IMG/VR virus record: IMGVR_UViG_3300046010_002884
Location: 1-33,837 of that record
Length of the DNA: 33,837 nucleotides
Reading direction: 5' to 3' (one strand)
From: a virus
The notes under the pieces were generated by a model that was not told the origin of the DNA, ran no database searches, and was given only the letters and a program-made list of their open reading frames with translations. Position 1 is the first letter of the stretch; the number at the start of each line of letters is the position of its first letter. The position numbers and the translations under genes are program-made. Positions 1-33,837 of the stretch are shown in pieces.

Positions 1-259
1 TCATGACAACATAATCATCCGCATTGCTGCCGAATTTGCTTGCAACGACCTCCAGTACCTTGTATTCCTCATCGCCCCATCCAAGGTCGCTCTCGTCATC
101 TTCCTCACCCCACCACGGTTCGGTAGGGTTGCTGAACTTCTGCTCCTGAACTCCGAGCAAGGTGTTCACTTCTTCGGGGGTTAAGCCAAATCCAGCGGAC
201 AACATGGTGCGGGCCATCTCCAAGGTAATCTTTTCCTGTGCATAGTGCCGCACGATTCG
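1..259. repeat. Left copy of imperfect terminal overlap
   Basis: These 259 bases match 33579-33837 with no gaps and 11 substitutions (positions 1, 14, 17, 95, 98, 107, 125, 160, 167, 250 and 254). The segment lies inside the portal gene. Eight substitutions are synonymous, two change Asp to Glu in an acidic patch, and one falls in the codon cut by the window edge. It shows that the two ends of the sequence close on each other. The differences look like natural strain variation, not read errors. Confidence 0.9.
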
Positions 260-1561
260 CATCAAGTTTTGGTATTCCCTGCCCGACAATTTCTTGATGT
301 TGTCGTTGCTCATCACCGCTGGTGCTTGCGGTTGCTCATCAGGTTGCGGATTCGGTCCAACCACATCGGCGGGTTGCTTTTCCAAAGGAGGAAGGCCTGC
401 TTTCTCACGCAATTCTTCGGGGGTCATGATGGTCAGCAGGGCTTGTTCGGATAATCGTTCCGTAATCGGCTCAACGGGTATCAATTCGATTCCTTCCACA
501 CCGTTGAACGACGCCAAGTAGTTTATCATTCGCTCTACCTTCCGCACACGGTCGTTCACATACGTTGCCTTAAACAACTCGTAAGCCTCCACCAATTCCT
601 GCCTGCCGCCAAGTTGCCCCTCGGTCTTAACTCCGAACAACATTGGGTTCACAACACGGTGCGAGATGAAGATTTCTTGCTGGATGGCTTTGTTCAAGAT
701 TTCGAACTGCTTGTCCATGTCGGACGGGGTCAGCGGTTCAAGGGTCGGGGCTTTGCTTACGTCATCGTTGAAGGTTACAACGAAGCGGCCAGCATTGTCC
801 GTGCCGCTGAACTTGCGCTTAATCTGCCTCTCAATGTCGCCCTGTTCTTCGGGTGTCGGAATCCCGTTGTTGAAGTTTATGAGATACCCGCCCCAAAAGT
901 TATTGCGGAGGTTGTTGTTGTGGAAGTTCGCCACCTGCACGTCAGCCTCAATCCAAGCCAAGCCGCCCATGTATTCGGGGAGGGGATAGGACTTCACGCC
1001 TGCCGCATACACCCTGTAATAAAACAGTTGCTTGCCGATGCGGTTGTCAGGGTCAAATGCGGGAATTTTCTCGACATCGCCAATCTTGGGGTAGAGTTGC
1101 ACCATGTCGTCGTTGTACCACTCTGCAACCTGAAACATCCGTTCTTCCTTGTCAACCCTGATTTTCTCGAAGGGGATGTGTTCCATCTTCGCAATGGTTC
1201 CCATCTTGTTCCAATGCACGCAGACAGCAAAACCGTTGAATATCTCCAAGTCCAAGACGAGCTTCTCGGTAATGTCATTCAGGTCATCGTGTTCGCTCAA
1301 TCCGTCAAAGAACTTGGCGTAACGTGCCTGCTGCTCAACCGTCATCTTCTCGCCTGCCTGCCATCCACCGCCAACGATGTAGTTCACTTTTCCGTTAACT
1401 ATGGCGTTATGCTTGCTGCTCCTGCGGTAATTGTCAAGGAGATAGTATGGGTACTCGTTGAACGCACCGTAAGTGATGTACTTGCCCGCTTTGTTTTCGA
1501 GCATTACAGGCACTTTGTGTTCTATCCCAAGCCACTGGGTGAAGGATTGCTTTATGCTCAT
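1..1561 (-). CDS. Portal protein, N-terminal part (gene crosses the window edge)
   Basis: The portal forms the dodecameric ring at the capsid vertex through which DNA is packaged. The open frame starts at ATG 1561, overlapping the TGA of the preceding gene (ATGA), and runs off base 1 after 520 codons without a stop. Recognisable portal features are the segment around EKLVLDLEIFNGFAV (residues ~95-110), a stretch rich in Asn and Trp (HNNNLRNNFWGGYL, ~215-230), and FISHRVVNPMLFGVKTEGQLGG followed by a long helix (~290-330). After a Pro/Gln-rich linker comes an acidic C-terminal region. Joined through the terminal overlap to the piece at 33010-33837, the whole protein would have 709 residues, long for a portal. 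It lies downstream of capsid and tail genes, whereas most phages put it next to the terminase. The family assignment is from sequence pattern and context. Confidence 0.85.
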   Translation of the reverse strand, partial: MSIKQSFTQWLGIEHKVPVMLENKAGKYITYGAFNEYPYYLLDNYRRSSKHNAIVNGKVNYIVGGGWQAGEKMTVEQQARYAKFFDGLSEHDDLNDITEKLVLDLEIFNGFAVCVHWNKMGTIAKMEHIPFEKIRVDKEERMFQVAEWYNDDMVQLYPKIGDVEKIPAFDPDNRIGKQLFYYRVYAAGVKSYPLPEYMGGLAWIEADVQVANFHNNNLRNNFWGGYLINFNNGIPTPEEQGDIERQIKRKFSGTDNAGRFVVTFNDDVSKAPTLEPLTPSDMDKQFEILNKAIQQEIFISHRVVNPMLFGVKTEGQLGGRQELVEAYELFKATYVNDRVRKVERMINYLASFNGVEGIELIPVEPITERLSEQALLTIMTPEELREKAGLPPLEKQPADVVGPNPQPDEQPQAPAVMSNDNIKKLSGREYQNLMRIVRHYAQEKITLEMARTMLSAGFGLTPEEVNTLLGVQEQKFSNPTEPWWGEEDDESDLGWGDEEYKVLEVVASKFGSNADDYVVM

Positions 1562-2112
1562 AGCGTATGGGCGGTAAAGGTGAGGGCCGAAATTGTGATG
1601 GCAGAGGCACTATTCATGGCGTTGATGTAGATGGTAAACTCGTCATTAACCGCACCTTGCAGCACCGTTTCGGTGAAGACCGCATGGCCGTTGTCGTGCG
1701 ATAGCGTAAGGTCAGCCATGGACTGGGCAATGATTGTGCTATTCTTAGCGATGTAGATTTTCACCTGATTGCCATTGCCTTGGGATAGCACCATGTTGAC
1801 CGATACTCGAAGCATGGCACTCGTTGTGCCTGTGTAGGTGAGGGAGGTTGTTGTACGGCTAAAGTTGTAGGTGCTGAGTACTCCCAACTTCATTGCGGCA
1901 GTCAGTTTGACGGCCTGCCCCTGCGTTGGTGTCCAGTTGGTTGCTTGGTCCAAGTACAGGTTTCCAACGCCACGCTCTCGGTCAAGGGTTGCGGTATCGG
2001 CAAGGTCGTCGAATAGACCACCCACACGGGCGGCGGTGTTCGCCCCTGCGACGGTTTCGTTGGTGATGGTTGCGGCACTTGCCTGCAACTGGGTGCGAGT
2101 TTGTACGCTCAT
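1558..2112 (-). CDS. Virion structural protein, probably tail or fibre associated
   Basis: A 184-residue protein. The N-terminus has a helical, Ala/Thr-rich segment (SAATITNETVAGANTAARVG, residues ~12-31), a pattern I associate with phage tail and fibre proteins. The C-terminal ~110 residues look beta-rich, alternating hydrophobic and Ser/Thr/Asn residues without charged clusters, as in trimeric head or fibre domains. No catalytic motif is visible. Start and stop overlap the neighbouring genes by four bases on both sides (2109-2112 and 1558-1561), placing it in one translationally coupled string ending with the portal. A capsid decoration role is equally possible. Confidence 0.6.
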   Translation of the reverse strand: MSVQTRTQLQASAATITNETVAGANTAARVGGLFDDLADTATLDRERGVGNLYLDQATNWTPTQGQAVKLTAAMKLGVLSTYNFSRTTTSLTYTGTTSAMLRVSVNMVLSQGNGNQVKIYIAKNSTIIAQSMADLTLSHDNGHAVFTETVLQGAVNDEFTIYINAMNSASAITISALTFTAHTL

Positions 2113-2507
2113 GCGAAGGATGGGTCAAAGGTTGAATCGAATACCCTGACGGCACTCGCCGCATAGGGTTGGTAGGTGATGGTATTGGCGTAGGTGTTGA
2201 ATGTCAGCGAAACTACCTGTACATACGCCAAGCCTGTTTCAACCACCGCAACGGCTGCTGCAACCGTGCTATTGGTATCGTAAACTTCATACTTATACGA
2301 GCCTGTTTCAAGCGACCCCACGGCAAGCGAAAATTTGTCATAGCGGTTGGTGTATGAAGAAAGGTTGGCCGATTTCAGCAGAGTGAAGTCGGTGCTGACG
2401 TTCTTGGCGATGTTGGTCAGCCGCAAGATATAGCGGTCGCCCGAAGATGCCCGTTGCGTCCAAGTGACGACAATCGTGTTCGTGGTGTTTGGGGATAGGT
2501 ATATCAT
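2109..2507 (-). CDS. Small beta-rich virion protein
   Basis: 132 residues when started at ATG 2507 (MIYLSPNTTNTIVVTW). A longer frame open to 2618 would overlap the glycosyltransferase gene, and its extra residues look like non-coding translation. The start lies eight bases after a TACATTTG box (2516-2523), which supports this choice. The sequence is a run of short beta-strand-like segments (RYILRLTN, FSLAVGSLETGSYKYEVYD) resembling an Ig-like or fibronectin-like fold. It is commonly seen in Bacteroidetes phage structural modules, but I cannot name a family with certainty. It overlaps the next gene by four bases. Confidence 0.6.
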   Translation of the reverse strand: MIYLSPNTTNTIVVTWTQRASSGDRYILRLTNIAKNVSTDFTLLKSANLSSYTNRYDKFSLAVGSLETGSYKYEVYDTNSTVAAAVAVVETGLAYVQVVSLTFNTYANTITYQPYAASAVRVFDSTFDPSFA

Positions 2508-2515
2508 CCTATTCC

Positions 2516-2523
2516 CAAATGTA
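2516..2523 (-). promoter_or_regulatory. TACATTTG box, putative -7 element
   Basis: The minus strand reads TACATTTG, fitting the Bacteroidetes -7 consensus TAnnTTTG, eight bases before ATG 2507. It lies just downstream of the glycosyltransferase stop (2539). No clear -33 TTG was found at the expected distance, so it is a candidate only. Confidence 0.4.
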
Positions 2524-2538
2524 GTTTGCGCCCGAATT

Positions 2539-3612
2539 TCACAATTTGCGCCCGATACTTCGGTACAGTTCGGCTCTGCGCTCTGCCGTCTTGCTGATGT
2601 CAAACCGCTCCCGCACATCCTTGCTCAACTGCACGGCCAGCGAGCGAGCGTAATCGGGTTCATTGATGAACTTCCGCACTGCCTTGTACCAAGCGTCTTT
2701 CTTGCCGTAGGGGATGACCAAGCCGTTGTGTCCGTGGACGAGAATGTCGGTGTAGGGGATGGTTTCGGATGCTATTATCGCCTTGCCCATCCATCCTGCC
2801 TCGACTACCTTCAACTCCGATTTAAGGCGGTTGAACTTGGTATCTCGCAGGGGTGCAATCGTTGCGTTGATGAAGTTGTAGCCACCGACATAGGAGTAGA
2901 TGTCAGCGGCTTGGATCCTGCCGTAGTTCGCATTCTTGCCGTTGCAGGATAGCATCCGCTCGTAGTCCACATAGACGGGGTTCTCGTTCCATCCTCCGAG
3001 GTAAATCTTGTACTTGCCATCCAGCGACTTGTCATGGGCAAGCAAGCCGAAGGAATGCTCCACCAGAGCAATATCCTCCTGATGCTGCGCCCCGCCGAAC
3101 CAGCCAATCTTGAACTTATCTTTCTCAGGCTCTTCGTCAGGATTGGCCTGATACTGCTGATACGCTTCGTACGGCTCATTCGGCAGGATGGTCACGTTCT
3201 TGTTCAGCAGGCGAATCTTTTGGGCCAAGTGTTCGGTGGTCGTGGTCACATGGTCAGCCAAGCGGATATGCTCACGAATCTGCTCATCCAATTTCGTGGA
3301 CAAATAGTGGCGGTACATGATGTGGCCGCTCTCCAGCACCCAGTAGTCATCCAAGTCCAAGATTACCTTCGCTCCAAACGCCGTTAGAGCCTTGTACACG
3401 CCACGAATTTGTTCGAGAGTACCTTGACACCAAAGACGATTGAAAAGCCAAATATCGACCGTCTTTAGGTCTTCATCGTTGACGTTGGCGATGTTGTCCA
3501 CGCACACATAGTCAAACTCCGTGTAGTTGTCGCCAAGGTAGGCATTGGGCATTTCCAACCGATAAAAGGAACACCCTGTTGGATGAGCGTTGTAAACGAT
3601 GCAGATTCTCAT
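2539..3612 (-). CDS. Glycosyltransferase, GT-B fold (GT4-like)
   Basis: 357 residues, a usual length for a single GT-B glycosyltransferase. The N-terminal half begins MRICIVYNAHPTGCSFYRL, a nucleotide-fold strand with the sugar-acceptor pocket, and carries VILDLDDYW (~95). The C-terminal half has IGWFGGAQHQ (~168), a typical start of the donor-binding domain, and KVVEAGWMGKAIIASETIPY plus GHNGLVI (~270-295), the E-x7-E-type donor-binding region of GT4 enzymes. It would transfer a sugar from a nucleotide donor, perhaps to a virion protein or to host surface glycan. It sits inside the structural operon with its own terminator and promoter box just upstream, so it may be expressed differently from the capsid genes. 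The stop region contains a direct repeat of TCGGGCGCAAA (2526-2536 and 2546-2556). Confidence 0.8.
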   Translation of the reverse strand: MRICIVYNAHPTGCSFYRLEMPNAYLGDNYTEFDYVCVDNIANVNDEDLKTVDIWLFNRLWCQGTLEQIRGVYKALTAFGAKVILDLDDYWVLESGHIMYRHYLSTKLDEQIREHIRLADHVTTTTEHLAQKIRLLNKNVTILPNEPYEAYQQYQANPDEEPEKDKFKIGWFGGAQHQEDIALVEHSFGLLAHDKSLDGKYKIYLGGWNENPVYVDYERMLSCNGKNANYGRIQAADIYSYVGGYNFINATIAPLRDTKFNRLKSELKVVEAGWMGKAIIASETIPYTDILVHGHNGLVIPYGKKDAWYKAVRKFINEPDYARSLAVQLSKDVRERFDISKTAERRAELYRSIGRKL

Positions 3613-3616
3613 GGCG

Positions 3617-3624
3617 TAAAGATA
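3617..3624 (-). promoter_or_regulatory. TATCTTTA box before a near-leaderless start
   Basis: The minus strand reads TATCTTTA-CGCC-ATG, so the box ends only four bases before the glycosyltransferase start codon. A transcript beginning about seven bases after such a -7 box would start at or next to the ATG. Similar arrangements occur before the genes starting at 12426, 15084, 19211 and 27554. Confidence 0.45.
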
Positions 3625-3657
3625 AAAACAAAAGGGCCACCCCTTTCGAGATGGCCC
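3624..3657 (-). terminator. Rho-independent terminator after the tail-tube-like gene
   Basis: On the minus strand GGGCCATC (3657-3650) pairs with GGTGGCCC (3641-3634), an 8-bp stem with one G-U pair and an 8-base loop. It is followed by TTTTGTTTTT. It lies between the stop of the 3705-4235 gene and the glycosyltransferase start and would separate capsid-level transcription from the glycosyltransferase. Confidence 0.65.
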
Positions 3658-3704
3658 AGTCCACTAAACCAAAGCGGGGTATGAGGCCCGCAGGTCAAAG
3701 ATAC

Positions 3705-4235
3705 TTACGAACCGCTGATTTGTTGCGCAGCGGCGGAGAATGTTGTGCTTTGGATGAGCAACATCGGGTTTGTTTCCATGCCCGACAAGGTCATCTCGTA
3801 GCCGCTCCTGTCACCGAATGCAGTACCAGTTCCAGCAGTTCCCGCAGTTGACTCCAATCCGTTGTCAGCACCGAGCAACCAATAGCGGCTGTTGTTGTCT
3901 TGGACGATGACAATCACACGGTTGCGAGCCAAGAGGCGCAGTTCATTGCGGACGGCAACCTGCAGCTTGTTGATGGTGAAGGTAACCTCAGGAGTGTAGA
4001 ACAGGGTTCCGTTCTCTACTGATGCGTTGAGCGTTTCGGTCATGGACGAAGTGGCTTTGGTCAGGTCGTATTGGAAGAATGAGCCTGATGCGTAGCCTGT
4101 AAAGCCAGTCACCGTTCCGCTGCCGTTGGTGTTCACGGAGCCTGTGGTGTTGAAGGCTTGGACATAAATTGCTTTGATGCCGCCAATAGAATCTCGGCAT
4201 CCGAGGGCGTACCCTGTAGTGAGCGAACAAGACAT
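3705..4235 (-). CDS. Putative major tail tube (or head decoration) protein
   Basis: 176 residues directly after the major capsid gene. It starts MSCSLTTGYALGCRDSIGGI and contains TFTINKLQVAVRNELRLLARNRVIVIVQDNN (~96-126) and YWLLGADNGLE followed by Gly/Thr-rich turns. I associate this layout with small abundant virion proteins of Bacteroidetes phages, often called tail tube. The beta-rich content and position after the capsid gene fit an abundant structural part, but a head-decoration protein is possible. A promoter-like TATCTTTG (3696-3703) and a terminator (3624-3657) follow it. Confidence 0.55.
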   Translation of the reverse strand: MSCSLTTGYALGCRDSIGGIKAIYVQAFNTTGSVNTNGSGTVTGFTGYASGSFFQYDLTKATSSMTETLNASVENGTLFYTPEVTFTINKLQVAVRNELRLLARNRVIVIVQDNNSRYWLLGADNGLESTAGTAGTGTAFGDRSGYEMTLSGMETNPMLLIQSTTFSAAAQQISGS

Positions 4236-4272
4236 AGTGTATATTTTAGGGGGTTAAAGTCAGTAAAATAAC

Positions 4273-4294
4273 GGGGGGAAGTTTCCCTCCCCCC
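4273..4294 (-). terminator. Hairpin after the major capsid gene
   Basis: The 64-base gap between the capsid stop and the next start holds GGGGGGA (minus strand 4294-4288) pairing with TCCCCCC (4279-4273) across an 8-base loop, followed by GTTATTTTAC. The stem is strong but the U-tract is poor. It could be a partial terminator, or a 3' mRNA stabiliser raising capsid expression over downstream genes. The gap ends in the leader CTTTAACCCCC before ATG 4235. Confidence 0.45.
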
Positions 4295-4300
4295 TTACAC

Positions 4301-5251
4301 TTAGGCCAAGCGGAAGTCAACAACCATGTCACCGTAGGCAAAATTCACTCCACATTTTAGGGCTGCTTGGAAACGTATAGAGTCGTTATCGATTGAATGC
4401 CAGATGGAAAACTGCTCTTCGTCAGAAAGCAAGTCGGTTCCGTAGAAGAAATTGCCGAGGTAAGAGCAGACGATGCGGTTGGTTCCAGTCAAGCCGGGAA
4501 CTGCAACAACACGGACGTTTGTTCCGGGATAGATGATGTCACCATCGGCCAACCCTTGCAAGTCAACTTGGTTGTACATTACACCAGTTTTATCCTTGAA
4601 CGCTCCAATCAAGGTACGGAAGTTATTCCACCCGCAGAAAATTACCAAGTCGTTGCGGGTCAAGATGGCCTGTGGGATGTCATTGTACACCTTGTCAAAA
4701 ATGCTGATGACGTTGTTCCCAGTAATACCAGTGGAACCCGATATAGGTGTCCAAGTAGTGCTGGAAGCATTGGCCTGAACGACAGTACCCGATGCAGCGT
4801 TCAACAGGGTTAGCATACCTGTAACCAAAGTAGAACCTGACCAAATTGCATTTTCCAAAGCCTCGGCGATGCGAAGGGCTTTCTGCTCGGAGAACGCCTG
4901 CTCAAATGGAACGCCATCGTAAGATGAACCAGCAGTCAACTGCGACTGCATCCAGTATTGCTCAAGGGAACGAGGGCAGAGTTCTTCTTGAATTTTCAAG
5001 GGCGCAACGGTGATGATGCGCTGGGTGAAAGAGGTCGCACCTGATGCAGCACCTGCCGTATTCCAACCGCAGGAAGTTCCTGATTGGAATGCAGCATCGG
5101 TGTCCATGAGGTTCAACGCAGCAGCCGATTTGATACCCACCTGCTTTGTGAAGAGGGAGGCGGTACGAGCGGCGAAGACCGCTTTGGTGATGAGGGGGAG
5201 GCGCTGCTGCTCGGTGTAAGTAGTCAGCGGGGAAACGAATGAATAAGCCAT
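4301..5251 (-). CDS. Major capsid protein (HK97-fold candidate)
   Basis: 316 residues, a usual size for a compact HK97-like capsid protein. The order protease, scaffold-like protein, this gene is the classical head cassette. Visible features are an N-terminal segment with aromatic and polar residues, the long helix region EQAFSEQKALRIAEALENAIWSG (~123-145, spine-helix-like), a central domain with VIFCGWNNFRTLIGAFKD, and a C-terminal domain ending in IRFQAALKCGVNFAYGDMVVDFRL. The last resembles the terminal strand of other Bacteroidetes phage capsids. No large N-terminal propeptide is apparent; the separate scaffold-like gene may replace the delta domain. Its leader (CTTTAACCCCC then an A-rich stretch) is nearly the same as that of the next gene, which suggests shared high expression. 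Confidence 0.8.
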   Translation of the reverse strand: MAYSFVSPLTTYTEQQRLPLITKAVFAARTASLFTKQVGIKSAAALNLMDTDAAFQSGTSCGWNTAGAASGATSFTQRIITVAPLKIQEELCPRSLEQYWMQSQLTAGSSYDGVPFEQAFSEQKALRIAEALENAIWSGSTLVTGMLTLLNAASGTVVQANASSTTWTPISGSTGITGNNVISIFDKVYNDIPQAILTRNDLVIFCGWNNFRTLIGAFKDKTGVMYNQVDLQGLADGDIIYPGTNVRVVAVPGLTGTNRIVCSYLGNFFYGTDLLSDEEQFSIWHSIDNDSIRFQAALKCGVNFAYGDMVVDFRLA

Positions 5252-5275
5252 GGCTTTGTTTTTGGGGGTTAAAGT

Positions 5276-5908
5276 TTAATTGGATTTTTTGAGGGTTTGA
5301 ATTGCTTGTGCGAGTGCGTTGAAGTTCTGCTGGGCAGATGCTTTGCGTTGCTCCACGATGGCGGATGCGGTTGGCTTGGGGACTTCGCTTGGGAGTTCGG
5401 CAACCTTCTCGACAATGTCGGTCATGGTTTCCATCTGCGATGCAAATGCGGCCATCTTTTCCTTCATTGTTCCGAGTTCGGTGTAGGCGGCCTTCAATTC
5501 CTCCATGATGCTGACCAAGTGCTTCTTAACGATTTCCTCAACCATCGCAGGGTCAAGAGTTGGGTAACCTTCGGCGATTTCACTCACCACTTCACCCGCA
5601 ACTTCGGGGGTTATTTCAGCGGCAACCTCCACTTCCTCGGCAGGTGCTGGGGCTTCGGCTACAACAACCTCGGTGATTTTGCCGCCTTCGGTCTTAACGA
5701 CACCAACGCCTTCCACTTGATGCTCGCCGTCAGGAGCGGGCAGGGTTGCGTCATCGGCGATGACATACACAGGAGTACCTGCAACGAGGTCGCCATCCAC
5801 ACGGATGACCGTGCCATCGGCCAACTTGTAGTCGGCAAAGGCTTGCTTTTGGGTTGTGAACTTACGGAGTTCAGTCCGCAAAGTTTCAATGGCTGATTTT
5901 AGATTCAT
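5276..5908 (-). CDS. Capsid scaffold-like / head assembly protein
   Basis: 210 residues. The N-terminal part (1-85) contains a small beta domain (ADYKLADGTVIRVDGDLVAGTPVYVI). Then comes an acidic Ala/Glu/Val/Pro-rich linker (AEAPAPAEEVEVAAEITPEV) and a long helical, probably coiled-coil stretch (VEEIVKKHLVSIMEELKAAYTELGTMKEKMAAFASQMETM) ending in a basic tail. Acidic helical proteins between a protease and a capsid gene are typically scaffolds cleaved during maturation. It lies between the XkdF-like protease and the capsid gene, with 3- and 24-base gaps. Function is inferred from position and composition. Confidence 0.65.
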   Translation of the reverse strand: MNLKSAIETLRTELRKFTTQKQAFADYKLADGTVIRVDGDLVAGTPVYVIADDATLPAPDGEHQVEGVGVVKTEGGKITEVVVAEAPAPAEEVEVAAEITPEVAGEVVSEIAEGYPTLDPAMVEEIVKKHLVSIMEELKAAYTELGTMKEKMAAFASQMETMTDIVEKVAELPSEVPKPTASAIVEQRKASAQQNFNALAQAIQTLKKSN

Positions 5909-5911
5909 AGA

Positions 5912-6505
5912 TTATTGGGATTTGTAGGTTGGGTTGATATGTTGCAAAAAAGCGGTTAAGTCATCTGCAAGGCCAGCAAGTGCGACCTCAAGTTCCGTGC
6001 CTGTGTTCTTCATGCCGAACAAGCCCTCCACCGAGAAACCCTTGAAGGCGTGGCGGTTCTCCCAAACTTCGTCGTTCTCGACTTTGAACGAACCGAACCA
6101 AGAACCGTCGGGAGTGTCCTCGTAGCCCTTGGGAGGCATTACGCCACGTTCTGCATCGGTGATGTAGGATTCAAACATGAACACGCCATCCAATTCGGCG
6201 TTGTGGTAAGCGTTGACGTTGTGCTGATTCCCTTGCTTGAAGTACTTCTGCACGATTTTGCGGATGGTAGCTTTGTCAAAGACAACGTAATACTCGCCGT
6301 AAGTGTCATCCTTGCGGAAGATAGGCGTATCGGCAAGCATGAGCGGCCCAGTCAGCACCCTGCGCTCTCCAGTTTCGGCGAAGCGTTGCGGGGTCTTGGC
6401 AAAGGCTTGGAAAGGCTTTTCAATCGCAGGCATATCAACGAGGGCCACGAATTGCACGCCTTCGTCCACCTCATCCACGGTCATTCGGTACACAGGTAAC
6501 TCCAT
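5912..6505 (-). CDS. XkdF-like prohead serine protease
   Basis: 197 residues. The sequence resembles the phage XkdF-type putative serine protease family. It has VDMPAIEKPFQAF (~23-36), LMLADTPIFRKDDTYGEYYVVFDKATI (~55-82), HNVNAYHNAEL with a candidate catalytic His (~97-107), SWFGSFKVENDEVWE, and FKGFSVEGLFGM, where the Ser in F-S-V-E-G is the likely nucleophile. It would cut the scaffold and capsid during head maturation. It precedes the scaffold-like and capsid genes with only a few bases between, as expected for a head module. A box resembling the recurrent promoter motif (TACATCTA) sits just before the ATG. Confidence 0.75.
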   Translation of the reverse strand: MELPVYRMTVDEVDEGVQFVALVDMPAIEKPFQAFAKTPQRFAETGERRVLTGPLMLADTPIFRKDDTYGEYYVVFDKATIRKIVQKYFKQGNQHNVNAYHNAELDGVFMFESYITDAERGVMPPKGYEDTPDGSWFGSFKVENDEVWENRHAFKGFSVEGLFGMKNTGTELEVALAGLADDLTAFLQHINPTYKSQ

Positions 6506-6522
6506 AGGGGTAGATGTAGCGA

Positions 6523-8226
6523 CTACCCCAATGTTGCAAATTCGGACAATCGCCGCACCCTGCTCGTAGTTTGCTGGATGTCACGCTCCACGACATAGGC
6601 TCGCATGGGTTGCATCCCTTGGCCTTGGCCTCCACCAAATCCTGATAGGTCGGTTACGTTGGGATTGCTGAACACAGCAGGAGCAGGTGCTTGGCTCCCC
6701 CCACTTGGCACGATGTTGCCACTTGGTGCTGTGCCGCCTCCACCGCCTCCTTGAAATTGCGTTGCCCTGATTTTCGCTACGTTGGCAAGACCTGCGGCAA
6801 GGGTCAGTCCTGCTTGCACGAATTGTTGACCAGGAAACACAACTTTAGTCATGGCTAAGGCTTGAGTAACCCCAAGGTATGTATTCACAATCGCTTGAGC
6901 GATATTTGACGCCTTTGCCACATCAAACGCCTTGCGTTGGGCTTCCTCGCTTTGTCCTGCCGTTGCCGTGATAATATCACCAATAATGCTGAACGATTGG
7001 TCAGCCATCTGCTGCTGGGCTTGCCGCAAATCGGATTCTCGTTGCAGTTCCCCGTCTTTTGTGGCCTTATCCCTTGCAATTGCCGCAGACGTTGAACTCA
7101 TCCGCAACGCCGCCTCTTTCTGCATCCCTGCGATGATTGCGGCTTCATATTCAGCAATGAATTGCTTTTGAGCGGCCAACCGTTCATAATACCCCTCGAT
7201 TTCAATCAACTTAATCCGCTCCTGCTCCGCAAGTCGAGCGTCCGTGTTTTGCTTCAGTTCCTGCTTTTCACGGTCGGCTTGTGCCTTGTTTTGAGCGTTC
7301 CTTCTATCCCTATCCGCTTTCTCTTTGTCAGCACGTTGCTTGGCATCGGTATCAATGATTTGAGATTCCTCTTTGATTTTGATATTCAGCAAATCAAGTT
7401 CTTGACGCAGGGAGTTCTGGTATCTGTCATTCTTAACACCATACCGAGCCACATCTTCCTGCAACTTGCGGTCGAGTTCAGCCTTCTCGTTCACCAGCGT
7501 CTGCCTGCGGAGTTTTGCAAGGTCTGCCTCGGTTGCACCATTGGCCTTGAGTTTACGCTCATAGTATTCCAGCGTTCCAGCGGTGTCCTCAAGCGAGCGT
7601 TTCAAATCCTTCTGCGAATCGGCAGCGTCTTCGGTCTTGGTTGAGAATAACCCCATCGCCTCGGCAGCAAGTCCGAGAACTACAACAATCGCACCGATGC
7701 CTGTTGCTGCAAGGGCAATCCTAAACGCTCGCATTGCTCCAGTTGCCGTACCTACGGCCACGGCATACAACTTGGTCGCTGCCGTGTTGATTCCCATCAT
7801 GACCGCCGATTCCTTCTGCAAGAGGTTAGCCACCTGCTGAACACCGTTGGCAAGGGCCATGGCTCCCTGCACCTTGAGCATCGCCTTCTGCAAATCCTCG
7901 TTCTCATCGCCGAACAAAGCGGCAGCACCTTGGGCGATTTGGAAGCCTGCGGTTATACCCTGCACCGCTCCAACAAAAGCGTCAATGGTTTTGGTGTCGG
8001 ATGCGAGGTTCTTGATTCGCTGATTGACATCGCCAATCTCATCCCTTAATTCTCCTGCCGCCCGTTCTAATCGCTTGAACGCATCGGTTCCCTGTTGGCC
8101 TGCTTCGGCCATGGCAATCAATTCCTTCTGCATTTCACGCAAGCGTTGCTTTGCGCTTTGCGTTCCTGCGCTGGTGCTATCCTTGAGGCTTACCTCAAGT
8201 GCAATCTCTTTAGTTACGTCTGCCAT
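6523..8226 (-). CDS. Tail tape measure protein
   Basis: 567 residues. The N-terminus is helical with a heptad pattern (QSAKQRLREMQKELIAMAEAG). It is followed by an Ala/Gly-rich hydrophobic region (~130-200, MRAFRIALAATGIGAIVVVLGLA) typical of membrane-interacting tape-measure segments. A long charged coiled coil comes next (~205-390, rich in Lys, Glu, Gln, Asp), and a Gly/Pro/Gln-rich C-terminus contains a GGGGGG run. The family sets tail length. At about 1.5 angstrom per residue this would give a short siphovirus tail, below 100 nm. It overlaps the upstream tail gene by one base. The role follows from composition and position after the tail genes. Confidence 0.75.
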   Translation of the reverse strand: MADVTKEIALEVSLKDSTSAGTQSAKQRLREMQKELIAMAEAGQQGTDAFKRLERAAGELRDEIGDVNQRIKNLASDTKTIDAFVGAVQGITAGFQIAQGAAALFGDENEDLQKAMLKVQGAMALANGVQQVANLLQKESAVMMGINTAATKLYAVAVGTATGAMRAFRIALAATGIGAIVVVLGLAAEAMGLFSTKTEDAADSQKDLKRSLEDTAGTLEYYERKLKANGATEADLAKLRRQTLVNEKAELDRKLQEDVARYGVKNDRYQNSLRQELDLLNIKIKEESQIIDTDAKQRADKEKADRDRRNAQNKAQADREKQELKQNTDARLAEQERIKLIEIEGYYERLAAQKQFIAEYEAAIIAGMQKEAALRMSSTSAAIARDKATKDGELQRESDLRQAQQQMADQSFSIIGDIITATAGQSEEAQRKAFDVAKASNIAQAIVNTYLGVTQALAMTKVVFPGQQFVQAGLTLAAGLANVAKIRATQFQGGGGGGTAPSGNIVPSGGSQAPAPAVFSNPNVTDLSGFGGGQGQGMQPMRAYVVERDIQQTTSRVRRLSEFATLG

Positions 8227-10496
8227 TATTCGGAGGGTAGTTCAGGGTTTACAGGTGGTTCGTAGTTCGGGTCGGATGGGTCGCTGGTAATCGGCCCGTT
8301 GTACAAAAATTCAGGGTTACTGTAAATCGGCACGTCAGTCACAGGCACGAACTCCGCAAGGTTCAGGATGCGGCGTAACGTTACCCTGCACGGCTTCATC
8401 TGCCCAACGAGGTAGTCACGAATCTCCAACAACCGCCATCGGATGCCGCCGTAATAAATCGGCTTACGGAAGTCCAACTGGTAGATGTCCACGCTGGAGA
8501 GCATCATGGTCAATTCCAACTGCAAGGCTTCCTTGCTCACCGTTTCGTTTACGTAGTTCTTCCAATACTTGTTGAACAGGTTGTTGTTGGTGTAGTTGAT
8601 GGTGCTGCCACTTGCGTTCACGGCGTTGTAGTACACCAAGCGAGGAATCTCAAACGCAAGGTCAAAGGTCGGGGCGTAGGGGTTGTCGATGTGGCTGACG
8701 AATGGCATCCGAAGAATGCCGACACCTACCGATACATTGCCGCTAACAGTAGAACTTACTCCATATTGATAAGCCCATTCGGTTTGTCCTTCAACCAAGT
8801 TGTATTGCGCCAAGCGATAACCTGTTTGTAATTTTTTGACCGTGCCGCTTGCAAGCGTGCCGTCAATATCCCAAGTACGACCTACAATCTTGTCGGTAGT
8901 AAACGATGCAGGTATAAGCGTACCGCAGGATGTTTCAACAATCTTATCCCCCTTGCCGTAGAAGTTCTGCGTTGGGAATAGTTTGCCGCCGTAGCCTTCC
9001 TTGGCGAGCGGATAGGACTGTTTGTACGTCTTGGACAGGTAATCGCCCATGTCCTTGTACTTAAAGATTAAGTTGGTGCTTGCGTTCGGGTCGCCGTTGG
9101 TCAGGATTTGCTCTGCGTTCTCATCCGCTTTCTGCGACCAGTCCACCACGCCCGAAGCGTAGAAGTCCACCCAAGGCTCGATGTACAAGAGTTTTGGGTC
9201 TTGAGCATCCGCCATGATATGCAAATTGAACATCTTCTGCAAATCTTGCAGGAGGTCGCCTTGCTTTACGTCAGCAGGCAGAGCGGTCCGCATATCGAGT
9301 GTTCCGATACTGCTTGGATTTTCAAGGCAAGTCCATTGTATGGTTGCGCCTGATAGGATTGTAAAGTTTTGCGTGAAACCACCTATACCATCCCATTCAA
9401 CCAAAAACTGTATATTGGCGTTAGAAAATGCAGGTATTGTGACATTATTAAAATCTATAACCGATACTACATTTTTTTTCAAACTAAAATTTATAGCAGT
9501 AGCAAAATTCCCTCCTGATGCAGGATTGCGAATTGCCATTCTGCAAATGTTATTGTTGTCGGATACAACTGAACCACTTAGAGTAAATGACACCCGAACA
9601 TTCCAGCGAGTATCAACCGAAGGGGCAACAAAAGTGCTTGACGATGCGACCCAATATCCACTATTGTCATAATAGGGCGCAGGAGTGTCCTTTGGAAAGG
9701 AAACCTTTTGTTCTACCAATTCGGAAAAATTTGCAGTATTTCCTGTGCTTTGCGCAAAGATGTTGCTCCCCGAAAGGTTGACAGGCATCGTGCCTGCCGC
9801 ATAGGGCAGCACCAACTTACCAAAAGTTGCCGAGTTGAAGAAGTTGCTGGAGTACCTGTATCCCGCTTGACTAAAGATTAAGTCAACCATCTTCTTGACG
9901 TAGATGCTTGGCCCTAACTGCCACCATGCCGCTTGAAACCATCCACCACCGTCAAGGTTCATCATGTCCGTGAATCCCGCCGCATCTATGACCCCATAGA
10001 CGTAACCACTCGATGCCGCACCGCTTGCCGTCCAAGTTCCGCTGACGTGGCCACTCGTTGGCGTGTGGTTCATGCCAGTAACACCTGCCGTGTTCACAAG
10101 AAGATTCCCCTCGATGGCTTGGTATAATCCCACGTCATCCGTGAACAGGCCAACCTCGTAGGTGACTTTGCCCCTTGTCTTGGCCATCGATAGCAGTTGC
10201 AGCACTCCGCTGAACACCTGCACGCCATCCTCCCACATCGCCGCCCTTATCTTCTTGTTCGGCGTGAAGCCACCCACGAAGGACTGGATGTTGTAGGCAA
10301 AGCCAAAGCATCGCTCGTTGGTCGGAGTGTTCGGCAGGGTGATGGTCTTGCTGAACGACCCCCTGCGCTTGGTCACATCCTCAATGTCGCTGATGCTGTA
10401 GGTGATGGCAACGTCCGTGCCGCCCATCGTGTCCAAGACATAGGGAACCTCGGTATTGCTATCGTTAAGCGGGTACGCAATCAGGGTGACGCTCAT
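8226..10496 (-). CDS. Large tail / baseplate protein
   Basis: 756 residues. The N-terminal domain reads MSVTLIAYPLNDS, then DIEDVTKRRGSFSKTITLPNT (~37-57) and FGFAYNIQSFVGGFTPNKKIRA. This looks like the N-terminal domain of tail-tip proteins that dock on the tail end. The middle is a large beta-rich, aromatic region with no catalytic motif I can point to. The C-terminal part ends in a Pro-rich acidic tail (SNPEFLYNGPITSDPSDPNYEPPVNP). It overlaps its upstream neighbour by four bases and lies immediately before the tape measure gene, so it is most likely a distal tail or baseplate component. Exact position in the tail is unknown. Confidence 0.65.
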   Translation of the reverse strand: MSVTLIAYPLNDSNTEVPYVLDTMGGTDVAITYSISDIEDVTKRRGSFSKTITLPNTPTNERCFGFAYNIQSFVGGFTPNKKIRAAMWEDGVQVFSGVLQLLSMAKTRGKVTYEVGLFTDDVGLYQAIEGNLLVNTAGVTGMNHTPTSGHVSGTWTASGAASSGYVYGVIDAAGFTDMMNLDGGGWFQAAWWQLGPSIYVKKMVDLIFSQAGYRYSSNFFNSATFGKLVLPYAAGTMPVNLSGSNIFAQSTGNTANFSELVEQKVSFPKDTPAPYYDNSGYWVASSSTFVAPSVDTRWNVRVSFTLSGSVVSDNNNICRMAIRNPASGGNFATAINFSLKKNVVSVIDFNNVTIPAFSNANIQFLVEWDGIGGFTQNFTILSGATIQWTCLENPSSIGTLDMRTALPADVKQGDLLQDLQKMFNLHIMADAQDPKLLYIEPWVDFYASGVVDWSQKADENAEQILTNGDPNASTNLIFKYKDMGDYLSKTYKQSYPLAKEGYGGKLFPTQNFYGKGDKIVETSCGTLIPASFTTDKIVGRTWDIDGTLASGTVKKLQTGYRLAQYNLVEGQTEWAYQYGVSSTVSGNVSVGVGILRMPFVSHIDNPYAPTFDLAFEIPRLVYYNAVNASGSTINYTNNNLFNKYWKNYVNETVSKEALQLELTMMLSSVDIYQLDFRKPIYYGGIRWRLLEIRDYLVGQMKPCRVTLRRILNLAEFVPVTDVPIYSNPEFLYNGPITSDPSDPNYEPPVNPELPSE

Positions 10497-11776
10497 AGGA
10501 TGTTGTTCTTGTATGCGATGGCAACTTCCAACTGCAACTGCTGGAGCTGGTCGTTCCTACGGGTTACAAACTGATACTGGTTGGCGTTGACCACCGCTTC
10601 CACGAGTTGGCCATCCAATTCCAACCACACCTGCCCGGAGCGAACCAACTCAATGAGCCACTCGCTTTCCGCATCGGTGAGCCAATCGGAGTTGAGTGCA
10701 TAGACGTAGTCAAATGACCCTGCCCAAACCTTGTCATAGGTGAGGGTAGCATAAACGTCCGTATTGTACCCGTAAATATCCCGCTGCACATTCGCTCGCT
10801 TGCGGTTCTTCATAGTGAAGGCATAGGTGTCTATCCCTCCAAACTTGTTGATGAAGTGGACGGGTATGGAGTTAAATCGCTGGCATGGGCCGATGCGATA
10901 GAACATTGGCTCGCTCATTGCGCCGCTTCTCTCAAAATGCACGGAATATCCTGCGCCTTCTGCGGTTGGAAATAAGTGTGAGCCAGCAAAAGAATCCGAA
11001 GCCTGAGCAGCTAAAATCGTTTTTATATTCCTTGGCCCTGACGGAAACCTAATGATGTTGTTAGTCGTTCCCGAAGTTGTTGTGTTGTTGATGTAATAAT
11101 TCCGAATGCTTGAGCCATCTGCATTCCAGTATTGAATTCTGCACTCCGTCCAATAATCTCCAATTGGACTTGCTATTGCAACCCACCCAGCTTGATTTGG
11201 CGTTACCACGTTAAGCGTATCTTTCAACGCCTTGGCCACGTCAGCCTGCGCAAATCCACTTGTCACAAATGTGGTCGCATCGGCGGTGGTTGTCAATGCC
11301 TTGATGCTTGATGGCGTTGCGTTGAAATAGAATGGATATAACTGCCCAACTCCAACCGTTTTTAGCCAATCCGTATATTCCAAGACCTCCAAGTTGCCTG
11401 CAAAGGCGATGTTTCCGCTGACCGTTGTAACGGCACCAGTTACCACAGGCGTTGAGCCGTACTCTTGCGTAAAGTCCAAGCGATACCCCGAATAAAATCC
11501 AGCATGGTCATAGAACTGACCACGCTCGCCAGTCGATGGTGCTTGCGGTGCGATAAGCGTTTCCACGACCCTGCTCACGTCAAAGAAACCGTAGTTAGTC
11601 GTCGGCAGTTTGTCGCACTTGAGCCGTGCCAGCGTGGTCGTTCCTGCTGCGTCTTTGACATCGCAGACGTAGCGGTAATTCGTGCCACTGGTAAGCGAGC
11701 CACTCACCTTAAAGAGCATCTTGTTGTAAACAGGGGTCGCTGCTTGCGGTGACCCCGATAAGACTGATATTGCCAT
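10493..11776 (-). CDS. Tail structural protein
   Basis: 427 residues, mostly beta-structure with Ser/Thr/Gly/Asn-rich loops. Notable stretches are MLFKVSGSLTSGTNYRYVCDVK near the N-terminus, HFERSGAMSEPMFYRIGPCQRFNSIPVHFIN (~285-315), and YALNSDWLTDAESEWLIELVRSGQVWLE near the C-terminus. The latter resembles the end domain of Bacteroidetes phage tail proteins that handle host-facing or tail-tip contacts. No enzyme motif is visible. It overlaps the following 756-residue tail gene by four bases and starts three bases after the gp10-like gene, so the three were probably inherited as one tail module. Confidence 0.6.
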   Translation of the reverse strand: MAISVLSGSPQAATPVYNKMLFKVSGSLTSGTNYRYVCDVKDAAGTTTLARLKCDKLPTTNYGFFDVSRVVETLIAPQAPSTGERGQFYDHAGFYSGYRLDFTQEYGSTPVVTGAVTTVSGNIAFAGNLEVLEYTDWLKTVGVGQLYPFYFNATPSSIKALTTTADATTFVTSGFAQADVAKALKDTLNVVTPNQAGWVAIASPIGDYWTECRIQYWNADGSSIRNYYINNTTTSGTTNNIIRFPSGPRNIKTILAAQASDSFAGSHLFPTAEGAGYSVHFERSGAMSEPMFYRIGPCQRFNSIPVHFINKFGGIDTYAFTMKNRKRANVQRDIYGYNTDVYATLTYDKVWAGSFDYVYALNSDWLTDAESEWLIELVRSGQVWLELDGQLVEAVVNANQYQFVTRRNDQLQQLQLEVAIAYKNNIL

Positions 11777-11778
11777 TG

Positions 11779-12426
11779 TTATAGTTTAGTTGCTACGCTT
11801 ACCGATTTGCCAAGGGTTTCAGCGATTGTGTTCACCAAAACGTCTATCATTTCGGGGGATAGGGCGTTAGACATGAAGTTCGTGGCCCGTGTGCCTCGCT
11901 GGAATACCCAGTAAGCGACCGACCTGCCATCGACCAATCCCTGCTCCTGCTTGGTCCGCATCCGCTTGAGTTCACGGGAATAGGTCGGCACAACGGGAAT
12001 ACCCTTGTTGGCAATCCAGTCGGCCATTGCTTGGGCAGGTGGGAACTTGTCCCTGTATTGGAATGGCGACCTCGGAGCCTTTGCACTTGACGTTTTGCCT
12101 CGCACCCCTTGGTCAACGTACTTCCAATAGGGGTTAGCCATGATAGCCACGACGATTTGCTTTGCGGAAAGTTCGATGTCTTCGGGTGCGATGGATGCCG
12201 ATAGCGTTCCCCCTGCGTTTGCGTTGGCTGCTTCGAGGTTCTTCTTCGCAAGTTCAATGACCCGTTCAATCCACTTGACCAGCACGTCATAGGTTGGCGA
12301 CTTGCCTCCACCTTTGGGGCCGGCGACTGAACCAATGCCCTCCAAAGCGGTTTGGTCGACGCCCTTCATCGAACCGCTGCCGAACTTACCTACGGGCTTG
12401 CCATTCGCAAGGATGGTTGTTTCCAT
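11779..12426 (-). CDS. HK97 gp10-like tail completion protein
   Basis: 215 residues. The middle reads IVVAIMANPYWKYVDQGVRGKTS (~92-114) followed by PFQYRDKFPPAQAMADWI and YWVFQRGTRATNFMSNAL near the C-terminus. This is the sequence layout I associate with the gp10-like minor tail / tail-completion family (a helix, then Y-x-x-x-V-D-x-G, then the C-terminal G-T-R motif). These proteins seal the tail end that joins the head. The start lies five bases after a TACATTTA box, and the gene is followed closely by the tail proteins. Confidence 0.6.
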   Translation of the reverse strand: METTILANGKPVGKFGSGSMKGVDQTALEGIGSVAGPKGGGKSPTYDVLVKWIERVIELAKKNLEAANANAGGTLSASIAPEDIELSAKQIVVAIMANPYWKYVDQGVRGKTSSAKAPRSPFQYRDKFPPAQAMADWIANKGIPVVPTYSRELKRMRTKQEQGLVDGRSVAYWVFQRGTRATNFMSNALSPEMIDVLVNTIAETLGKSVSVATKL

Positions 12427-12431
12427 GTGGG

Positions 12432-12439
12432 TAAATGTA
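12432..12439 (-). promoter_or_regulatory. TACATTTA box before the gp10-like gene
   Basis: The minus strand reads TACATTTA-CCCAC-ATG at 12426. It matches the repeated TAnnTTT(G/A) pattern close to a start codon. It would give a nearly leaderless transcript for the tail genes and isolate them from the frameshift region upstream. Confidence 0.4.
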
Positions 12440-12458
12440 CCCTGCGCCTGATAGTGTC

Positions 12459-12737
12459 CTACCTACGCCTCGCCCTCTCCGCTTCCATCCTCTCCGCCTC
12501 CAAAATGTCGTGAATCAGCAGGGCATAGTTCAAGAACTCCACCGCCTTCATCGCAAAGATGGCATCGAACTTCAGGACATCCTTGTTGGCCATCCTCCAC
12601 ACGACCATCAGCCAACCGTAGCCTGCGAGGGGGTTCGTTACAGGCCCTTCGCCACCTTCGTCAGGTGCTTGGAATAGTCGCTCAAAATTTTCAAGTAGCT
12701 TTCGGAACTTAGCAAAAAAAAACTGACCACCCCCCAA
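12459..12737 (-). CDS. Frameshift extension of the tail assembly chaperone (T-like part)
   Basis: This frame overlaps the end of the 12638-13204 gene by 100 bases and lies in its -1 frame. It has a nominal ATG (MGGGQFFFAKF) but is better read as the second half of a -1 frameshift product made at the T9 run at 12714-12722. It would add about 85 residues, ending in a helical Glu/Arg-rich tail (ILEAERMEAERARRR). The pairing of a short protein and an overlapping -1 extension upstream of tail genes is the lambda G/GT pattern. Against this, the tape measure is about 4 kb further on. The frame could also be an independent small gene. Confidence 0.55.
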   Translation of the reverse strand: MGGGQFFFAKFRKLLENFERLFQAPDEGGEGPVTNPLAGYGWLMVVWRMANKDVLKFDAIFAMKAVEFLNYALLIHDILEAERMEAERARRR

Positions 12738-13204
12738 ACATCGCCGACCTTGGCGTTGGTTTTGAGCAGTTCGGCCCTATCGGCATGGCCTGCCCCATCG
12801 TACTTCTTCGGGAACCAACCCATGAACCCTGCTTCCCTGCACAGCGTTGCCATGATGCGGTGAAGATTCTGCACCAGTTGGCGCTCGTCCGTGGTGTTCA
12901 TATCCATCAGGTCGATGAGCTGCCCTGCGGTTAACTCATCCGTGAACACCGTGGGAATCCACCACTTGCCACCTGCCTTGAACTTACGCTTGTAAGCCAA
13001 TGCAGGCAGTTCGTTCCATTCCTTGACGATAGCCTTGTAACGCTTTGTGAGTGCCGTGGCTGGCATATCCCTGACCATAGCGACCTCCACTCCCTCCACA
13101 ATCGCAACCACGCCCAATCGCTTGTCTGCATCGTTCAGGGCAGGGGATAATTCCAAAGCGGCAATGCGCTGGAATTGGTCGATGGTGAGGTCTTGGAGTT
13201 TCAT
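12638..13204 (-). CDS. Tail assembly chaperone (G-like), 0-frame product
   Basis: 188 residues, mostly alpha-helical, starting MKLQDLTIDQFQRIAALE. The pattern of T-I-D-Q-F near the start, followed by a helix and an Asp-rich linker, is common in phage tail chaperones and in the related proteins of Bacteroidetes phages. The last 25 residues overlap the extension frame, and the run AGT TTT TTT TTG supplies the slip site. The product would bind tape measure and tube subunits during tail assembly and would not be in the virion. The gene overlaps the upstream glycosyltransferase by four bases. Confidence 0.6.
   Translation of the reverse strand: MKLQDLTIDQFQRIAALELSPALNDADKRLGVVAIVEGVEVAMVRDMPATALTKRYKAIVKEWNELPALAYKRKFKAGGKWWIPTVFTDELTAGQLIDLMDMNTTDERQLVQNLHRIMATLCREAGFMGWFPKKYDGAGHADRAELLKTNAKVGDVWGVVSFFLLSSESYLKILSDYSKHLTKVAKGL
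12714..12722 (-). promoter_or_regulatory. Candidate -1 frameshift slippery site (T9)
   Basis: On the minus strand the 0-frame codons are AGT TTT TTT TTG CTA. The heptamer T-TTT-TTT fits X-XXY-YYZ, and a -1 slip leads into the open frame ending at 12459. The run sits inside the 100-base overlap of the two frames. I did not find a clear downstream stem-loop. Confidence 0.5.
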
Positions 13205-13851
13205 AGGTTTAGGAAGGTTTTGTAAGACGATGCCGCCGATGCCGATGCAAGGTACTGACTGAACTCCTTGTCAGCCTTGCGTTCTTTTTCGGAATAGTAC
13301 CAAGGAATATGCCTTGCGGATTCCAAGAGCGAAACGCCTCCAATGAAGTAGTCCTGCCTGTTGTACACCGCAAACGTGGTGTCGATAGGCACGTCAATCT
13401 TGGCCGCATTGACTATCCTTGACCCTTGCTGACGATTAGCCTCGTAGGTGTTGACGTGGGTGTAATACGATGACCGTGGTGGCACGTCATCCCAGCGTAA
13501 GGATAGACCAACCTTGCCCACAGTCGGAAACATCTGCAACCACTCAACGCACTTGACGATGGTCTGCCTGCTGGTCTTGGAAAGGTCGAGGTCGGGGTCG
13601 GTCACGGCGTACATTGGCGAGCCAAGACGCTCCACCAATCCGCAAAGCCATGGCGCTTGATGACCTGCATTCTCGCCCAAGGAAATAACCTCGCAGGGCT
13701 TTGTTGCGTACCAGTCCAAGAGCGGCTCGTATGTTGAACCGTTGTCCACGATGTAGATGTCACCAATCCCCTCCCACTTGCTCAAATCCCTGACCATCGC
13801 CTTGGGCCAAGTCAGCAGGTTGCGGTTGTTGATGATGACGGGGATTTTCAT
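13201..13851 (-). CDS. Glycosyltransferase, GT-A fold (GT2-like)
   Basis: 216 residues. The N-terminus MKIPVIINNRNLLTW and IYIVDNGSTYEPLL (~33-46) are the nucleotide-binding start of GT-A enzymes. VTDPDLDLS (~83-91) is the DxD-type metal and donor site. IDTTFAVYNR (~155) and ARHIPWYYSEKE (~187) resemble the acceptor-side motifs of glycan-modifying members. It would add a sugar to a carrier, a protein or a glycan. It is the third gene of a cluster with a SAM methyltransferase and another glycosyltransferase-like gene, each overlapping or nearly touching the next, inserted between terminase and tail genes. Confidence 0.75.
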   Translation of the reverse strand: MKIPVIINNRNLLTWPKAMVRDLSKWEGIGDIYIVDNGSTYEPLLDWYATKPCEVISLGENAGHQAPWLCGLVERLGSPMYAVTDPDLDLSKTSRQTIVKCVEWLQMFPTVGKVGLSLRWDDVPPRSSYYTHVNTYEANRQQGSRIVNAAKIDVPIDTTFAVYNRQDYFIGGVSLLESARHIPWYYSEKERKADKEFSQYLASASAASSYKTFLNL

Positions 13852-14336
13852 GGTTTAACAATGTACCAAGAATCGCCTTGTGGTTCTTCGCTTGGGGTAA
13901 AGCCTTTTCCGAACTCGGCAAGGGCTTGGGCCACTCCCGAAAGGGAACGGTCATGTCCGCAAAGCACACCGCCCGACTTGACCTTGTTCCAGTAGTTGGT
14001 CATATCGTGCAAGGCCCATTTGTAGGAATGGTCGCCATCAACGTACACAAAGTCAAACGCTTCATCGGGTAGCAGTTCAAGGGCTGCATCGGAATATCGC
14101 TTAATAAAAGTAAACCTTTCGGAAAACGATTCCAATGCTCGCAATGCCGTGACCTCTCTGCCTTGCAGGATTTCGGAACTCACATATCCACCCCAATCCT
14201 CATAACCCTCAAACGGGTCAATGGCGGTCAGGTGTAGGTTTGGCAGTCGGTTAAGCATTCGCACGGAATTGTGGCCTTGACATAAGCCAATTTCAATGCC
14301 CTTTATGGGTCGGTCGGTTGGAAGTAAATGGTACAT
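13848..14336 (-). CDS. Class I SAM-dependent methyltransferase
   Basis: 162 residues, compact for the family. Motif I is IEIGLCQGHNS (~14-24, E-x-G-x-x-x-G), followed by AIDPFEGY (~38-45, acidic residue binding the SAM ribose). FDFVYVDGDHSYKWALHDM (~94-112) and GGVLCGHD complete a Methyltransf_24-type pattern. Enzymes of this type often methylate sugars or glycan ends. That fits the neighbouring glycosyltransferases: it may cap or modify a glycan on the virion or on a host polymer. It overlaps the next gene by four bases. The substrate is unknown. Confidence 0.75.
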   Translation of the reverse strand: MYHLLPTDRPIKGIEIGLCQGHNSVRMLNRLPNLHLTAIDPFEGYEDWGGYVSSEILQGREVTALRALESFSERFTFIKRYSDAALELLPDEAFDFVYVDGDHSYKWALHDMTNYWNKVKSGGVLCGHDRSLSGVAQALAEFGKGFTPSEEPQGDSWYIVKP

Positions 14337-14338
14337 GA

Positions 14339-14998
14339 CTAAAACGTAATGATAAACTTATCGGGTGCAGGCCACCCCTTGCAGGAATTGTACACGGTCA
14401 TCCCCTCGGCCTTGCCTATCCAATGCTCGGCCTGCCAGCGGTGTTCTCTCACGGGTTCGCCGAGCTTGCGGATATGCGATGACTTGGCCCACCAGAACGT
14501 GCCAGCGAAATAGGGGTAGCCATCGGGGTTGTTGTGGTCTGCAATTTGGGGGAACTCCTCCTTGGTCAGCCAATAGGCTCCAACCGCATCCGCGTTCTCC
14601 AGTTCTGCAAGACACCGCTCCCATGCAACCACGTTGAAGAAAATCATCGACCTGCACCAAAGTTGGTTGATGAGGGATGGGTCGGAACTGCCCTTGGTAT
14701 GAGCGTACAGGTACGCCGCATCCTCAGTTTGGCTTGCCTTGTACATCTCGGTCAGGGTGGCCTGCTCCCAAGCGTTGGTACGAGTAACGACAACCTTTAC
14801 CTTGTCTTTTATCAGGGAATTGTCAAGTATTTCCTTGACCGCCTTCCTCTGCTCTGGTGGACCAACGATGCCGACCCGAATCTCGTCTAGTTGCTCAATC
14901 AGTCCGTAGTTGCACAGGGCCATCATGTGTTGGTTCACGATAAGTTGCCATTGGCCGCCGCCTCCGCAATAGATGTGATAGTAGTGGATGAGTTTCAT
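14339..14998 (-). CDS. Glycosyltransferase-like protein
   Basis: 219 residues. YLYAHTKGSSD (~97-107), then LWCRSMIFFNVVAWERCL, DAVGAYWL and YFAGTFWWAKSSHIRKLG (~162-179) follow the order seen in small glycosyltransferase-like proteins that act on polysaccharide or protein glycans. The HTKG and GTFWWA motifs are the most telling. A classical DxD is not obvious. It starts in an ATGA overlap with a 29-residue membrane peptide and lies two bases before the methyltransferase. Together with the two neighbours it forms a three-gene glycan-modifying group. Confidence 0.65.
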   Translation of the reverse strand: MKLIHYYHIYCGGGGQWQLIVNQHMMALCNYGLIEQLDEIRVGIVGPPEQRKAVKEILDNSLIKDKVKVVVTRTNAWEQATLTEMYKASQTEDAAYLYAHTKGSSDPSLINQLWCRSMIFFNVVAWERCLAELENADAVGAYWLTKEEFPQIADHNNPDGYPYFAGTFWWAKSSHIRKLGEPVREHRWQAEHWIGKAEGMTVYNSCKGWPAPDKFIITF

Positions 14999-15084
14999 AG
15001 CGAAGCGATTGCAAAAAGCAAGACCAATAAGAGAGCGAATCTGCCAAAAATCAAAAGCAAATCAAGGAAGGATTCGAGGTTCAT
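14995..15084 (-). CDS. Small membrane peptide
   Basis: 29 residues (MNLESFLDLLLIFGRFALLL, then VLLFAIASL). The chain is almost one hydrophobic helix with a short acidic N-terminus. It is linked by ATGA overlap to the 14998 gene and preceded by a TAACTTTA box five bases before its ATG, which supports it as a real gene. The function is not recognisable; a short hydrophobic peptide could assist lysis, anchor the glycan enzymes at the membrane, or mainly provide translational coupling. Confidence 0.5.
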   Translation of the reverse strand: MNLESFLDLLLIFGRFALLLVLLFAIASL

Positions 15085-15089
15085 GGCGG

Positions 15090-15097
15090 TAAAGTTA
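15090..15097 (-). promoter_or_regulatory. TAACTTTA box overlapping the terminase stop
   Basis: The minus strand reads TAACTTTA-CCGCC-ATG at 15084; the TAA is also the stop codon of the large terminase. It is the same box-plus-ATG arrangement as at 3612, 12426, 19211 and 27554 and could start a transcript for the glycan cluster. Confidence 0.4.
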
Positions 15098-16291
15098 CAC
15101 CACAACATACTTTCCCGAATTGCTTACCCTCAACTTGTTGAGAGCCACATATCGCATAGCATCGCAGGCGTGGTTGAACGAGTCAATCGGGACCCCTGTG
15201 TTTTTGCCCTCCTTGTCGGTCGCCCAAGTATAGGACCGTAGTTCTTTGATGAGGTTGGTGCTATCCTTGGTAACCTGCAACTTGTAGCGTTTCAGGATGT
15301 CAATGCCGTTCCTGACCGAATCGGGGCCTTTCTCCGCCGGCTTGATGTTGAAACCTAACCGATAGATTTCTTCAATGCTCTTGGGTTCGGCTGAATCCGC
15401 CACGATTTCCCAAGCCCTTGTGATGCCGAGCGACCGCAACTTGTCTGCGATGTCTTGGTTCGTGAGGCCCGTAGCGTAGAGCAGTTCTTGAATCAGCAGG
15501 CAGTCCCCTTGGCGGTAGATAGCGACCAAGGCCGTAGGGTCGTTGCTGAACCCCCAGTCAAGCCCCAAGGCGACGAATTTCGCTCGGCTGACATCTATAC
15601 CCTCCACGACCTCAAAGTCCTCGTATATCGCACCCTGAAGCGTCCCGACCTGACCGAGGCCGTAGACCTTGTACCAGTTTGCCCAATACTCCGAAGTTTC
15701 GGCCTTGAGCCTCGCTTTCTCGATGAAGTCCCTCGCACTCTTGGGGCAGGCTTCGTTGTCCTTGTAGGTTAGAATAAGGAAGTCCACGTCCTCATCGTGC
15801 ATCAGTTCGGAGTGAAACCAAAACCCATTGACCGGGTTCCAGTCAAGGATGACCGATTGCTTGGTTCGTGCAGCCAATTCCGTGTAAGCGTGGAAGGATA
15901 GGTTGTTCGCCTCGTTCATGTAGAGCCTGTCCCTCCTTGCACCCCTTAACTTGGAATCATCGTCAGCCGAAAAGAACTCGATGTAAGAGCCGTTAGCGAA
16001 CTTGTACCGAAAGTCGGTGGCGTTCCATCGGGCAGCATTGAACCGCCCTGTAACGGTCATTATCTTCATGAAGTCCCTCATGGCCCCACGCTTGAGGTGT
16101 GGGATGGATTCGGCTACAACGCTCGTTTCCGTGTAGGGATTCTTCGTGCAATAGTCGATTTCAACGGCAAGGATGGAGTACGTCTTGGACGCACTGGAAC
16201 CGCCTTGTACCCCTTTGACGAACCGCTTTAACTCACGGACCTTATTTACGGCCGTGGTTCGGATGAACTTCTCTTGCTCTTTTAACGGCAT
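15095..16291 (-). CDS. terL: Terminase large subunit
   Basis: The packaging motor ATPase and nuclease. 398 residues, a normal length. Walker A is GGSSASKT (~31-38), the Walker B-like element is RDRLYMNEANN (with the catalytic Glu, ~120-130), and the coupling region is IILDWNPVNGFW-like (SVILDWNPVNG, ~145). The RNase H-type nuclease begins ALGLDWGFSNDPTALVAIY (~235-253, first metal Asp), continues with EIVADSAEPKSIEEI (~293-307) and closes with DSFNHACDAMRY near the C-terminus, carrying the last Asp. It overlaps the small terminase by one base. A GC-poor, Thr-rich region is absent; composition resembles its neighbours. Confidence 0.93.
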   Translation of the reverse strand: MPLKEQEKFIRTTAVNKVRELKRFVKGVQGGSSASKTYSILAVEIDYCTKNPYTETSVVAESIPHLKRGAMRDFMKIMTVTGRFNAARWNATDFRYKFANGSYIEFFSADDDSKLRGARRDRLYMNEANNLSFHAYTELAARTKQSVILDWNPVNGFWFHSELMHDEDVDFLILTYKDNEACPKSARDFIEKARLKAETSEYWANWYKVYGLGQVGTLQGAIYEDFEVVEGIDVSRAKFVALGLDWGFSNDPTALVAIYRQGDCLLIQELLYATGLTNQDIADKLRSLGITRAWEIVADSAEPKSIEEIYRLGFNIKPAEKGPDSVRNGIDILKRYKLQVTKDSTNLIKELRSYTWATDKEGKNTGVPIDSFNHACDAMRYVALNKLRVSNSGKYVVV

Positions 16292-16713
16292 CAGTCATTG
16301 TCGGGGAATAGGGGTTGCTCGATGTGGACCGTGTTCTCTTGGCGTTCCACAAGGTTGTTCAAGCGTTGAGTGATGGATGGGTTGTACTGACCGACCATGC
16401 CTCCCTCGATTTGGTCTTGACGAATGGTCCGCCTTATGCGTGAACAGATGGCTGAATACTCGGAGTAGTTGCCCTTTGTGTTCCCAAAATAATCCCCTAA
16501 GTCCTGAACGATACCTGCATCCGCACACCAGTTCTCAAAGCCTTCCAAGGTCAGCGGTCGCTCTAAGGGTTCGTACTGGGGGATAGCATCCTTGCCGGGA
16601 AATACGGTCTTGGTCCTTGGGTTGTTCTTGACCTCTGCCCGGTATGCCTCAAAATACTCCCACATCTTTTCGGGGGTTTCAATGTACTTGCCGTGTCCCT
16701 TGCTGGTTCCCAT
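16291..16713 (-). CDS. terS: Terminase small subunit
   Basis: 140 residues, helical and DNA-binding, immediately before terL. The N-terminus has a GHGKYIETPEKMWEYFEAYR helix, then PLTLEGFENWCADAGIVQDLGDYF (~74-97), a turn-helix pattern of the small packaging subunit, and a C-terminal helix with NLVERQENTVHIEQPLF. It recognises phage DNA and recruits the large subunit. The start ATG overlaps the stop of the preceding 62-residue protein. The assignment is strengthened by direct adjacency and translational coupling to terL. Confidence 0.8.
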   Translation of the reverse strand: MGTSKGHGKYIETPEKMWEYFEAYRAEVKNNPRTKTVFPGKDAIPQYEPLERPLTLEGFENWCADAGIVQDLGDYFGNTKGNYSEYSAICSRIRRTIRQDQIEGGMVGQYNPSITQRLNNLVERQENTVHIEQPLFPDND

Positions 16714-16901
16714 CAGTATTCGATTTTATCAATCAGTTCGTCAATCTTGTCCACTATCTTCATCTTTACCGCAAATGCGTTGGGGGCATTGGAATCGTCC
16801 ACCGCTCCGATGCAGTCGCACAGGGTCGTAATGACCATCATCAGCGAGTCCATCCGAGCCTGCACTTGGGCTTCGTCATCCTTCGCCTTGGGGGTTGACA
16901 T
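16713..16901 (-). CDS. Small helical protein upstream of terS
   Basis: 62 residues (starting MSTPKAKDDEAQVQARMDSL). The chain looks fully helical with a heptad-like hydrophobic pattern (MDSLMMVITTLCDCIGAV and MKIVDKIDELIDKIEY) and could form a small coiled-coil dimer. It overlaps the previous gene by 26 bases and the terminase small subunit by one base. No function is recognised; the position suggests a packaging accessory. Confidence 0.55.
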   Translation of the reverse strand: MSTPKAKDDEAQVQARMDSLMMVITTLCDCIGAVDDSNAPNAFAVKMKIVDKIDELIDKIEY

Positions 16902-17145
16902 TCAGTGGGTATGTTATGGTGTTTTGATTGACTTCGAGAAACAGGTCCGCCTGTTCGTAAATGTAGGAGAGGGCAGATTTTACGCAGTCCGCGCACCACC
17001 AATTCGTGTTCGGTCGGCCGTGTGCTACAAGGATGGTTTGCAGGTCGCCAACCGCTTCGGGGGATAGCCTCATATACAGGTGAGCTTGGTATTGCTCCCA
17101 GTAATGGCGATGCTTTTGAGCCAACAGGTATTCGTCTTGGGTCAT
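16876..17145 (-). CDS. Unknown protein with one CxxC motif
   Basis: 89 residues. The N-terminal half is helical with many Tyr/His residues (HRHYWEQYQAHLYMRLSPEAVG), the middle has a WWCADCVKS motif (~49-57) that could bind metal as half of a zinc site, and the C-terminus is Asn/Pro-rich. It overlaps the methyltransferase stop by four bases and the next gene by 26. I do not recognise the family, but the translational coupling and clean codon pattern support a real gene. Confidence 0.6.
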   Translation of the reverse strand: MTQDEYLLAQKHRHYWEQYQAHLYMRLSPEAVGDLQTILVAHGRPNTNWWCADCVKSALSYIYEQADLFLEVNQNTITYPLNVNPQGEG

Positions 17146-18440
17146 AGAAGGGTCAGTTGCTTTGGTTGCTCCTGTACTTGTTTGGAGCGTGCCTGAATGC
17201 GTTTCTCGGATATAGCGATGTACTCAGCCTCCCGTTCTATCCCGACAAACGCAAAGCCTTCCAGCATCGCCGCCTTGCCTGTTGAGCCTGAACCCATGAA
17301 TGGGTCGAGGACGATTCCGTTGGGTGGGGTTACAAGTCGGCAGAGGTAACGCATGAGGTCGGTGGGCTTGACGGTTGGGTGGTGGTTTTCGCCTCTATCC
17401 GCTTTGCTTGCTTTGGCGCAGTAGAAGAAGCGGGCCGAATCTTTGAGCAGGTCGGTGGCTTCCTCGCTCCCATCGTGGATGAAGTTGGCGGGCCAGCGGC
17501 CAGCGGGTAGTGCCTTTTCGCCTTTTGGATAAAAATAATCCCCATAAGCATTTATGCTTCCGTTTTTTATGCCCGTAAATTGTTCCTTTTCTCGTTCCCC
17601 CACCCTACACCTATCCACATTAATCGCTCCCGTCCCGTGTTGCAGGACGTTCTCGGCTACCGTGCCAATCAAGGGCTTTCGAGCCACCGTAATCGGTTCA
17701 AGTGCTGGTTTGAGTGCAGTCCCCCAGCCTTGCCATTGCTTTGCTTCGGGGGTGGCGGCTATTGTGATGTCTATTGAGCGATTTATAGAAATGTTTGCCC
17801 CTTGTATTGAGGCTATACCGTTTTTATATCCTCCAGCCGTTCCTTCTTCACCGTTTATTATTTTCTGCCCAACCACCTTCCGCTCGGCTTCAATGCGTTC
17901 AACTAAGTCATCAACCCATTCAGGAACCTGACCGCACAAAGGCCGCAACTTTTCCCAAAGTTTTCTTGTTGGTATTGCTGGCTGACTTTTGGCCGTTAAA
18001 TAGTGGCCGCCCATATTGGTTCCTGTCGCTTGGTCAATTTGTTTAGATGTTAACCCTGTGGTTCGCATCCATTCGGTAAATCGCAAAAGCCTACCAACCT
18101 CTCCGTTGTTTTTATCAATCGCCTTGCTCACATCCAGCGACTTCGGGAATCCCGACCCGTACACCCACGCAATCATATCCCGAATCTCAAAGCCTGCATC
18201 CTCAATCCTTACCGCCATGCGGTGCTGCGTCCTCGTCCCCGCAAAGGCCAGCAGATGACCCCCAGGCTTCAAGACCCGAAGGCACTCCACCCATACATCA
18301 ACGCTTGGCACATCGTAGTCCCACTTCTTGCCCATGAAGGACAAGCCATATGGCGGGTCGGTAACGATTGAATCCACGCTGCAATCAGGCATGGACCGCA
18401 ATACCTCAAGGCAGTCGCCGTGATGCAGTTGGTAGGTCAT
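17142..18440 (-). CDS. DNA methyltransferase, beta-class DPPY type
   Basis: 432 residues from ATG 18440. An upstream extension to 18611 exists but would overlap the membrane-protein gene, and its Cys/Arg-rich sequence looks non-coding. The chosen ATG overlaps the previous stop as ATGA. Motif IV is DPPYGL (~29-34), followed by a long variable region (~100-330) and, near the C-terminus, LDPFMGSGSTG, the SAM-binding motif I. The order IV, target region, I is that of beta-class N6-adenine or N4-cytosine methyltransferases. With HPTVKP and no restriction partner beside it, it looks like an orphan enzyme protecting phage DNA from host restriction. Confidence 0.85.
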   Translation of the reverse strand: MTYQLHHGDCLEVLRSMPDCSVDSIVTDPPYGLSFMGKKWDYDVPSVDVWVECLRVLKPGGHLLAFAGTRTQHRMAVRIEDAGFEIRDMIAWVYGSGFPKSLDVSKAIDKNNGEVGRLLRFTEWMRTTGLTSKQIDQATGTNMGGHYLTAKSQPAIPTRKLWEKLRPLCGQVPEWVDDLVERIEAERKVVGQKIINGEEGTAGGYKNGIASIQGANISINRSIDITIAATPEAKQWQGWGTALKPALEPITVARKPLIGTVAENVLQHGTGAINVDRCRVGEREKEQFTGIKNGSINAYGDYFYPKGEKALPAGRWPANFIHDGSEEATDLLKDSARFFYCAKASKADRGENHHPTVKPTDLMRYLCRLVTPPNGIVLDPFMGSGSTGKAAMLEGFAFVGIEREAEYIAISEKRIQARSKQVQEQPKQLTLL

Positions 18441-18688
18441 CGGTTGGTCAGTTGCAGGATGACAACGGTAAGCCCTGCCGAGGCAAGACCGTACACAGGC
18501 GCAAGCATCCAGTCGCAGGTCAGCAGGGTGAGTGAAGCCCCAAGCCAAAACGATAGGCAGGTGATGCAGCTGAACGGCTTGTGCCTGCCGAGCCAAGTGC
18601 GATACCACCAAGCGGGCAGGACGTGGTACTCGGCAATGGCAAGAGCGGCAAGGCTACTGACGAGGAGCGGGAATATCAGTACGTCCAT
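18437..18688 (-). CDS. Small membrane protein with a CxxC motif
   Basis: 83 residues with three hydrophobic stretches: ~1-20 (IFPLLVSSLAALAIAEY), ~42-57 (SFWLGASLTLLTC) and ~62-80 (LAPVYGLASAGLTVVIL). The second is preceded by FSCITCLSFW, a Cys-x-x-Cys. It overlaps the sigma-like gene by 35 bases and the methyltransferase by four. Proteins of this form recur in Bacteroidetes phages in my memory. The role is unknown; a second holin or a superinfection-exclusion protein are possibilities. Confidence 0.6.
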   Translation of the reverse strand: MDVLIFPLLVSSLAALAIAEYHVLPAWWYRTWLGRHKPFSCITCLSFWLGASLTLLTCDWMLAPVYGLASAGLTVVILQLTNR

Positions 18689-19211
18689 GGGTTTTAAGGA
18701 TTGCTGCTTTGATTTTGGCCTTGGCTTGCTCGATGGAATATATCACCGAGCGGTAGGGAATGCCCGTTTCACGGCTTAGTTTCTTCATATTCCCCGTGGC
18801 CATGTGGAGTTTTAGCAGTTCCTTGTCGTAGGGGAATGCTCCCTCCTTGGCCCAAGAATCCATCTCCGTTTCGGCTATCGCCCACATATCGTCCACAAGG
18901 GAACTGTACTCTTCATGGGTCATATCGGCATTGGGGTCTATTTCCTCGGTGGTGTCGTGGTGGCGGTACTTTTGGGCAAACTGATTATTCTTGCCTCGGT
19001 AGAGATTCAGCAGTAGCCTGACAACATAGAACTTGAAGTAACCCTGCCCATGGATTTGCAGGATTTTGTCGGGGTCTTTCTCTAGTAGGATAAGGACGCA
19101 TTCCTGTTCCAAATCCCGCCAAAGCGGGTCGCCGCCAGTGATGGTCAGGCAAGCCTTGCGAATTTCGCCGCTTCGGTAGAGGTCGAGGATAATCTGCTCC
19201 GCTGATGCCAT
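18654..19211 (-). CDS. Sigma-70-like transcription factor
   Basis: 185 residues from ATG 19211; upstream codons to 19253 lie inside the terminator stem and are rejected. The N-terminal half has the sigma region-2-like pattern DPLWRDLEQECVLILLEKDPDKI (~27-49) and GYFKFYVVRLLLNLYRGKNN (~56-75). The C-terminal part has a region-4-like helix-turn-helix (MKKLSRETGIPYRSVIYSIEQAKAKIK, ~141-167). It would direct RNA polymerase to phage promoters and is placed just before the terminase and structural genes. This makes it the best candidate for the late-gene activator. A -7-like box and a terminator directly in front suggest it has its own promoter. Divergence from cellular sigma factors leaves some doubt. 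Confidence 0.7.
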   Translation of the reverse strand: MASAEQIILDLYRSGEIRKACLTITGGDPLWRDLEQECVLILLEKDPDKILQIHGQGYFKFYVVRLLLNLYRGKNNQFAQKYRHHDTTEEIDPNADMTHEEYSSLVDDMWAIAETEMDSWAKEGAFPYDKELLKLHMATGNMKKLSRETGIPYRSVIYSIEQAKAKIKAAILKTHGRTDIPAPRQ

Positions 19212-19214
19212 ACG

Positions 19215-19222
19215 CAAAGGTA
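19215..19222 (-). promoter_or_regulatory. TACCTTTG box before the sigma-like gene
   Basis: The minus strand reads TACCTTTG-CGT-ATG, an exact TAnnTTTG match three bases before the chosen start. It sits between the U-tract of a terminator and the start codon, so the gene probably starts a new, nearly leaderless transcript. Confidence 0.5.
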
Positions 19223-19225
19223 TGC

Positions 19226-19259
19226 AAAAAAAAAGGGGGATGCACTGAAGCACCCCCCC
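19226..19259 (-). terminator. Rho-independent terminator ending the early operon
   Basis: On the minus strand GGGGG-TGC (19257-19250) pairs with GCA-CCCCC (19243-19235 with one bulged base) around a six-base loop, followed by nine T residues (19234-19226). A strong canonical structure just downstream of the DnaA-like gene, ten bases before the sigma-like gene. Confidence 0.75.
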
Positions 19260-19317
19260 ATCCGAATCTCACGGATTTGCCGATTATCGGGGTGCTGACC
19301 GACTACCTAAGTAGCAC

Positions 19318-19644
19318 TTAATTAGAAATATAGCCTCCGTAAAGATGTAGCAGGTAATCCTGCGCATTGTGTAAAACTTGTCTGCGGATGTACTTTATTT
19401 CAGGCATCGCAATCATGTCCTGCTCGTAGGATTTTTTGTTTTTGATGAGCGTGGAATGAGTTCGCCCGATAACTACCCCGATTTCGTGGTATTTGAATAG
19501 GAAGTCGTTGTAGGCGATGTCGGTGACGATGTTGCGGGCAAGCACGTTCTCCCGCCTGCGATTGGCCGAGCAGATAGCACTTGGCGTGGTGTTGAAGATT
19601 TTGGCTACTTCCTGCACCATGTGGTGAATTACGCTGGTGGTCAT
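19318..19644 (-). CDS. DnaA domain IV-like DNA-binding protein
   Basis: 108 residues from ATG 19644 (ATGA overlap with the previous stop); an in-frame ATG at 19671 lies inside the upstream gene. The first part (VIHHMVQEVAKIFNTTPSAICSANRRR) matches the start of the C-terminal domain of DnaA. The segment VVIGRTHSTLIKNKKSYEQDM (~75-95) resembles the DnaA signature that binds the DnaA box (G-R-D-H-T/S). No ATPase domain is present. Stand-alone DnaA-domain-IV-like proteins are known from phages and may bind DnaA boxes at the host or phage origin, or act as regulators. It is the last gene before the main early terminator. Confidence 0.75.
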   Translation of the reverse strand: MTTSVIHHMVQEVAKIFNTTPSAICSANRRRENVLARNIVTDIAYNDFLFKYHEIGVVIGRTHSTLIKNKKSYEQDMIAMPEIKYIRRQVLHNAQDYLLHLYGGYISN

Positions 19645-19835
19645 GGCTTCGGGGGGGTTGGGTACATCCAATGAGTAACTTCATGCACCCACCATACATC
19701 GCCGTGGATGTTGGTGAATGTTGGTGTCGGGTTATCCCTAAGCCATGCCACGGCGTAGTTGCCATCGAGCAGGGCGATGAATACCTCCTCCATAAAGTCG
19801 GGCATGGTGTTCGGGGTAAGGCGTGTCCATTCCAT
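19641..19835 (-). CDS. Small unknown protein
   Basis: 64 residues (MEWTRLTPNTMPDFMEEVFI at the start). The pattern VFIALLDGNYAVAWLRDNPTPTFTN suggests a small alpha/beta fold, and there are five Trp residues. The stop overlaps the start of the DnaA-like gene (ATGA), a strong sign of a real coupled gene. It sits three bases downstream of a 50-residue gene in the same string. I do not recognise a family. Confidence 0.6.
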   Translation of the reverse strand: MEWTRLTPNTMPDFMEEVFIALLDGNYAVAWLRDNPTPTFTNIHGDVWWVHEVTHWMYPTPPKP

Positions 19836-19838
19836 GGC

Positions 19839-19991
19839 TTAGGCTTTCTTGGCTTGAAGGACACGGCCCAGCAGGGTCCAGTTGACGGACCACGGCTTGA
19901 TGGTTTCGGCATGGTCGGGCTTGGAGCAGTTCACACACTCCTTGCGGATGTGGATTTGCCAGCGGCGGAAATCGGTGGGGGTTGGTTTCAT
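19839..19991 (-). CDS. 50-residue protein with CxxC, unknown
   Basis: A short frame from ATG 19991 to TAA 19839: basic N-terminus (MKPTPTDFRRWQIHIRKE), then CVNC at residues 19-22, and a C-terminal part ending GRVLQAKKA. The CVNC is one half of a possible zinc site. The leader TAAACCCAACCCC before the ATG is like other early genes of this phage, and the next gene begins within four bases of the stop. Function unknown; a small DNA-binding or zinc protein is possible. Confidence 0.55.
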   Translation of the reverse strand: MKPTPTDFRRWQIHIRKECVNCSKPDHAETIKPWSVNWTLLGRVLQAKKA

Positions 19992-20033
19992 GGGGTTGGG
20001 TTTATCATTTTGGTGGTGTCAACGAAATGGTCT

Positions 20034-20237
20034 TTACACATAGGTTCGTGTTTCCGAATCCCAAATAGCAGTCCATTTGAAATCCTTCCAGCTGTCCTTC
20101 CATATAGATTTAAACTCTTCTTTGATTTTTTCTTGAAAACTTCTTGCCTCTTCCAAGGTGTCAAAGTCCTCCTGAAAATCATCCATACCACCATTGGGGT
20201 AATAGGCATCACCAGCAAATACTAAAAATCGTTTCAT
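20034..20237 (-). CDS. Small unknown phage protein
   Basis: 67 residues from ATG 20237 (MKRFLVFAGDAYYPNGG). An upstream ATG at 20285 gives 16 extra residues that run through the leader and the start of the cassette region, so it is rejected. The chain has MDDFQEDFDTLEEARSFQEKI and ends WTAIWDSETRTYV, a small alpha/beta pattern I have seen in many phages as a conserved unknown. The leader AAACCCTAAACCC precedes the ATG. It marks the phage flank of the cassette-like insertion; a nearly identical leader-plus-start (CCCATGAAAC) lies on the other flank at 20950-20960. Confidence 0.6.
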   Translation of the reverse strand: MKRFLVFAGDAYYPNGGMDDFQEDFDTLEEARSFQEKIKEEFKSIWKDSWKDFKWTAIWDSETRTYV

Positions 20238-20274
20238 GGGTTTAGGGTTTGGTGGGGGTTGGACAAATATGCGA

Positions 20275-20283
20275 GTTAGGTGC
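20275..20283 (-). other. Lone attC half (R''-like core) after cassette 2
   Basis: The minus strand reads GCACCTAAC, four bases after the TAG of the 20288-20500 gene. It is the exact reverse complement of GTTAGGTGC, the core at the start of the same cassette (20534-20526). In an integron cassette the R'' box of attC pairs with the core formed when the cassette circularises, so this is the expected partner. The rest of an attC hairpin is missing; the sequence passes straight into the phage leader. Confidence 0.5.
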
Positions 20284-20287
20284 AATG

Positions 20288-20500
20288 CTATGACGACACC
20301 TCTACAACCTTTAACTCATAAGTTTTACCTCTGTATTGAAATTCCATTCTTTCATCCAGTTGTAATAAATGTTGAGCAACTGCACCAACAGCAGTATCGG
20401 TAACATCGTGTTTTACATTTCCCCAAGTTCCATTTTTAAGAACTTTACCTGCAAAAATCTTACTCGTTAAAGGTGAGCAACCTACTTTGAAATCTGACAT
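20288..20500 (-). CDS. DUF7446-like small protein (cassette 2 gene)
   Basis: 70 residues from ATG 20500 (MSDFKVGCSPLTSKIFAGKV). Earlier in-frame codons to 20536 lie in the attC-like site and are rejected. The pattern KVGCSPLTSKIFAGKVLKNGTW, then DVTDTAVGAVAQHLL and a final KTYELKVVEV matches, from memory, a widespread small phage/cassette protein family of unknown function (DUF7446). The gene is AT-richer than its neighbours. It lies 26 bases after a GTTAGGT core and ends next to a matching inverted core, consistent with an integron cassette. Confidence 0.65.
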   Translation of the reverse strand: MSDFKVGCSPLTSKIFAGKVLKNGTWGNVKHDVTDTAVGAVAQHLLQLDERMEFQYRGKTYELKVVEVSS

Positions 20501-20525
20501 TTTATTTGAGTTTGTGAGAAGCACT

Positions 20526-20658
20526 GCACCTAACAAGGTATTGCCAAAAGCAGGGCATTCTCGGTTAATTAATCATTTGTAATTCTATTGGGCATTTGTG
20601 CAAGGTTGAAACTTTTGTCTTTCAAATCCCTGCCTTCGGCAATACCCGACCGTTAGCT
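20526..20658 (-). other. attC-like recombination site between two cassette genes
   Basis: A 133-base imperfect palindrome. Arms in plus-strand order: GCACCTAAC (20526-20534), GGTATTGCC (20537-20545), GCAGGG (20550-20555), a 72-base loop, CCCTGC (20628-20633), GGCAATACC (20638-20646), GTTAGCT (20652-20658). The 9-bp and 6-bp arms pair perfectly, with short unpaired spacers between arms. On the minus strand it begins AGCTAAC directly after the TGA of the upstream gene and ends GTTAGGT, which fits the integron core GTTRRRY exactly. Layout and size fit attC (about 57-141 bp). Confidence 0.6.
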
Positions 20659-20856
20659 TCAAGTTTTTAAAATTTTAGCAAGATTTTCCATTGCTTTAGG
20701 AATTGAATTATCCTCACAAAAAACCGCATTATATTGACCATTATTGCTACACATTTTAACAAATCGTTCCTTTTCTTCTTCGGTCATTTTTGCAGGTGTG
20801 CCATCCATATTTATTACACCACAAAATACCATTGGTTTTTGTTCTTCTGTTTTCAT
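20659..20856 (-). CDS. Small unknown protein (cassette 1 gene)
   Basis: 65 residues (MKTEEQKPMVFCGVINMDGT at the start), with MTEEEKERFVKMCSNNG and a helical C-terminus (AMENLAKILKT). It is strongly AT-rich. The stop codon TGA is followed at once by AGCTAAC, the first core of the 20526-20658 site. The gene begins about 33 bases after GTTAGCT, the core of the 20889-20945 site; the two cores are perfect reverse complements. No family is recognised. It behaves like a compact single-gene integron cassette of about 360 bp. Confidence 0.6.
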   Translation of the reverse strand: MKTEEQKPMVFCGVINMDGTPAKMTEEEKERFVKMCSNNGQYNAVFCEDNSIPKAMENLAKILKT

Positions 20857-20888
20857 AATATATTTTGTTTAAAATCTTAAAAACCTAA

Positions 20889-20945
20889 AGCTAACAGCGT
20901 ATAAAAAACATTAAAACGATTTTTTATACGCAAAACGTTATGTGC
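20889..20945 (-). other. Short attC-like site upstream of cassette 1
   Basis: 57 bases. Plus-strand order: AGCTAAC (20889-20895), GCGTATAAAAAA (20897-20908), an 11-base loop, TTTTTTATACGC (20920-20931), AAAAC, GTTATGTGC (20937-20945). The central 12-bp stem is perfect. On the minus strand it ends TGTTAGCT, the junction where cassette 1 begins, and starts GCACATAAC, whose own partner (GTTATGTGC) is not found further upstream. The site follows a phage leader and an orphan ATG. A transcriptional hairpin is an alternative explanation. Confidence 0.5.
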
Positions 20946-20993
20946 CATATGTTTCATGGGTTAGGGGTTTAGTAATGCGAAGATATACACAAA

Positions 20994-21323
20994 TTAGGAA
21001 CATTCATCCAACATCCGTTGGAAATCCTCAAGGCTTCGGATGACTACATACCTGTAGCCAACTGCCTCTACGACCCCCTGCCACCACTTTTGCGATAGGG
21101 ATTGCTTGCCCTTGGGTGCCTTGAACTCAAGGAACACCGCACCCTTGGGGGATAGGTAGGTCATGTCAGCAACGCCAGCCGTCAGCCCGATACCTTTAAG
21201 GAAGTAACCGTTGGAGCGGGAGCGAGGATTGTTGAGGTTCAGGAATAGCCGCCCCTGCTCGTTGGGTCGGAGCATTGCGAACAACTTGACGCAAGCGGCT
21301 TGGAGGTTGTACTCTTCCATCAT
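20994..21323 (-). CDS. VRR-NUC domain nuclease
   Basis: 109 residues, the usual size of a stand-alone VRR-NUC protein. GIGLTAGVADMTYLSPKGAVFLEFKAPKGKQS (~46-77) carries the catalytic set: Asp in G-V-A-D, Glu and Lys in F-L-E-F-K, then the Q-S-x-x-Q-K-W-W helix. VEAVGYRYVVIRSLEDF (~85-101) is the typical end. These PD-(D/E)XK enzymes act on branched or nicked DNA in phage replication and recombination. The start overlaps the DnaB stop (ATGA). Confidence 0.85.
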   Translation of the reverse strand: MMEEYNLQAACVKLFAMLRPNEQGRLFLNLNNPRSRSNGYFLKGIGLTAGVADMTYLSPKGAVFLEFKAPKGKQSLSQKWWQGVVEAVGYRYVVIRSLEDFQRMLDECS

Positions 21324-22606
21324 AAATCAATTCTATTGGGTGGGAACTCGTTGGCTTTGGTGAAGGGAAGGTGGCACTGGATGTCTGCCGTGCCGAGTGA
21401 ACCGTTGCGATTCTTTCGGACAATGACTTCCATCAGGTCAGCCTCCTTGCTCTTGTCATGCTCGTAGGGTCGATAAACAAAAGCAATTTTGTCAGCATCA
21501 AACTCAAGTTGCCCTGTTTCCCGAAGGTCGGACATGATGGGCCTGTGGTCTGCCCTGCCCTCGGTTGCACGTGATAGGGATGACACCACAACCCCGAACA
21601 CCTTCTGCCTCTTGCAGATGGTCTTAAGCGTTTTGCTGATGTTGGTCATCTGCTCGATTTTAGGTTTCGGCTTGTCCATCTTGGTTGGCTCGATGAGTTG
21701 CAGGTAGTCGAGATAAAATCCGCAAACGCCGTACTTGGTTTTGAGTTTGGCGATTTCGCCTTCAATGCGGTCGAGGTTGGCTTGGTGCAGGTCAACGATA
21801 TACAGCGGCTTTGACTTAAGGAGGTCAGCCTTTTTCCCCAAGTCGAGAAATTGGTCGGAGGTGATTCGCTCGGTGGGGTTGAGGAAGTGCGACCCATCCA
21901 TCTCCGCAAGGTTAGAAAGCATCCGTTGGCTTAATTGGTCAGCACTCATTTCCATCGTAAAGAAGACCACAGGAATGTCAGCCATCGCTTGGTTCATGGC
22001 TATTTGCAGGGCAAGCAAGGTCTTACCCATCGCAGGGCGACCGCCCAGCAAAACGAACTCGGATGGCTTAAATCCTGTGAGCATACGGTCAAGCGGGCTG
22101 ATGAAGGTGGGGTAAACCGAATCCTTGCGTCTGCCCTCCCTCACCTCGTTCATGTTCAGCAGGTACTCCTTGGCGAGTTCGTGGGCAGTGGTTTCGGAAG
22201 CATTGGTTTCCACGGCCTGCATGGCTTGGAAGCGGGCGAAGGCTCTTGGAATATCACGGTCAGCCGCAAGGTCGTCCATGATTTGCTGCTCCTCCCTTGC
22301 CTTCCACGCTTGGTTCAGGTCAGCGGCGTAGGTCTTCCAGTCCGAGGTGATAGTAATCCCATCGGCAAAGAATCCAAGGTCGAGGGTTACAAAGGCTTGA
22401 TTGTTTTCAACGAGGTATTGGTGGATGGTAACCAAGTCCACGGGTCGCTCTGCTCGGTGCAGGGCTTCGATGGCTCGGTAGATGAACACGTTGTTTCCTG
22501 TGAACAGGCGTTCAGGGATTTGCATGAGGAAGGATGCTCGGTCAATGAAGGCATCCATCAGGCAGGACAAAAGCCTGCGTTCAGCGGTAGCGTGGTAGGT
22601 CTGCAT
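21320..22606 (-). CDS. DnaB-like replicative helicase
   Basis: 428 residues, typical for DnaB. The N-terminal domain (AERRLLSCLMDAF, then HRAERPVDLVTIHQYLVEN) is the primase-contacting collar. The RecA-like domain has Walker A GGRPAMGKT (~188-196), VVFFTMEMSADQL (~215-227), the B motif VCGFYLDYLQLI (~294-305), SKTLKTICKRQKVFGVVVSSLSRATEGR (~318-345) and the final RETGQLEFDADKIAFVYRPYEHD. It would unwind phage DNA as a hexamer loaded by the initiator encoded just upstream, in an arrangement like lambda O-P or the Rep-DnaB pairs of other phages. It overlaps the initiator gene by 26 bases. Confidence 0.93.
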   Translation of the reverse strand: MQTYHATAERRLLSCLMDAFIDRASFLMQIPERLFTGNNVFIYRAIEALHRAERPVDLVTIHQYLVENNQAFVTLDLGFFADGITITSDWKTYAADLNQAWKAREEQQIMDDLAADRDIPRAFARFQAMQAVETNASETTAHELAKEYLLNMNEVREGRRKDSVYPTFISPLDRMLTGFKPSEFVLLGGRPAMGKTLLALQIAMNQAMADIPVVFFTMEMSADQLSQRMLSNLAEMDGSHFLNPTERITSDQFLDLGKKADLLKSKPLYIVDLHQANLDRIEGEIAKLKTKYGVCGFYLDYLQLIEPTKMDKPKPKIEQMTNISKTLKTICKRQKVFGVVVSSLSRATEGRADHRPIMSDLRETGQLEFDADKIAFVYRPYEHDKSKEADLMEVIVRKNRNGSLGTADIQCHLPFTKANEFPPNRIDL

Positions 22607-23288
22607 CTTCGGATTGGTTTAGTAGTGGTCTTGCAAAGGTATTGGTTCGGACGATGGCCTCGTCTTCCCAGCGGGCTTGGTTTAGGTAGGTTGCGGCATG
22701 GGGAACGAACTGCACCTCCGTATTGGCATATAGGCGGGTGATGTTGTCGATGGCCTTCTGCTGGTTTTCATCCGATAGCTTGGCGAAGGCTTTGGATGCG
22801 GATTGCTTGGAGGTCTTGCGGGGATAGGCACTCCAAAAGGAATCAAAAAGCACACAATCTTTCTTCTCCCTCTTCTCTTCTCTCCTCTTCTCTTCTCTAT
22901 TGAACACAGGTTCAACGTAGGTTGAAGGTAAGTTCAACGTAGGTTCAACCTTAGTTAAATTTTCTTCAACCTTGGTTGACCTCCTTTCGGCACTTCTTTT
23001 GCCTGCTTCGGACATCTTGGTGCGGTGCAGGTTTGCGTCTTCCCATTGAATGTCAAGGAATTTAATAAACACGGACGTTCCGTTGGTTTCAACAAGACGA
23101 GTGGCGAGGAGCCGTTGAAGATGCCCATCAGCTTCCAACTCTGCGTGTTCGGATGACATCTCGCACTCGGCGTTCCAATAGACGCAACAAAGTCGGATAA
23201 AGGCCACCTGCACCTCGGCGGGTTGCCGTGAGATTCTGCCCATCATCCAATCGGCTGGGCAGAACTTGAACCATGGTATGGGTCTCAT
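22581..23288 (-). CDS. Replication initiation / helicase loader-like protein
   Basis: 235 residues from ATG 23288, which overlaps the previous stop as ATGA (a longer frame to 23309 is rejected). The N-terminal MRPIPWFKFCPADWMMGRI and QPAEVQVAFIRLCCVYWN resemble the winged-helix domain of phage replication initiators (DnaD/O-like). The middle (~105-140) is hydrophilic and contains KVEENLTKVEPTLN followed by a REEKRREEKREKK basic-acidic stretch. The C-terminal domain FDSFWSAYPRKTSKQSASKAF plus HAATYLNQARWED is typical of DnaD-like and helicase-loader phage proteins. It sits directly before DnaB, and its gene holds the periodic repeat described separately. Confidence 0.75.
   Translation of the reverse strand: MRPIPWFKFCPADWMMGRISRQPAEVQVAFIRLCCVYWNAECEMSSEHAELEADGHLQRLLATRLVETNGTSVFIKFLDIQWEDANLHRTKMSEAGKRSAERRSTKVEENLTKVEPTLNLPSTYVEPVFNREEKRREEKREKKDCVLFDSFWSAYPRKTSKQSASKAFAKLSDENQQKAIDNITRLYANTEVQFVPHAATYLNQARWEDEAIVRTNTFARPLLNQSEDADLPRYR
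22858..22898. repeat. 41-base pyrimidine tract inside the initiator gene
   Basis: All 41 bases on the plus strand are C or T (purines only on the coding strand), encoding the Arg/Glu/Lys stretch. It directly adjoins the 11-bp-periodic repeats. Such tracts often lie next to iterons at replication origins, where they can unwind or form triplexes. The amino-acid composition alone might explain it. Confidence 0.7.
22899..22980. repeat. 11-bp-periodic repeat cluster, candidate replication origin
   Basis: Plus-strand units at 11-base spacing: ATTGAACACAG, GTTCAACGTAG, GTTGAAGGTAA, GTTCAACGTAG, GTTCAACCTTA, GTTAAATTTTC, TTCAACCTTGG. Exact 14-mers GTTCAACGTAGGTT occur at 22910-22923 and 22932-22945. 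Eleven bases is about one helical turn and is not a multiple of the codon length, so the pattern is not explained by a protein repeat. It lies within the initiator gene, as the iterons of lambda O do. Confidence 0.6.
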
Positions 23289-23812
23289 AATTTTCTTGCA
23301 ATTACGCAATCTTCGGGGATTTCGCTAAATTTCATAAACATAAACGATTCTTGACTTCGCTCTATTCCTTTTCTATGCCTCCACGGTAATTCATGCTTAT
23401 TTGAATAAATTTTTAACTGCAACAAATCCAATAGTACATAACTTATTATTTCCCCATTGCTAGCTTCGCCGCAGAAATAAAGTTGCGATGTGCAATAGTA
23501 CCATGCCCCCTTTTTTCCTGACCTTTTTTCGGTTTCAAAGGTTACAGTATGAAAGCCTTTAAAAAGGCATTTTTCTTGGAGCGTCAATCTGCTACCGTCC
23601 TTAAGGGTTAAAATCATGTCAATGCCTTCGGTGGCATCATACCTGCCTTTTAATTCATCACGACTCACTTCCGTCGTTTTTTCACCATCAGCAAGAGGCA
23701 GAATTTCCCTGTAAATATTATTAATTAACTGAATATATTTACCCGCTTTATCGCTTCTTTCTTTTAAATAATCGTTTACATCAATTATTTTAATCCTTTC
23801 TATACCAACCAT
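23285..23812 (-). CDS. Putative PD-(D/E)XK endonuclease, partner of the ParB-methyltransferase
   Basis: 175 residues from ATG 23812, overlapping the methyltransferase end by 13 bases; the extra in-frame ATG at 23860 lies well inside that gene and is less likely. The middle reads YDATEGIDMILTLKDGSRLTLQEKCL (~57-82 from this start): G-I-D followed by ten or more residues and Q-E-K matches the PD-(D/E)XK nuclease pattern (Asp, then x-E-x-K). Downstream it has GAWYYCTSQLYFCGEAS. The gene is AT-rich like its methyltransferase partner, unlike the flanking replication genes. The likely role is restriction of DNA lacking the partner's methylation; an alternative is degradation of host DNA. Confidence 0.5.
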   Translation of the reverse strand: MVGIERIKIIDVNDYLKERSDKAGKYIQLINNIYREILPLADGEKTTEVSRDELKGRYDATEGIDMILTLKDGSRLTLQEKCLFKGFHTVTFETEKRSGKKGAWYYCTSQLYFCGEASNGEIISYVLLDLLQLKIYSNKHELPWRHRKGIERSQESFMFMKFSEIPEDCVIARKL

Positions 23813-25098
23813 GGCGTTATTTTTGTAAGTTCCTGGAATCGTGATAGGATGATATTGCAATAGGCTGGGTCAACTTCATAAGCAATGCAAGTTCTTCCCG
23901 TGTTTTCCGCTGCAAGTAAGGTTGTCCCAGAGCCACAAAACGGGTCGCATATCGTTTCTTTTTCTTTGGTTGTTTTCTTGATTATTTCCTCCATTAACAC
24001 GATTGGTTTTTGTGTTGGATGAAACCTTTTCTGGTTATTACCGTGAATGCTATCAGCGTTAACAACGCCGCCATGCAGAACCCTTACCATAATTGAGGAC
24101 TTTTTTGTTGCCGCACTCTTGAACCATGCAAGTTCAAATGGGCTTCCAATCATGTCGTCAAGTTCGTCTTTTAAACGCTTATCCCAGCAAAGCCATCCAC
24201 CTGTGGGCAAGTGTCTTGTGAAATAATTGGCCCCAAATAAAACAACCGTATCTCGATTTAAAAACGGCCTTGGGTCAAATTCCTCGGCATCTCCTTCTAT
24301 CTTTTTAAAATCGCTTTCGGTTCCATCCCACTTCTTCCAGTCGGGATTATAGTCAATGCCATAAGGTGGGTCGGTGATAATAGCGGTCGCTTCATTCTTA
24401 AGAAAATCGTATGCACTTGCACAGGTTAATGTGTGCTTTCCAAGAATCCATACTTGACCAAATTGAACATTAAATTTTTCTGTTATTTCCTCCTGTTTAT
24501 TGGCTTCAATTATTTCTCGGCTTTTACGATTTTGTAATATTTCTGCTTTCTCCTGCTTTTTAATCTCCTGATATGCTTGGTTAATACTGACCTCGCCAGT
24601 GCGTAGTTGCTGCTTAACATCATCGGTAGCCTTGGCTTGAAGAACCTTGACCTTGGCGATGGTGTCATGGCTGACGTTGGCAATCTTAGCAAGTTCTTTT
24701 CTTGTTTCAATAGGCTTGTAACTTTCCGCAGATTTCTGCGGAATGTCTATTCTTGTGCCTTGATTTGCCTTGGCCTTATCTCTAATTACTTGCTCCAATT
24801 CCAAAGCCAAGACGCTGCGTTGAAATGCTTGCAGGTTACGCCTGCCAAACTGGTTAAGAATCATCCACTCCTTGCACTCATTAAGGTCGGTAAATTGCAT
24901 CGCCTTGGTTGTAAATGGTATGCCAAATTCCTGTGCAATGGAATAGCGGTTGTGTCCATCCACAATTGTTCCATCCCAAGTCAGGATAGCTTCACGGATG
25001 CCTTCCGATAGAATGTTGTTGGTTAGTTGCTGATATTCTAACGAGGTTAGCGGAGGTATCAGTGATTGGAGTTCGGGGTTGATGTTGAGTTTTTGCAT
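23800..25098 (-). CDS. ParB-domain / DNA methyltransferase fusion
   Basis: 432 residues. The N-terminal ParB/Sulfiredoxin-like domain is visible in LTSLEYQQLTNNILSEGIREAILTWDGTIVDGHNRYSIAQEF (~17-60). Next comes a helical KorB-like region with a helix-turn-helix (ELAKIANVSHDTIAKVKVL, ~137-155) and a linker coiled coil. The methyltransferase has motif IV ITDPPYGIDY (~240-250) and, near the C-terminus, CDPFCGSGTTLLAA (motif I). The order IV then I makes it beta-class. ParB-methyltransferase fusions are common on mobile elements and usually provide DNA modification. Low GC relative to neighbours suggests recent acquisition. A terminator lies directly before it. Confidence 0.85.
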   Translation of the reverse strand: MQKLNINPELQSLIPPLTSLEYQQLTNNILSEGIREAILTWDGTIVDGHNRYSIAQEFGIPFTTKAMQFTDLNECKEWMILNQFGRRNLQAFQRSVLALELEQVIRDKAKANQGTRIDIPQKSAESYKPIETRKELAKIANVSHDTIAKVKVLQAKATDDVKQQLRTGEVSINQAYQEIKKQEKAEILQNRKSREIIEANKQEEITEKFNVQFGQVWILGKHTLTCASAYDFLKNEATAIITDPPYGIDYNPDWKKWDGTESDFKKIEGDAEEFDPRPFLNRDTVVLFGANYFTRHLPTGGWLCWDKRLKDELDDMIGSPFELAWFKSAATKKSSIMVRVLHGGVVNADSIHGNNQKRFHPTQKPIVLMEEIIKKTTKEKETICDPFCGSGTTLLAAENTGRTCIAYEVDPAYCNIILSRFQELTKITPWLV

Positions 25099-25118
25099 GG
25101 TTGATTGGTTATGTGGTT

Positions 25119-25156
25119 AAAAAAAAATACCCCCGACTGATTGAGGCAGCCGAGGG
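25119..25156 (-). terminator. Rho-independent terminator before the ParB-methyltransferase gene
   Basis: On the minus strand CCCTCGGCTG (25156-25147) pairs with CAGTCGGGGG (25139-25130), ten pairs with two wobbles, a 7-base loop, then TATTTTTTTTT (to 25119). It ends about 20 bases before ATG 25098 and would block read-through from the SSB-like gene, or act as an attenuator in the leader. Confidence 0.7.
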
Positions 25157-25222
25157 TAGGGGTTCAAGCATGACCCTTTATCGGTAGTACCATGTGGCCT
25201 CAATTACACACGGACTGACGCA

Positions 25223-25230
25223 CAAATATA
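25223..25230 (-). promoter_or_regulatory. TATATTTG box in the 135-base leader of the ParB-methyltransferase gene
   Basis: The minus strand reads TATATTTG, an exact fit to TAnnTTTG, four bases after the stop of the SSB-like gene. A transcript from here would carry a leader of about 115 bases containing the terminator hairpin at 25119-25156, so the gene may be controlled by attenuation. Confidence 0.4.
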
Positions 25231-25233
25231 CGA

Positions 25234-25482
25234 TTAGAATGGCATATCACCGTCTTGGGGTGCAAAACTCTCGCCGCTGGCTTGCTGCTCCTGTATGGGT
25301 TCTACCGTTCCTGATAGGAAATTCTTGCCTGACTTGGTTGATTGTCGCACCCATGCGGAGAGGCGCATCTTGGTGCCATCGGGCATAATTAGTTCCCCAC
25401 GGTAGTCAGGGCGTTTCGGGTTGTCGCCCTTGTCGTTGGCGAACAGGCTGAAGGTGTTGGGTTGTGGTGTGTAGTTGCTCAT
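25234..25482 (-). CDS. SSB-like single-stranded-DNA-binding protein
   Basis: 82 residues, shorter than host SSB. The core RGELIMPDGTKMRLSAWVRQSTKSGKNFLSGTVEPI (~28-63) looks like an OB-fold beta barrel of the DUF736/SSB-like type. The C-terminus ends in DGDMPF, close to the acidic tip (D-D-x-P-F) of SSB that recruits replication proteins. It is followed by DNA repair and replication genes. The leader TTTAACCCCAAACCC precedes the ATG. It should coat single-stranded DNA during replication and support the annealing protein encoded upstream. Confidence 0.65.
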   Translation of the reverse strand: MSNYTPQPNTFSLFANDKGDNPKRPDYRGELIMPDGTKMRLSAWVRQSTKSGKNFLSGTVEPIQEQQASGESFAPQDGDMPF

Positions 25483-25492
25483 GGGTTTGGGG

Positions 25493-25762
25493 TTAAAGGT
25501 TTGGGTCTTTGATTGGAATTAGGTGTTGTAAGTCGTTGTTTTTCTTCGGGTCGAACCAGTAATGGCAGCGGTGCGAATATAGGTGGCCCGTGGCTCTTAG
25601 GTCGTTGAGGATGCGATACATGATGCGGATATGGATGCCAAGGGCTTCGGCCAATTCCGTGGCCCTGTAGGGCTTTTCGAGTAGCAGCATTGCGGCGTTC
25701 ACTCCTGCGACCCTGCCGACAATTTGTACGCCGGGTCTTTTCTTGGGGGGTGCTGGTCTCAT
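25493..25762 (-). CDS. Winged-helix DNA-binding protein
   Basis: 89 residues. A basic, Pro/Arg-rich N-terminus (MRPAPPKKRPGVQIV) precedes a winged-helix candidate: AAMLLLEKPYRATELAEALGIHIRIMYRILNDLRATGHLYSHRCHYWF (~23-70), with the recognition helix around IHIRIMYRILNDL and a wing ending in His/Tyr. It is the size of small phage repressors or regulators, in the middle of the early operon. Target and role cannot be read from the sequence. Confidence 0.6.
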   Translation of the reverse strand: MRPAPPKKRPGVQIVGRVAGVNAAMLLLEKPYRATELAEALGIHIRIMYRILNDLRATGHLYSHRCHYWFDPKKNNDLQHLIPIKDPNL

Positions 25763-25772
25763 ATCGGTGGCT

Positions 25773-26219
25773 TCAACGAAACGTTACTGCAATGGACGGC
25801 TTGGTTCCCTTGGCTGGACATACAGGAACGACCTCGCCAGTTGCCTCATCGATGACGGTCATCTTCCCGGCATTGCGAAATGCTGTCTTCAGCAGTTCTT
25901 CACGGCCCTTTATCATGGAGTTGAGGTTCGCCCATTCCTTGTCGACTGTGTAGTCAGGGGTCATTGCACCCTCCTTGAGTTGGATGTCAGCACCGAAGGC
26001 GGAGAAGGTTCTGCCGTTCAATTCGGCCTCATCCCACACGATTTGCTCGGTTGACCGTAGGACTTGCTCAAGTGCCTTGATGATGGCTTTGAGGCGAACG
26101 TGAGCGGCGACTGGGTTGACCTCTCCTTCTTCAATGCGAAGGATGAGGCCAGTGGCGATTGCGGAGATGTCAGCCTTGCTGATATCCGACTTGGGGATTG
26201 AAACGAGTTCTTGGTTCAT
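25773..26219 (-). CDS. Unknown early protein, recombination module
   Basis: 148 residues. The N-terminal half is helical (SKADISAIATGLILRIEEGEVNPVAAHVRLKAIIKALEQVLR). The C-terminal half is more polar and contains TFSAFGADIQLKEG and VIDEATGEVVPVCPAKGTKPSIAV, a short beta end. It overlaps its upstream neighbour by four bases and precedes the winged-helix gene. From memory, proteins of this form accompany phage single-strand annealing or exonuclease systems, but no motif proves it. Confidence 0.55.
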   Translation of the reverse strand: MNQELVSIPKSDISKADISAIATGLILRIEEGEVNPVAAHVRLKAIIKALEQVLRSTEQIVWDEAELNGRTFSAFGADIQLKEGAMTPDYTVDKEWANLNSMIKGREELLKTAFRNAGKMTVIDEATGEVVPVCPAKGTKPSIAVTFR

Positions 26220-26452
26220 GGCATTACGGTTTTTTCTTGTGATTCAAAAAGAAGGTGGAAGGTGAATATTTTCCTATCCCAAATGTCACGCATGGGCATG
26301 GCGAGGGAGAGGATTTCGTTGCCGCTCATCTGCCACCAGTACTCGTGTTTTTGGAGTAGATTGATGATGGCTTGCCCCATTTCGGGATGCTCGGCTTTAA
26401 TGTCGATGATTGCCTTGAATACATCGGCATTGCATTTTTCGAGTAGTGTCAT
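26216..26452 (-). CDS. Small unknown protein
   Basis: 78 residues (MTLLEKCNADVFKAIIDIKA at the start). Helical first half, then HEYWWQMSGNEILSLAMPMRDIWDRKIFTFHLLFESQ, rich in aromatic residues. It is tied by ATGA overlaps to the annealing-protein gene before it and the 148-residue gene after it, so it is surely part of the same translational unit. No family is recognised. Confidence 0.6.
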   Translation of the reverse strand: MTLLEKCNADVFKAIIDIKAEHPEMGQAIINLLQKHEYWWQMSGNEILSLAMPMRDIWDRKIFTFHLLFESQEKTVMP

Positions 26453-27015
26453 GGCTTCTTGAGTTTAGCGATTTGGTCTTGGAGGAATTTGATGCCTTTC
26501 TCGTAACGAGCTGGGGTCATGCCCTTATGGTCGGAGTACTTGAACCGCTGGTCTTCGGGGAGTTGCTCGACCAACTTAATGAAGTCAGCCTTGAGCGTTG
26601 CCATGTCAAGGTCGGAGTAAGTCGAAACCAAGCCAAGGCGGTCGGTGAGGTCGTCAAGATTGGCCTGCTGGGCAATAGCCATCTGCACCTCGTTGGCACT
26701 TGCGATGCTCGTTTCAATTCCAATTCCAAGAGCGGCTAAGCAGCGACCGAAGGCAGAGGTTTCGCAGTTCTCGACGTAGGACGTTTTGTTTATCATGGAC
26801 GAGGTGCGGTCCTCATGGGCATGGCCTGTTGCTCGGATGCGGCCTTCTGCGTCACGGATTACGGCACGAATGCAGCAACGGTCGGGTTGCAGGTCAACGA
26901 GTTCCGATTCGATGCTCCAACCTGTGTAGGCTTGTTCGGAGCGGAAGTAGAGGAGGCGTTGGTTTACTTCGACGTAATCCTTGCCTTTGATGTTGGTGGT
27001 TTTGAACTTGTGCAT
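26449..27015 (-). CDS. Probable single-strand annealing protein (Sak3/Erf-like)
   Basis: 188 residues. VNQRLLYFRSEQAYTGWSIESELV (~17-40), IRAVIRDAEGRIRATGHAHED (~49-69) and NKTSYVENCETSAFGRCLAALGIGIETSIASANEV (~76-110) match the pattern of phage annealing proteins: a beta-rich core with the signature E-N-C-E-T-S-A-x-G-R. These proteins pair complementary single strands for recombination-dependent replication and repair. The C-terminal ~70 residues are helical and variable. The leader ACTAAACCCCAAAACC precedes its ATG. Confidence 0.75.
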   Translation of the reverse strand: MHKFKTTNIKGKDYVEVNQRLLYFRSEQAYTGWSIESELVDLQPDRCCIRAVIRDAEGRIRATGHAHEDRTSSMINKTSYVENCETSAFGRCLAALGIGIETSIASANEVQMAIAQQANLDDLTDRLGLVSTYSDLDMATLKADFIKLVEQLPEDQRFKYSDHKGMTPARYEKGIKFLQDQIAKLKKP

Positions 27016-27026
27016 GGTTTTGGGGT

Positions 27027-27146
27027 TTAGTTGGTTAGGAGTGCGAAGATGAATCTGCCGAATACGATGATGCCGAGGCAGGTCGTGAGCATGATGTAGC
27101 CCGTAACAAGGGCTGCTTCGAGTTTGGCTTTGGTTTGGTTGTTCAT
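27027..27146 (-). CDS. Small single-span membrane protein
   Basis: 39 residues (MNNQTKAKLEAALVTGYIML, then TTCLGIIVFGRFIFALLTN). A short polar N-terminus is followed by about 26 hydrophobic residues, one membrane span. The leader CTCCTAAACCCCAAAACC matches that of its neighbours, which supports it as a gene despite its length. The first residues MNNQ are shared with the next gene upstream. An inhibitor of host functions or of superinfection is conceivable; nothing proves it. Confidence 0.55.
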   Translation of the reverse strand: MNNQTKAKLEAALVTGYIMLTTCLGIIVFGRFIFALLTN

Positions 27147-27167
27147 GGTTTTGGGGTTTAGGAGATT

Positions 27168-27192
27168 AAAAATGTGCGTTGGCGAGTCGCAC
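27168..27192 (-). terminator. Possible weak terminator
   Basis: On the minus strand GTGCG (27192-27188) pairs with CGCAC (27178-27174) over a 9-base loop, followed by ATTTTTAATC. Only a five-bp stem, between the first and second early genes. It may reduce, not stop, transcription. Confidence 0.35.
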
Positions 27193-27204
27193 CCCTCGGT
27201 TGAG

Positions 27205-27396
27205 TTAGTTGGCTGATTGAGGTGCTACATCAATTGTCCAAACTTTTACTCCGTTTTCAATGCTTAGGGTTTCACCTACTTGCTTGAGTTTATTAGCAAA
27301 CATGTAGCCAAAAACTGCGATAACGCTTAGGCGGTAGTCAGCATAATCCCATTGCTTGTCGTTGATGCGGAAGATTTCGGTGGCTTGGTTGTTCAT
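27205..27396 (-). CDS. First gene of the leftward early operon, unknown
   Basis: 63 residues (starting MNNQATEIFRINDKQWDYAD). The chain contains YRLSVIAVFGYMFANKL, which could be a weak hydrophobic helix, and ends in a beta-like segment KVWTIDVAPQSAN. The leader CCACTAAACCTAAAAACC before ATG 27396 is the clearest example of the recurring early leader. It would be the first gene transcribed from the promoter box at 27428-27435, the usual position for host take-over or anti-defence proteins. No family is recognised. Confidence 0.6.
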   Translation of the reverse strand: MNNQATEIFRINDKQWDYADYRLSVIAVFGYMFANKLKQVGETLSIENGVKVWTIDVAPQSAN

Positions 27397-27427
27397 GGTT
27401 TTTAGGTTTAGTGGTTGGTTTGTAGGT

Positions 27428-27435
27428 CAAAGATA
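27428..27435 (-). promoter_or_regulatory. TATCTTTG box, main early leftward promoter candidate
   Basis: The minus strand reads TATCTTTG, a perfect TAnnTTTG, about 32 bases before ATG 27396. It lies in a 157-base divergent intergenic region (27397-27553) that contains A/T runs of eight and ten (27470-27489). A TTG at the -33 distance was not clear. This would drive the whole early operon. Confidence 0.55.
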
Positions 27436-27541
27436 CAACCGTTTTCCTTTTTGCGACCTCTTGCGTCAAATTTTTTTTATTTTTTTTTATGGGCCTATTC
27501 CCCAATTCCCAATCATTCCCAATTTTCGGCATAAATAGCGT

Positions 27542-27549
27542 TAATTTTG
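27542..27549 (+). promoter_or_regulatory. TAATTTTG box, rightward promoter candidate
   Basis: The plus strand reads TAATTTTG-CGCC-ATG at 27554: box and spacer are like those at 3612 and 15084 on the other strand. It would drive the two rightward genes as a nearly leaderless transcript. Confidence 0.5.
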
Positions 27550-27553
27550 CGCC

Positions 27554-27805
27554 ATGACCTACCACTCCACTCGACCCGCAAAAGCCCTCACGAATGCCTT
27601 AGAGCGGCTGATGATATCCATATCCAACCTAGAATTGGAGCAGAACAACGTGGCCCTGTGCGAGTATCGCAGGGCTTGCGAACTGCTGGGCTACGACCCG
27701 AAGATGACCCAATGGCACAACGTCAAGGAAGTCCATGCGTCAGGACTGCCCAACGATGACCCCCACACGATTGACTACTATCCCCTCCTTAACCCCGAAG
27801 AATGA
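27554..27805 (+). CDS. Unknown protein upstream of the amidase
   Basis: 83 residues (MTYHSTRPAKALTNALERLM at the start). A helical N-terminal half, EYRRACELLGYDPKMTQWHNVKE (~38-60), and an acidic Asp/Pro-rich C-terminus. It has no signal peptide or membrane span. The stop overlaps the amidase start (ATGA at 27802), so the two are co-expressed. The function is unknown. It is one of only two plus-strand genes in the genome. Confidence 0.6.
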   Translation: MTYHSTRPAKALTNALERLMISISNLELEQNNVALCEYRRACELLGYDPKMTQWHNVKEVHASGLPNDDPHTIDYYPLLNPEE

Positions 27806-28245
27806 GAACCATCACCCACCTTGTTGTGCATTGCACGGCCACCCCGAAGAATACCACCATCGCATCCATCCGTAGATATTGGAAGGAAGCCCTTGGCTGG
27901 AAGTCCGTAGGGTATCATAAGATAATTGAGTCGAACGGAAATATCGTACAACTGGCACCCGATTCCGCCATTACCAACGGCGTGCAGGGCCACAACACAA
28001 CAAGCCTGCACGTCAGCTATATCGGCGGCAAGGACGAGGATGACCGTTCTATCCAGCAGAGGCAAGCGATTGCGGCGGTGTTGCTCGGTTGGCTTCAGAA
28101 GTACCCCAAGGCTCGCATCTGCGGCCATCGGGATTTCGCAGGGGTGACCAAGGACTGCCCTCGATTCAGCGCAGAAAAAGAGTACGGCTATCTCTACATA
28201 ACTGCAGGGGCAAAGAATGATAAACCCACCATTAATGGCAATTAA
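27802..28245 (+). CDS. N-acetylmuramoyl-L-alanine amidase (endolysin)
   Basis: 147 residues, similar in size to T7 lysozyme (Amidase_2 family). The zinc ligands are visible: His in VVHCTAT (~8-14), His in ICGHRDFAG (~109-117), and the Cys of TKDCPRF (~119-125). GYHKIIESNGNIVQLAPD (~37-54) and NGVQGHNTTSLHVSYIGG (~59-76) form the substrate groove. It cuts the amide bond between muramic acid and the peptide stem. No signal sequence is present, so it needs a holin; a holin candidate is at 29621-29848 on the opposite strand. T7-type amidases can also bind RNA polymerase, but nothing here shows that. Confidence 0.9.
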   Translation: MRTITHLVVHCTATPKNTTIASIRRYWKEALGWKSVGYHKIIESNGNIVQLAPDSAITNGVQGHNTTSLHVSYIGGKDEDDRSIQQRQAIAAVLLGWLQKYPKARICGHRDFAGVTKDCPRFSAEKEYGYLYITAGAKNDKPTINGN

Positions 28246-28467
28246 CGGCCTTAATGCATGGTTTGTCATGCAAAGCCCATCGATTTCGAGGGGTTTGCAG
28301 GGATAATTCGGCAAAATTCATGCAAATTAATCCTTTGCGAAAGGTAGCGGAATCCGCTACTTATGGGAAATAATCTCTCTTTTGGGGGGTATAATGGAGA
28401 ATTGATTCCCCGAATGTCCAATTTATTTTAGTAAAAACTGGACAGTTGTACGATTTCTTCGTACAGG
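28246..28467. other. Structured intergenic region between converging operons
   Basis: A 222-base gap without a credible gene. It contains TGCATG-6-CATGCA (28254-28271), a perfect GTAGCGGA-a-TCCGCTAC palindrome (28344-28360), TGTCC...GGACA arms around 28418-28445, and a TGTACGA/TCGTACA hairpin (28447-28465) next to the late-operon stop. It is more AT-rich than the genes. Likely roles are bidirectional termination and perhaps a binding or packaging site. Confidence 0.5.
28447..28465 (-). terminator. Hairpin at the end of the late operon
   Basis: On the minus strand TGTACGA pairs with TCGTACA over a five-base loop, immediately after the metallophosphoesterase stop. The T-run (GTTTTTAC) follows only after about ten bases, so termination strength is uncertain. 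It could serve both converging transcripts. Confidence 0.4.
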
Positions 28468-29352
28468 TCAGTACAACCTATCCGCAGGGGTGAAGGTTGC
28501 GTGGACTTGCACCTCAGGGCCGTTGTTGTCCTTGCTTGAGTTCCTGCTCGTTTCGAGTTTCATCCAATAGCCTCCCAGAGGCTTCGGGCCTCGGCCTCGT
28601 TCAGTGTGAAAGCCCATGTACCCGCCATCCCATTCCTCCTTATACGTCGCAGTACGCAGTTGGTGAACAGGCTTTTGAATGAGGGTCTTGGTCGCGCGGT
28701 CATAGCGGTGGATGATATTTTGGTGGTAGTATAGTTCATGGACATGGCCCATCCAAGTCAAGTCATAGCCTTCGGTGCTTGCGAGCATCCGCTGGTCTTG
28801 AATCACACCCTTGGTGACTGGGCCTCCGCCTCCTGCGCCGTGGTAGTAATGCACGACGAAGTTCTTGGACCGCAGAGGGTCGTGGTTTACCCTGATGTCC
28901 AGCGTGCCGCCGTAGCCGCCAACTTCGACTGCTGACCCTGTGGCGTAGTTCAGGGTGCTTGCGAAGCGTTGCAAAATGTCGGTTTCTTGGTGGTGTATTA
29001 TGGAGGTTTCGTGGTTTCCATATCCAAGCAGGAGCAGGTTCTTGGCGTAAGGCGCAAACCATTCCACGGCGGTGTTCACAATGGAATCCAAATAGCGTGC
29101 GTTGTTGTGTTCCTCTCGGATGTCCTCCTTGCTCCGCCGTGGGTCGCCTTTGCCTTGCATCAAACAAAAAAAGTCACCGTTTACGATGACCCCTGCATTG
29201 CGGCGTTGTGCCTCTTTGAGATGGTTGGTCAGCAGACCCCTATCGCAGTGAGGGTTATCCCAATGCAGGTCGCTGATAAGAAGAAACTCCTGCCCCGATT
29301 GGCAGGTGACTTCGTGGATGTTGCGTTGGTGCTTGGTTAGTGGTAGCAGCAT
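28468..29352 (-). CDS. Calcineurin-like metallophosphoesterase
   Basis: 294 residues. The two-metal phosphoesterase motifs are in order: LLISDLHWDNPH (~24-35, D-x-H), GVIVNGDFFCL (~54-64, G-D), LLLGYGNHETSI (~108-119, G-N-H-E), VVHYYHGAG (~167) and TWMGHVHEL (~200-208, G-H-x-H). It could hydrolyse nucleotides, phosphoesters on nucleic acids, or a signalling nucleotide of a host defence system. It overlaps the coiled-coil gene by one base (TGATG) and is the last gene of the late operon. Substrate unknown. Confidence 0.85.
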   Translation of the reverse strand: MLLPLTKHQRNIHEVTCQSGQEFLLISDLHWDNPHCDRGLLTNHLKEAQRRNAGVIVNGDFFCLMQGKGDPRRSKEDIREEHNNARYLDSIVNTAVEWFAPYAKNLLLLGYGNHETSIIHHQETDILQRFASTLNYATGSAVEVGGYGGTLDIRVNHDPLRSKNFVVHYYHGAGGGGPVTKGVIQDQRMLASTEGYDLTWMGHVHELYYHQNIIHRYDRATKTLIQKPVHQLRTATYKEEWDGGYMGFHTERGRGPKPLGGYWMKLETSRNSSKDNNGPEVQVHATFTPADRLY

Positions 29353-29624
29353 CAGGCATTTCGTAGGGTTGCATTCTCGGCCTCAAGCACTTGGATTGTG
29401 TTCTCCAAACACTCTATCCGCTCCCGCAAACTTACGATTTCATTCCTTAGTTGCGCCAATTCTTTCTGCTGGGCCTCGGCGGTCTGCTGCCACATCGCCA
29501 GCACCGCTTGGGCTTGCTTCACTTGGAGGCTATCCGCCGTGAACTTGCCCTTTGTCAGCCAAGCGACTGCACCGCCAACGATTGCGCTGACCGTGCCGAT
29601 GATGGTGGTTTCGATTAAGTTCAC
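29352..29624 (-). CDS. Membrane-anchored coiled-coil protein, spanin-like
   Basis: 90 residues if started at the GTG at 29624, which overlaps the holin stop as GTGA; an ATG at 29672 would give 106 residues but overlaps the holin gene by 52 bases. One N-terminal membrane span (IETTIIGTVSAIVGGAVAWL) is followed by about 60 residues of coiled coil with a heptad rhythm (QQKELAQLRNEIVSLRERIECLENTIQVLEAENATLR). The layout (inner-membrane anchor plus coiled coil, next to a holin) fits an inner-membrane spanin, but no outer-membrane lipoprotein partner is seen. Confidence 0.55.
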   Translation of the reverse strand: MNLIETTIIGTVSAIVGGAVAWLTKGKFTADSLQVKQAQAVLAMWQQTAEAQQKELAQLRNEIVSLRERIECLENTIQVLEAENATLRNA

Positions 29625-29848
29625 GCCTTGGGAACTTCGGTAGGCTTGTTGTACTTGGTCACCAGCATCCATCCTGTTGACACCAGCGTAATGATTGCCC
29701 CGATGATTTCGGTAAGTGCTGCGGAATCAAGGATGCCTTTGGCTACGAGAGTGCCACCGATGAAGGTAAGTAGATGGCGAAGGAGAGCGATGACTGCTGA
29801 TTGCATAAGGTTGGGTTGCTCGGGGTTACGCTTGCGGAATAGTCGCAT
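29621..29848 (-). CDS. Putative holin (Pam3-gp28-like)
   Basis: 75 residues from ATG 29848; the longer frame to 29953 is rejected because it lies over the previous gene. A basic N-terminus (MRLFRKRNPEQPNL) precedes two hydrophobic stretches: SAVIALLRHLLTFIGGTLVAKGIL (~17-40) and IIGAIITLVSTGWMLVTKY (~48-66), with a short charged tail. The R-H-x-L-T-x-x-G-G-x-L-V-A-K-G pattern matches, from memory, a family of small phage holins. It would permeabilise the inner membrane and release the amidase encoded on the other strand. Confidence 0.7.
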   Translation of the reverse strand: MRLFRKRNPEQPNLMQSAVIALLRHLLTFIGGTLVAKGILDSAALTEIIGAIITLVSTGWMLVTKYNKPTEVPKA

Positions 29849-29859
29849 AATGGTAGATG

Positions 29860-30126
29860 TTACAGGGTTGAAGGTGTTGCAAATTCTTGGTAGTCGGCGG
29901 CGTATTGCGCATCCCAACCGAGGAAAGAATGCACACCGCAGGGCTTGGGCCAAACGATGTATGGCGTGAACGCCGCAGGGGGTGTGTCGTTGAATAGGAT
30001 GTCATAGCATACGAGGCCGTCAAGTTCACCAAGCGGCACGGCGTTGTCCAAGGGTTGCAGGGATTCTTGCAGCACCTTGTCTGCGGTGGCTTGGCTTGGG
30101 AATGCGTACTTGCGAAAGGTAGCCAT
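29860..30126 (-). CDS. Small unknown protein after the fibre gene
   Basis: 88 residues from ATG 30126, which shares one base with the fibre gene stop (TAATG); longer frames to 30204 run inside the fibre gene. The sequence (MATFRKYAFPSQATADKVLQ at the start, VCYDILFNDTPPAAFTPYIVWPKPCGVHSFLGWD in the middle) is rich in aromatic residues and Pro. Such short genes between a fibre and a holin are often fibre chaperones or small tail parts; I cannot decide. It is translationally coupled to the fibre. Confidence 0.55.
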   Translation of the reverse strand: MATFRKYAFPSQATADKVLQESLQPLDNAVPLGELDGLVCYDILFNDTPPAAFTPYIVWPKPCGVHSFLGWDAQYAADYQEFATPSTL

Positions 30127-31409
30127 TAGGTTGTAAGGGCTTGGAGTTGATCGTTTGTGAGCCTTGTCGTGTAGAGAGCAACGGCACGGATGCGGGCATT
30201 CCAAAAAGAACTAGATGTTGCGGTTGTCTCGATTTTTCCGATGTTTATGTCGGTCAAAGATGCAGGGAAAGCAGCACTTGTCCCTGATACTACTGCGCCT
30301 CCATCTAAACTTGCGAATAAAGTACCGCTGACACCGCTTTGCTGATACGCAAAGGCGACTTTATGATAACCAGCAGCAGGGTCGCCAAGAGATATACTGG
30401 TTCCTTGAATTTGAGCCCTTAATGCATTACTCGTATAATAAAGAAAAACCCTATTTGCTTGAGTCCCATCGCTCAGAGCAAAAAGCCTTCTCGTTGTTGT
30501 GTCGCTTCGTATCTCAAACTCCGCATAAATCGTCCCCTCCGTCTGCCCGATACATCCGCTGACTGCGCCTGATAGGTTTATCACGTCTGCGTTGCGTGTT
30601 GCGCTTGTAGTTGTTGTTGGGATGTAGGAGGTGGCGACGGAGCCTGTTTCTATTTGCGCTCCAAAGACATTGACGGTATTTCCATTGTCCGATTGAACAA
30701 TAGCACTACTCATTGTTCCGTTGCTCGTATTTACTCGTATGTTGCCTGCAACCGTTGAGCCAAGCAAAACACGCATGGAGCAGCGATACCATCCATTGCC
30801 GTAATTTTCTATATTATGCGCTTGCAAGGTGTAACCGCTTCCAACGCTTCCACTTACCGAAAATGCCCCAGTTGAAAGATTCCAAATAACTGCAACGCCA
30901 CTTGCAACGCCTCCGTTCTCCATCGTCATCCCAAAGAACCCGCTACCCGCTTTTGCAAAGCAAGAATAGGTGTAGGTTGTACCGCTCACAAAACTAAAGG
31001 TCTGAACGACTCTCGCTGAACCGCTTGCAGTTGCGGTCAATAAGTCCGCAAGATTTGTGCCAAAAGGGTCGGTGGTTCCTGTAACATTTGCCGAAACCGT
31101 TACATTAGTGGGCGACCAAGTTGTCGTAAAGTCCTGACTCTGCAAAGCGGAGTTCGACCCACTCGGCTCAACGAGCAACGCAGGGCAGCCAGCCGTTCCT
31201 CCGCTGGTGTAGTAGTCCAACCTCGGAATCCCCGAAGCGACAACCTCAATCAACCCACTCGCATTCACCCTTGTTGCCGTAGTCGCACGAGTGACATTGA
31301 AGTCGCCCGATGCACCCAGCACCGTGCCTCCCGATGTGGTCGCCAAAGGTGTGTACAGCTTGCCTGTCTTAAACCGAGCAGGCACTATTATCAGCGATGG
31401 TGTCGGCAT
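30126..31409 (-). CDS. Tail fibre / lectin-domain protein, receptor-binding candidate
   Basis: 427 residues from ATG 31409 (MPTPSLIIVPARFKTGKLYT). Region ~100-260 follows the carbohydrate-binding layout known from phage fibres: ALQSQDFTTTWSPTNVTVSAN, then SGTTYTYSCFAKAG, GNGWYRCSMRVLLG, VNVFGAQIETGSVATSYIPT. Region ~270-427 looks like a LamG/concanavalin-type lectin domain (GTIYAEFEIRSDTTTRRLFALSDG, YHKVAFAYQQSGVSGTLFASLDG, WNARIRAVALYTTRLTNDQL). It would recognise a host glycan. Low charge and Ser/Thr richness fit a secreted-type beta protein. It is flanked by structural and lysis genes. Confidence 0.75.
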   Translation of the reverse strand: MPTPSLIIVPARFKTGKLYTPLATTSGGTVLGASGDFNVTRATTATRVNASGLIEVVASGIPRLDYYTSGGTAGCPALLVEPSGSNSALQSQDFTTTWSPTNVTVSANVTGTTDPFGTNLADLLTATASGSARVVQTFSFVSGTTYTYSCFAKAGSGFFGMTMENGGVASGVAVIWNLSTGAFSVSGSVGSGYTLQAHNIENYGNGWYRCSMRVLLGSTVAGNIRVNTSNGTMSSAIVQSDNGNTVNVFGAQIETGSVATSYIPTTTTSATRNADVINLSGAVSGCIGQTEGTIYAEFEIRSDTTTRRLFALSDGTQANRVFLYYTSNALRAQIQGTSISLGDPAAGYHKVAFAYQQSGVSGTLFASLDGGAVVSGTSAAFPASLTDINIGKIETTATSSSFWNARIRAVALYTTRLTNDQLQALTT

Positions 31410-31411
31410 TG

Positions 31412-31582
31412 TTAGAAGTTGTAGATTGCAGCAAAGCGGTTGAACAGGCAACCATCAACGGCAGCCTCGGCAGCAGTCGCACCATCAGCAGTCGCCCTTG
31501 CGTTGAACGCTGCCCATAGCCCAGCAGCAACTCCGCCTTGGAGCATATTGGTCGGGTAGCCGTAGCCGTAGCCGATTAGCAT
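31412..31582 (-). CDS. 56-residue protein, virion module, unknown
   Basis: A short frame from ATG 31582, overlapping the previous stop (TAATG), to TAA 31412. It starts MLIGYGYGYPTNMLQGGV and continues with an Ala-rich helix (AAFNARATADGATAAEAAVDG), ending in FNRFAAIYNF. The aromatic Gly/Tyr start and coupling on both sides (three bases to the fibre gene) support expression. It might be a fibre or connector accessory; no family is recognised. Confidence 0.55.
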   Translation of the reverse strand: MLIGYGYGYPTNMLQGGVAAGLWAAFNARATADGATAAEAAVDGCLFNRFAAIYNF

Positions 31583-31857
31583 TACAGGAAGGTGTAACCG
31601 ATGACGCTTCCCACGGATGGAGTAACGGCCGTAATCTTGCCGCCGTTCCTGCCGCTGATGACGATGCCAGCTGAAACGGATTTGCCGCTCAATAGGTAGG
31701 CAGTCAGCAGGTTCTCGCCACCTGTACCCGTCAAGGTCGTGAAGGTTGCAGCAGCGTTGACCACGATGAAGTCGAAGTTTGCACCGCTAACGGCTGCGTC
31801 AATGAATTGCATCGAACCACCTTGGCCGAGCATTTGTTGTAGAATTGGAGTAGGCAT
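31582..31857 (-). CDS. Small virion protein, unknown
   Basis: 91 residues (MPTPILQQMLGQGGSMQFID at the start). A short helix is followed by beta-rich, Ala/Thr/Gly/Val-dominated sequence (FDFIVVNAAATFTTLTGTGG, then SAGIVISGRNGGKITAVTPSVGSVIGY). This composition fits a small trimeric or decoration protein. It starts 18 bases after a TACATTTA box with the leader AACAACCCAAGCA. Position between connector genes and fibre suggests a structural part. Confidence 0.6.
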   Translation of the reverse strand: MPTPILQQMLGQGGSMQFIDAAVSGANFDFIVVNAAATFTTLTGTGGENLLTAYLLSGKSVSAGIVISGRNGGKITAVTPSVGSVIGYTFL

Positions 31858-31875
31858 TGCTTGGGTTGTTTACTG

Positions 31876-31883
31876 TAAATGTA
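31876..31883 (-). promoter_or_regulatory. TACATTTA box before the small virion protein
   Basis: The minus strand reads TACATTTA, 18 bases before ATG 31857. It resembles the other recurrent boxes but with a real leader between. It could start a transcript for the fibre-lysis segment. Confidence 0.35.
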
Positions 31884-31885
31884 TT

Positions 31886-32389
31886 TTAAGTCGGAATTTC
31901 ACAAACGGAGTGCGAGTACGGTATCTGAAACTGGAGCGTAGCCTGCCACCCCGCCGTGCGGTCGTCACGGCTCTCTACAAACCTCGTTAATGACACGGAG
32001 GTACTTAGCGTCCATTCTTGCGTTGGGTCGTTTGTAAGGGCTGAAATGAAGTCCTGAGCGATTTGCAGTTGGTCGCTCAAAACCTCATCCTCATTGTCCT
32101 GCCAACCCAGCGTCGGGCTGCCCGAAACCACGCCACCCATCGGGGCAATGGATTCCACCCTGTCGCTGAAATAGACACCGACCACAAGAGCCAAAGAACC
32201 CAAGTCCGTAGTCGCTGACTGCACATCCGCAAACACCAACGGATAGACGATTCGCTCACGGCTTGGGGTTCGCAGGTTGATGGTGTTGTCCGTTCCGATT
32301 GCAAGCGGGTCGCCCGTCCCGAAGGAGTTCACCTGCGGGTGACTGTTTGCAAGGTTCAGGAGTGCTTGCTTGATTTTTATCCAAGACAT
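31886..32389 (-). CDS. Head-tail connector / tail completion candidate
   Basis: 167 residues. The N-terminus MSWIKIKQALLNLANSHPQVNSFG is a helix that often starts neck proteins. The middle has RIVYPLVFADVQSATTDLGSLALVVGVYFSD (~46-76), and the end LQFQIPYSHSVCEIPT is a beta strand. The sequence layout (YPLVF plus a long central beta domain) resembles minor virion proteins of Bacteroidetes phages located between portal and fibre genes. An exact equivalent is not certain. No enzyme motif is present. Confidence 0.55.
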   Translation of the reverse strand: MSWIKIKQALLNLANSHPQVNSFGTGDPLAIGTDNTINLRTPSRERIVYPLVFADVQSATTDLGSLALVVGVYFSDRVESIAPMGGVVSGSPTLGWQDNEDEVLSDQLQIAQDFISALTNDPTQEWTLSTSVSLTRFVESRDDRTAGWQATLQFQIPYSHSVCEIPT

Positions 32390-32431
32390 ATTTTTGGAGT
32401 TTCAAAATGTTTTTTGCGTGTGCGCCCATAG

Positions 32432-33013
32432 TTAGCAGTTATTGCAGTAAGGGTCGTAGCCGTAAGGCCAAGGGCGGTCCAATCCAGCACCACGGCGCAG
32501 GGTTCTTGCATCCAAGGCCATGCCTGTATTGTAATTCGTGCCGTTCGGGTATATCGTGTCCAAAGCCGAAGGAGGGGAGTTGAACAGGGGGTAGTCGGTG
32601 CGGTTCTCCATCAGGTAGCGGGTAATTCTCTCCGAGTACCATTCCGCATCGTTCTTGACTTTATCCGTGAGCCTTGTAATCTCGTCCATGCTCATCTGCG
32701 AAGATTCCTCGCTGGTACGGCGAACCATGCCTTTGTTCATGTACTTGAAGGCAAGCACCATGGGTAACTCGTAGTAAAGCCATTGCACCATTGCTGGTTG
32801 GATGTAGTCCTCCAAGAGCGTGGTGTTGAGTGCCGTAGTCGTACCGCTGACCACTTGGCTCACCATTTCCGAGTACAGGGCCGATCCGACTATTGGTTGG
32901 ATCCTCATCTCCTGCACCTTCACGATGGTAGGCCGTATCTGCGTGAACGATACGTTCTCGTTGATTACGCTATTGTCCAAGAGCGTTTGCTCGCTTATGA
33001 ATAGTGCCTTCAT
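32432..33013 (-). CDS. Head-tail connector protein (DUF6712-like)
   Basis: 193 residues. It starts MKALFISEQTLLDNSVINEN, followed by FTQIRPTIVKVQEMRIQPIVGSALYSEM (~24-51), a gp6-like helical layout. MVQWLYYELPMVLAFKYMNKGMVR (~75-98) and a helical middle lead to the Asn/Pro/Cys-rich end (RPWPYGYDPYCNNC). The family is known to me as a Bacteroidetes phage head-tail connector candidate. It is directly coupled to the portal stop (ATGA), as expected for a connector that docks on the portal. Confidence 0.7.
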   Translation of the reverse strand: MKALFISEQTLLDNSVINENVSFTQIRPTIVKVQEMRIQPIVGSALYSEMVSQVVSGTTTALNTTLLEDYIQPAMVQWLYYELPMVLAFKYMNKGMVRRTSEESSQMSMDEITRLTDKVKNDAEWYSERITRYLMENRTDYPLFNSPPSALDTIYPNGTNYNTGMALDARTLRRGAGLDRPWPYGYDPYCNNC

Positions 33014-33837
33014 GCTTTTGTGATTTTATTGCCCTTGCGGATGACGATTTGCTGCTCCCATACGTGCCTGCATTGAGGGCGATTCACTCCGCTGGCGGTG
33101 TGGTACCAGCCGCCTCTGCGATTCCAAACGGAGTAGCCCATGATGCTGGAAATACCGTTGATGTCGTCACGGGTGTAAACCTTGCCTTGGTCAGCGAGGT
33201 CCATCATGACTTTGCAAAATTCACGGCTTGTGCGCTTGTCCTTATCGCTAAACCCTGCGGCCCATGCGTATTTGTAGCGGACTTCCAGTACAGGTTCGGC
33301 CACTTCCTTCACACCTTTGGGCAGGTTTTTCTCAACGATTTGGTCGGCCGCCCTTGCAATGGGGTAGCGGTCTTTGGTCATAAGGTACGCAATCCGCTTT
33401 GCGATTTTCGCCTTGCTAACCCCGAACTCCTTGGCCATTTCTTCCACGGATGCGTCACGATTCTTCTTGCGGTAGGCTACAATCTTTGAATCCAGTTCTT
33501 TCTCTTCCTCGCCAAGTTCTGCGAAGGCTTGACGCACTTGGTCGTCTAAATCGGAGTCAAACCGCATTGGCTTGCTATGCATGACAACATACTCCTCCGC
33601 ATTGCTGCCGAATTTGCTTGCAACGACCTCCAGTACCTTGTATTCCTCATCGCCCCATCCAAGGTCGCTCTCATCGTCTTCCTCGCCCCACCACGGTTCG
33701 GTCGGGTTGCTGAACTTCTGCTCCTGAACTCCGAGCAGGGTGTTGACTTCTTCGGGGGTTAAGCCAAATCCAGCGGACAACATGGTGCGGGCCATCTCCA
33801 AGGTAATCTTTTCCTGTGCATAGTGCCTCACAATTCG
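33010..33837 (-). CDS. Portal protein, C-terminal part
   Basis: This is the 3' end of the portal gene. Bases 33579-33837 repeat the left-end segment, and 33010-33578 add 189 new residues and the stop. The frame is open to the right edge; a GTG at 33831 can be read as a start but corresponds to an internal Val codon in the left copy. The added region has a helix-turn-helix-like stretch (SVEEMAKEFGVSKAKIAKRI) and ends in a Trp/Cys/His-rich segment (VWNRRGGWYHTASG, then RPQCRHVWEQQIVIRK). From memory, a similar Cys-Arg-His-x-Trp tail occurs at the ends of structural proteins in other Bacteroidetes phages; its job is unknown. The stop overlaps the next start (ATGA at 33013), so the connector gene is translationally coupled. 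Confidence 0.8.
   Translation of the reverse strand, partial: RIVRHYAQEKITLEMARTMLSAGFGLTPEEVNTLLGVQEQKFSNPTEPWWGEEDDESDLGWGDEEYKVLEVVASKFGSNAEEYVVMHSKPMRFDSDLDDQVRQAFAELGEEEKELDSKIVAYRKKNRDASVEEMAKEFGVSKAKIAKRIAYLMTKDRYPIARAADQIVEKNLPKGVKEVAEPVLEVRYKYAWAAGFSDKDKRTSREFCKVMMDLADQGKVYTRDDINGISSIMGYSVWNRRGGWYHTASGVNRPQCRHVWEQQIVIRKGNKITKA
33579..33837. repeat. Right copy of imperfect terminal overlap
   Basis: Second copy of bases 1-259, offset by 33578 and about 96 percent identical. Reading from this copy into base 33578 and below gives the uninterrupted C-terminal end of the portal protein. Reading from base 1561 down into the left copy gives its N-terminal end. The two copies therefore represent the same place on one circular or circularly permuted genome. 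Confidence 0.9.

Follow-up and report, generated by a model that had tools for sequence, protein, structure and literature searches.

The window analysed here is the whole 33,837-nucleotide stretch of the IMG/VR virus record IMGVR_UViG_3300046010_002884, the two ends of which are closely similar without being identical. Such an arrangement raises the question of whether the virus carries a divergent repeat at the two ends of a linear genome, or whether a circle-mapping genome was left open by the assembler. From the comparisons described below, we conclude with high confidence that the window represents the full, circle-mapping genome of a tailed phage, that its ends come from different variants and that the assembler could not close it in a mixed population.

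The window encodes a portal protein, a large terminase, a tape-measure-like protein, a DnaB-like helicase, DNA methyltransferases and other proteins, nearly all on the minus strand. Two DNA methyltransferase genes lie at 17142-18611 and 23800-25098, the second of which also encodes an N-terminal ParB-like nuclease part. Cultured phages are related only distantly, the nearest being those of Nonlabens/Persicivirga and Flavobacterium: the portal is 30% identical over residues 18-336 to that of Nonlabens phages P12024S/L, and the large terminase is 47% identical over 98% of the query to those of Flavobacterium psychrophilum phages such as Fpv5 and FpV9. No close cultured phage was found in the collection, and species-representative bacterial genomes yielded no relatives of the portal, neither a prophage nor a host being found there. 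Among uncultivated records, G015 (IMGVR_UViG_3300046011_002023) is 100% identical to the window over 7417-29261 (21,845 bp), and G014 and G017 (sample 3300046009) match it at 98.9% and 99.6%, respectively, over the parts that they cover; the same strain is therefore present in more than one public sample.

The two ends carry two versions of the same portal codons

Window bases 1-259 (the LEFT copy) align with bases 33579-33837 (the RIGHT copy) over 259 columns without gaps and with 11 differences (BLASTN E = 1e-120), which confirms the gapless alignment at about 96 percent given by the sequence-only reading. The differing sites, in block numbering, are 1, 14, 17, 95, 98, 107, 125, 160, 167, 250 and 254. 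Both ends are homologous, in equal orientation and in the same gene frame, that of the portal, which is open in both copies (Table 1). A test for an exact end repeat, with a minimum length of 20 bp, was negative.

Table 1. Features of the window that bear on the overlap of its ends
Feature	Position	Strand	Evidence or remark
LEFT copy of the overlap	1..259	-	Portal codons, LEFT haplotype; ungapped alignment to 33579-33837; identical to L005 within 1-397
RIGHT copy of the overlap	33579..33837	-	Same portal codons, RIGHT haplotype; ungapped alignment to 1-259
Stretch identical to L005 (other sample, 3300044970)	1..397		Covers the overlap; probable recombination tract
77 bp identical in both ends	18..94 (also 33596-33672)		L083 has RIGHT alleles before it and LEFT alleles after it
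82 bp identical in both ends	168..249 (also 33746-33827)		Longest exact stretch common to both ends
N-terminal 520 codons of the portal gene, truncated at left contig end	2..1561	-	Open reading frame; PHROG portal families, E 1.7e-36
C-terminal 275 codons of the portal gene, truncated at right contig end	33010..33837	-	Open reading frame; joined translation
Right arm identical to L083 over 3,982 bp	29691..33672		L083 then continues into LEFT alleles, bridging the join

When the ends are joined, the portal frame runs through 709 residues with no internal stop, and the complete portals of relatives measure 701-754 residues (n=58); the complete 709-residue portal proposed earlier is thus upheld. 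Close to the left end, at 308-379, the portal gene contains a variable insert: in L056, L064, L076 and L079 this stretch is longer and of different sequence, and the portals of these four relatives reach 750-754 residues. The C-terminal part of the portal (33010-33837), which lies outside the usual portal domain, gives no match to portals and has only weak matches to an unknown family (E 3e-5) and a sigma-factor family (E 9e-4).

In the minus-strand portal frame, eight of the ten changed full codons are silent and the other two are Asp/Glu exchanges in adjacent codons (NADDYVVM / NAEEYVVM); every other frame is interrupted by stops in the overlap. Random placement of ten substitutions was simulated and is expected to give approximately 7-8 amino-acid changes, with two or fewer found in 0.004-0.12% of simulations, a range set by the transition rate. 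The silent bias claimed from the letters alone, with eight synonymous differences, two Asp/Glu exchanges and one cut codon, is borne out by the same counts. The cut codon, at position 1, reads CAT (His) with the RIGHT base and AAC (Asn) in the LEFT-type relative L005, and would probably constitute a third amino-acid difference. Since about 80 relatives between them show both bases at each of the 11 sites, the differences represent natural alleles; the presence of both alleles at all sites, together with the mostly silent changes, rules out sequencing error as their source.

Relatives carry the block once and a bridging contig crosses the join

Portal relatives were taken from IMG/VR and aligned to the window. 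The 259-bp block is single-copy in all 85 of the 85 related loci, and the alignments of these relatives pass from the left arm via position 1 straight into 33837 and downwards. With identities of 74-92% in relatives, L005 excepted, the block is not specially conserved.

A search with a pattern allowing either allele at the sites retrieved the 4,041-bp contig L083 (IMGVR_UViG_3300044910_000195). This contig has RIGHT alleles only at sites 1, 14 and 17 and LEFT alleles at 95, 98, 107 and 125 (RRR-LLLL), and it therefore represents a third haplotype besides LEFT and RIGHT. By its alleles, L083, which may come from another sample than the window, links the right arm to the left end. Its last 126 bp, up to block position 143, agree exactly with LEFT, a terminal match that would be explained by a de Bruijn path merger at k near 127; the maxK rule of de Bruijn contig ends has been described (PMC10914622). 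L083 is one of four short contigs from other samples that end in the block (L047, L059, L083 and L084, at positions 58, 2, 143 and 155), and these ends possibly mark the same branching point. A pile-up of contig ends at the block was not convincing, with 4 of 121 mapped ends inside it in a sample biased to the portal region.

These alignments bear on the idea that the window is a chimera, in which a conserved portal segment served to join pieces of different phage species and no real circle exists. The group is indeed mosaic, and assemblers can cross genotypes at shared stretches. However, the near-complete relatives align collinearly with the window, both over the join and around the rest of the map, G015 (7417-29261) and L083 (29691-33672) match it at 100%, and the block lacks special conservation. 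We consider a chimera highly improbable for these reasons.

Even less probable is a true divergent direct terminal repeat, for which each linear virion genome would contain both copies, one per end. Its attraction is that the two copies sit at the exact contig ends and differ. Against it, every relative has the block once, inside the portal gene, with sequence continuing onward on either side; the contigs of relatives end elsewhere on the map; L083 leads on from the right arm into the block and takes up LEFT alleles there; and a repeat of this kind would cut the portal gene at both genome ends. A diversity-generating or duplicated portal segment with a varying second copy, suggested by the A found at six of the 11 sites in the LEFT copy, can be set aside almost entirely, as eight silent changes in ten full codons are the opposite of targeted amino-acid diversification and the segment is single-copy in every relative.

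Related genomes also close imperfectly, at other places

The ends of near-complete contigs were compared for the group (n=11, window included). Seven of the 11, including the window, have imperfect end overlaps, one has a perfect overlap and two are short of closing. Besides the window, the inexact overlaps are 1,310 bp at 93% (G001), about 325 bp at 94-97% with a 214-bp length difference (G002), about 590 bp at 83% (G004), 743 bp at 88% (G016), 248 bp at 99.6% with one gap (G018) and about 2,070 bp at 84-88% (G019). The exact overlap measures 119 bp (G020); G003 and G005 have no overlap and are about 118 and 10 bp short of closing, respectively, and comparison of the G021 ends gave no overlap. 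The closing points of the ten closable contigs, the window among them, are spread over the map, and those of the relatives lie elsewhere than the window's. Because related contigs close imperfectly at differing genome positions and the block is single-copy, there is no fixed divergent terminal repeat.

The ends of these contigs also bear the mark of the assembler. In G001, G016, G018 and G019 the overlap starts at the first base with exactly 127 identical bases, while G002 has 126 exact bases at its start and 127 at its end, and G018 has 126 at its end. The repeated lengths of 126-127 bp at the ends of five relatives are assembler k-mers, not biology; a pile-up of end repeats at other values of k has been described by the CheckV authors (PMC8116208). 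A k-mer vertex common to the window's own two ends was looked for and none was found, the longest exact run being 82 bases. Since the ends share no more than these 82 exact bases, an assembler with k near 127 would have been unable to join them directly. A k of 77, considered on account of the 77-bp stretch at 18-94, was dropped, as the ends share 82 bp and were still unjoined, and as the relatives point to 127.

The relatives passing through the join in single copy, the imperfect closure of others elsewhere and the bridging by L083 thus agree with the sequence-only reading of a circular contig assembled from a mixed population, and the genome length that it gave, a circle of 33,578 bp, survives the tests.

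The haplotypes are mosaic

At least three haplotypes exist over the 11 sites, namely LEFT, RIGHT and that of L083. The earlier proposal of two coexisting genotypes was thus right in invoking different variants; the number two is a lower bound, and the variants are mosaic rather than two clean strains. Presumably they co-exist in the window's own sample. At least two genotypes of the portal, 80-91% alike, occur together in 12 samples. The collection was searched by pattern and by protein for another, near-identical contig covering the left arm (1-4053), and none was found.

Over 1-397, L005 is 100% identical to the window, the next best relative 94% and the median relative 81%, whereas the flanks of L005 are only 87% identical over 398-1561 and 82% over 33010-33578. 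Likewise, L014 is identical to the window over 33003-33606 and L016 over 33335-33606. Identical tracts of approximately 270-600 bases between clearly divergent flanks point to recombination, as judged from these alignments. Across the two ends and 22 close relatives, 44 of the 55 pairs that the 11 sites form show all four allele combinations, a count that recurrent mutation can raise.

Mosaicism is also seen away from the portal. The large terminase region (15062-16880) is 92-93% identical to G016 and G023, the other genes of which are about 70-78% identical, and this difference suggests that the large terminase module was recently exchanged. By protein identity, the group's terminases form two sets, at 97-100% and about 77%.

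Discussion

The single copy in relatives, the bridging contig, the imperfect closure elsewhere and the k-mer signature at the relatives' ends were all observed directly, and the following course of events would account for the window. Phage DNA in the sample would be circular, concatemeric or circularly permuted, so that reads would cover a closed map, and several related genotypes would be present in the metagenome. The assembler would have broken the map inside the portal gene, where the genotypes branch, with one contig end taking one haplotype and the opposite end another. As these haplotypes have in common no exact stretch as long as a large k-mer, the ends would stay unmerged, leaving an overlap of 259 bp at 96%. 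The haplotypes themselves are mosaic, the 11 sites occurring in three or more combinations. We infer the window's assembler and k, as well as the form of its packaged DNA, from these patterns; circular, concatemeric and circularly permuted templates would all fit the picture. The left and right arms may stem in part from different genotypes, and the closed sequence may be a population mosaic.

Within-population variation is known to break contigs in de Bruijn assembly, leaving ends with k-mer-sized exact overlaps, as described for COBRA (PMC10914622). The present case resembles the breaks treated there in that circular phage genomes stay unclosed where genotypes branch, with 126-127 bp at the ends of five relatives and at the end of L083. 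It differs in that the window's own ends lack a k-mer-sized exact stretch and instead overlap inexactly, linked by a third haplotype. Similarly, the window is like the direct-terminal-repeat contigs of CheckV (PMC8116208), in which the repeat results from assembly of a circle or concatemer opened at an arbitrary point, but unlike them its repeat is inexact and fails the exact test of at least 20 bp. The end overlap is an ordinary assembly outcome and not a new type of terminal repeat.

Taken together, the results make it very probable that the window holds a complete genome and that the portal gene is intact, a reading that guards against claiming a divergent terminal repeat. An exact end-repeat test misses the inexact overlaps in seven of the 11 near-complete contigs of the group, and complete genomes from diverse populations are likely under-called. 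As for the biology of the group, we lean, with some reservation, towards the view that a recombination tract shows its edge in the overlap: the group, widespread and uncultivated, may so often swap stretches of a few hundred bases in the portal and neighbouring genes that co-existing genotypes would be patchworks and most of its genomes would close imperfectly.
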